NCBI GenBank assembly: GCA_903899015.1
Contig: CAIUHP010000045.1
Coordinates: forward strand, 1 to 64,000
Origin: an uncultured Armatimonadota bacterium
GTDB lineage: Bacteria; Armatimonadota; Fimbriimonadia; Fimbriimonadales; Fimbriimonadaceae
DNA length: 64,000 nt
Direction: 5' to 3'
A model generated the notes under the pieces. The model worked only from the letters and a program-made list of their open reading frames with translations. It ran no database searches and was not told where the DNA came from. A program made the translations under genes and the position numbers. Below are positions 1 through 64,000 of the stretch, piece by piece; within the stretch, counting starts at the first letter, position 1; each line of letters opens with the position of its first letter.

Positions 1-141
1 AGGTGGTTCGTGCCTCCGCTACCATTTTGGAGAAGTTTCGTAGTTGGAGGTGGTTCGTGCCTCCGCTACCATTTTGGAGAAGTTTCGTAGTTGGAGGTGG
101 TTCGTGCCTCCGCTACCATGTTGGAAAAGTTTCGTAGCTGG
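1..141. repeat. 47-bp tandem repeat, three copies
   Basis: Three consecutive 47-bp units start at 1, 48 and 95. The first two are identical and the third differs by a few bases. The array probably continues upstream, since the window opens at a unit boundary or inside the array. A period of 47 is not a multiple of three, so the repeat shifts frame each unit and is unlikely to be coding. Each unit contains a weak hairpin (GGTGGT with GCTACC), which would fit a REP-like or minisatellite intergenic element. Function unknown. Confidence 0.9.
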
Positions 142-710
142 AGAGTTGCCGGGAAATTGGAATGAACTACCCATTTGCGGGTTTTACTCGCAAAACGGAA
201 GCACGAATCACGTCCGCCTACACAGGCTTAAGTAGATGAAAGAAGGTGGCCATCCATACATGCCCAGATACCGAATTCCGGACCCAAAAAAATTCAGAAC
301 TCTACCCGTCCAATGGATTCCTTAACAATTGGGAGATACGATTACCCTGCCGAAGCTGGCAAGAAAAAACGCGGAGACGTTGAAAGGAGAGCAAAGCACG
401 TCCCCGCGAGCATAGCGTCAAGACTTTATTCTTCTAATTGTTTGAAAAACTTCAAACTGCGAGAACTTTAGCTGCTTGACAACGGTTGCAGTATAGACGT
501 GCATCGCATGATGCACGCGATGATTTTAGTTGCTTATGTTGCCGCAAATAACGGGTCGGGCCAAAACAGCCCTCATCAATAATATGTCAAGCCTAACGTT
601 GCACGTGGAATCTTGTGCCTCATATAGCATCGAAGTCAGCTTCCGACAAGGATATGCCCTTTCCAGGGTGTATACTCCGATTCCAACCTACTTAGGGAGG
701 TGCGCAGCCC
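142..710. other. intergenic region, no supported gene
   Basis: I see no convincing gene here; the short open frames lack ribosome sites and family signatures. One notable site is a perfect inverted repeat GTGCATC-GCAT-GATGCAC at 499-516, overlapped by a second pairing CATCGC (502-507) with GCGATG (517-522). It lies about 190 bp before the ABC transporter start and could be an operator or a transcript hairpin. A TATACT element at 671-676 resembles a -10 box but has no good -35 partner. Confidence 0.6.
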
Positions 711-1631
711 TTGGCCGCCGCCATTGAAACCAAACAGCTAACGAAGAGCTATAAAGCACGCCAAGCCGGAACGATCAACGTCGTCGATCATCTTGACCTT
801 CATGTTGAAGAAGGGGAGATTTTTGGCTTCTTAGGACCGAACGGTGCTGGTAAAACTACCACTATCAAGATGCTTCTGGGCATCATCTACCCAACTTCTG
901 GCGAAGGCTATGTCCTTGGCAAAGAAATTGGCGACATGGATGTCCACCGCCTCATCAGCTATCTGCCAGAAAGGCCTTACTACTATGAGCACATGACGGG
1001 TTTAGAACTTCTAAAGTTCTACGGCTCGCTCTTTGGGATCACAGATAAGGAAAAATTTGTTCAGTTGTTGGAGAAGGTTAACCTTCACCGCGACATGACA
1101 AAGACGATCTCGCAATATTCGAAAGGTATGCAGCAACGCGTTGGGTTAGCCCAAAGCTTGTTGAATGATCCCAAGCTATTATTCTTGGACGAGCCAACGG
1201 GTGGACTTGACCCGATCGCTCACCGCGAGATTCGAGACCTTATTCTTAGTTTCCGTGACGAGGGACGAACTGTGTTCATCTCCAGCCACGAGTTGAGCGA
1301 GGTTGAGCTTATCTGCGATCGTGTCGCCATCATCAACAAAGGCGTTATCGCTCGACAAGGCAAACTCACCGAACTCTTGAAGGGTGGTCGAATTGAGATC
1401 ACTGCGGAAGGAATTCCTGAAGGTCTGCTCAAAGACATGAAGATCGCTGACGCGAACCTTCGTGTTGTCGGAACAGGCTTTATGTTGGATATGCCTGAAG
1501 AGAATGACCCGAACGGCGTCATTGATGCGATCCGGAGCCAAAAGGGCCGGGTAATCAGTGTCGTTCCTCGTAGAAAGAGATTGGAAGATCTCTTCGTTGA
1601 GACGGTCACCACGAAAGGAGCGAATTCTTGA
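711..1631 (+). CDS. ABC transporter ATP-binding protein
   Basis: A 306-residue ABC ATPase that powers export by the membrane protein encoded next. Visible motifs: Walker A GPNGAGKTT at 42-50, signature YSKGMQQR at 136-143, Walker B LLFLDEP at 156-162 and the H-loop His193. The roughly 90-residue tail after the ATPase core is typical of ABC-2 type exporters (CcmA/NatA-like). The TTG start is chosen because AGGGAGG (694-700) lies 10 bp upstream and the protein begins as family members do. The stop overlaps the permease start (TTGA), so translation is probably coupled. Substrate unknown. Confidence 0.95.
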   Translation: MAAAIETKQLTKSYKARQAGTINVVDHLDLHVEEGEIFGFLGPNGAGKTTTIKMLLGIIYPTSGEGYVLGKEIGDMDVHRLISYLPERPYYYEHMTGLELLKFYGSLFGITDKEKFVQLLEKVNLHRDMTKTISQYSKGMQQRVGLAQSLLNDPKLLFLDEPTGGLDPIAHREIRDLILSFRDEGRTVFISSHELSEVELICDRVAIINKGVIARQGKLTELLKGGRIEITAEGIPEGLLKDMKIADANLRVVGTGFMLDMPEENDPNGVIDAIRSQKGRVISVVPRRKRLEDLFVETVTTKGANS

Positions 1632-2419
1632 GACCTATACTAGCTATTGCTTCCACCACCGTAGGTGAGGCGATCCGCAGGAAAGTCTTGCTGATCATCC
1701 TCCTTATCGGAGTTCTCTTTATCGTAGTTGCCCCTGGCCTTGGAATTCTCTCGGCGCGGTCAGAAACGACCGTTTTGAAGAGCTTCATGCTTGGTGTTAT
1801 CCAGGGCGTTAGCGCAATCATCGCCGTTATCTTAACGGTCTACATGATTCCGAACGAGATCGAAAGAAGAACGATTTATACGATTCTCTCGAAACCCGTT
1901 CAGCGCTGGCAGTTCCTCGTCGGTAAGTATCTCGGTGCCGTTCTATCGCTTCTCTTGATGATGGCGATGATGTCCGCGGTTATGGCACTCATGTTCTTCC
2001 TGCAGCAGCAGAGTAAGAATGTTGGTGAAGTTGCCGAACTGATGAAGGGCCCGATGATGTACTTCGTCCAGATGTGCTTGCTTGCGGCAGTCGCGATTTG
2101 TTTCTCAACATTCGTAGCTCCCTTGGTTAACTTCTTCTTGACGGTCGGCGTCTTCCTTGTCGGTGTGTTCTTTAATCCGCTTTTCCAGAGCCTTCAGGAC
2201 AACCAGAACACCGCTCCATTCGTGAAAGGCGTTGCGAAGGTGGTTAACACCGTCCTTCCTAACTTTGCGAACTATAACGTTCAGAACCCGCTCATCAACC
2301 CAACGTCTGCAATCCAGAACGAGGGACGATATTATCTTGGGATCACAGTGTATGGCGTCGTATATATCGGCATTTTGCTGATCATCGGCATCCTTATCTT
2401 TGATCGTCGAGAGGTCTAA
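1628..2419 (+). CDS. ABC-2 type transporter permease
   Basis: A 263-residue inner-membrane protein with about six hydrophobic segments, the usual size and layout of an ABC-2 exporter permease. After the first membrane segment it has the stretch IPNEIERRTIYTILSKPV, characteristic of this family (extended cytoplasmic region followed by a coupling helix). It starts with TTG overlapping the ATPase stop by 4 nt and ends 3 nt before the next gene, so the three genes form an operon. The cargo cannot be read from sequence. Confidence 0.9.
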   Translation: MRPILAIASTTVGEAIRRKVLLIILLIGVLFIVVAPGLGILSARSETTVLKSFMLGVIQGVSAIIAVILTVYMIPNEIERRTIYTILSKPVQRWQFLVGKYLGAVLSLLLMMAMMSAVMALMFFLQQQSKNVGEVAELMKGPMMYFVQMCLLAAVAICFSTFVAPLVNFFLTVGVFLVGVFFNPLFQSLQDNQNTAPFVKGVAKVVNTVLPNFANYNVQNPLINPTSAIQNEGRYYLGITVYGVVYIGILLIIGILIFDRREV

Positions 2420-2422
2420 ACC

Positions 2423-3808
2423 ATGAAGCACAGATCCAGCCCAGTACTGCTAACCGTTTTGGCGATGGCATTTCTGTGCCAGGGGCTCCTTCAGCGGCTT
2501 GTGATCTTCGATCAGTGGTCGAGGGATTACAACCCGGGTAAGGGCAAGATGTACACGAACGCGATGTCTCCAGACCAGATTCTGGCGGTTCTAGCGGGCT
2601 TCCGCGAAATCACTGCTGGCATCCTCTGGGTCAAAGCAGACACGTTCTTTGATCAAGGTAACTACGACGCGATTCTGCCTCTCATCCGATTGGTAACGCT
2701 CTTAGACCCCAACGAAATCGACGTGTATGCAACTGGTATGTGGCACATCGGATACAACTTTACGGACGAAGAGCAGCGATCGGACCGACGCTATATTCCT
2801 TCTGCGCTTGCGCTTGGAAAGGAAGGTACGCGACAGAATCCAGATACCTATGAGCTGTTCTTTGAAGAAGGTTGGCTCTGGTACCACAAGATCGACGATG
2901 ACTACGACAACGCGGTCAAGTGGTTCAAGGAAGCTCAAACGAAGAAGGACATGCTGACGGCTCGAAAGAACCTCCTTGGCATGGCTTATCAGAGAGACGG
3001 CAAAATCAACGAAAGTATCGATACCTACTATCGACTCTTCGATGATTCGGTCAAGCTATATGCTCAAGAGAACGCATTTGGTAACCACCAGAACCGCGAC
3101 ACTCTGGAGAGCAACCTGGACAACATGCTCGTGCGAAAAGTCCAGCGTGGTTTCCAAGCTGAACTAGACAACCGACCGTTGAATTCCTATGACTGCTACC
3201 CTCCGTTCGATGTTGGGTTTAGTGTCAAAGCTTCAGTCGTCGAGCCAAACGTTCTTCGATTTGAAGGCACCTGGAATGTTCTTCCTGTCGGAACTCGAAT
3301 CCGAGTCGTCTTGCGCGATCTCAACTATCCGAAGGCTAAGCCAGCGGAGATGGAGTGGGATTCTTCAAACGACGTCAATCTAGATCCGCCTCGCAACGCG
3401 ACTTTCATGCAGGAACAGTTGTTCGTTAAGAACCGCCGATTCAACAAAAAGGTCGACATGAGCAAAGACCCGACTATGTATCCGTTCACATCGGACAACT
3501 ATGTTCTGGAGTTCTACTACAACCCCCGAAGTGCTCCTCCCCACATCCAAGACAAGTTCAGTTGGAATGGTGAAGGTATGACGGACAAGAACTTCTTGAA
3601 TCAGACTGTTCGACCCGGACAACGAGTCATCTTCGCTTCGCTTCCCATCACTCGAGATATGATTAAGCGGTACGGCCAATGGGTAGATAAAACTCCTGTG
3701 GTCAAGACCAGTAACTATCAAGAGTCTGCTCCAGATGCCGGTCGGGCAGATGACGATGCGATCCTAAAGATCCCATCTCTGCGGTCCGGAATGTCAGGTA
3801 GCAAGTAA
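2423..3808 (+). CDS. membrane-anchored TPR-like protein of the ABC operon
   Basis: A 461-residue protein with one N-terminal hydrophobic segment (about 7-25), then a helical region with TPR-like repeats (roughly 60-230; for example DNAVKWFKEAQTKKD and INESIDTYYRLFDD). The C-terminal half (about 240-400) is beta-rich and unassigned. It follows the permease by 3 nt, so it is probably a periplasmic or membrane-tethered accessory of the exporter. I do not recognise a named family and no catalytic motif is apparent. The ATG start gives a clean signal anchor. Confidence 0.8.
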   Translation: MKHRSSPVLLTVLAMAFLCQGLLQRLVIFDQWSRDYNPGKGKMYTNAMSPDQILAVLAGFREITAGILWVKADTFFDQGNYDAILPLIRLVTLLDPNEIDVYATGMWHIGYNFTDEEQRSDRRYIPSALALGKEGTRQNPDTYELFFEEGWLWYHKIDDDYDNAVKWFKEAQTKKDMLTARKNLLGMAYQRDGKINESIDTYYRLFDDSVKLYAQENAFGNHQNRDTLESNLDNMLVRKVQRGFQAELDNRPLNSYDCYPPFDVGFSVKASVVEPNVLRFEGTWNVLPVGTRIRVVLRDLNYPKAKPAEMEWDSSNDVNLDPPRNATFMQEQLFVKNRRFNKKVDMSKDPTMYPFTSDNYVLEFYYNPRSAPPHIQDKFSWNGEGMTDKNFLNQTVRPGQRVIFASLPITRDMIKRYGQWVDKTPVVKTSNYQESAPDAGRADDDAILKIPSLRSGMSGSK

Positions 3809-3818
3809 ACTAGAAAAA

Positions 3819-3963
3819 GGCTCCAGTCGCCCCCGGCGGTCTGCTAAACTCAGTGGACCGCCGGGAACTGCGCGGCAGCAGGTCGGTGAACCCCGTCAGG
3901 ACCGGAAGGTAGCAGCGGTAAGTCGATTCTCTGTGCGATGCATCATTCCCGGCGACTTGGAGC
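3819..3963 (+). ncRNA. ffs: signal recognition particle RNA
   Basis: The core GGTGAACC followed by GTCAGGACCGGAAGGTAGCAGC (3884-3915 region) matches the conserved SRP RNA domain that binds Ffh. The ends pair: GCTCCAGTCGCC (3820-3831) with GGCGACTTGGAGC (3951-3963), one A bulged. An extra perfect 10-bp hairpin, CCCGGCGGTC with GACCGCCGGG (3832-3841/3856-3865), lies on the 5' side of the core. At about 145 nt it is longer than the roughly 100-nt 4.5S type and shorter than the Bacillus scRNA. It sits directly before dnaX, as scr does in Bacillus. Ends are approximate. Confidence 0.92.
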
Positions 3964-4027
3964 ATTTCTGTTTATTGGGGCTTCCAAGCCAGACGTGACA
4001 CAGATTTAGTTTCCTAGTGACAGAACA

Positions 4028-5716
4028 GTGGCCTACCTATCCCTCTATCGGAAATATCGGAGTCAGACCTTCTCCGACCTTATTGGGCAAGACCATGTAG
4101 TTCGAACACTTCAAAACGCCATTCAGACTGAGCGTGTTTCGCACAGTTACCTCTTTACAGGGCCACGTGGGACCGGTAAAACTTCAACGGCGCGACTTCT
4201 TGCGAAGGCACTTTGCTGCGAAATAGGGCCAACTGCCGAGCCTGACGATACTTGTGACAATTGCCGGTCCATCACGTTAGGCAATGCAGTCGACGTCATT
4301 GAGATGGACGCTGCGAGCGAATCCGGCGTCGAAGAAATTCGTGAACAGATCGTTGAAGCGGTGACCTACCAGCCGATGATTTGTCGATACAAGATATTCA
4401 TCATCGACGAGGTTCACGACCTTTCCCCAAAGGCTTTTGATGCCCTTCTGAAGACGATTGAGGAGCCCCCGGCTCATATCATTTTTATCCTTGCGACCAC
4501 GGAATATAACAAGGTGCCACCTACCATTCGGTCTCGGTGCCAAAAGTTTGAATTTCATCGTGCCAGCATGCAAGACCTCATTCAGAGGCTCACCTACGTT
4601 GCTGAAATGGAAGGGGTACAAGCGGAACCGGCGGCCATTGCGGCGATCGCTCGAATGGCTGATGGAGGCTACCGCGACGGACTAACCTTGCTTGAACAAG
4701 CTATCGTGACTTCAAATGGCACGATCACTCTGCAGCAGGTTTACGACCAGTTAGGACTTGTCTCCGAGGAGATCGTCGATCAACTCGTGCTTGCCATCAA
4801 GGAAGGCGATATTCCGGCAATTATGGACTTGCTGGCAAATGTGGCGCGGCTAGGACGAGATCCTCGGGCGATTCTCGAATCGATGATGTATCGCATGGCG
4901 GATCTGACCAGGGCGTCGTATCAAGTATCCATTGAGGCTGGGTTCGAAGCAACCAGAGAAGCAGCCTTGTTTGAAACGGCAAGTCGCATCGGACGCGACA
5001 CGATCCTACGTTTGAGAGGCGAACTCGCGGACGCACACAAGACCATTCGCGACATCAGCTTGCCGAGACTATGGCTTGAGTCAGAGCTTGTCAGGTTGGC
5101 CCTGCCTCCAACCGTAGTCGCTCGGCCGTCGCATGAGCCAGAAGCTCATCGGGCTAAGCACGCTTCGACGGTCCACGAACCGGCAGCGAAGCCGAAGGCT
5201 GCAGTCCTGCCACCCGCCGAAGCTCCAGTAGCCGAGAAACCCAAGCCAGCGACACCAGAAGTTGCGGCACCGACTCCGGAAGCACCAGTTGTCGAAGCAC
5301 CGAAAACGGCTTCCGAACCTCCCGCTGATCCATGGATCAAAACGGTCGAGGAACTCACCGGCATATCTCGAGTGTTAGGTATGAAACTCGATGGTTGCGT
5401 GATCACTTCCAGCGAAAATCACCTATTAATCGAATTTGGCCCCAGCTCCTACGATTGGGTGAACGCAAGGCCAAAAGCTCAAGAAGAGATTCTCAAATCA
5501 GTAAAACGCAATTTTGGACCTCAAACAGAGGTCGAATATGCGGTTAAGAAGAGAGAAGCTGGTCTTGAGGAGTCAAGCGCGGTAGAATTGCCCGCAGAAG
5601 GAACAATGCTCGAACAACTTGCACGACAAGTTTTTGGAGCCGATCCAAATAATCAAGAAAAACAGAAGAGCCAAGAGCCGGGATCGCCTGAGCCAGAGCC
5701 CCCTTCGGAATACTAG
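4028..5716 (+). CDS. dnaX: DNA polymerase III subunit gamma/tau
   Basis: This is the clamp-loader ATPase of the replicative polymerase, 562 residues. The N-terminus (YLSLYRKYRSQTF) is diagnostic. Walker A GPRGTGKT is at 45-52, a zinc-binding cysteine group at 63/64, 76 and 79, Walker B IIDEVH at 125-130 and the SRC arginine-finger motif at 169-171. A Pro/Ala/Glu-rich linker (about 360-430) precedes a tau-like C-terminal domain. GTG start. I see no obvious A-rich slippery site for programmed frameshifting, so full-length tau may be the only product. The order SRP RNA-dnaX-ybaB-recR is conserved in Firmicutes. Confidence 0.97.
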   Translation: MAYLSLYRKYRSQTFSDLIGQDHVVRTLQNAIQTERVSHSYLFTGPRGTGKTSTARLLAKALCCEIGPTAEPDDTCDNCRSITLGNAVDVIEMDAASESGVEEIREQIVEAVTYQPMICRYKIFIIDEVHDLSPKAFDALLKTIEEPPAHIIFILATTEYNKVPPTIRSRCQKFEFHRASMQDLIQRLTYVAEMEGVQAEPAAIAAIARMADGGYRDGLTLLEQAIVTSNGTITLQQVYDQLGLVSEEIVDQLVLAIKEGDIPAIMDLLANVARLGRDPRAILESMMYRMADLTRASYQVSIEAGFEATREAALFETASRIGRDTILRLRGELADAHKTIRDISLPRLWLESELVRLALPPTVVARPSHEPEAHRAKHASTVHEPAAKPKAAVLPPAEAPVAEKPKPATPEVAAPTPEAPVVEAPKTASEPPADPWIKTVEELTGISRVLGMKLDGCVITSSENHLLIEFGPSSYDWVNARPKAQEEILKSVKRNFGPQTEVEYAVKKREAGLEESSAVELPAEGTMLEQLARQVFGADPNNQEKQKSQEPGSPEPEPPSEY

Positions 5717-5725
5717 GAAAACACG

Positions 5726-6058
5726 ATGAAATTGCCCAAGAACTTCGGGCCGCAAGGATTCGGCGGCATGATGCAACAGATGCAGTCCGCAATGGCCAAA
5801 GCCAGGTCGCTAGAAGATGAACTGGCGAATGAGCGCATTGCCATTGATAAAGGTCCAATCAAAGCCCTTTTCAACGGAACAGGCGAAATCCTCAAGATCG
5901 CAATCGATCCCAGCATCGTCGATCCTGAAGATGTTGAAGCTTTGGAAGATTTGATTGTCAGCGCGGTTCGCGATGGCTTTAACTCTGCCACCGAGCTTCG
6001 AAATGCGAGGGTCCAAGGCATCATGCCTAACCTCCCAGACATTCCTGGTCTCACATAG
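5726..6058 (+). CDS. YbaB/EbfC family nucleoid-associated protein
   Basis: A 110-residue DNA-binding protein of the YbaB/EbfC family. The pattern MMQQMQSAMAKARSLEDEL, then a short beta region (GTGEILKIAIDPSIVD) and EDLIVSAVRDGFNSATEL, matches the family's helix-strand-helix fold and usual length (about 105-115). It begins 9 nt after dnaX, and the dnaX-ybaB-recR gene order supports the call. Members act as small dimeric DNA-binding proteins; a precise role in this organism is not readable. Confidence 0.95.
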   Translation: MKLPKNFGPQGFGGMMQQMQSAMAKARSLEDELANERIAIDKGPIKALFNGTGEILKIAIDPSIVDPEDVEALEDLIVSAVRDGFNSATELRNARVQGIMPNLPDIPGLT

Positions 6059-6068
6059 TTTGAATGGA

Positions 6069-6090
6069 GGGGCAGATCAACTGCCCCACT
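6069..6090 (+). terminator. weak hairpin after ybaB
   Basis: The stem GGGGCAG (6069-6075) pairs with CTGCCCC (6081-6087) around a 5-nt loop just past the ybaB stop. The following ACTTTCTC is only modestly T-rich, so termination may be partial. Confidence 0.45.
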
Positions 6091-6322
6091 TTCTCCTGGG
6101 TTTTGCCCGATGCAACCGGGAAGTTTTCGTGAGGTCATTTGCTGCCATTTGAAGGGTAGTGACCCTCAGGCGATACTCGGACGGTGCACACCTCGTTCAT
6201 CGAGATCTGATTGGAATTTGACCCGGCCCTCGACAACACAATCTCACAGAATCTCGCTTCCACCTTGCTGATTTGGTGGATAAGTAAATCAAGTCGGCTG
6301 ATTATCGCGTCCTAATCGATTC

Positions 6323-6919
6323 ATGCTCTTCGCCCGTCCCCTAGCCGAACTCATTGCCGAACTGGAAAAACTTCCTGGCATCGGGCCGAAGTCTGCCCAA
6401 AGACTGGCCTATCACTTGCTACGAGTCACCGATCATGAAGCCAATCGATTGGCCGATTCCATTCGCAATGCGAAGGTCAAATTACGTTTTTGCGAGCAGT
6501 GCCAGAACATCTCAGAACATGAAGTCTGTGAAATCTGCCGAGATGGCCGCCGAGATCGTTCGACGATCTGCGTCGTTGCCGAGCCCAGAGACATTGCTGC
6601 TCTGGAGCGCATCCATGAGTACAAGGGAAGATATCACGTTCTGCATGGTCTTCTGAGTCCGATGGACGGAGTCGGGCCGGAACAATTACGAGTGAAGGAA
6701 TTGTTGGCGCGACTTTCCAGTAATGAAGTGGTGGAGATTATCTTGGCCACAAACCCAACCATCGAAGGAGACGCAACTGCGCTCTATCTTGCTCGACTTC
6801 TGAAGCCGATGGGTATAAAAGTGACTCGCCTGGCCCATGGCATGCCGGTGGGTGGGGAACTCGACTACGCCGATTCGGCCACGTTGTTATCTGCGCTAGA
6901 GTTTCGCCGGGAAGTATAG
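6323..6919 (+). CDS. recR: recombination mediator protein RecR
   Basis: A 198-residue DNA repair protein that works with RecF/RecO to load RecA on gapped DNA. It has the N-terminal helix-hairpin-helix (LPGIGPKSAQRLAYHLL, 17-33), a four-cysteine zinc finger (Cys57, 60, 69, 72) and a Toprim domain from about residue 80 (ICVVAEPRDIAALE). Length equals the family norm. It is separated from ybaB by 264 bp, more than usual in this cluster, and may have its own promoter; I could not define one. Confidence 0.97.
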   Translation: MLFARPLAELIAELEKLPGIGPKSAQRLAYHLLRVTDHEANRLADSIRNAKVKLRFCEQCQNISEHEVCEICRDGRRDRSTICVVAEPRDIAALERIHEYKGRYHVLHGLLSPMDGVGPEQLRVKELLARLSSNEVVEIILATNPTIEGDATALYLARLLKPMGIKVTRLAHGMPVGGELDYADSATLLSALEFRREV

Positions 6920-7018
6920 AACAGTGAAGGCGATTCCTCAGATATACCAACACGGCCCGCATTTTCGGGCGTATAACATTTTAGACCCTTCTGCGCACCA
7001 CGTTGGGTGGAGAACGTC

Positions 7019-8122
7019 ATGCTCACGCTAATTGCCGCCTCAATGCTCGTGTTCCGACCTACGTTGCCAACTGGCAGTCCAGTGGTCGTTTCTATCAAGG
7101 GGTTTGTTGTTGATCCAATCGTATCCCTCTCGATCGACGGACTTCCGAGCGAAGACTTTGGCTTGACGATGACGACTCGGCATTCAATCGTTATCAATAA
7201 AGATAACGCTGGGCTAACTCGCAAGTTGACGGTGGACGGCAAGACGTTAACGACGGCAGAATTAGAATCACCAGGTGAAAACGCACATCCGGTTTTGAAT
7301 GCCCTTGGCCTTTCCGTCCTCAACACGATGGCGATCGGGATCGATTATTCAAAGAACCAGATCACTTTCTGGCCCGGCGGCCGGTTAACGCCCGAAGAAG
7401 CCAATGCTTGGATCATGCGAGCCCCAAAGTGGATCTCCGAATCCAAGGTTCTAAAAACAAAGATCGAGAGGCGCGCAGAAGTGGCGCCCGTTATCCCCGT
7501 AACCATCAACGGAAAAAAGGTGGACCTTCTTTTGAGAATTGGAAAAGAGGGCACTTCCTTTGCGAAGGGGCAAGAGCCTGATCTCAATACACCGATTGAA
7601 TATGGCCCTGGTGGCAATCACGCCATTGTCTCTGGAGTGACCATTGGGAACACAACCCTACCTTGGAGCCTGTATTTTCGCGGCGTGAACTATGATCCGC
7701 GAAAAGCCATTGACCCAACGATTATGGGGACTTTTACGACCGATAACCTACTCGCGCGGCGGGTGATCGTAGACTTGGCCGGTGGCATGTTGTATTCCGA
7801 ACAACTACCGCTCGACGCCCAAGTGTCCATGTTTTTGACCGCTTGGTTTCAGCTACCAATCGAAGTTCAAGGCTCCAAAATCTTCTTGAAAGAGATGCCG
7901 GACACCAAATTCTTTGCCCAACTGGCACCCATCTATGACAGCGAGGTTCTGGAGATCATGGGGCAATCGGCGGAATCCATCGTGGCGGCAGCCAAGGACT
8001 TCACTGGAGATCGTCGGCTCCTTCTCAAGGTCTTGTTCGAAAAGGTCTGGCGTGGCTTCAAGGTTAAAATCAAGCGAACTGGCGGCGACGTTCAGGAAGT
8101 CGACTTCGATCCTCCGAAGTAG
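7019..8122 (+). CDS. secreted protein with degenerate aspartic-protease-like fold
   Basis: About 367 residues with a short hydrophobic leader (MLTLIAASMLVF). The segment GLSVLNTMAIGIDYSKNQITFW resembles the flap-to-core strand pattern of retropepsin-like aspartic proteases, and a second lobe (VPVTINGKKVDLLLRIG ... GTFTTDNLLARRVIVDL) repeats it. The expected catalytic D-T/S-G is replaced by LRIG, so it is probably not a protease. A GTG at 7007 is also possible, but ATG 7019 is preferred because GGAG (7009-7012) is correctly spaced. Family assignment is inference from pattern. It converges with the McsB-like gene 9 bp downstream. Confidence 0.7.
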   Translation: MLTLIAASMLVFRPTLPTGSPVVVSIKGFVVDPIVSLSIDGLPSEDFGLTMTTRHSIVINKDNAGLTRKLTVDGKTLTTAELESPGENAHPVLNALGLSVLNTMAIGIDYSKNQITFWPGGRLTPEEANAWIMRAPKWISESKVLKTKIERRAEVAPVIPVTINGKKVDLLLRIGKEGTSFAKGQEPDLNTPIEYGPGGNHAIVSGVTIGNTTLPWSLYFRGVNYDPRKAIDPTIMGTFTTDNLLARRVIVDLAGGMLYSEQLPLDAQVSMFLTAWFQLPIEVQGSKIFLKEMPDTKFFAQLAPIYDSEVLEIMGQSAESIVAAAKDFTGDRRLLLKVLFEKVWRGFKVKIKRTGGDVQEVDFDPPK

Positions 8123-8131
8123 GGAAGAAAC

Positions 8132-9157
8132 CTAGCTAAGAAGATCCCTAAGCAAGTCGGCCCGCTGGCGACCGGCCATTTCCTCACGGGAAGGTCCACG
8201 TAACTCCAAAGTCGTTAGGGCGGCATCTGCGGCCCTTGGAGACAATGAAAACCCTTCAATTTCGTCCGCAGCAGCCCATCTGACCCAGCCTAAGACCCGC
8301 ATGCCGTCTGCCAGCGTGATCAAAGGCGACGATAAAGCAAAGTCGCGGGCATGCTGGGCTCTTTCAAGCAGTGTCTCTCGCCCAACGTTCTTTCTGGCGG
8401 TACGCTCTTCGTGTAGCAAGTACTCGCAAGCACCGGCAAATTCTGATCGTGATCCACCGATGACACTCACCTGTGCATACGCACCAATGGCACGGCTAGC
8501 CTCACCAAAGAGCCCTCTAACCGCAATTCCTTTGGCAGCTAATGCCTTGATGACGGAGGGTAACCGGCGTTGGTGTGCGAGGCCGATCAGGTGAAACATA
8601 CACGATTGACGTCGTCCCTCTCCGCAGTTGAACGGACTTGCACTCAAGTGACCGAAGTCTGGTGAAAATGAAAATTGAAGTCGAGATTCGAGAGCGTTGA
8701 GACATCCATAGCTCGCATTCTCGCAATTGCTCAACGACAATCCTGCACTTAATGCTTGAATGCGCAGGTGGTCTTCTTCGTTGACCATCAAGCTAATCGA
8801 ACGATCTGCGTCAACTAAGAACGCTCGGCCCGGCAGCGTCCACTCAAAATCTGGAGAAACGAGTCGACAACCTACAAGATAGTCGCGCTCCGCGTTGGTC
8901 AGACCCTTAAAGATTTCGAGTGCGGGCTGAACCTCACGTGCGGCATCAAGAATCGTCCGCATAATCTCCATGAGCTGGGCTTCGTTGGCTCGATTAGGAA
9001 ATAGCTGGCCACGCAGGTTGCGCATAACGCGCGTACGTGAGCTTAGGACAACGTCGCCATGGGGTGCGTCTTCCGCTAGCCACGCCGGCTTTGGCATTGA
9101 TCGGAGCACCATCCTTTTCCAGGATTCTGTGTCCTTATCAGCTGGCCGCATACGCAT
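8132..9157 (-). CDS. McsB-like protein arginine kinase
   Basis: A 341-residue ATP:guanido phosphotransferase. Family motifs: VVLSSRTRVMRNL (36-48), the glutamate signature NEEDHLRIQ (126-134) and FGHLSASPFNCGEG (168-181), all typical of McsB, which phosphorylates arginines on proteins and marks them for ClpCP. In Firmicutes mcsB sits with ctsR, mcsA and clpC; here no such partner is adjacent. The start is uncertain: Met17 or Met22 would match the usual McsB N-terminus better, and Met22 has AGGATGG upstream. The last 60 residues are divergent. Confidence 0.85.
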   Translation of the reverse strand: MRMRPADKDTESWKRMVLRSMPKPAWLAEDAPHGDVVLSSRTRVMRNLRGQLFPNRANEAQLMEIMRTILDAAREVQPALEIFKGLTNAERDYLVGCRLVSPDFEWTLPGRAFLVDADRSISLMVNEEDHLRIQALSAGLSLSNCENASYGCLNALESRLQFSFSPDFGHLSASPFNCGEGRRQSCMFHLIGLAHQRRLPSVIKALAAKGIAVRGLFGEASRAIGAYAQVSVIGGSRSEFAGACEYLLHEERTARKNVGRETLLERAQHARDFALSSPLITLADGMRVLGWVRWAAADEIEGFSLSPRAADAALTTLELRGPSREEMAGRQRADLLRDLLS

Positions 9158-9252
9158 GCAGTGTACACGTCCACCGCGTCAATCTAGGTGCGTGAGTGCC
9201 TCAAGTCACAAGTACCACGCTCAAAATTTCGTCGGAGTAGAATTCAGAGATC

Positions 9253-10140
9253 GTGAGAAGTAATCTTCCTTCCCCTCCCCGATACAAACCTTGGACAAAA
9301 GGTGTGTATGAGGTTGCGCCGGGACTCAAATCTCTGGGGACAGATTATGGAAATGGAGATTCGGATGGGAAGCTCTTTCAATTCGATACGGACTATTCGC
9401 GGTATCTGGAGAATAAGCATAGGTGCCTTGAAGAACGTAAAGGCAAATATGTGATGCGCGAAAAGCTTTCGCCATCGGTTGAGGCTGCGGTAGTCGAATT
9501 AATGGCTGAACGGCTGGTAAAAGAATGGCCCGAATTGTTCACTCGAATTGGAGAGACGCTTCAGTGTGAACTGACTGGTCAGACGATTCCGCTTGCGCTT
9601 GACCAGTTGATGCTTCAAGTTCAAGAAGATTTAGCCGTCGTTGTTATTTCAGAAGGGCAAGATTGGATCGGCTATCTCAACATTTGCTGCCCAAGTCATT
9701 GGATCGCGGAAACAAAGATCGGCCGTTCGTTTTTTGAAACGCACATTCCGATTCCTGGCTTTGAGAGGGTGAACGCGGTCGCGCATACGATGGCCCTTTC
9801 AATGGTCCACAAAGGTCCATTCGTTCGGTTCGTTTGGGGGCTCACTGCGGATGATCGTTTGAACCAGCACCCAGAACCTCCTCCTGGAATTCCCGTCGAG
9901 GAGTGGGACACTCGAAAATCTCCGGGAGCGATGACTATTCGTGTAGAACGACAAACAACCTGGGGTCTGCCCGAAGTGGGCGCGGCTATTTTTGCCATTC
10001 GAGTGGGCTTCACAGAGGGTGAAGAAGTACGCAAGGTCCCAGAAGAGTGGAAGGCTCTTCAAGCTACTGTTCGGTCCATGTCTGCCGAGTCCCAAGCCTA
10101 TAAAGGACTGGCTGGGTTTCTGCCCATACTCGACATCTAG
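9253..10140 (+). CDS. DUF3445 family (heme-dependent oxidative N-demethylase-like) protein
   Basis: A 295-residue protein with the DUF3445 signature: LDQLMLQVQEDLAVV, CCPSHWIAETKIGRSF, GPFVRFVWGLTADDRLNQH and VERQTTWGLPEVGAA, in the family order. Characterised members are heme-dependent oxidative N-demethylases; the substrate here is unknown. Start GTG at 9253, with only a weak ribosome site. It is divergent from the McsB-like gene and converges on rpsR with a shared terminator. Confidence 0.85.
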   Translation: MRSNLPSPPRYKPWTKGVYEVAPGLKSLGTDYGNGDSDGKLFQFDTDYSRYLENKHRCLEERKGKYVMREKLSPSVEAAVVELMAERLVKEWPELFTRIGETLQCELTGQTIPLALDQLMLQVQEDLAVVVISEGQDWIGYLNICCPSHWIAETKIGRSFFETHIPIPGFERVNAVAHTMALSMVHKGPFVRFVWGLTADDRLNQHPEPPPGIPVEEWDTRKSPGAMTIRVERQTTWGLPEVGAAIFAIRVGFTEGEEVRKVPEEWKALQATVRSMSAESQAYKGLAGFLPILDI

Positions 10141-10150
10141 ACGCAAAAAA

Positions 10151-10175
10151 GAGAGGTGGAACTTGTCCACCTCTC
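10151..10175. terminator. bidirectional terminator between DUF3445 gene and rpsR
   Basis: A perfect 10-bp stem GAGAGGTGGA (10151-10160) with TCCACCTCTC (10166-10175), loop ACTTG. It is flanked by AAAAAA on the left (T-run for the minus strand) and AATTCTTGTTT on the right, so it can end transcripts from both sides. Confidence 0.88.
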
Positions 10176-10188
10176 AATTCTTGTTTGC

Positions 10189-10623
10189 TTACTCCTTGTC
10201 AGGAGCGGCGGCTGGGGCTGGAGCCTGTTGCTGCTGCTCTGAATGTCGAGGAGAATATCGCTCACGTCGGGGGCCGTACTCTCGTCGATCCGATCCCATT
10301 TCCTGGACCGTGAACGGAAGAAGTGCCATTTCGCGTGCTCTTCGGATCGCTTCAGAAATCATTCTTTGCTGACCAGCAGTATTTCCGCTCTGTCGGCTAG
10401 GAACAATCTTGCCTCGATCGTTCAGGAAGCGACGAAGGATATTCACTTCCTTGTAGTCGACCGTGTAAATCTTGTTGGCAGTTAAGTAGCTGACTTTACG
10501 GCGACGCTTGCCCTTAAAACGGGGTCCGCCTTCCATCGCATCTTTATCTGCGCGCGGGATCGCTAGTCGATCGGCCCCGCCACCATTATCACCGCGTTGC
10601 GGCCTTGTTGTTTCTTCGCTCAT
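10189..10623 (-). CDS. rpsR: 30S ribosomal protein S18 with long terminal extensions
   Basis: The core DYKEVNILRRFLNDRGKIVPSR then AGQQRMISEAIRRAREMALLPF (split by a few residues) is ribosomal protein S18. The protein is 144 residues against the usual 70-90: it has about 45 extra N-terminal residues (Gly/Arg/Lys-rich) and a roughly 35-residue C-terminal tail rich in Gln, Pro and Ala. The cysteines of the zinc-binding S18 form are absent. It stands alone rather than with rpsF and ssb. Both tails are probably disordered. Confidence 0.93.
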   Translation of the reverse strand: MSEETTRPQRGDNGGGADRLAIPRADKDAMEGGPRFKGKRRRKVSYLTANKIYTVDYKEVNILRRFLNDRGKIVPSRQSGNTAGQQRMISEAIRRAREMALLPFTVQEMGSDRREYGPRRERYSPRHSEQQQQAPAPAAAPDKE

Positions 10624-10694
10624 TCTTTCTAAAACTTCCAGAAGCTATTCGCTCGTGCTGACCTAAAAGTATAGCACAGGCACATAATGCAACT

Positions 10695-12635
10695 ATGCTT
10701 GGAGTTCTTGTCACCGCACTGTTTACACTCGGTGCAGTCGGTTTTGGTCGATTTTTGCTAAAAAAATGGTCTTCAGACCTCGATCCAGCCGAATCATTTG
10801 GTGTTCAGGGGCTTATTGGGCTCGGAGCTTTGGGACTGATCACTCTGTTTTTAGGGCTTTTACCAGACAGTTTGCACTGGGGCGGCTTTGTGATCGTAGG
10901 CATTTGCCTGTTTGGATACTCCCAGCTTGTACCTGGGTGGAAAGCGGGAGACTTTAAGTTTGCCAAGCCAGAAGGCCCGAATTTACTTTTTGTTCTAGCG
11001 ATGGCCGTTGCCGGTCTTTTTGCTCTGGTCGGCGTTCTGGCTCCGAGTGATACTTTGGATTGGGACACGCTTGCCTACCACTTGGCTGTTCCAAAACTCT
11101 GGCTCCAAGCGGGACAAATCCATTTCATCCCGGCAATCCATCACAGTAATTTCCCCTCGACGGTTGAAGACCTCTATATTTGGGGATTAACTTACGGAGG
11201 ACAAAGTGGAGCAAAGGCATTCTCCCTGATGTTCTTCGTGCTTGGTCTCGTAGCCATTTTCGGCATCTGTCGCAAGCAATATTCGCCCCAAGCAGGTTGG
11301 TGGGCCAGCCTCGCATTCGCGACGATCCCGGTAGTTCTTTGGGAAAGCGGCACAGGCTATATCGATGTTGCCCATGGGCTTTACGGCGGGTTGGGCGTTG
11401 TCTTTGCTGCGCGATTCTTGTCCGACACGAAATCCCGAGCCAACCTTTTCATCGCGGCCGTGATGTTAGGCTTTGCCGCAGGCACCAAATACACGGGTCT
11501 CCAAACGATCGGCGTGGTCGCCTTCGTCTTATTCGTTTCGTCTCTGCGCCAGAAAGATTTGACGATGGGAATCAAGTCAGCGGCTCTGGTCGGGCTCGTT
11601 TCGATGGTGATCGCTGGTCCGTGGTACGTCAAGAATATCGTTCAAACAGGTAATCCTGTCTATCCGTTCTTTTTCGAGAAGCTTGGAGGAAGAAATTGGG
11701 ATCAGCGTCGAGCCGATGTCTATCGAGTGGAGCAACAGAAATTTGGAGCTGGCACCGAGGCTGGCCGTCACAATCCCGCTGAGCTTGGAAACGCAGTTCT
11801 TGGTCTTGCCTATCAGCCGGGACGCTACGTCAACCCGCAAGAGGATCTTGGTCTAGGTACGCCCCTAGGTGCCATCGGTGTCGTTGTAATCGCGGGCGGA
11901 CTCCTTTGGGGGCTCAGTGGCAGACTTCGAACTTTTGAAAGTTCGATTCTAGGAGTTGTCGGGGTGAGCTTATTAATGTGGTTCTTCTTGAGCCAACAGA
12001 GCCGTTACGTGGTTCCACTCTCAGTCCCACTCGTGATTCTTGCGGGAGGAGCGATTGTTCAGCTTGGTGTTGGGCGGTTGCTGGCCGGTGCCGCCATCCT
12101 TCAAGCGGGATATTCGCTTGCACTCGTCTATATTCAGCGGTTTGAGCCTCAAAGCCAACCTGTTCTCGGAAAGGTCAGCACGGAAGAGTATCAAAAGCAT
12201 TCCATCGGATTCTTCGTTCCTAGCCAAGTGATTAACAAGGTCGCCGTGGGTGGAAAGGTGGCTCTATACGATGAAGTCTTTGGTTATTTGCTTGATGTCC
12301 CCTATATGTGGGCCAACCCTCCTCACAGCACTTTGATTCCATACGATTCGATGACAGATGCCGCATCGTATGTCGCGGAGCTGAAGAAACTCGGATTCAC
12401 CCACGTCTATATCAACCTGAGTCCGATGGTTAAAGACCCCGAATTCGTGAAACGATGGGTCGGAGCTATGGGCCTGGGAGATAATGTCGCTCCCTTTTCC
12501 GAAAAGGAACGGAAAGAGAAGATGGAGAACTGGCAAGACAAATGGATGGTCCTGTTAGCCGACGCCGTTCAGCAAAGAAAATTGACCCCCGTCCCCGAAT
12601 TGCAGAAAGGCGGGATATTGTTCAAGGTCGAATAA
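10695..12635 (+). CDS. GT-C type membrane glycosyltransferase (family 39-like)
   Basis: A 646-residue polytopic membrane protein with 10 or more hydrophobic segments and an extracytoplasmic C-terminal domain from about 480. The first loop carries an acidic motif, DTLDWDTLAYHLAVPKLW, similar to the catalytic loop of lipid-phosphate-sugar-dependent GT-C enzymes (ArnT/PMT type). Such enzymes move a sugar from a polyprenyl-phosphate donor to an acceptor outside the inner membrane. Acceptor and sugar are unknown. The assignment to family 39 is inference from topology and the acidic loop. Confidence 0.75.
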   Translation: MLGVLVTALFTLGAVGFGRFLLKKWSSDLDPAESFGVQGLIGLGALGLITLFLGLLPDSLHWGGFVIVGICLFGYSQLVPGWKAGDFKFAKPEGPNLLFVLAMAVAGLFALVGVLAPSDTLDWDTLAYHLAVPKLWLQAGQIHFIPAIHHSNFPSTVEDLYIWGLTYGGQSGAKAFSLMFFVLGLVAIFGICRKQYSPQAGWWASLAFATIPVVLWESGTGYIDVAHGLYGGLGVVFAARFLSDTKSRANLFIAAVMLGFAAGTKYTGLQTIGVVAFVLFVSSLRQKDLTMGIKSAALVGLVSMVIAGPWYVKNIVQTGNPVYPFFFEKLGGRNWDQRRADVYRVEQQKFGAGTEAGRHNPAELGNAVLGLAYQPGRYVNPQEDLGLGTPLGAIGVVVIAGGLLWGLSGRLRTFESSILGVVGVSLLMWFFLSQQSRYVVPLSVPLVILAGGAIVQLGVGRLLAGAAILQAGYSLALVYIQRFEPQSQPVLGKVSTEEYQKHSIGFFVPSQVINKVAVGGKVALYDEVFGYLLDVPYMWANPPHSTLIPYDSMTDAASYVAELKKLGFTHVYINLSPMVKDPEFVKRWVGAMGLGDNVAPFSEKERKEKMENWQDKWMVLLADAVQQRKLTPVPELQKGGILFKVE

Positions 12636-12640
12636 TTGAG

Positions 12641-12727
12641 AGCGAACACAGCCGTAATAGTGCCTTAGGCCCTTACTTAATTCGGCCTACGGCGGTCAAA
12701 TGGGTGGTTGTGAAATAACCGTTCGCT
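12641..12727 (+). promoter_or_regulatory. possible structured RNA leader (junction-like fold)
   Basis: AGCGAAC (12641-12647) pairs with GTTCGCT (12721-12727), closing two internal hairpins. One is GCCGT/ACGGC continued by AGGCC/GGCCT (12651-12655, 12667-12671, 12684-12693). The other is GGTT/AACC (12706-12709/12717-12720), directly stacked on the closing stem. There is no T-run, so it is not a simple terminator. It lies 53 bp upstream of the aldo/keto reductase-lysC operon. It does not match lysine, TPP or purine riboswitches as I know them. Function is inference only. Confidence 0.4.
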
Positions 12728-12779
12728 GATAGGTTTGGTTGGACCGGCACAGATTTACTTCGGGGGGTAACCTTAGGGG

Positions 12780-13733
12780 GTGAACTACCGGAAATTAGGT
12801 CGCTTCAACATCAAGGTAAGTGAAGTCGGCGTTGGGGGCTGGTTAACCCATGGCCGCACAATTGAAGACTCCACGACTACCGAGATCGTACACAAGGCGT
12901 TCGACTTAGGGGTCAATTTCTTCGATACTGCTGATGTCTACAACCAAGGCAAAGCAGAAACCTCACTCGGACACGCGATTAAGGGGCTCAAGAGGGAAGA
13001 ACTGGTCATCGCGACCAAATGCTATTTCCCCATGAGCGACAAGCCAAATGACCGAGGGCTTGGTCGTAAACATATTACGGAATCCGTTCATAACTCACTA
13101 AAACGACTTCAGATCGACTACATCGACATGATGCAGTTCCATCGATTCGATGCCGACACATGCCTGGATGAAACCGTGAGGGCGATTGATGACCTCGTGA
13201 AGGCGGGCAAGATTCTGTATTGGGGCGTCAGCGAGTGGAAAGCCCACCAGATCACCGATTTGGTTCATACATCCAAGGAGCTGAATGCCAATCCGCCCGC
13301 AAGTAATCAGCCGATTTACAACATGCTCACTCGAGGAATCGAAGAGAGCGTCTTGCCAACTTGCGAACAGTTCGGAATTGGGAATGTTGTTTTCTCACCG
13401 TTGGCCCAAGGAGTTCTTACTGGCAAATACCTTCCTGGACAGCCTGCTCCAACCGGTACGAGAGCGGCTGACACATCATCCAACCAATTTATGCAGCGTT
13501 TCATGGATGATGAAACACTCACTCGTGTTCAAAACCTAAAAGCATATGCCGAGGGACTCGGTCATGAATTGACCGAGTTTGTGCTCGCCTGGTGCTTGCG
13601 TCAGAAGATGGTAAGCAGCGTAATTATTGGAGCCACAAGTGCGTCTCAGGTGGAAACAAACGTGAAGGCAAGTGGCATTCAGTTTGACTCTGCCGTTTGG
13701 GAACGAGCCGAGCAGATTTTGGCGGGGCAATAA
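12780..13733 (+). CDS. aldo/keto reductase
   Basis: A 317-residue NAD(P)H-dependent oxidoreductase with a TIM-barrel fold, related to the Kv-beta/YghZ group. Motifs: NYRKLGRFNIKVSEVGVGG at the N-terminus, FDTADVYNQGKAE with catalytic Asp50 and Tyr55, the Lys in VIATKCYF, and the His in MMQFHRFD. Substrate unknown. GTG start; TTAGGGGG runs up to it. It is followed 17 bp later by the ACT protein, so it appears to lead the lysC-folP operon. Confidence 0.92.
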   Translation: MNYRKLGRFNIKVSEVGVGGWLTHGRTIEDSTTTEIVHKAFDLGVNFFDTADVYNQGKAETSLGHAIKGLKREELVIATKCYFPMSDKPNDRGLGRKHITESVHNSLKRLQIDYIDMMQFHRFDADTCLDETVRAIDDLVKAGKILYWGVSEWKAHQITDLVHTSKELNANPPASNQPIYNMLTRGIEESVLPTCEQFGIGNVVFSPLAQGVLTGKYLPGQPAPTGTRAADTSSNQFMQRFMDDETLTRVQNLKAYAEGLGHELTEFVLAWCLRQKMVSSVIIGATSASQVETNVKASGIQFDSAVWERAEQILAGQ

Positions 13734-13750
13734 GAGGAGTGGTGTCGGGA

Positions 13751-14242
13751 GTGTTAATCAACGGCTCAGCCGAAACTGAATTTGAAAAGAGACGCGGCGT
13801 GAGCCGAGTCGAAGTGCGTCACGGATTTGCTCAAGTCCATATTTCCAGAATTCCGAACGATGTGATGACCGAGAGGCTTCGCATTCTGGACCTCGTCGCC
13901 AAAGCGGGAATTAGTATCGATTTTCTGAAGCTAACCCCTTCTGGAATGTCCTTTCTTATCCCAGAACCGACTGCCCACCAAATGGATTTGGTGCTGGAGC
14001 CTTGTGGCGACCATTTCACTGTGCGTGAGGAAAGAAGCATCGTGTTGGTGTATGCCGTCAACATTCGCGACGAAGAGGGCCTCATCGCCGGCATGGTCCA
14101 TACTGCCATTGCCAATGGCATCAGAGTCGACCATATTGGCGATATGCACGATCGAATGCTTATGGTCGTTAAGAAATCTGAGGCAGAGAAACTGGCCACT
14201 TTGATAAAAGACACCCTGACGGTTCCGGAGGTGGTGTCATGA
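13751..14242 (+). CDS. tandem ACT-domain protein, probable aspartokinase regulator
   Basis: About 163 residues forming two ACT-like units: RVEVRHGFAQVHISRIPND and onwards, then RSIVLVYAVNIRDEEG ... ANGIRVDHIG. ACT domains bind amino acids and control enzymes such as aspartate kinase. Its stop overlaps the lysC start (ATGA), so the two are translated together. I infer a free-standing amino-acid sensor for LysC. The start is ambiguous (GTG at 13739, 13742 or 13751); 13751 leaves room for the GAGGAG ribosome site at 13734-13739. Confidence 0.8.
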   Translation: MLINGSAETEFEKRRGVSRVEVRHGFAQVHISRIPNDVMTERLRILDLVAKAGISIDFLKLTPSGMSFLIPEPTAHQMDLVLEPCGDHFTVREERSIVLVYAVNIRDEEGLIAGMVHTAIANGIRVDHIGDMHDRMLMVVKKSEAEKLATLIKDTLTVPEVVS

Positions 14243-15591
14243 AAATCAAAGTGATGAAATTTGGCGGAACAAGCGTGGCCAAGCCTGAGGCCCGCATGAC
14301 GTCTGCAATGCGCGTCATTTCCGCAAAGGAGCAAGGATACAGCCCGGTTGTGGTTGTAAGCGCGATCGGACGAAAAGGCGCACCTTACGCAACGGATACG
14401 TTGCTCAATCTCCTACGTGAGATCGATCCCAATGTCGAACCGGATCCGCGCGAACTCGACATGATGATTGCCTGCGGCGAGATCATGTCGGCAGTTATTT
14501 TTGCTCATACGTTGAAGACTCTCGGGCACCCTGCCCAAGCTTTCCGAGGTGGGCAAGCTGGAATTCGAACGGATGGAGTTTATGGAAATGCTCGCATCGT
14601 TGGAATCAATCCCATTAGCTTGCTGCGCAGTATTGAGCAGGACAAAATTCCGGTGGTCTGCGGCTTCCAAGGCGTATTTGTATTAAACGAGGGTGATCCC
14701 GGTGGAGAGCTCACGACCCTTGGTCGCGGAGGCTCGGATACGACGGGAGCCGCGATCGGTGCGGCTCTTCAGGCCGATGCAGTCGAGATTTATACCGATG
14801 TCGACGGTGTTAAGACCGCTGATCCCGATGCGGTGAAAGAAGCCCCTACGCTTCGCAAAGTAACTTACGACGAAGTTGCCGAAATCGCCCACCTTGGCGC
14901 AAAAGTTGTTCATCCGCGAGCGGCTGAGATCGCCATGAATTACGGCATTCCGTTGTGGGTGAAGAGTACATTTACCGACGACGAAGGAACTGAGATCGTC
15001 ACCAGAGAAACGTTCCCAGGTCGACGTGTAACCGGTGTCACGCATACGGGCAAATTGGTTTATCTCCAGTTCGACTTGATCCATGCCGCTGAGGGTGATC
15101 GAGCGATGCTTGAGAGTCGCATCTACGAGACGATGGCCAAGTACGGCATCAGCTTGTTCATGCTCAATCTGAGTCCGAGCAGCACCGGATTTGCAGTGCC
15201 TCGTTCCCAGTATCCGATTGTGGAAGGCGTTCTTGATGGTCTAGTGATTCCACTTTCTGGTGAAGAAAAGCGGGTCTATCTTGTACAAATCGGTTCAAAA
15301 CCCTCGCGGGTTGTCGAAACGCAGGCGTCCTTATTGAGTTCGCTCGGCGAGGTTTGTCGCATTCCGACCCTTCTCACGGAAGGTTGCACGATGGTTTCTT
15401 TGGTCGGTCACGAGTACATGCAGCAGCCGGGAGTATTCCTGGATGTGCTCTCGACGCTTGTCGGAGGTCAGGTCACGGTTCTGCAAACGAGCGATAGCGA
15501 CTACTCACTGAGCTGCCTTGTGCCAGAAGCGGATACAAACCGAGCCGTTAAGCTACTGCATGATCGTTTCAAGCTTGCCGAGGTGAGTTAA
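14239..15591 (+). CDS. lysC: aspartate kinase
   Basis: A 450-residue enzyme that phosphorylates aspartate at the head of the lysine, threonine and methionine pathways. It starts with the diagnostic KFGGTSVA, has the GRGGSDTTGAAIGAAL substrate loop and YTDVDGVKTADP, and ends in two ACT domains (from about 300), which usually confer feedback inhibition. It overlaps the ACT-protein gene by 4 nt and is followed 2 nt later by folP. Confidence 0.96.
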   Translation: MKIKVMKFGGTSVAKPEARMTSAMRVISAKEQGYSPVVVVSAIGRKGAPYATDTLLNLLREIDPNVEPDPRELDMMIACGEIMSAVIFAHTLKTLGHPAQAFRGGQAGIRTDGVYGNARIVGINPISLLRSIEQDKIPVVCGFQGVFVLNEGDPGGELTTLGRGGSDTTGAAIGAALQADAVEIYTDVDGVKTADPDAVKEAPTLRKVTYDEVAEIAHLGAKVVHPRAAEIAMNYGIPLWVKSTFTDDEGTEIVTRETFPGRRVTGVTHTGKLVYLQFDLIHAAEGDRAMLESRIYETMAKYGISLFMLNLSPSSTGFAVPRSQYPIVEGVLDGLVIPLSGEEKRVYLVQIGSKPSRVVETQASLLSSLGEVCRIPTLLTEGCTMVSLVGHEYMQQPGVFLDVLSTLVGGQVTVLQTSDSDYSLSCLVPEADTNRAVKLLHDRFKLAEVS

Positions 15592-15593
15592 GC

Positions 15594-16424
15594 TTGTGGG
15601 AACTCCCATCAACCCGTCCGGCGCTGATGGGAATTCTCAACATTACGCCGGATTCGTTTAGTGATGGCGGTTTAAACTTTAATCAATCCACCGCGGTGGA
15701 CTCTGCTCGTCGTATGGTAGATGAGGGGGCAGATCTTCTTGATATCGGCGGAGAGTCAACCCGACCTGGGGCGGTGGAAGTATCGGCCGAGGAAGAACTA
15801 CGCCGGGTAATTCCGGTGATTGAAGCTATCCAATCAGTTGGCTTGCCGATTTCAGTAGATACACGCAAAGCGTCCGTGGCTAAAGCGGCACTTGCTGCCG
15901 GTGCGACGATCGTGAATGATGTATCGGCCTTTGCTGACCCTCAAATGCCGGAAGTTTGTGCACTGGCGGGCTGCCATGTTTGCCTCATGCATATGAAGGG
16001 AGAACCTCAGTCGATGCAGAAGAGCCCTACTTACGGAGACGTGGTTCTTGAAGTGACTGAATATCTAGTTGAGAAGGCAAAAGCCGCTGAACTTGCGGGA
16101 ATCGTCAAGTCTCGAATCTGGCTTGACCCAGGCATTGGGTTTGGTAAGACCGGGCAGCATAATTTTCTGCTCTTACATGGACTTGAAGAGTTGGTTGACT
16201 TGGGCTATCCAGTCATGATTGGCGTAAGCAGAAAGAGTTTTATCGGAGCGGTTTCGCATGCAAGTGTGGAGCAAAGACTCCCCGGAACGCTTGCCGCTCA
16301 AGTGCTCGCTCAGGCGTCGGGAGTCAGAGTTGTGCGCGCGCACGACGTCTCCGAAGCGCGTCAAGCTATTGATGTCGCAGCGATGATCCTCAGACCTTCA
16401 TTGTTTTCCAAGCCCCTTGCTTGA
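15594..16424 (+). CDS. folP: dihydropteroate synthase
   Basis: A 276-residue folate-pathway enzyme joining dihydropterin pyrophosphate to p-aminobenzoate; the sulfonamide target. Signatures: MGILNITPDSFSDGG at 12-26, DIGGESTRPGA, NDVSAF, and SRKSFIG near the C-terminus. The TTG start follows the lysC stop by 2 nt, with GAGGTGA about 10 bp upstream inside lysC. Its 3' end overlaps the convergent MATE gene by 35 bp. Confidence 0.95.
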   Translation: MWELPSTRPALMGILNITPDSFSDGGLNFNQSTAVDSARRMVDEGADLLDIGGESTRPGAVEVSAEEELRRVIPVIEAIQSVGLPISVDTRKASVAKAALAAGATIVNDVSAFADPQMPEVCALAGCHVCLMHMKGEPQSMQKSPTYGDVVLEVTEYLVEKAKAAELAGIVKSRIWLDPGIGFGKTGQHNFLLLHGLEELVDLGYPVMIGVSRKSFIGAVSHASVEQRLPGTLAAQVLAQASGVRVVRAHDVSEARQAIDVAAMILRPSLFSKPLA

Positions 16425-17850
16425 AGAGAATGAGCCCTAAGACTCCTTGAAGACCTTGAGTAAACGCCATGGAAGTCCATGCTCCTTGCGCTCCCCAGCC
16501 TAAGCCGAATGGCATCGCCAACCAATGAAAAATGTGGTAGCCGGTCGGTAGAGCGAGGAAGAAAGCGAGCGGGACACGAACTCCCCACAAGGCAAAGATC
16601 GAGATCCACATCGGGCGAATGGTGTCGCCTGCTCCTTGCATCGCTCCGAATACGATCATGGCGTAAGCAAAAAGTGTTTCGGTTGCGCACAGGTATCGAA
16701 GCAAAGTGATCGTTTGCGCCACCATTTCGGGTTTATCGCCCAACAGGACACTTGCGATATTGGGTGCGAAGACAAAGATGGGTACCGCGAGAGAAAAGGT
16801 TACGAGCGCTCCGTGATGAGAAGCAATCCAACCCAAACGCTCGGCTCGTTCGGGTCTTTTCATCCCCAAGCTTTGACCAACCAGCGCACCGGCTGCTACC
16901 GACAGTCCAAACGACGGCATAAACATGACCGACTCAATCGCAAACCCGGTGCTCATGGCTCCGATCGCAGTTGAACCGTGAGGCACCATCGCAAGAACGA
17001 TCGTGAACACGGTCAGCGACAAGACGCGCAAGGTTGCCATCATGGCCGCTGGGATGGCAATGCGCAATATTCGGGTTACCCACTGGAGTTCCGGTAAATG
17101 GAATCCCCAAAGGCTACCGAGCGGAGTCTTGGCAACAAAACAAAGGTAGATGATCGCGGAAATCCAAGCGCTTACGGAGAGTGCCGTACACGCTCCAATG
17201 AGCCCCATATCTGCCCCAGGAAGGGTGACGTTAAGCAAACCGCCAAACATAGCGACCTTATGGGAGGGGAAGATGAGGACACTATTGAGAACCATGTGAA
17301 TCAGGATTTGAAATCCTGAAATGTACATCGGACTCTTGGTGTCACCGATCCCTCGTAGCGAGCCTGCTAACGTTTGGATGACGTAGATCGGAGGAATGCA
17401 TGTCGCATACACCATGACGAACCGGGTCATCAGGTGAATAGCGCCTGGATCGTCAGCGGGCAGCACAATGTGTGACACGCTGGTTGCGCTCCAAGCTGTA
17501 ATGGCCGCCATCAGGAATCCGCCAATGATCGCTACTCGAATGCTCTGGCGACTGGCGAGACGATATTCTGTGGGATTATCCGCGCCAAACGCACGGCTAA
17601 CCAACGCGGTCGCACCGGTTGCCACTGCCACCGCGAGCGAGAACATCAAGAACATGACGTTGATCGCACCGCCATGCGCAGTGAGCGCATCGGTGTTAAG
17701 GTGGCCAATGAATCCGCGATCAAGTAGTTGATTGACTACCTGCAGAGAATTCAGCACCACCGCAGGCCATGCTAGCTTCCAAACAACAGAAGTCGCGTTC
17801 TCAGAAGCAGCTGTGCCCAGTTCATCGGTCGATTCAACGATGGTTGACAC
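16390..17850 (-). CDS. MATE family efflux transporter
   Basis: A 486-residue inner-membrane antiporter with about 12 hydrophobic segments in two similar halves. The N-terminal half contains VWKLAWPAVVLNSLQVVNQL and ATGATALVSRAFGADN, the latter typical of MATE/NorM proteins, repeated in the second half as AAGALVGQSLGMKRPERAE. Members export cationic drugs or metabolites using Na+ or H+. The last 35 bp overlap the end of folP on the other strand. Confidence 0.92.
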   Translation of the reverse strand: MSTIVESTDELGTAASENATSVVWKLAWPAVVLNSLQVVNQLLDRGFIGHLNTDALTAHGGAINVMFLMFSLAVAVATGATALVSRAFGADNPTEYRLASRQSIRVAIIGGFLMAAITAWSATSVSHIVLPADDPGAIHLMTRFVMVYATCIPPIYVIQTLAGSLRGIGDTKSPMYISGFQILIHMVLNSVLIFPSHKVAMFGGLLNVTLPGADMGLIGACTALSVSAWISAIIYLCFVAKTPLGSLWGFHLPELQWVTRILRIAIPAAMMATLRVLSLTVFTIVLAMVPHGSTAIGAMSTGFAIESVMFMPSFGLSVAAGALVGQSLGMKRPERAERLGWIASHHGALVTFSLAVPIFVFAPNIASVLLGDKPEMVAQTITLLRYLCATETLFAYAMIVFGAMQGAGDTIRPMWISIFALWGVRVPLAFFLALPTGYHIFHWLAMPFGLGWGAQGAWTSMAFTQGLQGVLGLILFKQGAWKTMKV

Positions 17851-17940
17851 TGAAGATAAGAGAGGATACCTTCACAAGTAAATCTATCTGACTTTTCCGA
17901 GTCGATACTTGGAGAGATTCTGATGAGGTAAAAAACGGTC

Positions 17941-18696
17941 GTGAGCAGAAGTATCTTTGCGATCGGTGGAGGCGACGTGTCCACCGGCAAAACACTCTCA
18001 ATAGACCGACGATTTGTAGCACAAGCAGATACCGCTCACCCAAAGCTACTCTTCATTCCCACTGCCAGCAACGACAGCGAAGAATATATTGAAGCGATCC
18101 AGGAGATTTATGGCAACCGTCTCGGTTGTTCCATTGAAGTTCTTCGGCTTTGGAGTGAAGATCGATGGCTACCAAGAATCGCCGCAAAGATCTCGTCCGC
18201 AGATTTGATTTATGTTGGCGGCGGCAATACGAAAGCCATGCTCGAAAAGTGGCGAGAGCTTGGTGTCGACCGAGAACTGAGACGTTGCATTGCTTCAGGG
18301 AAGCCGGTTGGCGGCTTGAGCGCAGGTGCCATCTGTTGGTTTCGAGTAGGAAATAGTGATTGGCCTCAATATGAGCAAATCCCTAACGTCAACACAGCAT
18401 CGCTCACCTGTCTAGGAATCGTCGATCTTGCTATCTGCCCTCACACTCGGGACGAAGGTTTCCGACTGTCTGAATTTAAGGCGATGATGCTGGACGACGC
18501 GGGAGTAGGCATCGGCTTGGATGACTGCTGTGCCATCCAGATACAAGATGAGGAATACCGAATCATTGCGTCTGAGCCGAATTCGCGAGCTCACCTGATT
18601 TATTCCTGGAAAGGAACTCAGGTTCACGAAGTCCTCGAGCCTCACGATGACTACCGTCCATTGACTGATCTAACCCATCGGCAACCTTCGTGGTGA
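17941..18696 (+). CDS. peptidase S51 (peptidase E/cyanophycinase-like)
   Basis: A 251-residue serine peptidase of the S51 fold. It has the N-terminal IFAIGGGDV, the substrate-loop YVGGGNT (91-97) and the nucleophile elbow GLSAGA with Ser127. A single compact domain of this length and no signal sequence suggest a cytoplasmic dipeptidase (PepE, Asp-X) rather than a secreted cyanophycinase, but the two are not separable by eye. GTG start. It is divergent from the MATE gene. Confidence 0.85.
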   Translation: MSRSIFAIGGGDVSTGKTLSIDRRFVAQADTAHPKLLFIPTASNDSEEYIEAIQEIYGNRLGCSIEVLRLWSEDRWLPRIAAKISSADLIYVGGGNTKAMLEKWRELGVDRELRRCIASGKPVGGLSAGAICWFRVGNSDWPQYEQIPNVNTASLTCLGIVDLAICPHTRDEGFRLSEFKAMMLDDAGVGIGLDDCCAIQIQDEEYRIIASEPNSRAHLIYSWKGTQVHEVLEPHDDYRPLTDLTHRQPSW

Positions 18697-18760
18697 CGCG
18701 TCGTAACTGGTTGATTGCTACGCCAAGATGGATGGTAAAGGTGGTTTACTAAAGGTAGCC

Positions 18761-19291
18761 ATGACACGCTCAAAGCGATCGTCTCTAAACTATGTCATTC
18801 GATCTCTGGTGTTTGCCGGAATCGGGATTTCATTGCTGACCAGCTGTGCTCCCGCTAGTCCACTCTCGGTTGGCTCCGACGCTCCTGATTTTGCAGTGGC
18901 AAATCCTAACGACTTGAAAGATGTTAAGTCGCTTAAGAGTATGAAGGGGAAGGCCGTCCTCATTGACTTCTGGGCGACTTGGTGTGGGCCCTGCCGTCAG
19001 GAACTTCCGGTCTTGCAGAAGTTGTTCGACAAGAATGCGTCAAGAGGACTCACGATGGCACTGATATCCCAAGAAGGGCAACTAAAGGTCAATGAATTCG
19101 TGGACCAAAACAAATATTCCATGCCGTTCTTCATTGACACGGATGGCTCTGCGAACAAGGCATTCAACGTGGTAGGGTTGCCGACAACGGTTGTGGTCGA
19201 CAAACAAGGCCACATCGTTTATTACGGAATGGGCTCGGGTGAAGGTGTCGAGGAAGAGCTTCAATCCGCCATCGACAAGGCTCTCAATTAA
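18761..19291 (+). CDS. TlpA-like thiol:disulfide lipoprotein
   Basis: About 176 residues. An N-terminal membrane segment ends in a lipobox (LLTSC), so the protein is probably lipid-anchored. A thioredoxin fold follows with the redox motif WCGPC, preceded by VLIDFWAT and followed by the cis-Pro motif GLPTTVV. TlpA/ResA-type proteins reduce disulfides in envelope proteins, for example in cytochrome c maturation. ATG 18761 is preferred to 18728 because AAAGG stands 6 bp before it. The next gene starts immediately after the stop. Confidence 0.9.
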   Translation: MTRSKRSSLNYVIRSLVFAGIGISLLTSCAPASPLSVGSDAPDFAVANPNDLKDVKSLKSMKGKAVLIDFWATWCGPCRQELPVLQKLFDKNASRGLTMALISQEGQLKVNEFVDQNKYSMPFFIDTDGSANKAFNVVGLPTTVVVDKQGHIVYYGMGSGEGVEEELQSAIDKALN

Positions 19292-19747
19292 GTGGTCTGG
19301 CGCACCTCCTATCAAACTCGTGAACTTGATCCAACCCCCACGCCTGCCCTCGTGGCTGAGGCGCTCAATGGAGATATCTACCAAGCCCGAGATAGGGAAT
19401 TACTTGTCGGTGGATTCGACCTTCGAGCCCAAAGCGAGATTGGCGTTTGGAATCGGATCTTCGATGAGGAGTTGCCTTGCGTACGGTGCTGGACCGTCTT
19501 CTTCTTGGATTCGTTGACGCCAAAGGTTGCGGCCAATCTTCGGGCAATGATCCCGCGGTCAAAACATGACAAGACCCTTGTGTGTACTCAACCTGAACCT
19601 TGGGCATCTATTATCCAGCCCGATCGTCCGGAAAGATCATTCGGTACCCTAATAACCGAAGGAGTTGCTGATCCGCTCATGGTAGGCATCCCAACGGAAG
19701 AAGCGCTTGATCGCTTCTTAGAGAAGTTAGGAAGCCTAAGAGAATAG
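19292..19747 (+). CDS. conserved-looking protein of unknown function
   Basis: A 151-residue soluble protein that starts with GTG directly after the TlpA-like stop, so it is probably translationally coupled to it. No membrane segment, signal peptide or known motif is seen. Two cysteines lie close together (CVRCW, about residues 63-66), which could be redox-active or metal-binding given the neighbour; this is speculation. The 3' end lies 3 bp from the convergent gene. Confidence 0.65.
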   Translation: MVWRTSYQTRELDPTPTPALVAEALNGDIYQARDRELLVGGFDLRAQSEIGVWNRIFDEELPCVRCWTVFFLDSLTPKVAANLRAMIPRSKHDKTLVCTQPEPWASIIQPDRPERSFGTLITEGVADPLMVGIPTEEALDRFLEKLGSLRE

Positions 19748-19750
19748 TCT

Positions 19751-20590
19751 CTAGTTGGAAGTCGGCTTCGGGCCGACCACCGCCCGCCAACCTTGCGTCT
19801 GGGAGCCCGAATACGGCTTAAAGATGTCGGGGGTAAACGTCACATTTGAGTAAGGGGTGAGTTGCCAGTGTGTGTATTTCTGGTAGCGCCCCACTTGGTC
19901 AATCTGGTTGAGGTAGATGTTTTGCAACACGTCGATGGGGAGTAACCCGTTTGGCTGAGCTTGAGTAACGATCTCAAAAACAATCGAGCGCTTGGGGCTG
20001 CCATCGTAGAGATAAAAGTTATCGGTTGGGTTTGGGATGTAAGTGATGTTCGAGTTGATCGGGTCGTACGATGTGGCTCCCTGCAGCAATCCCTGAGAGT
20101 CGATTCCGGGCATCCAACTGGAATAGGTTCCCCCGTTGTTGAACGTCTGCTTCACGAACTTAGCTAGATAAGCGCTCTGTCCAGTTGTGGCCCAACTGAG
20201 ATCATCCAACAGGTGCAGTTGGTATCCGTCAGGGCGCACTTTTCCACTTCCGCCGTACGACATGGCGGAGTATTCATGAGCGGGAAGGTTGTAGATCCAC
20301 AAAGTGTCGCCATCTCCCACAATCCTTTTCACCAAGATGTTGTTCACAAATTCTTGAAGTTCGACCTGAATCACTTGTTTGGTGCCGTCGTTGTTTGTAG
20401 ACCAAGATAGGCTGGACGTGATAGGAGTGCTTTTGCCTCGATAGGTCGTGCTACCTGTGATTTGGACAAACAAGCTCGTTGAAGTCGAAAGCTGGGAAAG
20501 TACCTTCTGAAACGTCAATTCGTTTGGGTCAATTTGCCCACTAGGGTTGGAGGCAATGGCGTATCCGAGGGCTAGTGTGAGGATGGACAT
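19751..20590 (-). CDS. secreted protein of unknown function
   Basis: About 279 residues with a short hydrophobic leader (MSILTLALGYAIA) and a beta-rich, Ser/Thr/Tyr/Asn-rich body. The pattern of a stress-like N-terminal strand region, LWIYNLPAHEYSAM and a closing strand set recalls LolA-like carriers, but I cannot confirm it. Met13 of the longer reading frame is taken as start because it puts the hydrophobic leader at the N-terminus. No operon partner; thrS lies divergently upstream. Confidence 0.65.
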   Translation of the reverse strand: MSILTLALGYAIASNPSGQIDPNELTFQKVLSQLSTSTSLFVQITGSTTYRGKSTPITSSLSWSTNNDGTKQVIQVELQEFVNNILVKRIVGDGDTLWIYNLPAHEYSAMSYGGSGKVRPDGYQLHLLDDLSWATTGQSAYLAKFVKQTFNNGGTYSSWMPGIDSQGLLQGATSYDPINSNITYIPNPTDNFYLYDGSPKRSIVFEIVTQAQPNGLLPIDVLQNIYLNQIDQVGRYQKYTHWQLTPYSNVTFTPDIFKPYSGSQTQGWRAVVGPKPTSN

Positions 20591-20729
20591 TTTGCTTGTA
20601 TGGGTTCTTTCTAGGCTCAATGGCAATGTTTCTTGGGCTTAGGTTATTGGACTCGAAAAGCTGGCAGATTGTTCAAGGCAGTATAATCTACAACGACAAC
20701 TCGATCCCTTGGTATGGGAGGTTCACCTT

Positions 20730-22523
20730 ATGGCAGCATTAGCTTACGAAGAAACATATCTTTATCGTCTCCGGCATTCCGCCGCCCACCTCATGGCGCA
20801 GGCACTCACGGAGCTTTACCCCGGCATCAAGCTTGCAATTGGCCCGCCAATTGAAAACGGCTTTTACTATGATGTTGACAGTCCGGTAACCATTCGCGAA
20901 GAAGATCTCGCGAAGATTGAATCCCGGATGAAGGAGCTTTCCAAGCTTGACCAGCGCATTGTCCGCCAAGTCGCTTCCAATCGGGAAGAGGCGCGCACGA
21001 AGATTCTCGAGGAAGCCACTCTTGGTCAAGGACCTGAAGTAGCCGAATACAAGCTACTCCTTTTGGAAGCGGTTCCCGAAGGCGAAGAGGTCAGCTTTTA
21101 CGATCAACAGAGAACAGACCGAGCGGGCACGTTACATCGGTTCATTGACCTCTGCCGAGGCCCTCACGTTGACTCGACAAAAGAAATCAAGCACTTTAAG
21201 CTGATGTCGATTGCCGGTGCGTACTGGCGCGGTGATGCGAAGAATAAGCAGCTCACGCGAATTTATGGCACCGCATTTGAGACGGCAGAAGAACTGGAGA
21301 AATACCTTTACAACCTCGAGGAGGCCAAGAAGCGCGACCATCGAATTCTCGGTCGGGAGCTCGGATTGTTTATGTTCTCCCCTCGAGTGGGAACGGGACT
21401 TCCTCTCTGGTTGCCAAAAGGTGCGATGCTCCGCGATACGATGACGACCTTCATGAAGGAAGAGCAGATGAAGCGCGGATATGAGCCGGTGGTCACACCG
21501 CATATCGCCAATATCAAGCTTTATGAAAAGTCGGGTCACGTGATCACGTTCCGCGAAAAAATGTTTCCGTTCATGGAAGATGAGGAGAAGGAAACTTTCA
21601 TCCTCAAGCCGATGAACTGTCCATTCCATATCGAGATCTACCAGTCACAGATGCGTTCGTATCGTGACTTGCCAGTTCGATATGCCGAATTTGGCACGGT
21701 CTATCGATACGAGCAAAGTGGAGAAGTCACGGGTATTTTGCGTGCTCGCGGTTTCACGCAAGATGATGCTCACCTATTCGTGCGTCCTGACCAGCTTCTT
21801 GAAGAGTTCATTGGAGTCGTCGACTTGATGAAGACGGTTCTGAACAAGCTGGGCCTCACGGAGTTCCGAGCCAGATTGGGTACGAAGGATCCGACAAGCA
21901 GCAAATACATTGGCCATGATGACAACTGGACTGCCGCTACGGAAGCGATTGAACAAGCCTGTCAGAAGATCGGAATGGAATACTTCGTCTCTCCTGGCGA
22001 CGCGGCGTTCTACGGCCCCAAGCTTGACCTAATCATTAAGGACGCACTTGGTCGTGATTGGCAGATGGGTACGGTTCAGGTGGACTATAGCCTTCCTGAG
22101 CGGTTTGAGCTGGAGTACATCGGCGAGGATAGCAAGCCTCACCGACCGGTTATGATTCACCGAGCACCTTTTGGTTCGCTTGAGAGAATGATCGGGCTCC
22201 TCACAGAGCAGTATGCAGGTGCGTTTCCTTTCTGGTTGGCACCTACTCAGATCGCGGTTCTTCCAATCGCCGATCGACATATCGAATACGCTACGGAGCT
22301 GACGAAGTCGCTCAAGCTAGATCATAAGTATCGTGTGCATCTCGATGATCGACGAGAGACACTTGGCAAGAAGATTCGCGAGAATCAACTTCAGAAGGTT
22401 CCTTACATGTTGATCATAGGGGATCGAGACATTGAGAACGGCACGGTTGGCGTTCGAAGCCGCGAAGAGGGCGACCTCGGTGCGATGTCACTTGCAGGCT
22501 TCCTTGATCGGGTCAAAGAGTAA
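20730..22523 (+). CDS. thrS: threonine-tRNA ligase lacking the TGS domain
   Basis: About 597 residues against 640 or so in most bacteria. It begins straight at the editing domain (RHSAAHLMAQAL, then DLCRGPHVD), so the N-terminal TGS domain is missing. The class II catalytic core is complete (FILKPMNCPFH, the RYEQSGEVTGILRARGF region) and an anticodon-binding domain closes the protein. ATG 20730 is chosen because GGGAGG (20716-20721) lies 8 bp upstream; a TTG at 20709 would add seven residues, still no TGS. A strong terminator follows. Confidence 0.96.
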   Translation: MAALAYEETYLYRLRHSAAHLMAQALTELYPGIKLAIGPPIENGFYYDVDSPVTIREEDLAKIESRMKELSKLDQRIVRQVASNREEARTKILEEATLGQGPEVAEYKLLLLEAVPEGEEVSFYDQQRTDRAGTLHRFIDLCRGPHVDSTKEIKHFKLMSIAGAYWRGDAKNKQLTRIYGTAFETAEELEKYLYNLEEAKKRDHRILGRELGLFMFSPRVGTGLPLWLPKGAMLRDTMTTFMKEEQMKRGYEPVVTPHIANIKLYEKSGHVITFREKMFPFMEDEEKETFILKPMNCPFHIEIYQSQMRSYRDLPVRYAEFGTVYRYEQSGEVTGILRARGFTQDDAHLFVRPDQLLEEFIGVVDLMKTVLNKLGLTEFRARLGTKDPTSSKYIGHDDNWTAATEAIEQACQKIGMEYFVSPGDAAFYGPKLDLIIKDALGRDWQMGTVQVDYSLPERFELEYIGEDSKPHRPVMIHRAPFGSLERMIGLLTEQYAGAFPFWLAPTQIAVLPIADRHIEYATELTKSLKLDHKYRVHLDDRRETLGKKIRENQLQKVPYMLIIGDRDIENGTVGVRSREEGDLGAMSLAGFLDRVKE

Positions 22524-22537
22524 GCAGTCAAGTCTTG

Positions 22538-22566
22538 CGCCCCTTGCGAAAGTGAGGGGCGTTTTT
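22538..22566 (+). terminator. intrinsic terminator of thrS
   Basis: CGCCCCT (22538-22544) pairs with AGGGGCG (22555-22561), followed by TTTTT. It lies 15 bp past the thrS stop. Confidence 0.88.
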
Positions 22567-22746
22567 GCGCGGACCACCATCCAGCTCGATTCCAAGCAGC
22601 AACAAAAAGCAAAATCGGGTATCCGCTTCAATCGCAGAACCACCCACACGCCAACTCATTTGTTTCAGCGATTGATGGAAGGCGTCGTTAGAGACGGGCA
22701 CCAACCTTATGATCGCATTGTCGGTCGTCTATCAAGAGTTTGAAAT

Positions 22747-22974
22747 CTAATCGCCGTCTTCGCCCGAAGACGAAAGCCGCTGAGATACGACCTTGGCTGG
22801 GCTCACAAGGATCGTAGCTATGGAAGCAATCAGGAGAATACATACTCCTATGAGCGCCAAGCGGGGAGCGCCACCGCCGTTAAGCTTCTTGAGGATGATC
22901 CAAACGCCACCGAGGATGGAAATTGCAAGTCCCGAAACGCCGACCTTAAGCAGAGGGCTCCAATAGATCACCAT
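22747..22974 (-). CDS. small two-helix membrane protein
   Basis: A 75-residue protein with two hydrophobic segments (about 8-28 and 38-58) separated by a basic Gly-rich loop and ended by an acidic tail (SSSGEDGD). No clear ribosome site is visible and no family is recognised. Composition and topology favour a real gene, but support is modest. Confidence 0.5.
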   Translation of the reverse strand: MVIYWSPLLKVGVSGLAISILGGVWIILKKLNGGGAPRLALIGVCILLIASIATILVSPAKVVSQRLSSSGEDGD

Positions 22975-23040
22975 GTAATGATATCACCCACCCCAGAAGC
23001 CCTCACGATCATTTTGAGCGAAGCGGATACCCAACTAAAC

Positions 23041-23075
23041 AAAAAGAGAGCCTCGCATCAACTGCGAGGCTCTCT
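23041..23075 (-). terminator. terminator of the pseudopilin-lipoprotein unit
   Basis: A perfect 13-bp stem AGAGAGCCTCGCA (23045-23057) with TGCGAGGCTCTCT (23063-23075), loop TCAAC. Read on the minus strand it is followed by TTTTTGTTT. Confidence 0.9.
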
Positions 23076-23101
23076 TCGATTAATTGGCTAACCCTAATTG
23101 C

Positions 23102-23326
23102 TTAAGGTGTGCCTGTCTTAACTCCAGGAGGGGCCGCCATCGCCGTATCCGGCGCTAAGTTACCACCACCAGATTTAGCCTGGTTTGTCGACTTCGCCAG
23201 ATTCGCATCTTTGCCTCCTAGCTTAGGGGCCGATACATTTGCATCGCCTCCGCTACCACAAGAACAACAAACGAACCCAGAGATCGCAAACGCAAGGCAA
23301 GCGACAGCTAAAGTAGTGAACTTCAT
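23102..23326 (-). CDS. small lipoprotein paired with pseudopilin
   Basis: About 74 residues: MKFTTLAVACLAFAISGF followed by cysteines (VCCSCG) that provide a lipobox-like site, then a low-complexity Gly/Ala/Lys/Asn tail. The ATG lies 2 nt after the pseudopilin stop on the same strand, so the pair is co-translated. A longer upstream reading frame would overlap the pilin and is not used. A similar pilin-lipoprotein pair occurs at 60426-61421. Function unknown. Confidence 0.75.
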   Translation of the reverse strand: MKFTTLAVACLAFAISGFVCCSCGSGGDANVSAPKLGGKDANLAKSTNQAKSGGGNLAPDTAMAAPPGVKTGTP

Positions 23327-23328
23327 GT

Positions 23329-24189
23329 TTAGAACATCAAGTCGTTTAGCGTGCCATCGAGGCTCCACAGGTACTTGGAAAGGTCTGTGATCTGAGCGCC
23401 CGCATTGCTGTTTGTGTTGGTGGCTGACATGTAGTCAGTACCAGCAGCAAGCTGTGAGTCCTTCAGATACTTTGCGTGACCGTCAAGCCAAGCAACGGTT
23501 GTGCCGTCGGTGTAGGTCTTGATTCGAGTGCTGGCAGTGAGCTTGCCAACTGCGCCGTTGTTAGCTGACCAGTTACCATCACCAGCGACTGTGTTGCCGT
23601 ACCATACGCAAGCGTAAGGTGCTGGAGCGATTATTGGCCATGCTCCTGGAGCGTTAGCTGCGTACCAACCGAGGGTGGCGTTAGCTGCATAGCCCTTGGA
23701 AGCTACGAACATAACTGTTTCGGAAGGCTTAACGGCTGAACCGGCATTTCGTGAAAGGCCGTAATCGCAGTTGTACCAAGGGCCAAGGAACAAGTAGTTG
23801 TAACCGAAGTCAGGGAACAAGTTCTGGTTGCGGTACCAAGCGTTGGGGCCGCTGCTGAAGATGCTGCTAGGATCACCGAAGCCTGGGTCGACCATGAGGC
23901 CGAGGCTCTTGATGTAGGGCTGAAGGAGCCAAACCCAAGTGTTTGAGTGGGCAGCTGCAGGGCCAGCAATAGCACCGTACGATCCACTCATCGAAAGAAC
24001 GAGAGCGTCGTCAACGTCGCCGCTGTACATAAGACCAGCGAGAGCGATCTGCTTTGTGTTGGAAAGGGCAGCCGTCTTTTTGGCTGCAACCTTGGCCTGT
24101 GCGAAGACAGGGAATAGAATAGCTGCGAGAATTGCGATGATGGCAATGACAACTAGAAGCTCAATAAGTGTAAACGCTTTTCGGTTCAT
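23329..24189 (-). CDS. pseudopilin-like secreted protein (prepilin N-terminus)
   Basis: About 286 residues. The N-terminus is a type IV prepilin leader: basic start, then [17 protein letters not shown] with the conserved Glu at +5 after the cleavage site. The body is globular and carries a C-terminal [11 protein letters not shown] motif like the H-X-DG region of DUF1559-type proteins of Planctomycetes and Armatimonadota. The start is ATG 24189, nine bp after AAGGTG; a GTG four codons earlier is too close. It probably assembles with or is exported by a type II/IV pilus-like machine not seen here. Confidence 0.9.
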
Positions 24190-24792
24190 AGAATGAGACA
24201 CCTTATGCTTTTAATATCCCGACCAACGCCGGTGAATATTAAGAGTTGAGCTACATTGTAAGGCACCTTCTTCCAAAATGCACACTAAAAAATGCGATCA
24301 ATTAGGTCAAATTTAGCAACACGGGAACTTGCGTTTCTGATCCGATTGTAAGAACCCTCTAACTTTCTGGAGACCATTCTATTGTTAAGAATAGGGCTGA
24401 ATACCTTAACGAACTGGGTGCAAAATCAACATAGAAAGCCCCATTTTTGCTTAATATTAGGTTCAAGAGAGTCTTTAAGCGACATAAAAAGGCAAATATC
24501 ATCCGTGACATTTGCCTTATATCAGTCCGTATGAGATAGTGTATCTGCAGTTATCTGCAGTGAATTGAAGAGCCGTATTGCCTCGTAATTCCATTGAATT
24601 GATTTTGGCAGTCTCCGTGTCCGATTGTTAAGACAATGAGGGATTTCCGTGGCCCGGCTGGTCGCGCTACTGGGATAGGTTGGCCCGCTTTTAACCATTT
24701 AAAGTTTCGGTAGACGCATTGGCTCGATTAGAAATTTTAGCTATCCAGAATGCGCAGGAAGGTACACCCCGCGCATTCAATGCGCCAGGCCG
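24190..24792. other. intergenic region with a minus-strand terminator
   Basis: No gene is supported here. The left part is the upstream region of the pseudopilin gene: on the minus strand TTGACC (24301-24306 region) precedes a weak -10 by 17 bp. The middle holds the terminator at 24481-24518. A short direct repeat TATCTGCAG occurs twice near 24541-24560. The rest is the untranslated tail of the small membrane protein gene to the right. Confidence 0.5.
24481..24518 (-). terminator. minus-strand intrinsic terminator
   Basis: AAGGCAAAT (24489-24497) pairs with ATTTGCCTT (24510-24518); read on the minus strand the stem is followed by TTTTTATGTC. It would end transcripts from the small gene at 24793-25080 and insulates the pseudopilin. 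Confidence 0.72.
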
Positions 24793-25080
24793 TCAGTCAC
24801 TCCCAGGCTCACGAGGGGTTTCAATGTGGTCTGCCGCCTCGTCGTTGGCGCTGTCGATTTGTTTGCTTTGTGTGGCCATGGAGCCAATCAAGCTTATGAG
24901 TCCAAACGCCAACAAAAAGCCGCCTGGCAGGCACCAGACAATACTCCAGAGGTAACTCTCTGGATGATATTGTTGCGAAGTTCTTGCAGCGCTCATGAAA
25001 ACGTGTGCGATTTCTTGTATCCATTCCAATCCAAAAAGGATCGCAAACAGTCCACATCCGACTCGACAACCGCGTGACAT
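24793..25080 (-). CDS. small two-helix membrane protein
   Basis: A 95-residue protein with two hydrophobic segments (about 8-30 and 46-68, including YLWSIVWCLPGGFLLAFGLI) and a hydrophilic acidic C-terminus. AAGAAG just before the ATG is a weak ribosome site. A minus-strand terminator lies 275 bp downstream, which supports transcription in this direction. Family unknown. Confidence 0.55.
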   Translation of the reverse strand: MSRGCRVGCGLFAILFGLEWIQEIAHVFMSAARTSQQYHPESYLWSIVWCLPGGFLLAFGLISLIGSMATQSKQIDSANDEAADHIETPREPGSD

Positions 25081-25441
25081 CTTCTTGTGAAATTGTAGAT
25101 CACTAGCTCAACCCGATTTCACTTCTTTTGGGAGCCAGGTTCCTGCCTGCGGATTGCGGATAGCTCAATTAGAAATGGACCCGGTGATGGTTGTCGAGCG
25201 TAGCAAGGATTGGCCGCGATTTTGAATGAAAAACGATTCGTCCGCTTCTGTCGGCGGAAAAGACATGTTGGAGATCTCAACGTCTCCTAGCGATCGGCGG
25301 GTGAAGCTAAGATGAGCCCACAACACTTTAAGATTCTGAAGTGATGTGACTTTTTCTAAACGTCGCGGCGTTCGATACCGTAATCTATGAGAGTAACTGG
25401 GTCTAGATATTTAGAAGATCCAAACAGTTTGAGGGGAAAGA
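25081..25441. other. intergenic region, no gene seen
   Basis: This 361-bp stretch between divergent genes holds no credible reading frame. It contains a near-palindrome AACGTCGCGGCGTT at 25359-25372, about 70 bp before the next gene start, which could be an operator. GAGGGGAAAG (25432-25441) is the ribosome site of the following gene. Confidence 0.5.
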
Positions 25442-26137
25442 ATGAAGATTAGAATGACAGTAGCCCTTGCGGCGCTTGGCCTTGCAGCAATTTCGTTGGC
25501 AGCGTTCGATGGCATCACAATCAAGCGAACGCCAAAAGAAGGCGAAGTTCACAAGTACAAGCAAGTCGGTAAATTTGACGTAGGCGGCCAAAACTTTGAT
25601 TTCGAGGCAGTAGCTTCGCAGAAGATCACGAAGGTTGAAACTAACGGCAATTACTCAGTCGAAGAGAAGACGAGTGACGTTAAACTCAATGGCCAAGAAG
25701 CTCCAGAAGGCGCCGGCCCAGGCGGATCGACCACCACGTACACTTCCAAGGGAGAAGTTGTCGAAATCAAAGGCGACCAGGTCGAAGGAAATACCTACCG
25801 CTTCGCGAATCTCGCGCTTTTTATCGTTCCCGACAAAGAACTTAACGCGGGCGATAAGTGGAACTACGATGTAAAAGAGGACAAGAAGACCGGCGCCGTT
25901 GCTGCTAAGGCAACCTACACGTTTATTGGTGAAGACAAGGTTGGCGGAGTCGATGCTCTAAAAATCAGCTTTTCCGTCAAGGAGTCTGGTGCGGATGCTG
26001 CTTCAAGTGAAGGAACTCTCTGGATGAGAAAGAGCGACTTCGTTTTGATCAAGCTGAACGCGAAATGGACCAATGCTCCTGTGCCAGGTGCTCCAACATC
26101 GATCACGGGTGATATCACTCTTACAATCCTTCCGTAG
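25442..26137 (+). CDS. secreted beta-rich protein of unknown function
   Basis: A 231-residue protein with a clear Sec signal peptide (MKIRMTVALAALGLAAISLAA) and a body of alternating charged strands, ending ITGDITLTILP. Its plan resembles lipid-carrier or DUF-type secreted proteins with a LolA-like beta scaffold, but no named family is recognised. GAGGGGAAAG immediately precedes the ATG. A strong terminator follows, so it is monocistronic. Confidence 0.8.
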   Translation: MKIRMTVALAALGLAAISLAAFDGITIKRTPKEGEVHKYKQVGKFDVGGQNFDFEAVASQKITKVETNGNYSVEEKTSDVKLNGQEAPEGAGPGGSTTTYTSKGEVVEIKGDQVEGNTYRFANLALFIVPDKELNAGDKWNYDVKEDKKTGAVAAKATYTFIGEDKVGGVDALKISFSVKESGADAASSEGTLWMRKSDFVLIKLNAKWTNAPVPGAPTSITGDITLTILP

Positions 26138-26157
26138 GTCACCAGATTCAGTCTGTC

Positions 26158-26198
26158 AACCGGGCAAAGTCTTATTGCGGCTTTGCCCGGTTTTATTT
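26158..26198 (+). terminator. intrinsic terminator
   Basis: AACCGGGCAAAG (26158-26169) pairs with CTTTGCCCGGTT (26181-26192), followed by TTATTT. It ends the secreted-protein transcript and separates it from the sugar transferase. Confidence 0.92.
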
Positions 26199-26324
26199 GG
26201 GACTCACGGGGCCCAATTGTTAGAAATCGATTCGGGTAGGATCAGCACCATCGAAGTTGGGAGCTTGCCCTCAAGTAAGCTGAATCGAGATGAATTTGGC
26301 CCAAATCAATTACGAGTTTTACCT

Positions 26325-26975
26325 ATGGCGCTGAACCAAAAGACGAGCCTGTACCGAAATGGTGGGAAGCGCTTGTTTGATTTCGTGGCTTCTGGACTTG
26401 GCCTAATCGTTTTGTCTCCGCTACTCGTATTGTTGTGGCTGGTCGGATTGGTCAACTTTGGCTCCCCCGTTATTTTTCGGCAACGGCGCCCAGGCAAGAA
26501 CAACAAGATCTTTTACATGATCAAGTTCCGTAGCATGACAAACAAGACCGGACCCGATGGTCAACTCTTGCCCGATGCTGAGCGACTGACAAAATACGGC
26601 AAATTCTTACGCGCATCCAGTCTCGATGAACTTCCTGAATTGTGGAACGTATTCATCGGAAACATGAGCTTAGTTGGGCCACGCCCCCTCCTCGAGCGAT
26701 ACCTTGAGCGCTATTCTCCCGAGCAAAAGCGACGCCATGAGGCGAGCCCCGGGATCACAGGCTGGGCTCAGATGAACGGGAGAAACGCCATTGGTTGGTC
26801 CGAAAAATTCGCGCTCGATGTTTGGTACGTTGACAACGTGTCTTTCGCCCTCGATCTCCAGATCCTTTGGATGACCGCAATGAAAGTGGTTCGAAGAAGC
26901 GGTATCAGCGCCGAAGGCAGTGCGACGATGCACGAGTTCATGGGTTCCGAAGACACTTCAAATTCCAGTTCCTAA
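26325..26975 (+). CDS. PglC/WcaJ-type phosphoglycosyl transferase
   Basis: A 216-residue monotopic enzyme that transfers a sugar-1-phosphate from a UDP-sugar to undecaprenyl phosphate, starting glycan assembly. After a re-entrant hydrophobic segment (about 15-40) it shows RQRRPG, FRSM, SLDELPELWNV, SLVGPRPLL and PGITGWAQMNGRN, all diagnostic. The reading frame is open upstream through the previous gene and its terminator, so ATG 26325 is the real start; it gives the usual PglC length. With the next two genes it forms a PglC/PglE/PglD-like set. Confidence 0.92.
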   Translation: MALNQKTSLYRNGGKRLFDFVASGLGLIVLSPLLVLLWLVGLVNFGSPVIFRQRRPGKNNKIFYMIKFRSMTNKTGPDGQLLPDAERLTKYGKFLRASSLDELPELWNVFIGNMSLVGPRPLLERYLERYSPEQKRRHEASPGITGWAQMNGRNAIGWSEKFALDVWYVDNVSFALDLQILWMTAMKVVRRSGISAEGSATMHEFMGSEDTSNSSS

Positions 26976-27170
26976 CCAACCGGTAGACCGGTGACGATTT
27001 GTGCCCTGATTATGCTTGCAACCTTTTGAGCCGACCTAGTGAGCACCACCCATTCGATCGTAAGACCGGGCCACGAAAAAACGGTCTCGTACAAATTGCG
27101 GGTAACTGATGATCGTAATCTGGGTAAACGAACCTAGTCCCCTTTAATTCTTTAATCAGCTAAGGTAGCC

Positions 27171-28379
27171 TTGCGCAAGCTGATGAACGAATCCGTACCC
27201 CGCAAACTTACGATGCCCATGGCCCCGTGGCCCAATTATGACGACGAGCAGATTGATGCCATTACCGCGATCTATCGCAGCGGCCGAGTCAATTACTTAA
27301 GAGGCAAAATCGGGCCCGCATTTGAGCAGGAGTTCTGCGACTGGTCCGGTTCCAAAAAGGCCATCGCAGTCGGCAACGGAACCCTGGCGATTGAGATTAT
27401 TCTGCGTGGCCTTGGACTCAAGCCTGGCGATGAAGTAATCACAACCCCCCGAACATTCATCGCGACATCTTCCGCCTGCGTGCTGAACGGTTTGATCCCC
27501 GTACTGGCTGATATTGATATCGAAAGTGGCAATATCACTCCCGAAACGGTCGCTCCGTTGATTACTTCCAAAACCAAGGCAATTATTCCGGTCCACCTCG
27601 GAGGATGGCCGTGCGACATGCACGGTTTCAACGCGCTTGCTGAAGAGAAAGGGATCTATGTCATCGAGGACTGTGCTCAGGCTCACGGTGCAAAAATCGA
27701 TGGTCGTAGTGTGGGCACGTTTGGTAAAGCCAACGCTTGGAGTTTCTGCCTCGACAAAATTATTACCACTGGTGGCGAAGGTGGAATGGTGACCACCGAC
27801 GACGAAGAACTTTGGGCACACATGTGGTCACTGAAGGATCACGGTAAGAGCTACGACGCCGTTTTCAATCGTAAGCATCCGCCTGGATTCCAATGGCTTC
27901 ACGAAGGTTGGGGCACCAATTGGCGGATCACTGAGCCTCAATCAGAAATTGGGCGAATCCAACTTTCTCGAATGCCTCAATGGCACGCTGAGAGAACGAA
28001 GAATGCAGAGTTACTTCGCGACCGATTCAGCTCATTATCGGCCCTACATGTCCCCTGGCCAGGACCGGGGCTCGAAAATGCTTGGTACCGATTCTACGTC
28101 CACATCAATCAAGATGCACTCAAAGATGGATGGAGTAGAGACCGCATTCAGGCCGAATGTCAGGCTTTAGGCTTCAATATCTCTGTCGGATCTTGTAGTG
28201 AGATTTACCTTGAGAAGTGCTTCAAGGATTCCGGATATGGCCCATCTGAACCGTTGCCAAATGCCCAGAAAATGACAGGCCTGGCACTTGCGTTCCTTGT
28301 CCACCCAGGACATACCGAGGAAATGCTTCATGCCGTGGCTGACACATTTGAAGATGTCGTAAAAATGGCAACGCGCTAA
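27171..28379 (+). CDS. DegT/DnrJ/EryC1/StrS family sugar aminotransferase
   Basis: A 402-residue PLP enzyme that aminates a keto-sugar nucleotide. Visible: the N-terminal AVGNGTLAIEIILRGLGL cofactor region, the aspartate of YVIEDCAQAHGA, and the PLP lysine in FCLDKIITTGGEGG. TTG 27171 is supported by AAGGT; ATG 27183 is an alternative. Placed between a PglC-like transferase and a PglD-like acetyltransferase, it resembles PglE, which makes the 4-amino precursor of bacillosamine. Substrate is inference. Confidence 0.92.
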   Translation: MRKLMNESVPRKLTMPMAPWPNYDDEQIDAITAIYRSGRVNYLRGKIGPAFEQEFCDWSGSKKAIAVGNGTLAIEIILRGLGLKPGDEVITTPRTFIATSSACVLNGLIPVLADIDIESGNITPETVAPLITSKTKAIIPVHLGGWPCDMHGFNALAEEKGIYVIEDCAQAHGAKIDGRSVGTFGKANAWSFCLDKIITTGGEGGMVTTDDEELWAHMWSLKDHGKSYDAVFNRKHPPGFQWLHEGWGTNWRITEPQSEIGRIQLSRMPQWHAERTKNAELLRDRFSSLSALHVPWPGPGLENAWYRFYVHINQDALKDGWSRDRIQAECQALGFNISVGSCSEIYLEKCFKDSGYGPSEPLPNAQKMTGLALAFLVHPGHTEEMLHAVADTFEDVVKMATR

Positions 28380-28393
28380 TTGTCGATGAATCG

Positions 28394-30351
<1,958 letters not shown>

Positions 30352-30427
30352 CTATGACACCTGTAGCCGAATAAATGGAAAGCCTACGTGCATGAACGCG
30401 TAAAACTCACCTACCATAATGGACTGT

Positions 30428-30481
30428 TTGGTGGAGCGCGGTAAGTTGCCCTGCAACGCAATGGGCCCGCTGACCAGCCAA
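30428..30481 (+). promoter_or_regulatory. structured leader upstream of metF
   Basis: The sequence folds into an outer stem TTGGTGG/CCAGCCAA (30428-30434/30474-30481, one bulge). This continues as AGCGcGG/CCCGCT (30435-30441/30466-30471) and encloses a hairpin GTTGC-CCT-GCAAC (30445-30457). It ends next to the likely ribosome site AAGG (30483-30486) of metF. metF genes are often controlled by riboswitches for S-adenosylmethionine or related compounds, but this does not match SAM-I, SAM-II or SAH consensus as I know them. Confidence 0.45.
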
Positions 30482-30498
30482 CAAGGTTATTACGAAAA

Positions 30499-31377
30499 AT
30501 GCTTATCTCAAGTTTATTTGGAAAGGGAAGTCCCACCGTATCGTTTGAGTTCTTCCCTCCAAAGACCGATTTGGCTCGGGAATCGCTCATGAGCGCTGTC
30601 GATCACCTTGACCAGATTTCGCCCGACTTCGTATCCATGACTTACGGAGCAGGCGGTAGCACGCGAGCCTTGAGCATTGAGGCTGCCGCGGAAATTCGAT
30701 CTCATACCAGAGCCCTCGTCATGTCCCACTTGACCGGAGTGTGTCACACCCGGGACGAAATCGCCGCGGTTGCCGATCAGCTTTGGGATTTAGGCATTCA
30801 TAACATCATGGCTTTGCGCGGAGATCGCCCTCAGGAGACGGATCAAGCGAATCCATTTGAGAGTTTTCCTTTTGTGAAATATTTGGTTTCCTTCCTGAAA
30901 GAGCGCCATGACTTTTGCATTGGCAGTGGTTGCTATCCAGAAGGACATCTAGAAACACCGAACCTCGCCCAAGGGATTCTGCACCTGAAGGAAAAAGTTG
31001 ATGCGGGATGCGATTTTCTCGTGACTCAAATGTTCTTGGAAAACGACAGCTACTTCCGATTTGTCGAACTCGCCCAACGATCGGGCATAACGGTTCCGAT
31101 TATTCCCGGCATCATGCCGGTGACAGGTTTTTCGCAGCTTAATAAATTCGAAACTAAATTCGGCGTTAAGCTACCAGATAGCCTCCGCAATCGGGTCTCC
31201 GAGGTTGAGGAAGACAAGGCTGCCATTGAACGGATTGGGGTCGAATGGGCCGTCGAGCAAAGCCAAGAGTTGTTGTCCGGCGGTGCTCCAGGAATTCACT
31301 TCTACACCCTTAATAAATCAATGGCAACCGTTGAAGTTTGCGAATTATTGGGCCTGCACGGAACAACGAGTCTTTAA
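30499..31377 (+). CDS. metF: 5,10-methylenetetrahydrofolate reductase
   Basis: A 292-residue flavoprotein that makes 5-methyl-THF for methionine synthesis. It begins with SFEFFPPKT, has SMTYGAGGSTR, the flavin-binding NIMALRGDRP and FLVTQMFL, and ends as usual for the bacterial single-domain form. ATG 30499 is preceded at 12 bp by AAGG. It is divergent from argG, and its 5' leader can fold (see 30428-30481). Confidence 0.95.
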   Translation: MLISSLFGKGSPTVSFEFFPPKTDLARESLMSAVDHLDQISPDFVSMTYGAGGSTRALSIEAAAEIRSHTRALVMSHLTGVCHTRDEIAAVADQLWDLGIHNIMALRGDRPQETDQANPFESFPFVKYLVSFLKERHDFCIGSGCYPEGHLETPNLAQGILHLKEKVDAGCDFLVTQMFLENDSYFRFVELAQRSGITVPIIPGIMPVTGFSQLNKFETKFGVKLPDSLRNRVSEVEEDKAAIERIGVEWAVEQSQELLSGGAPGIHFYTLNKSMATVEVCELLGLHGTTSL

Positions 31378-31531
31378 CGATTATCCGATTTCCGTGGATG
31401 TGCCAGTAATTTAATGTCTGTTGGACCCAATTACGAATACTAGTTCGCTCCGAACCTGCCAAGATTATGGGGAGAAGCAAGTGGGCTCGATCCGGGCACT
31501 TTTCTTGCGGTGAGAGTGTTACGAAGCATTT

Positions 31532-32590
31532 ATGGTTACTCCAAATACGATCGTTGTAACGGGCGGGGCAGGCTTTATTGGGAGCAATTTTCTCAATCTG
31601 ATGGTCCCTCGGCATCCAGAAATCCTTTTTGTTAATTTTGATGCCTTGACCTACGCAGGCAATCTCGCAAGTTTGGAGTCGATCAAAGACCTTCCCAACT
31701 ATCGGTTTGAGCATGGCGATATTCGAGACCGGGAAGCGATTAAGCGTGTTTGGGAAACCCATAAGCCTGACTGCGTGGTTCACTTTGCAGCCGAGAGTCA
31801 TGTAGATCGCAGCATTTCGGGACCCACCGATTTTATTGAAACCAACGTTGTAGGCACGCTGAACTTGCTCGAAGCGTTCCGTGCGGGAACCGGGGGAGCA
31901 ACTAGCACCCGATTCCACCATATCAGTACCGACGAAGTTTTTGGCGCGTTGGGTGACGAGGGACTCTTCACGGAAGAGACGCGATACGATCCAAGCAGTC
32001 CTTATTCGGCTTCTAAAGCTTCAAGCGACCACATTGTTCGTGCCTATCATCGCACATACGGTTTGCCGGTAACGATCACGAACTGCTCAAACAACTACGG
32101 TCCACGCCACTTTCCCGAGAAACTTGTCCCACTGATGATCTTGAACACGATGGAAGGCAAGCCGCTTCCTGTTTATGGATCGGGCCTTAACGTTCGAGAC
32201 TGGCTCTATGTCGCCGACCACTGTGAAGCCATTTGGACGGTTCTTACGCAGGGCGTTCCCGGTGAAACCTATAACGTTGGTGGGAATGCTGAGAAGACCA
32301 ACCTCGATGTGGTTCATTCCATTTGTCGCATGGTTGGAGAAGAAACAGGGAAGTCCTACGACGATCTTGCCGGGCTGATCACGTACGTGAAAGATCGACC
32401 TGGACACGATTTCCGCTACGCGATCGACGCTACGAAAATCCGGACCGAACTAGGTTGGGAACCGACTGAAACCTTTGAGTCCGGCCTTCGAAAGACGGTC
32501 CGTTGGTACATCGAGAACACAAATTGGATTGACCAAATTCGATCGGGTGAATATCGTAGTTGGATCGAAAAGAATTACTCACAGCGCTAA
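31532..32590 (+). CDS. rfbB: dTDP-glucose 4,6-dehydratase
   Basis: A 352-residue short-chain dehydrogenase family enzyme, second step to dTDP-L-rhamnose. NAD-binding [12 protein letters not shown] at the N-terminus, the catalytic region [10 protein letters not shown] and [10 protein letters not shown] with the Tyr-x-x-x-Lys pair are all present, as is [15 protein letters not shown]. It is followed 20 bp later by rfbA in the same direction. Confidence 0.96.
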
Positions 32591-32610
32591 CGCACTATTA
32601 GGAAAGAAAA

Positions 32611-33495
32611 TTGACCACGAAAGGCATCATTTTGGCTGGCGGAACCGGAAGTCGGCTTTGGCCGGTAACTCGGGCGGTAAGCAAACAGCTTCTCCCCATC
32701 TACAACAAGCCAATGATCTACTATCCCCTCGGCATCCTCATGATGTCGGGGATTCGAGAGATCGTTGTGATCAACACACCTCACGAACAAGAGGCATTCA
32801 AACGCCTCCTGGGGGACGGCAAAGATTGGGGCATTAGGATTGAGTATGTAACTCAGCCGAGTCCAGATGGGCTTGCGCAAGCGTTTATTCTTTCCGAAGA
32901 TTTCATTGCGGGTGACCCTTGCGCCTTAGTGTTGGGGGACAACATTTTCTACGGACAGAGCATGCAATCTCAGCTAAGAGAAGCTGCCAGCCGAGAGACC
33001 GGAGCAACAGTTTTCGCTTATAGGGTGAAAGACCCCAAGCAATATGGCGTGGTGGAGTGCGATTCAGAGGGCAAAGCGATCAGTATCGTTGAAAAACCAA
33101 CTGAACCGAAATCTAACCTGGCGGTCACGGGACTGTATTTTTACGATTCCGATGTCGTCGAGATCGCTAAAAACGTCAAACCTTCTTGGCGCGGTGAGTT
33201 AGAAATTACTTCAGTAAACGCCGAATATCTCAACCGAGGCGACCTAAACGTTGAACGACTTGGACGTGGTGCAGCGTGGCTAGACACAGGGACTTACGAA
33301 GCACTGATCCAAGCGACAAATTTCGTTGAAGCAGTAGAGCAGCGACAGGGTCTTAAGATCTGTTGCCCAGAAGAGATCGCTTTCCGGAATGGTTGGATCG
33401 ACGCGGAACAACTATTGAAGCTTGCGGAACCTCTTAAGAAGAATGAATACGGAGAGTATCTCGAAGCTTTGGCTCATATGGGAGTTGTGGAATGA
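32611..33495 (+). CDS. rfbA: glucose-1-phosphate thymidylyltransferase
   Basis: A 294-residue enzyme making dTDP-glucose. The nucleotide-binding loop [30 protein letters not shown] and VLGDNIFYG are diagnostic. TTG start with AGGAAAG 5-11 bp upstream. Its last codons overlap rfbC (ATGA at 33492-33495). It belongs to an rfbB-rfbA-rfbC operon. Confidence 0.96.
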
Positions 33496-34049
33496 CGGTT
33501 ACAGAAACGGCTTTACCAGGTGTCTTGCTTTGTGAACCGAGGGTTTTCGGAGACAGTCGAGGCTTCTTTTTTGAATCGTACAGCGTCGCCAAATATCAAT
33601 CATCGGGCGTATCTTGCACCTTCGTGCAGGACAACGTTTCTTACTCGACGCCCGGCGTTATTCGAGGATTACACCTTCAAAATCCCACCGGCCAATCGAA
33701 ACTCGTCCAAGTTTTGCATGGGGCAGTATTTGACGTTGCCGTGGATGTTCGAGTCGGATCGCCCACCTTTGGTAAATGGATCGGAGAAATTCTTTCAGAC
33801 GAGAATCACCGTCAGCTCTTCATCCCAGAAGGCTTTGCTCATGGTTTTTCGGTGATCGGGGAATGCGCATTGCTTTCGTACAAGTGTTCCGCTCCATATG
33901 ATCCAACGGGCGAAATCACCATCCGATGGGATGACGAGCAAATTGGAATTGCGTGGGGCGTAGAAAATCCAACCGTCTCCGGGAAAGATCAAGCCGGACT
34001 TCGTCTTGCGGATGTACCGCTCGATCGATTGCCAAAGTATCTCGGCTAG
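33492..34049 (+). CDS. rfbC: dTDP-4-dehydrorhamnose 3,5-epimerase
   Basis: A 185-residue cupin-fold epimerase, third step to dTDP-L-rhamnose. It shows [13 protein letters not shown], the catalytic VIRGLHLQ (His), and [12 protein letters not shown]. It starts inside the rfbA stop. The final reductase RfbD is not in the window; the operon ends here at a hairpin. Confidence 0.95.
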
Positions 34050-34061
34050 AGATACTTTGGC
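34031..34061. terminator. bidirectional terminator at the end of rfbC
   Basis: A perfect 13-bp stem, GCCAAAGTATCTC (34031-34043) with GAGATACTTTGGC (34049-34061), loop GGCTA. It overlaps the rfbC stop and sits 7 bp from the convergent glycosyltransferase stop. Confidence 0.75.
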
Positions 34062-34067
34062 TTCAAT

Positions 34068-36038
34068 CTATTGCGCGAGCTTGAAGGCTTCGTAACGTGA
34101 TCGAACGATGATGGACTCACGCAGCAGAACCGTTCGGCTCGTTACCATGTAGTCCTGATCCAAAGCTCGAATGAGCGTGTCCTGCTTCATCGAGTCTTGC
34201 TCGATGACCTTCACGAGCAAGTCGCGAACATAGATATCCGCGTCGACAAAGGCTGCCTCAATCAGTCGATCAAAGGTCGGCTGCTTCAATAGCGCTTTTG
34301 CTGCGTTCGCTCGAACTGCCCAGTCCTTGTCGTGCAACAGAGTGAGCAATGGCGGAGCCATTTCTTCCCAAGCCAGGTAGCCCGAAATTCGAGCGACCAT
34401 GGAACGTATTTTGCCCTCTCGGCTCTCGACGAACTCGTAGAACGCGCACACGATCTCAGCTCGCTGCTTTGGGGTTACCGTACGAGGAATGCCTTCCATC
34501 GCGTGAATGACTTCCCACATGTCTCGGGACGAAAATGTGCGAATCAGTCCATCGACGTCAGGGTTCGCCTCGCGTTGAACGGTACGTCGCTCTTCGCTGT
34601 CATCACTGGGGAGTTCTCCAACACCTTCAACATGTTGTGTGTTATCCCATCGAACGGCTGCCTTACCTTGTCGAGCCCGTGCGAATGTCTGAAGAGCACG
34701 GAAGGCTGCGAGACCGTTGATCACGTTTCCAACAACCAACCTAGGAATCGACATGAGTCCTTCAGGCAGTCCGTAAACCATTCCCACGAAGACGATTCGC
34801 TGGAACATGCGGAAGAACATGAAGAACGTATCCACCATAACCAACCGTTGAAGCTTTGAGCCTTGGTCAATGATGGGGAGCAATTTGAACCCGATGATAT
34901 GGTTATCGCCGAGGGCAAAGACAATGAAGTACGCGAGCAAGACATAACCCATCAAGGAGGTTCCAGCCGCAACAAAGACCTTCCGATCTTTGAGCAGGTT
35001 TTCCTTAATGCGAAGGCTTCCTGACCAACCGCCTAGCTCCCATTCTTGAAGCGAAATTCCGATGATCCAGCGAGTTTTCTGGCGGACCGCTCGAGTGAAG
35101 TCCATCGGGAAGTAAGCCCAGTTTGCGATGAAGGTAGATCGTTTACAAAGTGGCGTGTACCACTTATCGTTGCCACCATCGAGCACGAGGTTCACGAAAA
35201 TGGAAGTGAAGCCCGTTTCACGAATTCTCTTGGACATGCTGTAGTCCTCGGTCATCGTGTCTTCATTGAAGATTTTGTAGCCGCCAATGTGCTCGAGTGT
35301 TCGGAACACGCGACGTGAGAATCCAGTGCCCGTACCTGCATAAGGAACAAATCCCGAGATCTTTTCTCGGACGGGAACGTCCTTCATGTGCGTTTCGGAG
35401 AACTCGTCGGCGTATGTCCAGTGAACGATCTTCTTCCAACTGGTTGGAAGAGGAAGAATCGGCAACTGCATGACGTCGACGCGAGGAATAAGATAGTTGT
35501 ACAGCAAGAACGAGTGGGGATGAACCACGTCTTCAGCGTCGTGCATGACGATGATGTCGAAGTTGACATCATGTCTCTCTTCGTACTGCTTGATCACCTT
35601 GTAGACGTTGTTTAAACAGTCTGCTTTCGTGGTCGGGCCCGGGAGGGGTGTGACGACTTTGATGATCTGAGGGAATTCTTTCGCCAATCGATCAACCGCA
35701 TTTTGGGTCGCGGAGTCGTTCGGATATGTGCCAACAAAGACCAGGTAGTTCTTGTACTCGACCCGTTGAATGATGTTGTTGACCATGGCAGCCACAACTT
35801 CACCCTCGTTCCAAGCTGGAACCATGACCGCAATTCTTTGTTGCTCACGCATGCGGAGCTTTTCCAAGCTCAAGCGTTCGCGATTTCGAAAAGCGATTCT
35901 TCGATAGGCGCGTAAAGTGTAGGCGCCAATGTCATAGATGAGGTCTTGGCAGCCGCTAAGTAGGAAGACCATAGCTACGAACCAGGTCAGACCGAGCATG
36001 CAATCGCGCAGTAGTACGAGAAAGTCACGCCCTGTCAT
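34068..36038 (-). CDS. NfrB-like membrane glycosyltransferase with C-terminal HEAT-like helices
   Basis: A 656-residue processive-type family 2 glycosyltransferase in the inner membrane. After an N-terminal membrane helix (about 9-29) comes the catalytic domain VMVPAWNEGE, with acidic motif DAED (167-170), TED (263-265) and QKTRW (320-324; QxxRW). Further membrane segments lie at about 363-440. The N-terminal layout matches E. coli NfrB, whose C-terminus senses c-di-GMP. Here residues about 545-650 look instead like HEAT repeats (PPLLTLLHDKDWAVRANAAK). The BcsB-like gene lies 55 bp upstream on the same strand. Confidence 0.88.
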   Translation of the reverse strand: MTGRDFLVLLRDCMLGLTWFVAMVFLLSGCQDLIYDIGAYTLRAYRRIAFRNRERLSLEKLRMREQQRIAVMVPAWNEGEVVAAMVNNIIQRVEYKNYLVFVGTYPNDSATQNAVDRLAKEFPQIIKVVTPLPGPTTKADCLNNVYKVIKQYEERHDVNFDIIVMHDAEDVVHPHSFLLYNYLIPRVDVMQLPILPLPTSWKKIVHWTYADEFSETHMKDVPVREKISGFVPYAGTGTGFSRRVFRTLEHIGGYKIFNEDTMTEDYSMSKRIRETGFTSIFVNLVLDGGNDKWYTPLCKRSTFIANWAYFPMDFTRAVRQKTRWIIGISLQEWELGGWSGSLRIKENLLKDRKVFVAAGTSLMGYVLLAYFIVFALGDNHIIGFKLLPIIDQGSKLQRLVMVDTFFMFFRMFQRIVFVGMVYGLPEGLMSIPRLVVGNVINGLAAFRALQTFARARQGKAAVRWDNTQHVEGVGELPSDDSEERRTVQREANPDVDGLIRTFSSRDMWEVIHAMEGIPRTVTPKQRAEIVCAFYEFVESREGKIRSMVARISGYLAWEEMAPPLLTLLHDKDWAVRANAAKALLKQPTFDRLIEAAFVDADIYVRDLLVKVIEQDSMKQDTLIRALDQDYMVTSRTVLLRESIIVRSRYEAFKLAQ

Positions 36039-36093
36039 TTCTGATTAATCCTATGGTCTTCGTTCGAGATTTGTTGATCTACGCTGTTAACGA

Positions 36094-38310
36094 TTATTCT
36101 TCGTCATCCTCGTCGTCTTCATCTTCATCTTCATCATCTTCGTCATCTTCGACTGGCTTGGGCTTCTTAATGAACTGCTTGCCAACCCATACCGCGAGTC
36201 CGAGAAGGGAAACTGCGATGATAGACATGATCGCCAGCATTTGTGGCGTGTAGGTGTCCAGCGTCTTGGTGATATTAGGATCGTTCTTCAAGCCTAACAG
36301 TCGAAGCGGGATGACTCGGCCATCTTTCGTGATGACGCAGACCTGACCGGCGATCGTATCTGCCTTGTTGGGGTCGGATAGGAGGCTTGCAACCATGTTC
36401 AGGGCATCGTTATCTTCCGCCATGACAACGTAAAGCACACCACTTGGACTCTTGGGGGCTGCAACTGCTTGAATGACTGCACCGCCGACCAAGGTGTCCG
36501 GCATCAGCTGAATCTTGTTGTTGATATCAAACTTGCCTTTGCCGACTGGGCAAACCAGGAGATCCTTCCGGATCTGGGCAAATCGTTCGATCTCAGAGTA
36601 GTAACCAACCGCCACGCCACCCTGGAGAAGCGAGGTAACTTCTCCCTTCTTTGTCGTCCAGTTAAGGTTAATCCGGTTCGTTTGAGCGGCTCGTCCTGCA
36701 ACGGCGGCCGCCAAAGTGAGCTCTTCGTCCGAAGGGTTGGACGAGAAACCGAAGTTGATGGAACTGGGAACTCGTCCGTCGCTCGGAATCAAGTAAGGAA
36801 AGCTTTCGAGGTAAGGGCGGCCAATGAGGTTTCCATTGACGAGTTCGAAAGTGGATTCACCTTCGATAACTGTCCAGGCAACGTCATCGTATGATTTCGA
36901 ACAGTCGGCTGCACCCAGGTCGTGGAAGCAAGCAATGTCGATGACCCAGAAGTTCTTTGCCAACTCTTCGACTGGAATTCGAGCTCGAATGATGCCGTCA
37001 TTCGCATTTTCTGGCTCGAGCTTGGCACTGCCGATTGGAATTCCGTTAAGGAAGATCGTAATCAGTGATCGAAGCGGATTCATGGATGCCGAGTGGCGGA
37101 ACTTAACCTTGATGTACGACTCTCGACCCAGGTCACATCGGAGCGGGCGTCGAATCGTAAGGCTTGTTCGCTGGTGGAATGCACCGGAAAGGTGAATCGC
37201 GGGCAATCCAAGGTCGGTAAAGGTGAATGAACCCAGTCGTGTTCCTGGTGCGATCGCCGCTTCAACTGGGGGAGTGTTGATGACGGCAGAAGTGCTTCCC
37301 ATTTGCGAGATCATCTCGTTTTGGGCAAGAGCACCGGTAGCCGACTTCAGACCGAACACGTCGGACCCTGTAACCAGTAGACAAGACGCCGCGGGCGAAC
37401 CGGTTGCGGAGAAATTCTTTAGCGCACCGACCTTTGGAGAAAGATTTTGGGGTGTGAATTTGGACCAGATCGGATTATCCGAGATCAGAAGCGCCTGTCC
37501 CGAAGGCGTACCGGCCGGACGAGTTGCGACATTGATTCGCAAGCCGTTTGAAGGTAATCGCTTGCCCCAGTCGCTCGCAATATTGAGCATGCTGGCGATC
37601 GTTTCGGTGGACGGATCAGAAGGCACCATCCATCGGCATCGCACCGCGTCATCCTCGAGTGGATCGAGGTAAGGGAACGGGTAGAGCATCAATGGGAACG
37701 TCGTGGGATCTTTGCGAACCAAGTGAAGAGTGGTGTTCTTACCAATTTTCAGCCAGTTGGCGTAGTTGTCAACGTCACGACAAGGCCCGTCGCTCGACTT
37801 TTGTCGGTTAGCGATGCGAATCTCATTGAAGCCACGCTTGAAATACTTATCGGGAAGAGCAACTCTCCAGGGAATCGAATCACCAGCAACTGGAGGAAGC
37901 ACTCGGCTCGCAAGAGGGTAGCCGTTTAAGAAAACCGTAATGCTTCCTTGGCCGGGCAAAAGTGTTTGCGATGTTGAGTAATCCAGAAGGAAGTAGGATT
38001 CACCCGGATAAACCTCCATACCAGGCTTAATTTCGAAGAAGTAAGACCACTGGTTTGAGGGATTGACGAAGACCTTGTCTTCGTTTAGCGGATGCATGTT
38101 GTAAGCATGCTGGCCATACGGACCTGTGATGAGGTCGTGCGGAGACTGCTTGTTCACAATGTCAGCCGCGCTAGCAAATGCCGTCAACATGGGCATTGCA
38201 GCAAATGCTAAGGCGATTGCCCGCACAACGGAGCCGGAACTGGCTCGCTTGCTAAACCTGGTTTTTGCAGGTCGGGTTGCCTTAAGTAAATTGTATTGAC
38301 TGTTTGTCAT
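36094..38310 (-). CDS. BcsB-like periplasmic glycan-synthase partner
   Basis: A 738-residue protein of the BcsB family: N-terminal signal or membrane segment, tandem carbohydrate-binding-like and flavodoxin-like modules in the periplasm (ITVFLNGYPLASRVLPP; LITIFLNGIPIGSAKLEP), then a single C-terminal membrane helix (about 688-712). In cellulose synthase BcsB guides the polymer across the periplasm and anchors BcsA. The last 20 or so residues are almost all Asp and Glu, cytoplasmic by topology, and unusual. It lies just upstream of the NfrB-like synthase. Confidence 0.87.
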   Translation of the reverse strand: MTNSQYNLLKATRPAKTRFSKRASSGSVVRAIALAFAAMPMLTAFASAADIVNKQSPHDLITGPYGQHAYNMHPLNEDKVFVNPSNQWSYFFEIKPGMEVYPGESYFLLDYSTSQTLLPGQGSITVFLNGYPLASRVLPPVAGDSIPWRVALPDKYFKRGFNEIRIANRQKSSDGPCRDVDNYANWLKIGKNTTLHLVRKDPTTFPLMLYPFPYLDPLEDDAVRCRWMVPSDPSTETIASMLNIASDWGKRLPSNGLRINVATRPAGTPSGQALLISDNPIWSKFTPQNLSPKVGALKNFSATGSPAASCLLVTGSDVFGLKSATGALAQNEMISQMGSTSAVINTPPVEAAIAPGTRLGSFTFTDLGLPAIHLSGAFHQRTSLTIRRPLRCDLGRESYIKVKFRHSASMNPLRSLITIFLNGIPIGSAKLEPENANDGIIRARIPVEELAKNFWVIDIACFHDLGAADCSKSYDDVAWTVIEGESTFELVNGNLIGRPYLESFPYLIPSDGRVPSSINFGFSSNPSDEELTLAAAVAGRAAQTNRINLNWTTKKGEVTSLLQGGVAVGYYSEIERFAQIRKDLLVCPVGKGKFDINNKIQLMPDTLVGGAVIQAVAAPKSPSGVLYVVMAEDNDALNMVASLLSDPNKADTIAGQVCVITKDGRVIPLRLLGLKNDPNITKTLDTYTPQMLAIMSIIAVSLLGLAVWVGKQFIKKPKPVEDDEDDEDEDEDDEDDEE

Positions 38311-39040
38311 CAGTTGCTCTTGGATCGGTTTTATATCGGTTCGAGTCTTCCTTGAGCTAAAGCGGCGATCATCATGATCATGCTAGTTGGCCCAAAAAAG
38401 ACTGCTCCAGTTACCGGGAGAAGCAAAGACCTACAATCCGCTCCCCCAATTTTGGGTCACGGAAAAAGGTGTAGCTAGTCGCGTAATCACGTGACATGCT
38501 TCTCACGGCTTGTAGAGTTGTTTTTTCGGTCGAACGAGGGCACCTTGGAGAGTGCTTACAAGTTCCATGAACTGAAGTATTCGTTCTCATTTGGGTGCGC
38601 GCCAGCCCCTCATTGCGGGTACCGGATCTATGCGACACATTAAGCCCGTTTGCGGGCGAGATATTTTTGCTGTCAGAAACGACCTTTAAGTCGAAAATAG
38701 ACGGAAAATATCAATTCTAAGGGAAAAAGTGAACTAGGAGACGGTAGGATGGAATTCAGAGCAGTTTGATCAGGAATGGTGACCATTCTGACCAAAACAT
38801 GGCTCTGATTCTTCAATTAACTATATGAGTTACGACAACTGTCGTTCGAGAAACAAGGATAAGGTCGGGCAAATTCCAGTGGACATTGCCGGGCCAGTGT
38901 TTGGGGGCAGCCGCCAAGAAACCTAACTTGCAAGTTGGGTAGTTCTTCTCCTGAAGAGCGTTCTGGGCGCCTGCTCCGAACGCTCTTCGTCATTTGGTGA
39001 ACTATGAAGTTCACGCGAAATTAGAAAAGGAGGGGCAGCC
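38311..39040. other. long intergenic region with RNA hairpins
   Basis: This 730-bp gap contains no supported protein gene before the small gene at 39041. The left part is upstream DNA of the BcsB-like gene. The right part (38840-38990) is rich in pairable sequence, including the two hairpins annotated separately. I looked for c-di-GMP (GEMM) riboswitch hallmarks because of the BcsB neighbour and did not find them. Confidence 0.5.
38916..38988 (+). promoter_or_regulatory. tandem hairpins before a 47-residue gene, attenuator-like
   Basis: Hairpin 1: AAGAA and ACCTAACTT (38916-38929) pair with AAGTTGGGT and TTCTT (38932-38947). Hairpin 2: GAAGAGCGTTC (38953-38963) pairs perfectly with GAACGCTCTTC (38978-38988), followed by GTCATTT. 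The linker TCTTC-TCCT-GAAGA (38944-38957) can form a competing hairpin that disrupts both. Mutually exclusive folds of this kind are typical of attenuators or riboswitch expression platforms. Ligand or trigger unknown. Confidence 0.5.
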
Positions 39041-39184
39041 ATGCTCAACATCAAGACAACCATCTTTCAAGCCGGCCGAAAGATTTCTGCCTTTGAGGAC
39101 TTTCGCAAATTAGTAAACGACTGGTTCTGGTTCGAAGGGAAATTTGCCTGCAGAACTCGGGGAGAGGAGTGGTCGATGGACTAA
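39041..39184 (+). CDS. 47-residue small protein with very strong ribosome site
   Basis: ATG at 39041 is preceded by AAAAGGAGG (39025-39033), one of the best Shine-Dalgarno sequences in the window, with 7 bp spacing. The product is 47 residues, basic at the N-terminus and rich in aromatic residues in the middle (NDWFWFEGKF). It has no signal peptide and no recognised family. The upstream hairpins and downstream stem-loops suggest an independent small transcription unit. Support is from signals only, not homology. Confidence 0.6.
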   Translation: MLNIKTTIFQAGRKISAFEDFRKLVNDWFWFEGKFACRTRGEEWSMD

Positions 39185-39242
39185 CTCACTTTTGTCTTTG
39201 AGGTCGCTTGGGTTCGATGCCTGGTACTCAACAATGACAACG

Positions 39243-39269
39243 CCTCCGAAGCACGATCTGCTTCGGAGG
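39243..39269. terminator. perfect 11-bp stem-loop
   Basis: CCTCCGAAGCA (39243-39253) pairs with TGCTTCGGAGG (39259-39269), loop CGATC. No T-run follows on either strand, so it is either a factor-assisted terminator of the small gene or an RNA stabiliser. Confidence 0.5.
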
Positions 39270-39291
39270 GTGATAGGTGTTATGTAAACCG

Positions 39292-39311
39292 GGAGCGCCA
39301 AGTTGCGCTCC
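39292..39311. terminator. stem-loop between small gene and Spy-like gene
   Basis: GGAGCGC (39292-39298) pairs with GCGCTCC (39305-39311), loop CAAGTT. It lies 19 bp past the stop of the minus-strand Spy-like gene. The plus strand continues TCAGTTTGGGTTTCG, modestly T-rich. Confidence 0.5.
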
Positions 39312-39330
39312 TCAGTTTGGGTTTCGTAGC

Positions 39331-40236
39331 TTAGAAGCCGAATCCCGGGCCACCTTGACCTTGGCCATCGGGGCCACCGGGACCTCCTGGGCCACCGCCT
39401 CCGGGACCACCGAAGCCACCTCGCGGTCCGCCTTGGCCAGGACCACCTTGAGGGCGAGGCTGGGCAACGAACTTCTTGGTGCCTGCCATCTTCTTCAAGG
39501 CGGCTTTTTGGCTGTCAGTGAGAATGGCTTCGATCGCATCGTTCATCGCCTTTCGTGCCTTTTCCATTCCCGGGTTACCACCAGGTCCACCAGGTCCACC
39601 GCCAAAGCCTGGACCGCCAGGACCACCATCAGGACCGCCAGGGCCCCCTGGACCTCCGGGGCCACGCTGAGGCCGATTTGCCTTAGCGATAGCGTCAATC
39701 TTCGTCTTCTGATCGTCGGTGATGCCAATTTCAGCAGCGATTTCTTTATCAAGAACGGCGCTCGGACCGGCTAGCTGAACCTTGATCTCTTTCAGGCGAG
39801 CGTTTTGCGAAGCGGTCAGAACTTTGGCAATTGCCTTGTCCATTTCGCCTTGCATCTTGTCCATCTGTGCTCTCATCGCTTGAAAATCGGGCTGCTCGCC
39901 ATCGTCTGGTGGCTGCATCCTTGCCTGCATCTTCTCGCGGAACTTGTCCATCATGTCTCGGATCTCAGATCGTTGATCTTCTGTGATGGCGAGGTCCTTG
40001 CCTACGTCAGGTCGATTAACTAACTGAGCGCTGTGTTGTGGTCCAGGGCCACCCATTCCTGGTCCGCCCATGCCAGGGCCTCGGCCCTGACCCTGTCCGC
40101 CGCCCTGAGGAGGGGGAGGAGCGTCTTGTGCATTTGCAGTTCCTGCAGTAACAACGAGTAGAGTGGCAATTCCTGCTACGGCTGCGCTAGTGGCGAATGC
40201 TTTTCTAAAAGCTGCGATCCAAGTTCTTTTGTTCAT
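39331..40236 (-). CDS. Spy/CpxP-like periplasmic protein with collagen-like Gly-Pro runs
   Basis: A 301-residue exported protein (signal peptide ending about residue 36, TANAQ). It has two blocks of the LTxxQ-type seen in Spy/CpxP: ITEDQRSEIRDMM ... LTASQNARLKEIK, and ITDDQKTKIDAI ... LTDSQKAALKKM. Between and after them are long Gly-Gly-Pro runs (about 195-225 and 262-300). The ribosome site AAGGAG is 7-8 bp upstream. It is divergent from a two-component system; a related protein lies at 47435-48100. Spy/CpxP proteins are envelope-stress chaperones or sensors, so a link is plausible. Confidence 0.8.
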   Translation of the reverse strand: MNKRTWIAAFRKAFATSAAVAGIATLLVVTAGTANAQDAPPPPQGGGQGQGRGPGMGGPGMGGPGPQHSAQLVNRPDVGKDLAITEDQRSEIRDMMDKFREKMQARMQPPDDGEQPDFQAMRAQMDKMQGEMDKAIAKVLTASQNARLKEIKVQLAGPSAVLDKEIAAEIGITDDQKTKIDAIAKANRPQRGPGGPGGPGGPDGGPGGPGFGGGPGGPGGNPGMEKARKAMNDAIEAILTDSQKAALKKMAGTKKFVAQPRPQGGPGQGGPRGGFGGPGGGGPGGPGGPDGQGQGGPGFGF

Positions 40237-40257
40237 CCTAATCTCCTTTTGGTTGGT

Positions 40258-40275
40258 AGCAAGTTTCTTCTTGCT
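40258..40275 (-). promoter_or_regulatory. 5' leader hairpin of the Spy-like gene
   Basis: AGCAAG (40258-40263) pairs with CTTGCT (40270-40275), loop TTTCTT. On the minus strand it lies immediately before the AAAAGGAG ribosome site, where it could modulate translation or stability. Confidence 0.4.
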
Positions 40276-40504
40276 TGACGATGAGGAGTTTCCAACTTAA
40301 AAATGAAGAACGAATGAAGGTCAAAAATTTCCTGAAAATCAGTTTTTGGGCCCAAGGTGTATGGATTGGTTCTGTAGTTAAGTCCGTGGTCTTGGAGTTC
40401 CACTCCGGCGCCGCAATCGCAAATGCAACCGTGAAATCGAACGAGCCTTCACAAATACTTCATGTCTTGAATCCAAGATATCTTTACAGAAAAGGGAAGC
40501 GGAA

Positions 40505-41179
40505 ATGAAGATCTTGTTAGTTGAAGATGAACGACCTTTAGCCACTGCGGTGGTGCGTGTTTTGACCGACGCGGGGTGGGTGCTTACTTGGGAATCGGAT
40601 GGAAAGAAAGGGTACGAGACGGCGCTTCACGAGGATTTTGACCTTATCATTCTCGACGTCATGCTTCCCAACAAAAATGGCTGGAGCATTTTGTCGGATC
40701 TCAGACTCAACAAGAGATTGATGCCGATCATGATGCTGACGGCACTTGAAGAAACGGACGACAAGGTGAAAGGATTCGAGCTGGGAGCGGATGACTACTT
40801 GCCAAAGCCATTTGAAGTTCCTGAATTAGTCGCCCGGGTCAAAGCGATGTTGCGGCGAGACAAGATCAATAAGAGTATCGTGACTCGCATTTCTGATCTC
40901 GAGATTGACCGGAAGAACCGGAGCGTGACTCGGGCAGGCAAGCTTATTTCTTTGACTCGCAGGGAATACGACCTTTTAGAAGCTCTAGCTTCAAACGAAG
41001 GGCGAGTTTTGAGTCGAGAAACCATCCAGGAACGCGTTTGGACCGACGAAGATAGCTATTCCAACACGGTTGACGTGTTTATTGGTACCCTTCGCAAGAA
41101 AATCGATGCCCCATTTGATCATAAGCTGATTCATACGGTGCACGGATTTGGATACGTTTTGAAATCTGAAACTGCCTAA
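40505..41179 (+). CDS. OmpR-family response regulator
   Basis: A 224-residue DNA-binding regulator. Receiver domain: acidic pocket VEDE, phospho-acceptor Asp51 in LIILDVMLP, Thr/Ala switch MLTALEE and Lys in LPKPF. It is followed by a winged-helix domain (LTRREYDLLEALASNEGRVLSRE ... VDVFIGTLRKKI, HTVHGFGYVL). It starts 4 nt after a GGGAAGCGGAA stretch. The sensor kinase gene starts 7 bp later. Targets probably include the divergent Spy-like gene, as in CpxR/cpxP; that is inference. Confidence 0.95.
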   Translation: MKILLVEDERPLATAVVRVLTDAGWVLTWESDGKKGYETALHEDFDLIILDVMLPNKNGWSILSDLRLNKRLMPIMMLTALEETDDKVKGFELGADDYLPKPFEVPELVARVKAMLRRDKINKSIVTRISDLEIDRKNRSVTRAGKLISLTRREYDLLEALASNEGRVLSRETIQERVWTDEDSYSNTVDVFIGTLRKKIDAPFDHKLIHTVHGFGYVLKSETA

Positions 41180-41186
41180 AACCATT

Positions 41187-42770
41187 ATGACTTTGACTCC
41201 CAAAACGATTAGGGCTAAGTTGACCTTGACGGCGGTTGCTGTCATGGCCGTCTTGTTCATCGTCTTAGGATGGGTCGTTCAAATCCTTGGACGCGAAGAA
41301 ATTATGGGTAGCGTCGATAGCGAACTCGCTCGCCGGGCAAACGAGATCATCCAGATTCACAACGATATGCGCAGGGACCGGCCTCCTCCCCCAATGGGCC
41401 AGAACCTAGGGCCAGGTGGCGACCAAAGACAGGGCCCGCGCCTAGGTCAAGGACCTGGAGATCACAACGGTGACCATGGTCCGGACGGCCCGAACGGTCG
41501 AGATCGGCGAAATGGTCCCGGCGGTCGTCCGGGCGATCGCTTTGGTGGATTTCAAAGAGCCGTCGCCAAACTTGGTGACCCGTTGTTGGCGATTGGCCCG
41601 CGATTTGTAAGCATCACTCCCGGACCTCCTTTTGCCCCGCCCGACATGATGGTTCCGTACGATGCAAACGTCATCAAGGAAGCGGACAGAAAGGGCGTGG
41701 TTTATTCCACGATTCTATTGGGACAGGAAAAGGTGCGCCTTATCTCAAAGCGAGCTGTCGATGAGAATGGACGACATTGGCTTGTTCAATATCCGTACCC
41801 ACTCGGAGATATCGACAAAGCGCTCAAAAAGTTAGCCCAAACGCTTTTGATTCTGCTCCCATTCGGGCTGATCCTTACGGCGGTTGCTTCACTTTTCCTG
41901 GTCAAGCGGATCATGCGTCCCATTCGTGAGATCACTGAGACGGCCGATTCTATCGGAGCGGACAATATGTCCGGTCGACTTACTGTTGTGGGGGCAGATG
42001 AATTCGGACACCTGGCCGATACGATGAACGGCATGTTTGGCCGAATCGAAGCTGCGTTTGCGGCCCAAAAAGTGGCAATGCAAAAGCTTGAGTTGATTAT
42101 CAAGCAGCAACGAAGATTCACCGCTGATGCTTCCCACGAGTTGAAGACTCCGTTGGCAGTCATCAAAGCGAACACCGGGTTGATGTTGCATGGAATGCCA
42201 CTCGACGAAGACTCGAAAGAATCGGTTACCGCAATCGACACCGCGGCAACTCGAATGAACCGACTCGTTCAAGACTTAATGGTACTGGCCCGCGCCGAAT
42301 CTGGCCTTGCACCCAGTGCTCCGAAGCTATTTGATTTGAATTTGACAGCACAAAATGCGATCGATCAGGTGTACCGGGCGAAAGAAATGGACGTGACGTT
42401 CACCAGCGACTCGGTACAACTCATGGTGGAAGGCATCGAGTCGGATATCGAGCGCGTGTTTATCAATCTGATCGACAATGCGTGCCGGCACACCCAAGTC
42501 GGCGGAAGAGTTGGGGTCCACGCGTTCGAATCTGATCGTTATGCGGTTGTGCAAATAACCGATTCGGGGGAAGGAATTGCAGCCGAGCATCTGAGTCACC
42601 TTTTCGATCGCTTTTACCGAGTCGATGATTCTCGGTCTTCGGAGAGCGGGGGCACCGGTTTAGGACTTGCGATATGTAAGGGCATCGTCGAATCCCACCA
42701 TGGCGAGATTTCAGTTTCGAGCACGGTCGGGGAAGGGACCACCATGACCGTGCGCTTGCCCATGCCTTAG
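41187..42770 (+). CDS. sensor histidine kinase with Gly/Pro/Asp-rich sensor region
   Basis: A 527-residue membrane kinase. TM1 is at about 12-34 and TM2 at about 217-238; HAMP follows. The dimerisation/phospho-acceptor segment has His317 in ASHELKTP. The ATPase domain shows NLIDNACRHT, DSGEGI and GGTGLGLAI. The periplasmic part between the helices is unusual: residues 64-122 are low-complexity Gly/Pro/Asp/Arg, like the Gly-Pro runs of the neighbouring Spy-like protein. It pairs with the preceding regulator. Confidence 0.95.
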   Translation: MTLTPKTIRAKLTLTAVAVMAVLFIVLGWVVQILGREEIMGSVDSELARRANEIIQIHNDMRRDRPPPPMGQNLGPGGDQRQGPRLGQGPGDHNGDHGPDGPNGRDRRNGPGGRPGDRFGGFQRAVAKLGDPLLAIGPRFVSITPGPPFAPPDMMVPYDANVIKEADRKGVVYSTILLGQEKVRLISKRAVDENGRHWLVQYPYPLGDIDKALKKLAQTLLILLPFGLILTAVASLFLVKRIMRPIREITETADSIGADNMSGRLTVVGADEFGHLADTMNGMFGRIEAAFAAQKVAMQKLELIIKQQRRFTADASHELKTPLAVIKANTGLMLHGMPLDEDSKESVTAIDTAATRMNRLVQDLMVLARAESGLAPSAPKLFDLNLTAQNAIDQVYRAKEMDVTFTSDSVQLMVEGIESDIERVFINLIDNACRHTQVGGRVGVHAFESDRYAVVQITDSGEGIAAEHLSHLFDRFYRVDDSRSSESGGTGLGLAICKGIVESHHGEISVSSTVGEGTTMTVRLPMP

Positions 42771-42830
42771 GGAATAAAGATCGACCAGATTTGAGTCATG
42801 CTCGTTAGGTAGCTCACCTTTCGTGGTCAA

Positions 42831-43301
42831 ATGGACTCGCAAGAAACGGTTCGATTCGTTCAAGATCGCCGAAACCAATTTCTGGGAACGGTCGTTTCGG
42901 TGTTTCTGGCAGGTGGCTTCTGGCTTTGGTTTCGCTCCGGCCAAATGGAAGCCGCGTTTGGAGTGATCTTCTCCGCATTCCTATCGTTTGAAGCATGGCG
43001 ACGACTCGATCCTGAAAGATGCTTTCTTCAAATCGGTCCCGACGGAATTGAGGAGCACCGTCCCATCGGACGAGCCCTAACTTGCCCGTGGTTAGAGATC
43101 GAATTGTTTGAAGTCATTCGAGATCGAAACGGAATCGAAATTGTCGGATTTCGCCATCGATTTTTTGGAGCATCACAAGGTCATTTTGTAAAGCTGGCCG
43201 ACACCTATGGATATCAACCCCAAGAGTTCGTCCAGTTGCTGAACCGCCAGCTGACACGTAAGTCAGTCAAGTCGCTTTCGGAATCGGGAGATCCTACTTA
43301 A
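42831..43301 (+). CDS. two-helix membrane protein, PH-like tail, unknown function
   Basis: A 156-residue protein with two hydrophobic segments (about 18-34 and 40-56). A soluble beta-rich region follows (CFLQIGPDGIEEHRPIGRALTCPWLEI), similar in plan to small bacterial membrane proteins with a PH-like domain. No catalytic motif. The weak ribosome site and 60-bp gap after the kinase leave its operon status open. Confidence 0.7.
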   Translation: MDSQETVRFVQDRRNQFLGTVVSVFLAGGFWLWFRSGQMEAAFGVIFSAFLSFEAWRRLDPERCFLQIGPDGIEEHRPIGRALTCPWLEIELFEVIRDRNGIEIVGFRHRFFGASQGHFVKLADTYGYQPQEFVQLLNRQLTRKSVKSLSESGDPT

Positions 43302-45567
43302 CCTTTCCGCGAATGATCGTGATGGAATGAGCAGTCAAAGTGTAGGTGATCGATGAGTCACTTCTTGAGGCGATGGCCTCGATGGGGCCATTTGGACTTG
43401 CATATCCGTTGATGCCGTTGGCATGCCAAACGTAGTTTGAAGAATTGAGCCAGTATCTCGACGTGAGGCCACTGAATGAATGGCTCGTTGAATCGTTGAA
43501 GTTGAGGGATACCGTGTGTGGGGTCGAGTCCGCGTTAATCAGCAGGACCGAAAACAATCCGTCTGGACGCAACACTGCATACGGATAGACCACGATGTTT
43601 CCAGATCCATCTTTGATGGACGAGTTAACTGGCAAGACCGTGTGCTGTCCCTTTCCCGGCAGACACCACAGCCGGTTGATCATGACGTTGGAATAGTACT
43701 GAGATGTCCTCCCAGTGACCTGGTCGTTGGCATCCGATGTAAACATCCCTAGCAATCCCCAAGCTGTGCCATCCGTCGCCAACTGAACGGGAAAATCTTG
43801 GTAGTAGAAGGCGCCTTTGCCGCCCCGGTTCAAATACTCCCCGACAAACATGGCATGCCAGGCTGCCCCCATGATGTCAACGGTTGCCTCGGTCGGACCA
43901 GAGTCCAAGTTGTATTCGGTTACATAAACAGGGACGGTAGAAGGGACGAGAGCATTTGAAAACTCATCGAACAACGTTTGGACCTGATTGGGTTCTTGGA
44001 ACATGAGGGACCAATCGGCAGAAGGAACCGCAAATGGGTAGTGTTCGGTCGAAACGAATGACAGTGATTGAAGGGCTGAGTGACTGATCAGATATCCGAC
44101 AAACCGGCTCATCCAATCGGAATTTCCTTTTGTATCTGTCCAAGTTAGAACCGAAGAGTTCGATAAAACCGGCCCTCCGAGCTTCTGGTCAGGATAAACC
44201 GCATGAATGGCGTTTGCCCACTGCACATAGAAGGCGCCGTAATCTTCTGGAGTCATAAACTGACCGTCTGGCTCTTCACCAAGCTCAATCCCGATGAGGG
44301 GAAATCCTCTTTTGTTGAGGTAGGCAACTTCAGCGACCGCATTGTCGGGAGTGCTGTAGATCATTGGCGCAGCCACCAGCATCGGCAATCCCAGTGATAG
44401 GGGACTGTTAAACATATAGTCAAAGCCGATCTGTTCCGTTAATGGATTTTGAGCTGTGGAAGCGTGCCACGGGTCGGTTGACGAAGCGTAAATCGGGGTT
44501 TGATTTTGGCTCTTGGAATGGACGATTAGGTCGGTGAACGTCCCGCTGGAATTCACGGTACCAACCCCTAATTCTGCAATCGCATAGCCCATTTTGTTCC
44601 GAGGGTCACTTGATCCATGGGTGTCGTAGGTGTTGGAAGATTGGGTCATCACGACCCGAATGAATTGGGCAGACGTGGGAGTACTTCCGAGTTTGAGAGT
44701 GACGGTCCCTCCGGCACCATTGTTAATGACGCCATTCGCGAAGTTGGTCCATTGACCGTTCGTTGGATCGTATAGCGCATCGTGGCCGGTCCAATATTGC
44801 ACCGCATACGAGATGGCGTAAGGATTGGACCATTGAATTTTGACGGCGTTGACACTTTGAGCAGATCCCAGATCGACCAGTACCCATTGAGGGTGTAAGG
44901 TATCGGATTCTTTCGTGTAGGTCGAGGTCAGATAAGGATTGCTCTTCCAATAGGTGGCGGGATCACCATCGGTAATTCTGGAATAGTCTTGGTTATCGCC
45001 TTGATCGTAGGTTGAACCTCGGTGAGTCAAGAGAAAGCCGTAGCTGTCGTTGATGGCGGGACCAAGCGAAGAACTGCCCGTGAAGTAGCCTTGGCTTTTG
45101 GCCGCGTCGCTCCAAGTTCCGGTGGGATTCCAGTGCCAATCTTGCACATTAAGCTCGGTGTAGAGCCGATCCGAAAGACTTCCACCGCCTGCACTGAGCA
45201 TGTTTTGTATATTGGAAGGCGTGAAGATGACTGGGATTCCGTCAGTACCAATCGCATCAACCGAAGCGCCAAGAGTTAGATTTGGCGTGAAAGTATTCAA
45301 AGCGTGGGCGGGATTGATGTCAATCTGGATGACACCCGCAGTCGGTGCCTTTTGGGAGGGCTTTGTGGGGGAGAGGCGGATGTGATTCTTGGCTCGAGCA
45401 TGATGTTTGTAGTGAGCCTGAGCGCTCGCAGCGGCCCCGAGACCGCCCACCATCAGCGCCGTCAAACATCCTCTCATCAAGACTTTAGAAGCCAACACTT
45501 TCTTAGGATATATCCTGGTAATCGCCGCGAGGACGATTGGCCCAGTTACTGACACTTTTCTGTTCAA
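43294..45567 (-). CDS. secreted glycoside hydrolase-like protein with discoidin domain
   Basis: A 757-residue exported protein. The leader may start at Met31 (MRGCLTALMVGGLGAAASAQA). A discoidin/CBM32-like domain is inserted at about 185-335 (ITDGDPATYWKSN, HPQWVLVDLGSAQSVNAVKI). The surrounding TIM-barrel shows a likely acid/base in GIELGEEPDG (Glu431/432) and a nucleophile candidate Glu551 in VYVTEYNLD. This is clan GH-A architecture close to GH39/GH79-like enzymes. Substrate not predictable. A C-terminal beta-sandwich ends the protein. Confidence 0.75.
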   Translation of the reverse strand: MNRKVSVTGPIVLAAITRIYPKKVLASKVLMRGCLTALMVGGLGAAASAQAHYKHHARAKNHIRLSPTKPSQKAPTAGVIQIDINPAHALNTFTPNLTLGASVDAIGTDGIPVIFTPSNIQNMLSAGGGSLSDRLYTELNVQDWHWNPTGTWSDAAKSQGYFTGSSSLGPAINDSYGFLLTHRGSTYDQGDNQDYSRITDGDPATYWKSNPYLTSTYTKESDTLHPQWVLVDLGSAQSVNAVKIQWSNPYAISYAVQYWTGHDALYDPTNGQWTNFANGVINNGAGGTVTLKLGSTPTSAQFIRVVMTQSSNTYDTHGSSDPRNKMGYAIAELGVGTVNSSGTFTDLIVHSKSQNQTPIYASSTDPWHASTAQNPLTEQIGFDYMFNSPLSLGLPMLVAAPMIYSTPDNAVAEVAYLNKRGFPLIGIELGEEPDGQFMTPEDYGAFYVQWANAIHAVYPDQKLGGPVLSNSSVLTWTDTKGNSDWMSRFVGYLISHSALQSLSFVSTEHYPFAVPSADWSLMFQEPNQVQTLFDEFSNALVPSTVPVYVTEYNLDSGPTEATVDIMGAAWHAMFVGEYLNRGGKGAFYYQDFPVQLATDGTAWGLLGMFTSDANDQVTGRTSQYYSNVMINRLWCLPGKGQHTVLPVNSSIKDGSGNIVVYPYAVLRPDGLFSVLLINADSTPHTVSLNFNDSTSHSFSGLTSRYWLNSSNYVWHANGINGYASPNGPIEAIASRSDSSITYTLTAHSITIIRGKVK

Positions 45568-45713
45568 AAATCACATCTGAGACGAGGTAAGGATGGCTTT
45601 GCCCACTCGTCGAGAATGGGCGAGTTAGATACCGCTCATTTGGAAGTGGAATACCAGGGCAATCGCCCGTCTCTTGGCGAGATTTAGGCTTCAATCGGTT
45701 AACCTTATGGTAA

Positions 45714-46364
45714 GTGTCTCAGCGATTTGCCGTTGTGATCCTTGCGGCTGGAGGATCGAGCCGACTTGGACGGCCAAAGCAACTTCTTCCTTATCTCGGG
45801 AAGACGTTGGTCGAACATGCCGCTCGGACGGCGATCGCCTCCGGAGCCCACGAAGTAGTCGTGGTCGTTGGAGCGGAATCGGATGCCGTTCGTGAAAAAC
45901 TAAGCGGCTTGCCAGTTAGAATCGTTCGAAACCGCGATTGGCAAACGGGCATGGGTAGTTCCATCCGTTGCGGAGTGGAGTCGTTGAGTTCGCATGTGGA
46001 CTCGGTAGTCATTTCGCTCTGCGATCAGCCTCAAATCACACCGGATCTCCTGCGCAACTTGGCTTCAAAAGCTGCCACTTCGAGTTCATCCATCGCGGCT
46101 TCTTCCTACGATGGTGTTCTTGGTGCGCCGAGCGCATTTGGCAAGGAGCTATTCAAAGAGCTCACGTCTCTTGCTGGTGATTCAGGTGCACGAGACATTA
46201 TTCGAAACGCCACTCAGCAGATCGAACGAGTTGAATTTAGCGGTGGGAATGTCGATATTGACACACCTCAAGAATATCAACAGCTCGTTCAGAGCAAAGT
46301 CGTTGGATCCCTTCAGTCTGTAGAACTTGATGAGCAGGAAGCCCGCGCTCCGCCGGTGGTCTAA
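45714..46364 (+). CDS. MocA-like nucleotidyltransferase
   Basis: A 216-residue MobA/MocA-family enzyme. It shows [23 protein letters not shown] at its N-terminus (split by family spacing), [20 protein letters not shown] and the late GDSGARDI. MocA-type enzymes add CMP to molybdopterin. No other molybdenum-cofactor gene is nearby, so specificity is uncertain. GTG start, weak ribosome site. Confidence 0.88.
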
Positions 46365-46416
46365 GAATTTCGCTTCCATCCTGATTTTCAGGACGACCGC
46401 CATTTGGGAGGATTCC

Positions 46417-47154
46417 TTGCATTTTACAAAACGTAAGCAATCGCAACGATTGCTTGGATTCACGCTCATTGAGCTTCTCGTTGTCATCGCGATCATCGCG
46501 ATTCTCGCCGCAATCCTGTTTCCTGTATTCGCCCAGGCCAAAGAAGCAGCGAAGAAAACGTCTTGCCTTTCAAACATGCACCAGTTAGGTCTGTGTTTCG
46601 CGCTGTATACGGGTGACTCAGATGACGTCAATCCACGTTATCGTTTCTGTCCAGATTTGCCTGGCAACGAGCTATGCATCAACTTGACCAATCCGACCCA
46701 ATTTACCGGTCCAAATGAGATTTGGTGGGCGCCTTACGACAATTCGGTCGCACCCGATTCAACCGGACCGTATCCCAATTTTAAAGCGGGCCTAACCGCG
46801 CCTTATATCAAGAATCTTCAAATCTTTAAGGATCCTTCTGAGCCCAATTTGCAGGTGGGATATGCGATGAGCTACATTACGGAGGGACCGATGGGCAAGC
46901 CCGCGTCTTCGGTGGCAAACCCTTCCGTCATGTTTGTGTGGGATCACCGTCGGACACCCGGCTGCGCCGACACGCGAGCAGGGCATACCGGTCCTCCATG
47001 GAACCCGTTCCCGCCGACGCTAGACACGGCTCACACTCACTATCCCACTAGGCATTCTCTTGGATTTGTGACCCTTAGGCACGACACAAGCGCCAAATGG
47101 CGCTTGCCATCAAGTTTAAAAGACAACGATTTCAACGCCGACGTCACTCGGTGA
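46417..47154 (+). CDS. pseudopilin-like secreted protein
   Basis: About 245 residues with the same prepilin leader core as the other two copies ([17 protein letters not shown]), followed by [20 protein letters not shown]. The globular part is cysteine-containing and ends near [16 protein letters not shown], a variant of the usual H-x-DG tail. The start is TTG 46417 with GGGAGG (46406-46411) 5 bp upstream. A longer frame begins inside the MocA gene and is rejected. No lipoprotein partner is seen here. Confidence 0.88.
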
Positions 47155-47434
47155 GTTGGTATGGGAGGCAGATTTCGACCGGGTAATTCCAATTGGTAGC
47201 CTCCCGCTTCTTGGTGAGTCGTCGTACAGAACTGGCACTTAATCCATTTGGCCTTCCCCGTTTATCTGTACCAGTTCTTCTCAAGTTAGATTAGTGTTTT
47301 CTTACGATGGAAACGAGAGATAGGCGAGTTGGCGTGAATTGGAATAAGCTGTTAGACAGGATCGTTAACGCGTTGTCGAATGAACGATATTGCAGGCGCT
47401 TGAACTTGTGAAGCCCGGCGGCTGAGGACACGAA

Positions 47435-48100
47435 ATGAAACTAAAACTTATTCTCGTAATGGTAGGGGTTGCCGCACTTACGGCTGCTTCTTTCGGACAA
47501 GGATTTCGAGGCGGAATGATGATGGGTGGACCCGGAGGAGGTAACCCAACCATGATGCTGATGCGCGACGACGTCAAGACTGACCTTAAGTTGACTGACG
47601 ATCAGAAAGCGAAACTTCAGGAAATTCAGGACAGCACACGTCAGCAAATGACGGACTTGTTCTCGGGCGGCGGAGCCGGCGGCGATCGGGACGCGATGCG
47701 TAAAGCGATGGAGCCTATCATGAAGAAGGCTACCGAAGACATCAACAAGGTGTTGACCGCGGACCAACAAAAGCGACTCAAAGAGATTTGGATTCAGGTC
47801 TCGGGAAGCATGGTCGTCATGAACGCCGACATCAAGAAAGACCTCGGCATCACCGACGACCAGAAAACCAAGCTGGATGAGCTCAACAAGCGACAGCAAG
47901 CTGCTAATCAGTCGATCATGCAGAAAATGCGAGACGGCGAAATTCAGCGAGAAGACCTGGCTGACATCTTCAAGAAGAATCAAAAAGTCATGTCGGACGA
48001 AATCGGCAAGATTCTCACTCAAGAGCAGAAGGACAAGCTCAAGGCGATGGGCGGCAAGCCTTTCGTAGCGGCTGAGCAAACACAGGGCGGCAGCTTCTAG
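47435..48100 (+). CDS. Spy/CpxP-like periplasmic protein
   Basis: A 221-residue exported protein with a signal peptide (LILVMVGVAALTAASFGQ) and repeated LTxxQ-type blocks: LTDDQKAKLQEIQDS, LTADQQKRLKEIW, ITDDQKTKLDEL and LTQEQKDKLKAM. It is a shorter paralogue of the protein at 39331-40236 with only a small Gly-rich stretch near residue 30. Highly charged and helical. A strong terminator follows; no kinase is adjacent. Confidence 0.83.
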   Translation: MKLKLILVMVGVAALTAASFGQGFRGGMMMGGPGGGNPTMMLMRDDVKTDLKLTDDQKAKLQEIQDSTRQQMTDLFSGGGAGGDRDAMRKAMEPIMKKATEDINKVLTADQQKRLKEIWIQVSGSMVVMNADIKKDLGITDDQKTKLDELNKRQQAANQSIMQKMRDGEIQREDLADIFKKNQKVMSDEIGKILTQEQKDKLKAMGGKPFVAAEQTQGGSF

Positions 48101-48113
48101 GCTGTCTTCGTTT

Positions 48114-48152
48114 AAAGTCCGCATAGATCATATGGTCTATGCGGACTTTTTT
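48114..48152 (+). terminator. strong intrinsic terminator
   Basis: A perfect 14-bp stem AAAGTCCGCATAGA (48114-48127) with TCTATGCGGACTTT (48136-48149), running into TTTTTT. It ends the Spy-like gene. Confidence 0.95.
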
Positions 48153-48269
48153 GTGCGTGGTCGTATGTCCCTATATCGCGAGCGACTTGACACTTTCCAA
48201 GAGAATCCCCAATATCGTGGTGAAGCAGGATGGTAGTTTTCATTCCTGTTCCGAACATGGAGGAGCAAC

Positions 48270-49250
48270 GTGGCTAGTAAGGTTCGAATTGGTTTTGTCG
48301 GAGCAGGCGGAATAGCAAATGCCCATCGAGAAGCTTTAGAAAAGGTTCCCGACGCACAGATTGTTGCAGTGACGGACGCTAGCGTGGATGCAGCTCAAGC
48401 TCTGGCGGCGAAGTCTGGAGCGACCGTATACCCTTCAGCGACGTCCATGGCAAAGGATGGCGGATTAGACGCGATGTTCATCCTTCTTCCGCCGTTCGCG
48501 CACGGCGAGGCTGAACATGCCGCCCTGACCCACAATATTCCATTTTTCTGTGAGAAACCAGTCGGACTGGATGAAGGGTTTCTCGCCGAAATTGCTCAGG
48601 CGGTCCGCCAGCAGCAATTGCTTACGAGCGTTGGCTACATGAATCGCTACCGCCAAAGCGTGAACCGAGTGAAGGAAATTTTGGCTACCGAACCCGCAAT
48701 TCTCGCATTTGGAGGATGGTGGGGAGGCAGCCCAGGAAATCATCCCTGGTGGACGGATAAGGCAAAAAGTGGAGGCCAATTTCACGAACAAGCGACTCAC
48801 ACGGTCGATATTGCGCGCTACTTGTTCGGAGAGGCAGTCGAGGTTTATGCGGCCGCGGCAAATGGATTTAACAAAGGAATTACTGGCTACATCATGGATG
48901 ACGCCGTGTCGGTTGTCATTCGGTTCGCCAGTGGAGGTGTTGCAAACTTAATGGCCAGTGTGAGCTCCAACGCAGGAGGGAGCCTATTTTTGGATCTTCA
49001 TTCGCTAAACCATAACTTTAAGTTTACGGACTGGAATCACCACGTGGTGATCCATGCCAAAGGATCAGATTCGGTGGAGATTAAGGGGGAAGAGGGAATT
49101 TTCTCCATCGAAGATGCGGCTTTCGTAGCCGCTCTCCAAACCGGAGACCGATCACTGATTCGATCGGATTATGCCGATGGCGTGAAGACGTCTCTGGTCT
49201 CCCTCGCCGCAAATCGGAGCTTGCAATCGGGTAAGCCGGTTGCACTTTAG
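48270..49250 (+). CDS. Gfo/Idh/MocA family sugar oxidoreductase
   Basis: A 326-residue NAD(P)-dependent dehydrogenase. The Rossmann loop GFVGAGGIANAHREAL opens the protein, FCEKPVGLDE carries the catalytic Lys motif EKP, and FHEQATHTVDIARYLFG matches the downstream active-site helix. GTG start with GGAGGAGC upstream. Followed 8 bp later by a sugar isomerase gene, so it probably acts in sugar or inositol catabolism. Confidence 0.93.
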   Translation: MASKVRIGFVGAGGIANAHREALEKVPDAQIVAVTDASVDAAQALAAKSGATVYPSATSMAKDGGLDAMFILLPPFAHGEAEHAALTHNIPFFCEKPVGLDEGFLAEIAQAVRQQQLLTSVGYMNRYRQSVNRVKEILATEPAILAFGGWWGGSPGNHPWWTDKAKSGGQFHEQATHTVDIARYLFGEAVEVYAAAANGFNKGITGYIMDDAVSVVIRFASGGVANLMASVSSNAGGSLFLDLHSLNHNFKFTDWNHHVVIHAKGSDSVEIKGEEGIFSIEDAAFVAALQTGDRSLIRSDYADGVKTSLVSLAANRSLQSGKPVAL

Positions 49251-49258
49251 GAAAACTC

Positions 49259-50023
49259 ATGCCAATTCATCAATCATTTTCATGGTGGTGCTTCGCGAAT
49301 CAAGGTGTCGAAGATCGAGAGTTGCTTCGAGCCGCCAAACGAATCGGCTACGAAGCGGTCGAATTGCTTCCAACCGAGAAGCTCTATTTGGCCGCCGAAG
49401 AGGGCCTTGTGATCGCATCGCACCCGGGGCATCGCCTTCAACTAGAGGGCCTCAATGACCTCGGCTGCCACAACGAAATAGAGGACACCATCCTCGGAAA
49501 TCTTGAGTTGGCCAAGGAATACAAGATCCCTAACCTGATCGTGTTCAGCGGTGAGCGTCGCCCTGGACACTCGGACCAAGAGGGCATTGAGAATTCCGCC
49601 ATTGGCCTCAAACGAGTTGTCGGTGCGGCAGAGGAAGCAGGTGTAAACCTGATTATTGAACTGCTGAACAGCAAAGTGGACCACCGAGGCTATCAATGTG
49701 ATCGGACTCAATGGGGAGTTGCCGTATGCGATCTCGTAGGGTCGCAACGAGTCAAGTTACTCTACGACATCTATCATATGCAGATCATGGAGGGCGACAT
49801 TATCCGTACTGTTCGGGATTACCATCCTTATTTTGCCCACTACCATACTGCTGGTAATCCTGGACGTCGCGACATGGATGACACCCAAGAACTCCACTAC
49901 CCGCCGATTATCAGGGCGATTATGGAATCGGGATATAGCGGTTATGTTGGGCACGAATTTATGCCTAAAGGGCCAGTCATTCCCGCGCTAGAGGCGGCCT
50001 TTAAACTTTGCAAACTGGAATAA
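49259..50023 (+). CDS. sugar phosphate isomerase/epimerase (hydroxypyruvate isomerase-like)
   Basis: A 254-residue TIM-barrel enzyme of the xylose isomerase-like/AP endonuclease 2 superfamily. Metal-ligand motifs: NLIIELLNSKVD (Glu), VKLLYDIYHMQIMEGD (Asp and His), HYHTAGNPGR and SGYVGHEFMPKG (Glu). The set resembles hydroxypyruvate isomerase. Coupled to the preceding oxidoreductase; a joint pathway is inferred. Confidence 0.9.
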   Translation: MPIHQSFSWWCFANQGVEDRELLRAAKRIGYEAVELLPTEKLYLAAEEGLVIASHPGHRLQLEGLNDLGCHNEIEDTILGNLELAKEYKIPNLIVFSGERRPGHSDQEGIENSAIGLKRVVGAAEEAGVNLIIELLNSKVDHRGYQCDRTQWGVAVCDLVGSQRVKLLYDIYHMQIMEGDIIRTVRDYHPYFAHYHTAGNPGRRDMDDTQELHYPPIIRAIMESGYSGYVGHEFMPKGPVIPALEAAFKLCKLE

Positions 50024-50059
50024 AAAATGGGTGCGAGACCTCATTGGATCCCGCACCCA
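50022..50059. terminator. bidirectional terminator
   Basis: TGGGTGCG (50028-50035) pairs with CGCACCCA (50052-50059). On the minus strand it is followed by TTTTTT (50027-50022), a good terminator for the convergent secreted-protein gene; the plus side has ACTCTC. Confidence 0.82.
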
Positions 50060-50082
50060 CTCTCAGTTGATCGTTTGCTTAT

Positions 50083-50616
50083 TCAGGGGAATACCAGCGC
50101 ATCCATGGCCGCTTCTGGCACGCCAGGATTGATGGATGTTGAGGCAACAAAGACGCCGTTGATTGTCTTTCCAACCATTCTCCAGCCTGGACGATCGTTA
50201 ACATCTTTGAAAATTCGAGCGTCAACGATCATTTTCGTCATTGCTTCAAGTGAAACTCCTGGCACCGCCGGTGTTTCGTAGAGGCAAGTGAGTCCACCCT
50301 TTTTGTAACCGTATTCAAGCTGAGCTACCATCTGGGGCTTTTTCAGCTTTCCGCCGAATCCGGCCGGCAAGGTCGCGAAGTGTGCGACAGCCTCGTTGAA
50401 CTTCTTCTTGTCGAGAACCACATGCTTGAAAGTCAGATTCTTTGCAAGGAACGGAAATGGAATTCGGGTTGGGGTAATGCCGGAAGAGGGTGGGCGCTGT
50501 CGTCGCTTAGGACCAGGTCGCTGAGCGAACGACTGAACCGTTAGGATAGAAAGAGCAAGGACAAGACCAGTTTGCAATAAAAAAGGAGATCGAATAAATC
50601 TTCCGACGCTTCGCAT
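50083..50616 (-). CDS. secreted protein of unknown function
   Basis: A 177-residue protein with a signal peptide (about 1-32, ending SFAQ), a Pro/Arg-rich linker and a compact domain (KHVVLDKKKFNEAVAHF ... WRMVGKTINGVFVAS). No family recognised. Monocistronic with its own terminator. Confidence 0.72.
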   Translation of the reverse strand: MRSVGRFIRSPFLLQTGLVLALSILTVQSFAQRPGPKRRQRPPSSGITPTRIPFPFLAKNLTFKHVVLDKKKFNEAVAHFATLPAGFGGKLKKPQMVAQLEYGYKKGGLTCLYETPAVPGVSLEAMTKMIVDARIFKDVNDRPGWRMVGKTINGVFVASTSINPGVPEAAMDALVFP

Positions 50617-50654
50617 TTAACTAGTATAGGTCCTGAGAGGGATATTCTGTAACT

Positions 50655-52733
50655 ATGTTGGTTCCTTTCCTAACCTCCCTGGTTATGCAAACGGGAGGCG
50701 AGATCGTCCTCACCCAGTCGATGGATGCGATTCGCTCATCGGTAAGGATAAAGCACGGCGATTACACTCTTGCGGACCTCAATGGCAGCGGTGCTCTCCG
50801 AGTGGATGCCGATAATGTCACCATCGATTTTCAAGGTTCGACAATCGAATCTCCAGTGGCTAAAACCGGCCGCCTGGAAACATTTAATGGCATCGGGCTG
50901 TCTATTTCCGACCACAAGCATGTGACGATCCGAAACGTCAAAATTCACGGCTTTCAATTCAATATCAAGGCCCTTCGATGTGGAAACCTGACGCTTGAGA
51001 ATTGTGAACTGGGCCAATCACGATCCCAGAAAATTGTCGACCATGGAACCTGGAACGCGATTTGGCTGGATCTGAGAGGATTGGAATCGTGGCGCAGTTA
51101 CGGAGCTGCCGCTTGGTTAGAAGAATGCACCGTGCCGTTTGTGAAAGGTGTGAGAGCAAACCAATCTCAGAACGGGCTCATCATGGTCAAATCCAAGTAC
51201 GGCACCGTGGTTGGTTGTGATTTTTCCTATAACTCGGGTTGGGGCATCGCGCTTTGTCGCTCAAGCGATAACTTAATTTGTTGGAACCACGCAGATTTCG
51301 TGAACCGTCCGTGGGCGGGTGGTTGGGGTGGCGACTCGAGTGGAGTCACCGAGACGACGCAGTGCAATCGGAATATCTGGGCTTTCAATTCATTTACCCA
51401 CAGCGGAGACGGCTTTTTTCTCGCCACGTTGAATGGCGGTTTTGATGACAAGGGAGTACTTCACGAAGAGGGGCCCTGTGCAGGAAACTGGGTCGTTCGC
51501 AATGATGGATCTTGGTCCACCGCGAATGCTTTCGAAGCGACTTTTTCGACCAAGAACATCTTCTATCGAAACACCGCCAATGACTCGAATTACGGGTTCT
51601 GGCTCGGTTACTCCAACGGGAACATCGTGGCGGGCAACGAAATCATTCGAAGCCATCAGGATGGCATTGCAAACGAGCAAGGCTCGCGCTGCGTCTATGT
51701 CGGAAACACCATTGAAGACACGGCGGGAAGTGCCATTCACCTTTGGAGCGGTCTGGAAGAACGATTCAAGGTCTCGCCTTCCGATGGAAATTTGATTGCC
51801 CGCAATAGGATCGTGAACGCTAAGGCGGGATTGACTCTTCAGAACTCGACCCATGCCATTTTGGAGGACAACGACTTTCTCAATGCGCCGATTAGCAAAG
51901 ATCTCAAGCAAGGGAAGGGGATGGGGATCAATGAACTGGAAGTCCCACGCAAACAGGAGATCATGAATCTGAAGCCTAAGGGGTTTAGGATGTATCGAGC
52001 CACGGATCTTCCTCGGGGTTGGCAATGGCTCGCTCCCACCGCTTATGGCATGAAGGATTATCGCAAGGTGTTGGCGCCTTGGACGATGCAGGATGCCCGA
52101 ACCATCCGATTATTCGTTCGACCGAATCTCGTGAAGAAAGTGGATATCCCAACCTGGATGGAAGTCTCGATCAAGGGGAAAGAGCCCAACGAATGGTTGG
52201 TCACCCCAAAAAACAACGAGGACCCAATCGGTAAATATCGGCCGTTTCGATTCCGAGTGATTGGTAAGAGTGGAAAGGAAGAGTGGGTCGAAGGCCAACT
52301 CCTCGATCTGAAGTGGCACATTCGATGGTTCAACTGGTTCCGTAACGATCATGATGCTTTCTCAGATTCAGAAGGCTGGAAGACCTTGTTTGACGGACCC
52401 GCGATCAAGGAAGAGGTGCGAGGAGACTTACCCGAGATCGTGGGCTATCGCGCCCCGGAGCCTGGGCTCCCAAAGGATCACTACGCAATGGTGGCAGACA
52501 CGAAACTCAAGCTTGGGAGCGGTACCTATCGGTTCGATACGCTGTCCGATGATGGAATCCAGGTTCTCGTGGATGGCAATCTTGTCATCAATAACTGGAC
52601 CCACCACGGTGGAACGCAAGACACGGGGAGCCTCAACCTAGCCTCAGGTGTTCATTCCATTGAGGTGCGTTACTGTCAAGAAGATGGCGGCGCTGCTCTC
52701 TCAGTTCACTGGAGTCAAATCGGGTCCAAGTAA
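50655..52733 (+). CDS. right-handed beta-helix protein with C-terminal PA14 domain
   Basis: A 692-residue protein with a probable signal peptide. A parallel beta-helix (about 40-420) is shown by repeated short motifs such as GNLTLENCELG, NLIARNRIVN and GNIVAGNEI, as in pectate lyase/NosD folds. A PA14-like domain closes the protein (about 600-690: TLSDDGIQVLVDGNLVINNW, HSIEVRYCQEDGGA). It probably binds or cuts extracellular polysaccharide. Substrate unknown. Confidence 0.83.
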   Translation: MLVPFLTSLVMQTGGEIVLTQSMDAIRSSVRIKHGDYTLADLNGSGALRVDADNVTIDFQGSTIESPVAKTGRLETFNGIGLSISDHKHVTIRNVKIHGFQFNIKALRCGNLTLENCELGQSRSQKIVDHGTWNAIWLDLRGLESWRSYGAAAWLEECTVPFVKGVRANQSQNGLIMVKSKYGTVVGCDFSYNSGWGIALCRSSDNLICWNHADFVNRPWAGGWGGDSSGVTETTQCNRNIWAFNSFTHSGDGFFLATLNGGFDDKGVLHEEGPCAGNWVVRNDGSWSTANAFEATFSTKNIFYRNTANDSNYGFWLGYSNGNIVAGNEIIRSHQDGIANEQGSRCVYVGNTIEDTAGSAIHLWSGLEERFKVSPSDGNLIARNRIVNAKAGLTLQNSTHAILEDNDFLNAPISKDLKQGKGMGINELEVPRKQEIMNLKPKGFRMYRATDLPRGWQWLAPTAYGMKDYRKVLAPWTMQDARTIRLFVRPNLVKKVDIPTWMEVSIKGKEPNEWLVTPKNNEDPIGKYRPFRFRVIGKSGKEEWVEGQLLDLKWHIRWFNWFRNDHDAFSDSEGWKTLFDGPAIKEEVRGDLPEIVGYRAPEPGLPKDHYAMVADTKLKLGSGTYRFDTLSDDGIQVLVDGNLVINNWTHHGGTQDTGSLNLASGVHSIEVRYCQEDGGAALSVHWSQIGSK

Positions 52734-52754
52734 GACCAACACCTCCAGGCAACA

Positions 52755-52790
52755 AAAAGCCCCCGGTGCCAGAAGGCATCAGGGGCTTTT
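52755..52790. terminator. bidirectional terminator
   Basis: AAAAGCCCC (52755-52763) pairs with GGGGCTTTT (52782-52790), with an inner stem GGTGCC/GGCATC and loop AGAA. A and T runs flank both sides; it separates the convergent beta-helix and repeat-protein genes. Confidence 0.92.
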
Positions 52791-52802
52791 CACTGGTTTT
52801 AC

Positions 52803-54032
52803 TTAGACATGAAGCGAGACTTTGAATGTGACCTTGTGGCCAGCAGGATCCATCGCTGTAATCGTTGCCTGAGTATGGGCCGTGACGGCCGACGTGGTCA
52901 CAGGGAAGGAAATCCCGAGTTGGCCAGCAGGAATGGTTACGCTGCCAGGAACTTGGACACTTGCCGAACTGCTCGACAGAGAAATGACCACTCCACCGGT
53001 TGGAGCGGCTGCGTTTAGCAAAACTGCTCCCGTGGTGCTGGTGCCGCCGACGATGTCTTTCGGACTGATTCCAAGTCCAACGAGCTTGAGTGGCATGACC
53101 GCAATGTGACTCGAAACCGATTTATTGTTTGAATCGGTTGCGGTGATCTTGGCTACGCTCGTTGCAGTTACGGTAGAGGTCGTGACCGTAAACGTTGCTT
53201 GCTTCGCTCCGGCGGGAACCGTTACCGAACTTGGAACTTGAACAGAAGTCTGATCGCTGGCAAGAGTGACCACGAACCCTCCCGTAGGAGCAGCGCTGTT
53301 CAAGCGAACGGTACCGGTTGCAATTCCACCTGAGATCACGGCGTCTGGGCCGATGTTGAGCTCTTTGACATCAACGGTGACCGGAGCGGTGACTTTCAGC
53401 GTGTGCTTACTGAAGACTCCGTTCGCATCCGTTGCCACGATGAGCGCTTCGCCATTTTTCGTGACGGCAGTGGTAGTAACTGTGAACGTAACCGTGCTTG
53501 CACCCGCCGGTACGGTTACCGAGGCAGGTACCTGAGCATAGGCCTCGTTTGAAAGCAGATTGATCACCAAACCGCCTGCAGCCGTGTTGCCGCTTAAGGT
53601 CACGGTTCCAGTTGAGCTATTGCCGCCGACAACTGTTTCTGGCGAAAGCGAAAATGATTTGAGATAAGCAGGATAAACCTTGAGCTTTGTCTTAGCCGTT
53701 TTGCTGTTTGGATCGGTACCGGTGATATTTGCCGTATTGGCCGATGCTACCGGGCTGGTGACAATCGCAAAAGTTGCGGTCTTCTTTCCTGCCGCAACCG
53801 TTACTGAGGATGGCACCGTGACCGAAGTTTGGTCGCTCGCAAGATTGATGACAAATCCGCCTGAAGGGGCTTTGTCCGATATCTCAACTCCGCCGGTGGC
53901 GGCTTGACCACCCACGACGTACGAGGGTGAGACACCAATGTGTGAAATGTGTTGGGCCGCTGCCAGTCCAGGAAGTGACAGCAGGATTGTTCCCGCCATT
54001 ACGCTATTCAGAAGTCTTGAAATCTGTTTCAT
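52803..54032 (-). CDS. secreted protein with four Ig-like repeats
   Basis: A 409-residue exported protein with signal peptide (about 1-27). Four units of about 90 residues follow, each with a motif like VVGGxxxTGxVxLxxxAPxGG, then VQVPSSVTVPAGA and VTTSxVTxxxxAxITATD. The plan is that of bacterial Ig-like adhesion or stalk domains. The repeats are close copies at DNA level, so copy number may vary between strains. No enzymatic domain. Confidence 0.82.
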   Translation of the reverse strand: MKQISRLLNSVMAGTILLSLPGLAAAQHISHIGVSPSYVVGGQAATGGVEISDKAPSGGFVINLASDQTSVTVPSSVTVAAGKKTATFAIVTSPVASANTANITGTDPNSKTAKTKLKVYPAYLKSFSLSPETVVGGNSSTGTVTLSGNTAAGGLVINLLSNEAYAQVPASVTVPAGASTVTFTVTTTAVTKNGEALIVATDANGVFSKHTLKVTAPVTVDVKELNIGPDAVISGGIATGTVRLNSAAPTGGFVVTLASDQTSVQVPSSVTVPAGAKQATFTVTTSTVTATSVAKITATDSNNKSVSSHIAVMPLKLVGLGISPKDIVGGTSTTGAVLLNAAAPTGGVVISLSSSSASVQVPGSVTIPAGQLGISFPVTTSAVTAHTQATITAMDPAGHKVTFKVSLHV

Positions 54033-54191
54033 AGGCGTGTACCTAGCCTACAATTTAGGCTAAAAGGCTATCCCACCCATTAAATCACTGATTTTGTGTG
54101 GGAAGCATCGCACGAAAGCATTACGTTAACACTAAGGCGTTGGGGAATTGGTCCTGTTTCGCGACAGGAACCTTGAAGCGAACGCGATGAG

Positions 54192-55994
54192 CTAACGACG
54201 ATTGACAACAAATTCAACCAGTCGAGCTACCGCTTGATCGACGGTCAGATTCTGGGTATCAATGACGATCTCGGGTGCTTCTGGAACTTCGAACGGGGCA
54301 GATATGCCGGTGAACCCTGGCATTTGGCCCGCACGAGCTCGCTTATAGTGCCCCTTCGGATCGCGCCGCTCACACTCTTCAATCTCGGTTTTTACATAAA
54401 CTTCGGTGTACTGTTCTCCTAGAATCTCTCGAATCGCTCGTCGGTCGGAATTCATCGGCGTGATAAACGAACACACTGTGACATTGCCTAATTGAGCAAT
54501 CAGACCAGCCACATGAGCTGCTCGGCGAAGGTTCTCAGTTCGGTCTTCCGGGCTAAAGCCCAGGTCACTGTTGAGCCCGGTGCGCAAATCATCTCCATCC
54601 AGTCGTGCTGCTTGAATGCCTTCTAGCTTCAGCTGTTCGACCAGGGCATCGGCGATCGTGGATTTACCTGCGCCCGATAATCCGGTTAACCAGAGAACTT
54701 GGGGCTTGATCTGCTCGTCGGCAGGCATATCGGTCCGATGGGTTCGAGTAACCATGCCCGCTGCGACGACATTGTTGGTAACCGGGTCAATGAGCAAGAA
54801 AGAACCCAAAGATCGGTTGTGTTCGTAAGTGTCGATGAAGACCGGACGTCCGGTTGTCAAAACAATCCGACCGATATCATTCGTTTCGAGGCGACGAGTT
54901 TCGTCGCGGTGCAAGGTGTCGATATCGAATCGATAAACCACGTCTTCCAGCGTCGCCGACGTTTCGCGAGTCGTCTGACGAAGAACGTAAGGTCTACCGA
55001 TGAGCGAATGATCGTCAGACATCCAGCAAACGATGGCCTCAAACGACTGAGTAATTGCGGGAACGTTTCGAGGACGAACGAGCATGTCGCCTCGACTCAT
55101 ATCGACTTCGCGATCGAGAGTCACGAGAACGTTTGTTCCTGCCTTGGCCTGTTCCACTTCACCCTCTAGGTCGAAAAGTTTGGCCACGCAAGCTTTTTGT
55201 GCGGATGGTAGAACCAGAAGTTCTTCTCCTGCACGAACCGTTCCAGAAACGATCTGCCCCATGTACCCGCGGAAATTCTGATGCGGCCGAACGACGTACT
55301 GAATCGGGAGTCGCAAGTCCGTTGGCCCCTTCCGGCCGTCAGGTGAAAGTGATTCTAAGGTCTCCAGGACGGGCATGCCGCGGTACCAAGGCATGTTCTC
55401 GCTTGGGTTGACTATGTTGTCGCCTAGGAGTGCGGATACAGGAATAAACGTTAGGTTTGGTAGCGACAACTTAGACGAATAGTCTAAGAAGGCCTTTTTG
55501 ATGTTCGCGAAAACTTCCTCATCGAAGCCAACCAGGTCCATCTTGTTGACGACCACAACGACCTGGGGGACTCGAAGCAGGGAAGTGATAAATGCGTGTC
55601 GCTTCGATTGGTCGGTGAGGCCATTTCGGGCATCGATAAGGATGAGCGAAGCATCCGCGGTCGAGGCGCCGGTGATCATGTTCCGGGTGTATTGACGGTG
55701 CCCCGGGGTATCCGCAACGATGAATCGCTTTCTGGGGGTTGCGAAGTAACGGTAGGCAACGTCGATCGTGATCCCTTGTTCGCGCTCGGCTCGTAGACCG
55801 TCCGTCAACAAAGCGAGGTTGACCTCGGCTTCACCACGATGCTCACTTGCCCGTTTCAAAGCATCGTACTGATCTTCGAAAATCGACTTCGTATCATAAA
55901 GGAGCCTTCCGAGCAAGGTGCTCTTGCCATCGTCGACACTTCCGGCGGTCGAGATTCGAATGATCTCAAGGTTCTCTAAGGCGGTCTGACTCAT
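54192..55994 (-). CDS. cysNC: bifunctional sulfate adenylyltransferase GTPase/APS kinase
   Basis: A 600-residue fusion for sulfate activation. The N-terminal EF-Tu-like GTPase (CysN) has GSVDDGKST (18-26), DTPGHRQYTRNM and NKMDLVGFDE. From about residue 425 an APS kinase (CysC) follows with GLSGAGKST and LDGDDLRTGLNSDLGFS. It makes APS then PAPS. Its ATG overlaps the cysD stop by 1 nt (TAATG). No PAPS reductase is in view, so the product may feed sulfation or reduction. Confidence 0.95.
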   Translation of the reverse strand: MSQTALENLEIIRISTAGSVDDGKSTLLGRLLYDTKSIFEDQYDALKRASEHRGEAEVNLALLTDGLRAEREQGITIDVAYRYFATPRKRFIVADTPGHRQYTRNMITGASTADASLILIDARNGLTDQSKRHAFITSLLRVPQVVVVVNKMDLVGFDEEVFANIKKAFLDYSSKLSLPNLTFIPVSALLGDNIVNPSENMPWYRGMPVLETLESLSPDGRKGPTDLRLPIQYVVRPHQNFRGYMGQIVSGTVRAGEELLVLPSAQKACVAKLFDLEGEVEQAKAGTNVLVTLDREVDMSRGDMLVRPRNVPAITQSFEAIVCWMSDDHSLIGRPYVLRQTTRETSATLEDVVYRFDIDTLHRDETRRLETNDIGRIVLTTGRPVFIDTYEHNRSLGSFLLIDPVTNNVVAAGMVTRTHRTDMPADEQIKPQVLWLTGLSGAGKSTIADALVEQLKLEGIQAARLDGDDLRTGLNSDLGFSPEDRTENLRRAAHVAGLIAQLGNVTVCSFITPMNSDRRAIREILGEQYTEVYVKTEIEECERRDPKGHYKRARAGQMPGFTGISAPFEVPEAPEIVIDTQNLTVDQAVARLVEFVVNRR

Positions 55995-56917
55995 TAGAAA
56001 TACCCCTTAGATTTTCGATCTTCCATGGCGGATTCCGACCGTTTATCGTCGACGCGGGTACCTCGTTCGCTGGTGCGAGAGGCGGCAATTTCGGCAATCA
56101 CATCTTCCAGCGTTTCCGCAAAAGATAGAACCGCTCCCGTACATGTGGCATCACCAATCGTTCGGAATCGCACCCTCTGAATGGTCGGTACTTCACCCTC
56201 AATGGGGGCAAGAAATTCGGTATATGCCAACAATCCGCCTTCGCGAGGGACAACTGGTCTTTCGTGGCTAAAGTAGAGAGACGGAACGGGGATCTTGCGA
56301 GCTTGGATATAACCCCAAACATCCAATTCGGTCCAATTGCTAAGGGGGAAAACTCGGAATTGCTCGCCTCGATTTTTTCGCCCGTTGTACAGATTCCATA
56401 GTTCAGGGCGCTGATTCTTGGGATCCCATTGGCTTTGACTGTTTCGGTGCGAGAAAAATCGCTCTTTGGCGCGCGCTTTCTCTTCATCCCTGCGTGCTCC
56501 ACCGATACAAGCATCCAATTGGAGCTCTTCGATGGCTTTGACGAGGGTGACGGTTTGGAGTGCGTTTCTGCTTCGATTAGGTCCGGTTTCTTCTTGAACC
56601 AGCCCGGCATCGATCGTGTCTTGAACATATCGAACCAGCAGCTTGACCCCTAGTTCTTCCACTAATTCATCGCGAAAAACAATCGTTTCTGGGAAGTTGT
56701 GACCGGTGTCGATGTGCAAGAGTGGGAACGGGATGGGAGCAGGTGCGAAGGCGCGTCTCGACAGGTGCGCAAGGACGATAGAATCTTTACCACCCGAAAA
56801 GAGAAGTGCGGGGCGCTCAAATTGAGCCGCCGTTTCTCGAATAACATAAACCGCCTCCTCTTCCAACTCCTTAAGAGCCGGGGTCACCAGGGGTGAATCG
56901 GTGCGCGGAAACGACAT
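55994..56917 (-). CDS. cysD: sulfate adenylyltransferase subunit 2
   Basis: A 307-residue ATP pyrophosphatase subunit that makes adenylyl sulfate with CysN. The PP-loop LLFSGGKDSIV, the conserved FPLLHIDTGHNFPE, the RRDEEKARAKERFFS segment and NWTELDVWGYI are all present. It is upstream of and overlaps cysNC. The 190-bp upstream region shows no riboswitch I recognise. Confidence 0.95.
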   Translation of the reverse strand: MSFPRTDSPLVTPALKELEEEAVYVIRETAAQFERPALLFSGGKDSIVLAHLSRRAFAPAPIPFPLLHIDTGHNFPETIVFRDELVEELGVKLLVRYVQDTIDAGLVQEETGPNRSRNALQTVTLVKAIEELQLDACIGGARRDEEKARAKERFFSHRNSQSQWDPKNQRPELWNLYNGRKNRGEQFRVFPLSNWTELDVWGYIQARKIPVPSLYFSHERPVVPREGGLLAYTEFLAPIEGEVPTIQRVRFRTIGDATCTGAVLSFAETLEDVIAEIAASRTSERGTRVDDKRSESAMEDRKSKGYF

Positions 56918-57107
56918 CGGTTGATTATTCTACGCTTAAGGTTAGGATTGCGCGGGTGTTTCACTGGACGAATGAATTCTTACTTGAACTCGGCCCGTAA
57001 AGAAACTTTCTCACGCGCGCGAACATTATCTTTCCAGCGATGCGTTTCGCAACCGAGGCCCGTCCAAACGAGTAGAATAGGACGGCACTCGTTGTTGCAG
57101 CGCACGT

Positions 57108-58046
57108 TTGCAACAGTCATTCTACGTCCTGCCGGAATTACCTTTGAATACATCCCACGATAACGCCTCCGACCAGCATCACCGTGTTCCGTTCGGTCAA
57201 TTAACGCTGACTACAGGTCTGCAATTGGCCATTGCTCTGATCATTTTTCGTTTCGTTAAACCCGAAATGTTCTCCGCTGAACTTAAACACCCTGGCATGA
57301 TCGTTGCTTGGTTATTAGCTTTTGGTGTTCCTCTTAGCTTGTTCGAATATCTGTACCATCGATATTTGCTTCACTCGGCCGTTTTGCCATTCTTGAAAGC
57401 AATGCATCGGTCGCACTCTCACCACCATGGTTTGACTGCCGTTAAGGCATCGGTTTTAGCGAAGCAGCCAGAAAAGTTGGTCCCGGTCGCAAATGAGTAT
57501 GCCGTTGAAGAAGAGCATCAAGAAGAAGACATGATGTTTCCGGTCTATGCGCTTTCGATCTTCTTGGCGCTATTCACCTTGATCCTAGGCGTTCCCGCCA
57601 AACTACTTTTCCCAGCGCAGCCGGTGATTTTTGGGATCATTTTTGCAGTTGTGATCTACTACTCGTCGTACGAGTATTGGCACGCCGTAATGCACTTCCC
57701 ATACGACCGATTCTGGAAGCCACTCATTGAGTCGAAGAAGGTCGGGCCGATTGTGAAGCACGTTTATGGTTTCCACCTCATGCACCACTGGCGCCCAACT
57801 GCCAATCTAGCGGTTGTTGGACTTTGGGGTTTTGCGGTGTGGGATCACTTGTTTGGTACCCACCATCGACCAGAAAACACCCCGCTCGTTGGTGCTCAAG
57901 TGAATTATCACGATGCGAGTCTGAAAGGACCTCGCTGGCCAGTCACTACCATGGATAAGCATCAGTCGAAGCTCTATCAATGGTCGCGAAAGGTCGAAGC
58001 AGCTTGCGCTCGAATCTTCCTTGGACAAGGAAAGACCAAGAGTTAA
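57108..58046 (+). CDS. fatty-acid hydroxylase/sterol desaturase superfamily membrane enzyme
   Basis: A 312-residue di-iron membrane hydroxylase. His clusters typical of the superfamily: HRYLLH, HRSHSHHH, HAVMH and HLMHHW, set between four or so hydrophobic segments. Members hydroxylate fatty acids, sterols or carotenoids; the substrate is open. The start is uncertain, TTG 57108 or TTG 57144, neither with a good ribosome site. Confidence 0.82.
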   Translation: MQQSFYVLPELPLNTSHDNASDQHHRVPFGQLTLTTGLQLAIALIIFRFVKPEMFSAELKHPGMIVAWLLAFGVPLSLFEYLYHRYLLHSAVLPFLKAMHRSHSHHHGLTAVKASVLAKQPEKLVPVANEYAVEEEHQEEDMMFPVYALSIFLALFTLILGVPAKLLFPAQPVIFGIIFAVVIYYSSYEYWHAVMHFPYDRFWKPLIESKKVGPIVKHVYGFHLMHHWRPTANLAVVGLWGFAVWDHLFGTHHRPENTPLVGAQVNYHDASLKGPRWPVTTMDKHQSKLYQWSRKVEAACARIFLGQGKTKS

Positions 58047-58052
58047 AGACCT

Positions 58053-58091
58053 GAAGCCTCATAGCAAGATCGGGTCTTGCTATGAGACTTC
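58053..58091. terminator. bidirectional terminator
   Basis: GAAG-c-CTCATAGCAAGA (58053-58069) pairs with TCTTGCTATGAG-a-CTTC (58075-58091), loop TCGGG; 16 base pairs with one mismatch. It lies between the convergent hydroxylase and glpX genes. Confidence 0.8.
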
Positions 58092-58143
58092 TTCAAACGT
58101 TACCGCCGATCGGTAATTTCTAAGCAGACGGCCAATCTGCGCC

Positions 58144-59082
58144 TTAAGCCTGATGGGTCGTTTCGATGCGACGAATGGTGCCGGTTTGAGACCGCATGAT
58201 GATGGAGTCGGTGAGGGCAAATCCCCGGCGATATCGGACCCCTTTCAGCAAGTCTCCCGAAGTAATACCGGTGGCGGCAAACATAACGGCTCCGGCGGCT
58301 AGATCGGTCGTGTGGAAAACACGATCAAGATCTCCCTCAACCATTTTTTCTGCCCGCGCTCGCTGAGCGTCGTTCATCACCAACTTGGCCTGCATTTCGC
58401 CGTGGCAACACAGAACGGCGGCTGCTGTAATAACTCCTTCCGGTGCACCTCCGATTCCCATGAGTCCATCCACATCGGAATCTGGATTGAGCGCCGCGAT
58501 GGCGACCGAGAGGTCTCCATCTGAGACAAGGTGGACTCGCGCGCCCGCTTCTCGAATTTCTCGGATGAGGTTTTCGTGTCGCTCTCGATCGAGCACGCCG
58601 ATGATCAGTTCGTCAACATCCTTGCCGAGTGCTTTCGCCATGAGGCGCACGTTGACGCGAGGGGGAAGCGTGATGTCGACGATTCCTCGACATTCTTGTC
58701 CAACCACCAATTTGTCCATGTAGCAGTCTGGGGCATGCATGAGCTTGCCTTCACCTTCAACTGCCGCCGCTAAAACGGAGATCGCGTTGGGTGTTCCGTT
58801 AGCACACAGATTGGTGCCTTCTAGTGGATCGACTGCAATTTGGATACCTGGCCCTTTGCCGGTTCCGACTTTCTCACCGATGTAAAGCATCGGAGCCTCG
58901 TCCCGCTCTCCTTCGCCAATGACGATGGTGCCAGACATTTCCAGTTCATTGAGGGTCTTGCGCATGCCATCGCATGCTGCTTGGTCCGCACCATCGCGGT
59001 CCCCTTTTCCAACCCACCGAGCCGAGTTCATGGCGGCGGCTTCTGTTACTCGCAGAAAGTCGAGATGATAATTTCGATTCAT
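58144..59082 (-). CDS. glpX: class II fructose-1,6-bisphosphatase
   Basis: About 312 residues, a metal-dependent phosphatase of gluconeogenesis. Motifs: IVIGEGERDEAPMLYIGE (metal site), VDPLEGTNLCANG and GIGGAPEGVITAAA. The start is ATG 59082, 5 bp after AAAGGAG; a longer frame to 59109 has no such site. Monocistronic. Confidence 0.95.
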   Translation of the reverse strand: MNRNYHLDFLRVTEAAAMNSARWVGKGDRDGADQAACDGMRKTLNELEMSGTIVIGEGERDEAPMLYIGEKVGTGKGPGIQIAVDPLEGTNLCANGTPNAISVLAAAVEGEGKLMHAPDCYMDKLVVGQECRGIVDITLPPRVNVRLMAKALGKDVDELIIGVLDRERHENLIREIREAGARVHLVSDGDLSVAIAALNPDSDVDGLMGIGGAPEGVITAAAVLCCHGEMQAKLVMNDAQRARAEKMVEGDLDRVFHTTDLAAGAVMFAATGITSGDLLKGVRYRRGFALTDSIIMRSQTGTIRRIETTHQA

Positions 59083-59335
59083 GGCTACTCCTTTGTAGTC
59101 ATCCGGCATCTGGGCCGAGACGAACGATATGATGTCGCTTAAGCCTCGTATTTTGCCCAGGACAGATGTGCTTTGGCAGGGAAGTACAGTCGATTTAGGC
59201 CGTAAGGTCTAGACTGATCAGGTGCTGAAAGTGTCCATCGGCGGTGTCTCGCCGCATTGAAAGGAGAAAATCCAACTTTCCCGGCTTCCCCCTTTCCCGT
59301 TTGAAATGCGATGTGGGTAAAATATCTGCTCGTAC

Positions 59336-59411
59336 TGCCGCATAGCTCAGTTGGTAGAGCAGCTGACTGTTAATCAGCTGGTCCTAGGTTCGAGTCCTAG
59401 TGCGGCAGCCA
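59336..59411 (+). tRNA. tRNA-Asn (anticodon GTT)
   Basis: A full cloverleaf: acceptor TGCCGCA (59336-59342) with TGCGGCA (59401-59407), discriminator G, encoded CCA (59409-59411). The anticodon loop CTGTTAA places GTT at 59369-59371, and the T loop has GGTTCGAGTCC. 76 nt. A terminator follows. Confidence 0.97.
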
Positions 59412-59424
59412 CGCTTTTAGGTTC

Positions 59425-59451
59425 AAAACCCTCTCGATTCGAGAGGGTTTT
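59425..59451 (+). terminator. terminator after tRNA-Asn
   Basis: CCCTCTC (59429-59435) pairs with GAGAGGG (59441-59447), flanked by AAAA and TTTT; a second T-run follows. Confidence 0.88.
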
Positions 59452-59468
59452 GCTGTTTTTAGAAAGGG

Positions 59469-60332
59469 CTAACCATTCCTATCGGCAAGTAAGTTGTCCG
59501 AAACTCCTTCGGCTCGGAATTGGGAGGGTGGCTTGCCGGACCACTTCTTGAATGCTGAACTAAAGGAGTAGGCACTGCCATATCCCACGATATGAGCGAT
59601 TTGCTCGATGGAGTAAGGATACATGTGCAGCAGTGCCGCTGCTGATTTCATTCGAAGACCGGTTACGTATTCGATCGGGGACTTTCCAAGTTGACGCTTG
59701 CAAATGCGCCGCACGCTTTCTTCACTCATGCATGCGAGGTCGGCGAGGTCGGCAAGTTGCCAGTTGCGTCCCAAATCTGCTTCGACATGCTCCCACACTT
59801 TCTGAAGTCGGCGACCTTCAAATTCGCTGGGGCGGCCAATTTTGAGCGCGTAAGCCTTTACTAAATCGGCCCAAATTGCCATGAGGTCTTGACTGCACTC
59901 GCCGAAAAACTCGTTGACGAGCCCCACAACCGCTGATTCAAGGGCTAGACCACGAGTGGCTCGAACGACAGGCTCCTCAGAATCAATGAGGGAAGGATCT
60001 TGACCGATCACCCAAACGGCCCTCCAGTACTCACTTGAACCCAAGCGGTAGCCGGATGTCTTTCCGGCCGGCATTAGGTATGCCTTACCCTCCGTGATTC
60101 TCTCCCATTTTCCTCCAACCAAGACCTCTCCAGTTCCTTCGACGGTGACATGGATGATTGGCAATTTGGTCTTCATTCGAATCATCTCAAATCCTGATTG
60201 CGGTATGACCTGACCGACGGCTTCAATCTGGATTTTCGCGAGCGAAGCCGATTGACCGTAATGCACAAATCGTTCCACCGTGTCGGGACCTCGGTTGAAA
60301 GTTTCGCGTAGCTGCTTGTGGATTTCACGCAT
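59469..60332 (-). CDS. AraC-family transcriptional regulator
   Basis: A 287-residue regulator. An N-terminal cupin-like sensing region (about 1-150) precedes two helix-turn-helix motifs: WQLADLADLACMSEESVRRI and IEQIAHIVGYGSAYSFSSAF, ending KPPSQFR. It is transcribed away from the pseudopilin-hydrolase cluster, the usual layout for a local regulator. The inducer is likely a sugar, by analogy only. Confidence 0.92.
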   Translation of the reverse strand: MREIHKQLRETFNRGPDTVERFVHYGQSASLAKIQIEAVGQVIPQSGFEMIRMKTKLPIIHVTVEGTGEVLVGGKWERITEGKAYLMPAGKTSGYRLGSSEYWRAVWVIGQDPSLIDSEEPVVRATRGLALESAVVGLVNEFFGECSQDLMAIWADLVKAYALKIGRPSEFEGRRLQKVWEHVEADLGRNWQLADLADLACMSEESVRRICKRQLGKSPIEYVTGLRMKSAAALLHMYPYSIEQIAHIVGYGSAYSFSSAFKKWSGKPPSQFRAEGVSDNLLADRNG

Positions 60333-60390
60333 GGAGTTTCCCGATATCAGACTCTAATATATCAGTCATTCCCTATGATGGGATGATCTG

Positions 60391-60409
60391 ACTTATGGGC
60401 AACATAAGT
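60391..60409. promoter_or_regulatory. inverted repeat before the pseudopilin gene, possible operator
   Basis: ACTTATG (60391-60397) and CATAAGT (60403-60409) form a perfect inverted repeat with a GGCAA spacer, just before the GGAGAG ribosome site. Upstream, ATATCAG occurs as a direct repeat at 60344 and 60359 (15-bp spacing), an arrangement typical of AraC-type binding sites. Confidence 0.45.
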
Positions 60410-60425
60410 TGCTGGAGAGAAATAT

Positions 60426-61208
60426 ATGCACCGACGCATCAACATAACACAGCCTGCCCGAGCGTTTACGTTAATTGAACTGCTGGTTGTTATCGCAATT
60501 ATCGCCATCCTCGCTGCGATCCTTTTCCCTGTTTTTGCCCAGGCAAAAGCAGCAGCGAAAAAGACTCAATCGCTTTCTAACCTTAAGAATTTGGATCTGG
60601 CCAACAAGCTCTATCTAAACGACTCTGACGATGTGTTCCCTCAGGTTGAGTACTGGGGTGGAACCTACGGTTACGGATGGTGGGGAATGGACCTGTTTCC
60701 GTATGTGAAAAGTCGTGACGGAGTGGATCCGGTCAACATTTCCGGCGGAATTTACAGCGATCCGAATAGTCCGAAACCAAAGCAAATCATGAATTACGGG
60801 ATGAATCAAGATTTGGGCGCCCTCGGTGAATCCAGTATTCCAAGCCAAGCTGACACTTTGATTTTTGGTGAAAAGGGAATAAACGGCAATGAGACTGGAA
60901 GTTATCCTTATATCCAAACCTGGGAATGGAACTGGACCGATAGCGCATACAAGGCCGGAGATAAATCGCAAGGCTTGTGTTCTAATCCGAATCCCAAGCA
61001 CTACGACTTGGACTACGATACCGATGCGAACGCGGCCTGGAATTGGCCTTATGCAGCCATGCCCCGGTATCGGCACGGCACTTGCAACATCGCGTTTGCC
61101 GATGGGCATGCGAAATCGAAGACTCGCGGGCAAATTGATTGGTGCAAGAACATTTACGTCGCATCCTCAAACGGTTTCCCCCACAACCAAGGCTGGTACC
61201 CCTACTAA
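60426..61208 (+). CDS. pseudopilin-like secreted protein (DUF1559-like)
   Basis: A 260-residue protein with the same prepilin N-terminus as the copies at 23.3 and 46.4 kb ([17 protein letters not shown], then FAQAKAAAKKTQSLSNLKNL). Its C-terminal MPRYRHGTCNIAFADGHAKS is the H-x9-DG motif. The ribosome site GGAGAG is 7 bp upstream. It leads a tight cluster (gaps of 3 nt) with a lipoprotein and a beta-helix enzyme. Confidence 0.92.
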   Translation: MHRRINITQPARAFTLIELLVVIAIIAILAAILFPVFAQAKAAAKKTQSLSNLKNLDLANKLYLNDSDDVFPQVEYWGGTYGYGWWGMDLFPYVKSRDGVDPVNISGGIYSDPNSPKPKQIMNYGMNQDLGALGESSIPSQADTLIFGEKGINGNETGSYPYIQTWEWNWTDSAYKAGDKSQGLCSNPNPKHYDLDYDTDANAAWNWPYAAMPRYRHGTCNIAFADGHAKSKTRGQIDWCKNIYVASSNGFPHNQGWYPY

Positions 61209-61211
61209 CTC

Positions 61212-61421
61212 ATGAGGTGCCGTGAATTAATCTTCGGTTGCTTTCTGGTGACTCTCGCGTGCGGTTGTAAAGACGATGAGGAGAGGATGGCACCTCCTCC
61301 TTCGGCAAAAGTGACTGCATCTCATCTTGAAAGCAATCCCTACATGCCCCAAGAAGCACGCTCGGCAGCAATCGCACATGCCAAGTCGATGCAGCTGGCC
61401 ACACAAAATCCGAACCGATAA
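61212..61421 (+). CDS. small lipoprotein paired with pseudopilin
   Basis: A 69-residue lipoprotein: signal peptide with lipobox LACGC (Cys about 17-19), then a charged, Pro-containing tail. It starts 3 nt after the pseudopilin stop without its own clear ribosome site and ends 3 nt before the next start, so translation is coupled. Same position relative to a pilin as the protein at 23102-23326. Confidence 0.78.
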   Translation: MRCRELIFGCFLVTLACGCKDDEERMAPPPSAKVTASHLESNPYMPQEARSAAIAHAKSMQLATQNPNR

Positions 61422-61424
61422 ACT

Positions 61425-63437
61425 ATGATCCCTCTACTTGGTTTGACCTTTTGGATGCTAGCGTATGCTGAGCCGACCATCTTCGTATCGCCGGACGGTC
61501 GTGATTCGGCTCAAGGAGATTTTCAGCATCCAGTTGCTTCGCTTGAAAGGGCTCGCGACTTAGTCCGAAAATTACCTCGCAGTTCCACGATTCATGTTGT
61601 GCTACGAGGGGGTACTTATCTGCGAGACAAGGCGCTCAGCCTGAACGAAGCAGATTCTGGAGTCGCCGACGCCCCGATATCTTGGGAGGCCTATCCTGGA
61701 GAGCGCCCCACTATTTCCGGTGGGGTCGTGCTCTCACATTGGAGCACGAAACGTATCAATGGGGTGAGTGTGTGGTCGCAAAAGCTGCCTCGAGTTGCCT
61801 CTGGTAATTGGTATTTTCGATCCCTTTACGGAGCAGACGATCATCGACGGCAACGGGTTCGAGCACCGAGAAGCGGATTCTACTTGGTCGATCAAGTGGA
61901 GCAGAGAGGGGACTCAGATAAAGATTGGCTCAATGGGCGCGACCAATTTTACGCTCGACCAGGAGATTTCCCCCAAAACGCATCGGTCAACAGTGCCGAA
62001 GTTGTCTTGATGACCCAATGGTGTGATAACCATCTGCCGGTTACCGCAGTTAGCCCCACCAACTTGGTGACTTCGTCTCGATTTACGATTCAGAACTTTG
62101 CCAAGGGCGATCGATATTGGATTGAGAATGCTCGTTGGGCCCTTTCGCAACCTGGAGATTGGGCTCTCGATGCAACCAGCGGCGAGATACTTTACGTGCC
62201 GTTTGCGAATGAGAACCCAAAGCAAACAAAATTGATCGCACCCTATGCCTCTCAACTTCTTGCTCTCGACCACGTGCATAACGTGGAGTTTAAGCAGATT
62301 CAATTTCAACATGCCGAGTGGTGGTTTCCAAGCGGTTATCAGGGCGCAGGTGAACATTCGTCTCAGTTGTGGTCCATGCAGCAAGCGTCGAGCGACGCGG
62401 GCGGCGCCATTGCTGGTGACTCGGTCAGCGACCTCGTGTTCGATCGCTGTACTTTCAAACATGTCGGTGCCTATGCAATCAGGATGAGTGGCCCTTCGCG
62501 CCATGTGCAAGTGACCCACTCGGAGTTTTCTGATCTCGGAGCCGGTGCCATTTCGATTGGAGATTTTGCTGGCAAGCTCAACGCGCAAGATCAAGATGTA
62601 TCTCGCGAGCACGTGATTGCAGACAACTATATTCGCGCAGGGGGCCGTATTTTCCCCGGCGCAGTTGCCATTCTAGGTGGCCAAATTCGACGAACGCAAA
62701 TTGTTCACAACGAGATTTCCGATTTCTTCTATACCGGGATCAGTTGCGGTTGGACGTGGGGGTTTGACGAAGCGAGTATGTCGAGGGACAACGTCATCGC
62801 GTTCAACAAGATCTTCAATATCGGTCAGAACGTGCTTGGGGACGGCGGATGCATTTACACCCTTGGCATGCAGCCAGGCACAGTCATCGATTCGAACGTT
62901 GTCTTCCAATCGAACGGGACTCATGCATCTCGAGGCATCTATCTTGACGATGGTTCGAGTGGGATCACGGTGAAAAATAATCTGTCTTTCGACAACCGCA
63001 CCGCAAACTTCTTCCTTTGGCGATCGAAGGGCGTGCAAGTATATAACAACGTGTTTGCAGGCGCCCAAGGCAGTCAAATTGAGCTCGCAGGAGCCATTTT
63101 TAACGGCGGCGCGCCCGCCCTTGATTTCGAACGAAACATCTTAATGGTCACCGGAAGTAGTTCGATCATCAACAACTTTGACCCGAAAGCAGTGCAGTCC
63201 ATTTATGCCTTCAAGAACAATCTGGTGTGGTCAGATTCGGGTCAATCGGTTGTTCCGTCCAACTGGGCATACGTCGGCTGGACCGCAGGACTCGTCCAAC
63301 AAGATCCACTTTTCGTGAATGCAAAGATGCACGATTTTCGACTGAAGTCGACGTCACCTGCATTCACCCTCATCGGCTTCAAACGAGTGAACTGGAATGA
63401 AGCCGGACCAAGAGATTCCACGCCTAAACTGAGATAG
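61425..63437 (+). CDS. secreted right-handed beta-helix enzyme (GH141-like)
   Basis: A 670-residue exported protein. The opening TIFVSPDGRDSAQGDFQHP, RARDLVRKLP, VVLRGGTYLRDKAL, NEADSGV and PGERPTISGG is typical of the beta-helix glycosidases grouped with GH141. Helix repeats continue (HVIADNYIRAGG, NIFNIGQNVLGDGGCIYT, YNNVFAGA). It probably cleaves a plant or microbial polysaccharide. Coupled to the lipoprotein gene. The family number is inference. Confidence 0.82.
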   Translation: MIPLLGLTFWMLAYAEPTIFVSPDGRDSAQGDFQHPVASLERARDLVRKLPRSSTIHVVLRGGTYLRDKALSLNEADSGVADAPISWEAYPGERPTISGGVVLSHWSTKRINGVSVWSQKLPRVASGNWYFRSLYGADDHRRQRVRAPRSGFYLVDQVEQRGDSDKDWLNGRDQFYARPGDFPQNASVNSAEVVLMTQWCDNHLPVTAVSPTNLVTSSRFTIQNFAKGDRYWIENARWALSQPGDWALDATSGEILYVPFANENPKQTKLIAPYASQLLALDHVHNVEFKQIQFQHAEWWFPSGYQGAGEHSSQLWSMQQASSDAGGAIAGDSVSDLVFDRCTFKHVGAYAIRMSGPSRHVQVTHSEFSDLGAGAISIGDFAGKLNAQDQDVSREHVIADNYIRAGGRIFPGAVAILGGQIRRTQIVHNEISDFFYTGISCGWTWGFDEASMSRDNVIAFNKIFNIGQNVLGDGGCIYTLGMQPGTVIDSNVVFQSNGTHASRGIYLDDGSSGITVKNNLSFDNRTANFFLWRSKGVQVYNNVFAGAQGSQIELAGAIFNGGAPALDFERNILMVTGSSSIINNFDPKAVQSIYAFKNNLVWSDSGQSVVPSNWAYVGWTAGLVQQDPLFVNAKMHDFRLKSTSPAFTLIGFKRVNWNEAGPRDSTPKLR

Positions 63438-63467
63438 CCCAGCCGGTCACTTTTTAACTTCCTTGCG

Positions 63468-63491
63468 GCCCAATTTAAGGTTAAATTGGGC
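63468..63491. promoter_or_regulatory. perfect inverted repeat over the start region of the next gene
   Basis: GCCCAATTTAA (63468-63478) and TTAAATTGGGC (63481-63491) form a perfect 11-bp palindrome with a GG centre, ending 1 bp before the GTG start. It may be an operator or an RNA hairpin that hides the ribosome site; no T-run supports termination. Confidence 0.5.
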
Positions 63492-63492
63492 G

Positions 63493-64000
63493 GTGAGCTT
63501 GTCCCTTTTTGTGTTCGCAACTCTTGCCAGTTTGGGCCAACCGGCTGGTACCACAAACCACCCAAGAGGGGCGGATTGGGATTGGCACGGCATCATTGGT
63601 ACGGGGCAGAGTCTGTCGGTTGGAGCTCGTGGAACGCCTGTCATTTCCACTCAACAGTCATTCGGAAACTTGAAAGTTGCCAGTGGTGAGCTCAAATGGC
63701 CCGTTAATCCCGACGATCCTGCGATCTCTCTCGTGCCTCTTGTGGAACCCGCGGGACGCTGGGCGATGGGCTACCCAAGTTCGTGGCCCATGAACATTGA
63801 TGGAGAAACCCCTCACACGAGCGCAGCGAATCAAATCAGCGAGCTTGCTTTGAAAGCTCACAAGGGACCTTATGTCACGGTTCATTTCCCGGTTGGGGAA
63901 GATGGCCAAGGCATGATCCATATTCGAAAAGACTCTCGTCACGACGGCGTTACTGGCCGATCTTACGAAGCTGCGATGGTCCAGACGAAGGCGATCACAC
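63493..64000 (+). CDS. secreted SGNH-hydrolase-like protein, partial
   Basis: An open frame from GTG 63493 runs to the window end (169 codons, truncated at 3'). It begins with a hydrophobic leader (SLSLFVFATLASLG), then IIGTGQSLSVGARG, a GQS-type block like the serine motif of SGNH/sialate-esterase enzymes, and FGNLKVASGELKWP. The rest is unassigned. It lies 55 bp after the beta-helix enzyme, so probably in the same carbohydrate cluster. Alternative start TTG 63499. Confidence 0.7.
   Translation, partial: MSLSLFVFATLASLGQPAGTTNHPRGADWDWHGIIGTGQSLSVGARGTPVISTQQSFGNLKVASGELKWPVNPDDPAISLVPLVEPAGRWAMGYPSSWPMNIDGETPHTSAANQISELALKAHKGPYVTVHFPVGEDGQGMIHIRKDSRHDGVTGRSYEAAMVQTKAIT

Follow-up and report, generated by a model that had tools for sequence, protein, structure and literature searches.

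An NfrB-type glycan synthase with a C-terminal HEAT-repeat domain, encoded beside a BcsB-like protein in a Fimbriimonas-type bacterium

The synthase and bcsB-like genes

The window, by which we mean the whole 64,000-nucleotide stretch of DNA that was analysed, comes from a Fimbriimonas-type soil bacterium with a genome of approximately 4.9 Mb, the genus being that of the public Fimbriimonas MAGs. An earlier note on this DNA had proposed a synthase and a BcsB-like partner, and both open reading frames were confirmed in the ORF list of the window on the minus strand (Table 1). On this strand the bcsB-like gene comes first and is followed, after a gap of 55 bp, by the synthase gene. No riboswitch was found near the pair using Rfam, and the promoter and terminator scans gave scores no better than those of shuffled sequence. 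A rhamnose polymer, suggested by convergent rmlBAC-like genes, was considered and rejected since nothing beyond the neighbourhood supports it.

Table 1. Features of the synthase and bcsB-like genes, with positions in the window
Feature	Position	Strand	Basis
Glycan synthase of NfrB type (GT2), 656 aa, ending in a HEAT domain	34068..36038	-	ORF, Pfam, NCBIfam, motifs
Catalytic and membrane core, residues 1-470	34629..36038	-	GT-A fold, AlphaFold model
DAED motif, residues 167-170	35529..35540	-	sequence, alignment
TED motif, residues 263-265	35244..35252	-	sequence, alignment
QxxRW motif (QKTRW), residues 320-324	35067..35081	-	sequence, alignment
Variable low-confidence linker, residues 471-492	34563..34628	-	pLDDT <50 at 460-491; least conserved region
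HEAT-repeat domain, residues ~493-656, eleven helices	34071..34562	-	HEAT_2, AlphaFold model, alphaRep/HEAT matches
BcsB-like protein, 738 aa, upstream member of the pair	36094..38310	-	Pfam BcsB; profile match to E. coli BcsB chains
C-terminal membrane anchor of BcsB-like protein, residues 691-709	36184..36240	-	hydropathy; hydrophobic segment conserved in alignment
Acidic tail EDDEDDEDEDEDDEDDEE, 18 residues (721-738)	36097..36150	-	not conserved
Interval with no listed ORF of at least 80 aa; third-gene site in most relatives	38311..39100		ORF list

The synthase matches the Pfam family Glyco_tranf_2_3 (E 1.7e-37), and the families nearest to it in sequence are the NfrB-type models and not BcsA. 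These NCBIfam models align to residues 16-471, the best of them being PRK15489 with 457.8 bits (below its cut-off of 537); the NfrB model itself gave 396.1 bits, which is below the equivalog cut-off of 1170. The DAED, TED and QKTRW motifs are invariant or almost so in the alignment of relatives. In the AlphaFold prediction the N-terminus forms a long helix, and membrane helices lie at approximately residues 342-456; pLDDT values are mostly 80-90. Among the folds compared using Foldseek/VIA, the core is closest to PcManGT, a mannosyltransferase (Z 24.0), with cellulose and hyaluronan synthases among the further matches (Z 18-21).

The upstream gene product possesses a strong match to Pfam BcsB (E 6.9e-42; 144 bits versus a cut-off of 21), as do all nine of its aligned homologues, and a profile search revealed similarity to the E. 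coli BcsB chains (E ~1e-8). Hydropathy analysis located an N-terminal hydrophobic (export) segment at residues 28-46, in addition to the C-terminal anchor. Both assignments of the earlier note, an NfrB-type catalytic core (from the three motifs together with the GT2 and NfrB-type matches) and a BcsB-type partner (from the Pfam match and the two hydrophobic segments), are thus borne out. Used as a query, the BcsB-like sequence found no match in the genome contigs (first scan) or in plasmids (tblastn), because it is too divergent.

The acidic tail of about 20 residues to which the same note drew attention does exist, with 18 residues, and proved not to be a conserved part of the protein. It is coded by an imperfect 6/12-bp tandem repeat of 54 bp (36098-36151). 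At locus L025, the nearest orthologue (synthase 92% identical), the acidic end is shorter, and in other orthologues it is absent or unrelated, short basic or mixed ends being found instead. The simplest explanation would be a recent local expansion by repeat slippage. Since the tail is unconserved and tandem-repeat-coded, we rejected it as a functional feature.

The C-terminal HEAT domain and its distribution

HEAT_2 (Pfam) was detected at residues 538-584 of the window synthase (E 3.5e-7; 30.9 bits versus a cut-off of 27.7) and, at E <=0.01, in 18 of 18 HEAT-type homologues, the best value being 6.9e-16. MshEN and PilZ profiles matched neither the window synthase nor any of the 18 HEAT-type relatives. 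The whole-model VIA comparison had left the C-terminus unassessed, and its fold comes from a separate AlphaFold run on residues 489-656 with an 18-sequence input, which gave an all-helical structure of eleven helices (pLDDT 95.9, pTM 0.89). The domain profile, compared with PDB, matched chains of alphaRep, an artificial HEAT protein, down to E 2e-31 and the PP2A scaffold subunits at ~1e-4. In the Foldseek/VIA ranking, too, the top places went to alphaRep chains (Z 14.0 and rmsd 4.3-4.4 A over 143-146 aligned residues), and natural HEAT/ARM proteins came shortly after; middling Z values are usual for helical repeats, so the weight rests on the sequence matches. We conclude that the C-terminus belongs to the HEAT family and has an antiparallel helical-repeat fold. 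A HEAT-like region in place of the c-di-GMP module, as the earlier note had it, therefore stands on four lines (Pfam, PDB profile, AlphaFold and Foldseek/VIA), with the profile comparison and the structure prediction that it had suggested giving the same answer. Its main alternative, a C-terminus of MshEN or PilZ type, is ruled out as far as profiles can do so.

The position of the HEAT domain, separated from the membrane helices by a flexible linker, is that of the control domain in NfrB. The domain has been retained in all copies and is faster-evolving, with approximately 30% identity between subgroups versus 56-70% for the core, and just nine columns of its alignment are invariant.

The 18 HEAT-type synthases examined are all from Armatimonadota. 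In a maximum likelihood tree of 53 cores they form, 18 of 18, one clade with support of 100/100, at the end of a long branch (2.73) whose joining point is unsure. Among the 35 other NfrB-type proteins sampled, 30 possess MshEN. The C-termini of NfrB-type proteins vary, with MshEN or GspE-N-like domains in most and a short C-terminus in those from Variovorax, Sphingomonas and two of Rhizobiales type. Conserved MshEN has been reported in 1,705 of 1,841 NfrB-type homologues (PMC8669469). That HEAT stands in for MshEN in this lineage is well supported; with the tree not firmly rooted, this may reflect either the replacement of an ancestral MshEN or an independent gain of HEAT by a core that had never carried MshEN. 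As far as the literature searched and the present data go, such a swap has not been described.

Full HEAT-type synthases were found, among 291 genomes of the phylum, only in five of the examined genomes of the genus, in one related genus and in one other family, and each genus genome that has them carries two or three copies. A search with two short motifs revealed none outside Armatimonadota among the best 80 of 146 confirmed contig matches. The apparent restriction to this phylum should be read as "so far only", and not as proof.

Neighbouring genes, export and c-di-GMP signalling

Within the genus, bcsB adjoins the synthase gene in 11 of 14 copies, at one of which it is split into two ORFs (L023) and at another cut by the contig end (L024); it is missing beside L029, L030 and L032. 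It is also adjacent to the synthase at the family-mate loci L181 and L182, and was not seen next to the f20 loci L180 and L183. Its presence in the genus is thus frequent and not obligatory. The earlier note regarded BcsB beside NfrB as unexpected, and the pair as a novel hybrid. This is contradicted by annotated wecB-bcsB-nfrB-nfrA clusters on plasmids of Variovorax (CP063167.1), Nitratireductor (NZ_CP029209.1, where an additional gene separates wecB from bcsB) and Paraburkholderia (NZ_LR699556.1, where one separates the synthase gene from nfrA), and by the nfr cluster of Achromobacter, for which a homologue of BcsB has been reported (PMC8669472). The survey of neighbours that it had called for shows the pairing to be frequent in the genus, and not to be new: NfrB with BcsB is already known in other bacteria.

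A third gene lies upstream of bcsB (at loci without bcsB, upstream of the synthase gene) in 11 of the 13 genus copies with a readable upstream side. Its product, of 184-284 aa, carries CPxC towards the N-terminus and CxxC towards the C-terminus, with a mid-region of strong hydrophobicity in one of the two subgroups and of weak hydrophobicity in the other (hydropathy). Pfam and PDB searches gave no convincing match. Judged from its sequence it would be an undescribed, predicted membrane protein with split CxxC motifs and a candidate partner of the synthase. The gene was not found in the four carriers tested from outside the genus, and the window copy and L028 are without it; no remnant was detected upstream of bcsB in the window (tblastn, E 10). 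Since the window copy has lost the gene or never had it, the protein cannot be an obligatory subunit. Three genomes have distant homologues as solitary genes at other sites, in two cases close to a dnaJ-like gene.

Neither NfrA_C nor BCSC_C had a match in nine carrier genomes, the E. coli controls being positive for both. The genome encodes a WecB-type epimerase that is unlinked to the synthase, so one cannot assume that the synthase uses UDP-ManNAc, as E. coli NfrB has been proposed to do. Each genome possesses 4-11 GGDEF domains, and MshEN domains occur elsewhere in the same genomes; PilZ was not found in five genus genomes. These cells thus probably do signal by c-di-GMP, and, at least as regards the MshEN route, the synthase seems to have become detached from this signal.

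Proposed role and comparison with known systems

What follows on the regulatory mechanism, the sugar product and the export route is what we infer from these data. The reading we favour, at a probability of roughly 55%, is that of an exopolysaccharide synthase lineage, aided by BcsB, in which the c-di-GMP switch has been swapped for a protein-docking module. From its motifs and fold, the core would polymerise a nucleotide sugar at the cytosolic face and thread the chain through the membrane helices. On the periplasmic side the co-oriented BcsB-like protein, with its single C-terminal anchor helix, may then take over the chain and guide it, in the manner of BcsB with cellulose. HEAT repeats are typically protein-binding, and a protein-binding control role is plausible here: the domain would most likely provide the docking site for a protein acting on the synthase as a switch, as a localising factor or as a clustering factor, and would not bind c-di-GMP itself. 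The CxxC protein, encoded by the third gene at most copies, is a candidate partner. The acidic tail would not be a general working part of the system.

The HEAT domain might also be purely structural, serving to oligomerise the synthase or to position it in the membrane without regulation. Scaffolding is a frequent role of HEAT domains, and the weak conservation between copies, down to the nine invariant columns, would fit; that the domain sits exactly at the place of the NfrB control domain argues the other way and leads us to consider this rather unlikely. We think it improbable that the synthase is non-processive, moving single sugars to lipid or protein, with bcsB as its neighbour by chance. 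Its best fold match by Z is indeed the mannosyltransferase, and some copies have no adjacent bcsB, but QxxRW and TED mark the processive GT2 enzymes, the core also matches the cellulose and hyaluronan synthases, and bcsB recurs in most genus copies, in family-mates and in the distant proteobacterial nfrB clusters. Least probable is a novel mode of binding by the HEAT domain, to c-di-GMP or to some other nucleotide, with the kind of control unchanged: the GGDEF domains in genomes lacking PilZ do mean that non-PilZ receptors must serve, but the MshEN domains at other places in these genomes are already able to fill this role, the fold is an all-helical repeat with MshEN/PilZ matches in 0 of 18, and no c-di-GMP receptor of HEAT type is known to us.

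Synthases of the NfrB type count among the known c-di-GMP effectors, and the HEAT clade, with its multiple copies per genome, amounts to a domain swap made by nature, from which the switching of glycan synthases might be learned. The clade also supplies a candidate for the capsule of Fimbriimonas ginsengisoli, which lacks an explanation: this species has a capsule, and no complete EPS cluster was found in its genome paper (PMC4072686). Perhaps these are phylum-specific synthases free of direct c-di-GMP control, in which an activator docked on the HEAT domain, possibly the CxxC protein, drives the making of the Fimbriimonas capsule; we offer this as speculation, and consider it doubtful as a whole.

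E. coli NfrB is part of NfrBA-WecB, the synthase of the N4 glycan receptor, and its MshEN domain binds c-di-GMP. The window synthase shares with it the motifs of the GT2 core, the membrane helices that follow this core and a cytosolic C-terminal module, and differs in that this module is HEAT and not MshEN, the neighbour is BcsB and not NfrA, and wecB is unlinked; its score is also well short of the NfrB equivalog (396.1 of 1170 bits). With the proteobacterial wecB-bcsB-nfrB-nfrA clusters it shares a bcsB directly upstream of the NfrB-type gene on the same strand. Those clusters retain nfrA and wecB, which the window locus lacks, and their synthases end in MshEN/GspE-N-like domains in two cases and in a short C-terminus in Variovorax, as opposed to HEAT. 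The pairing of a GT2 synthase with a BcsB partner bearing a C-terminal transmembrane anchor recalls the BcsA-BcsB cellulose synthase, from which the present system differs in the lack of PilZ in the synthase and of BcsC in the genome. Finally, the C-terminal domain is like HEAT-repeat and artificial alphaRep proteins in fold and sequence; unlike them, it is fused to a membrane glycan synthase.

Sugar genes around the synthase pair

Convergent dTDP-sugar genes lie beside the NfrB-type synthase and its BcsB-like partner in the window and at two of the three close orthologous loci, and could possibly supply a deoxysugar to the synthase polymer. An amino-sugar gene pair is also found close to the synthase. 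Elsewhere, the same genome encodes a further glycan synthase (L036), and in the window's own genome bcsB is split at one paralogous copy (L023).

Features in the window and at related loci
Feature	Location	Remark
RmlB-, RmlA-, RmlC-like genes	window 31532-34049	convergent to synthase/bcsB
dTDP-sugar genes, orthologous loci	L026:5331-7867; L027:10667-13197	
DegT-type aminotransferase, then PglD-type acetyltransferase	window 27171-29017	
GH18, polysaccharide deacetylase and GT2 fusion	L036:6162-9644	1160 aa
bcsB, paralogous copy	L023:10442-12523	two ORFs
CxxC-family gene	L034:6747-7301	with its homologues, beside most HEAT-type synthases
Distant CxxC-family homologues	L177:9169-9786; L178:3511-4125; L179:8249-8845	
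Gly/Pro-rich LTXXQ-motif protein; response regulator/histidine kinase pair	window 39331-40236; 40505-42770	

The CxxC membrane proteins

CxxC motifs at both termini and a hydrophobic centre form the architecture of an undescribed protein family, a member of which adjoins most HEAT-type synthases. The distant members stand alone, away from such synthases, two of them (L177 and L178) near a dnaJ-like gene.

A neighbouring two-component system

In the window, the LTXXQ-motif gene adjoins the response regulator and histidine kinase genes, a layout reminiscent of the envelope-stress (Cpx-like) arrangement.
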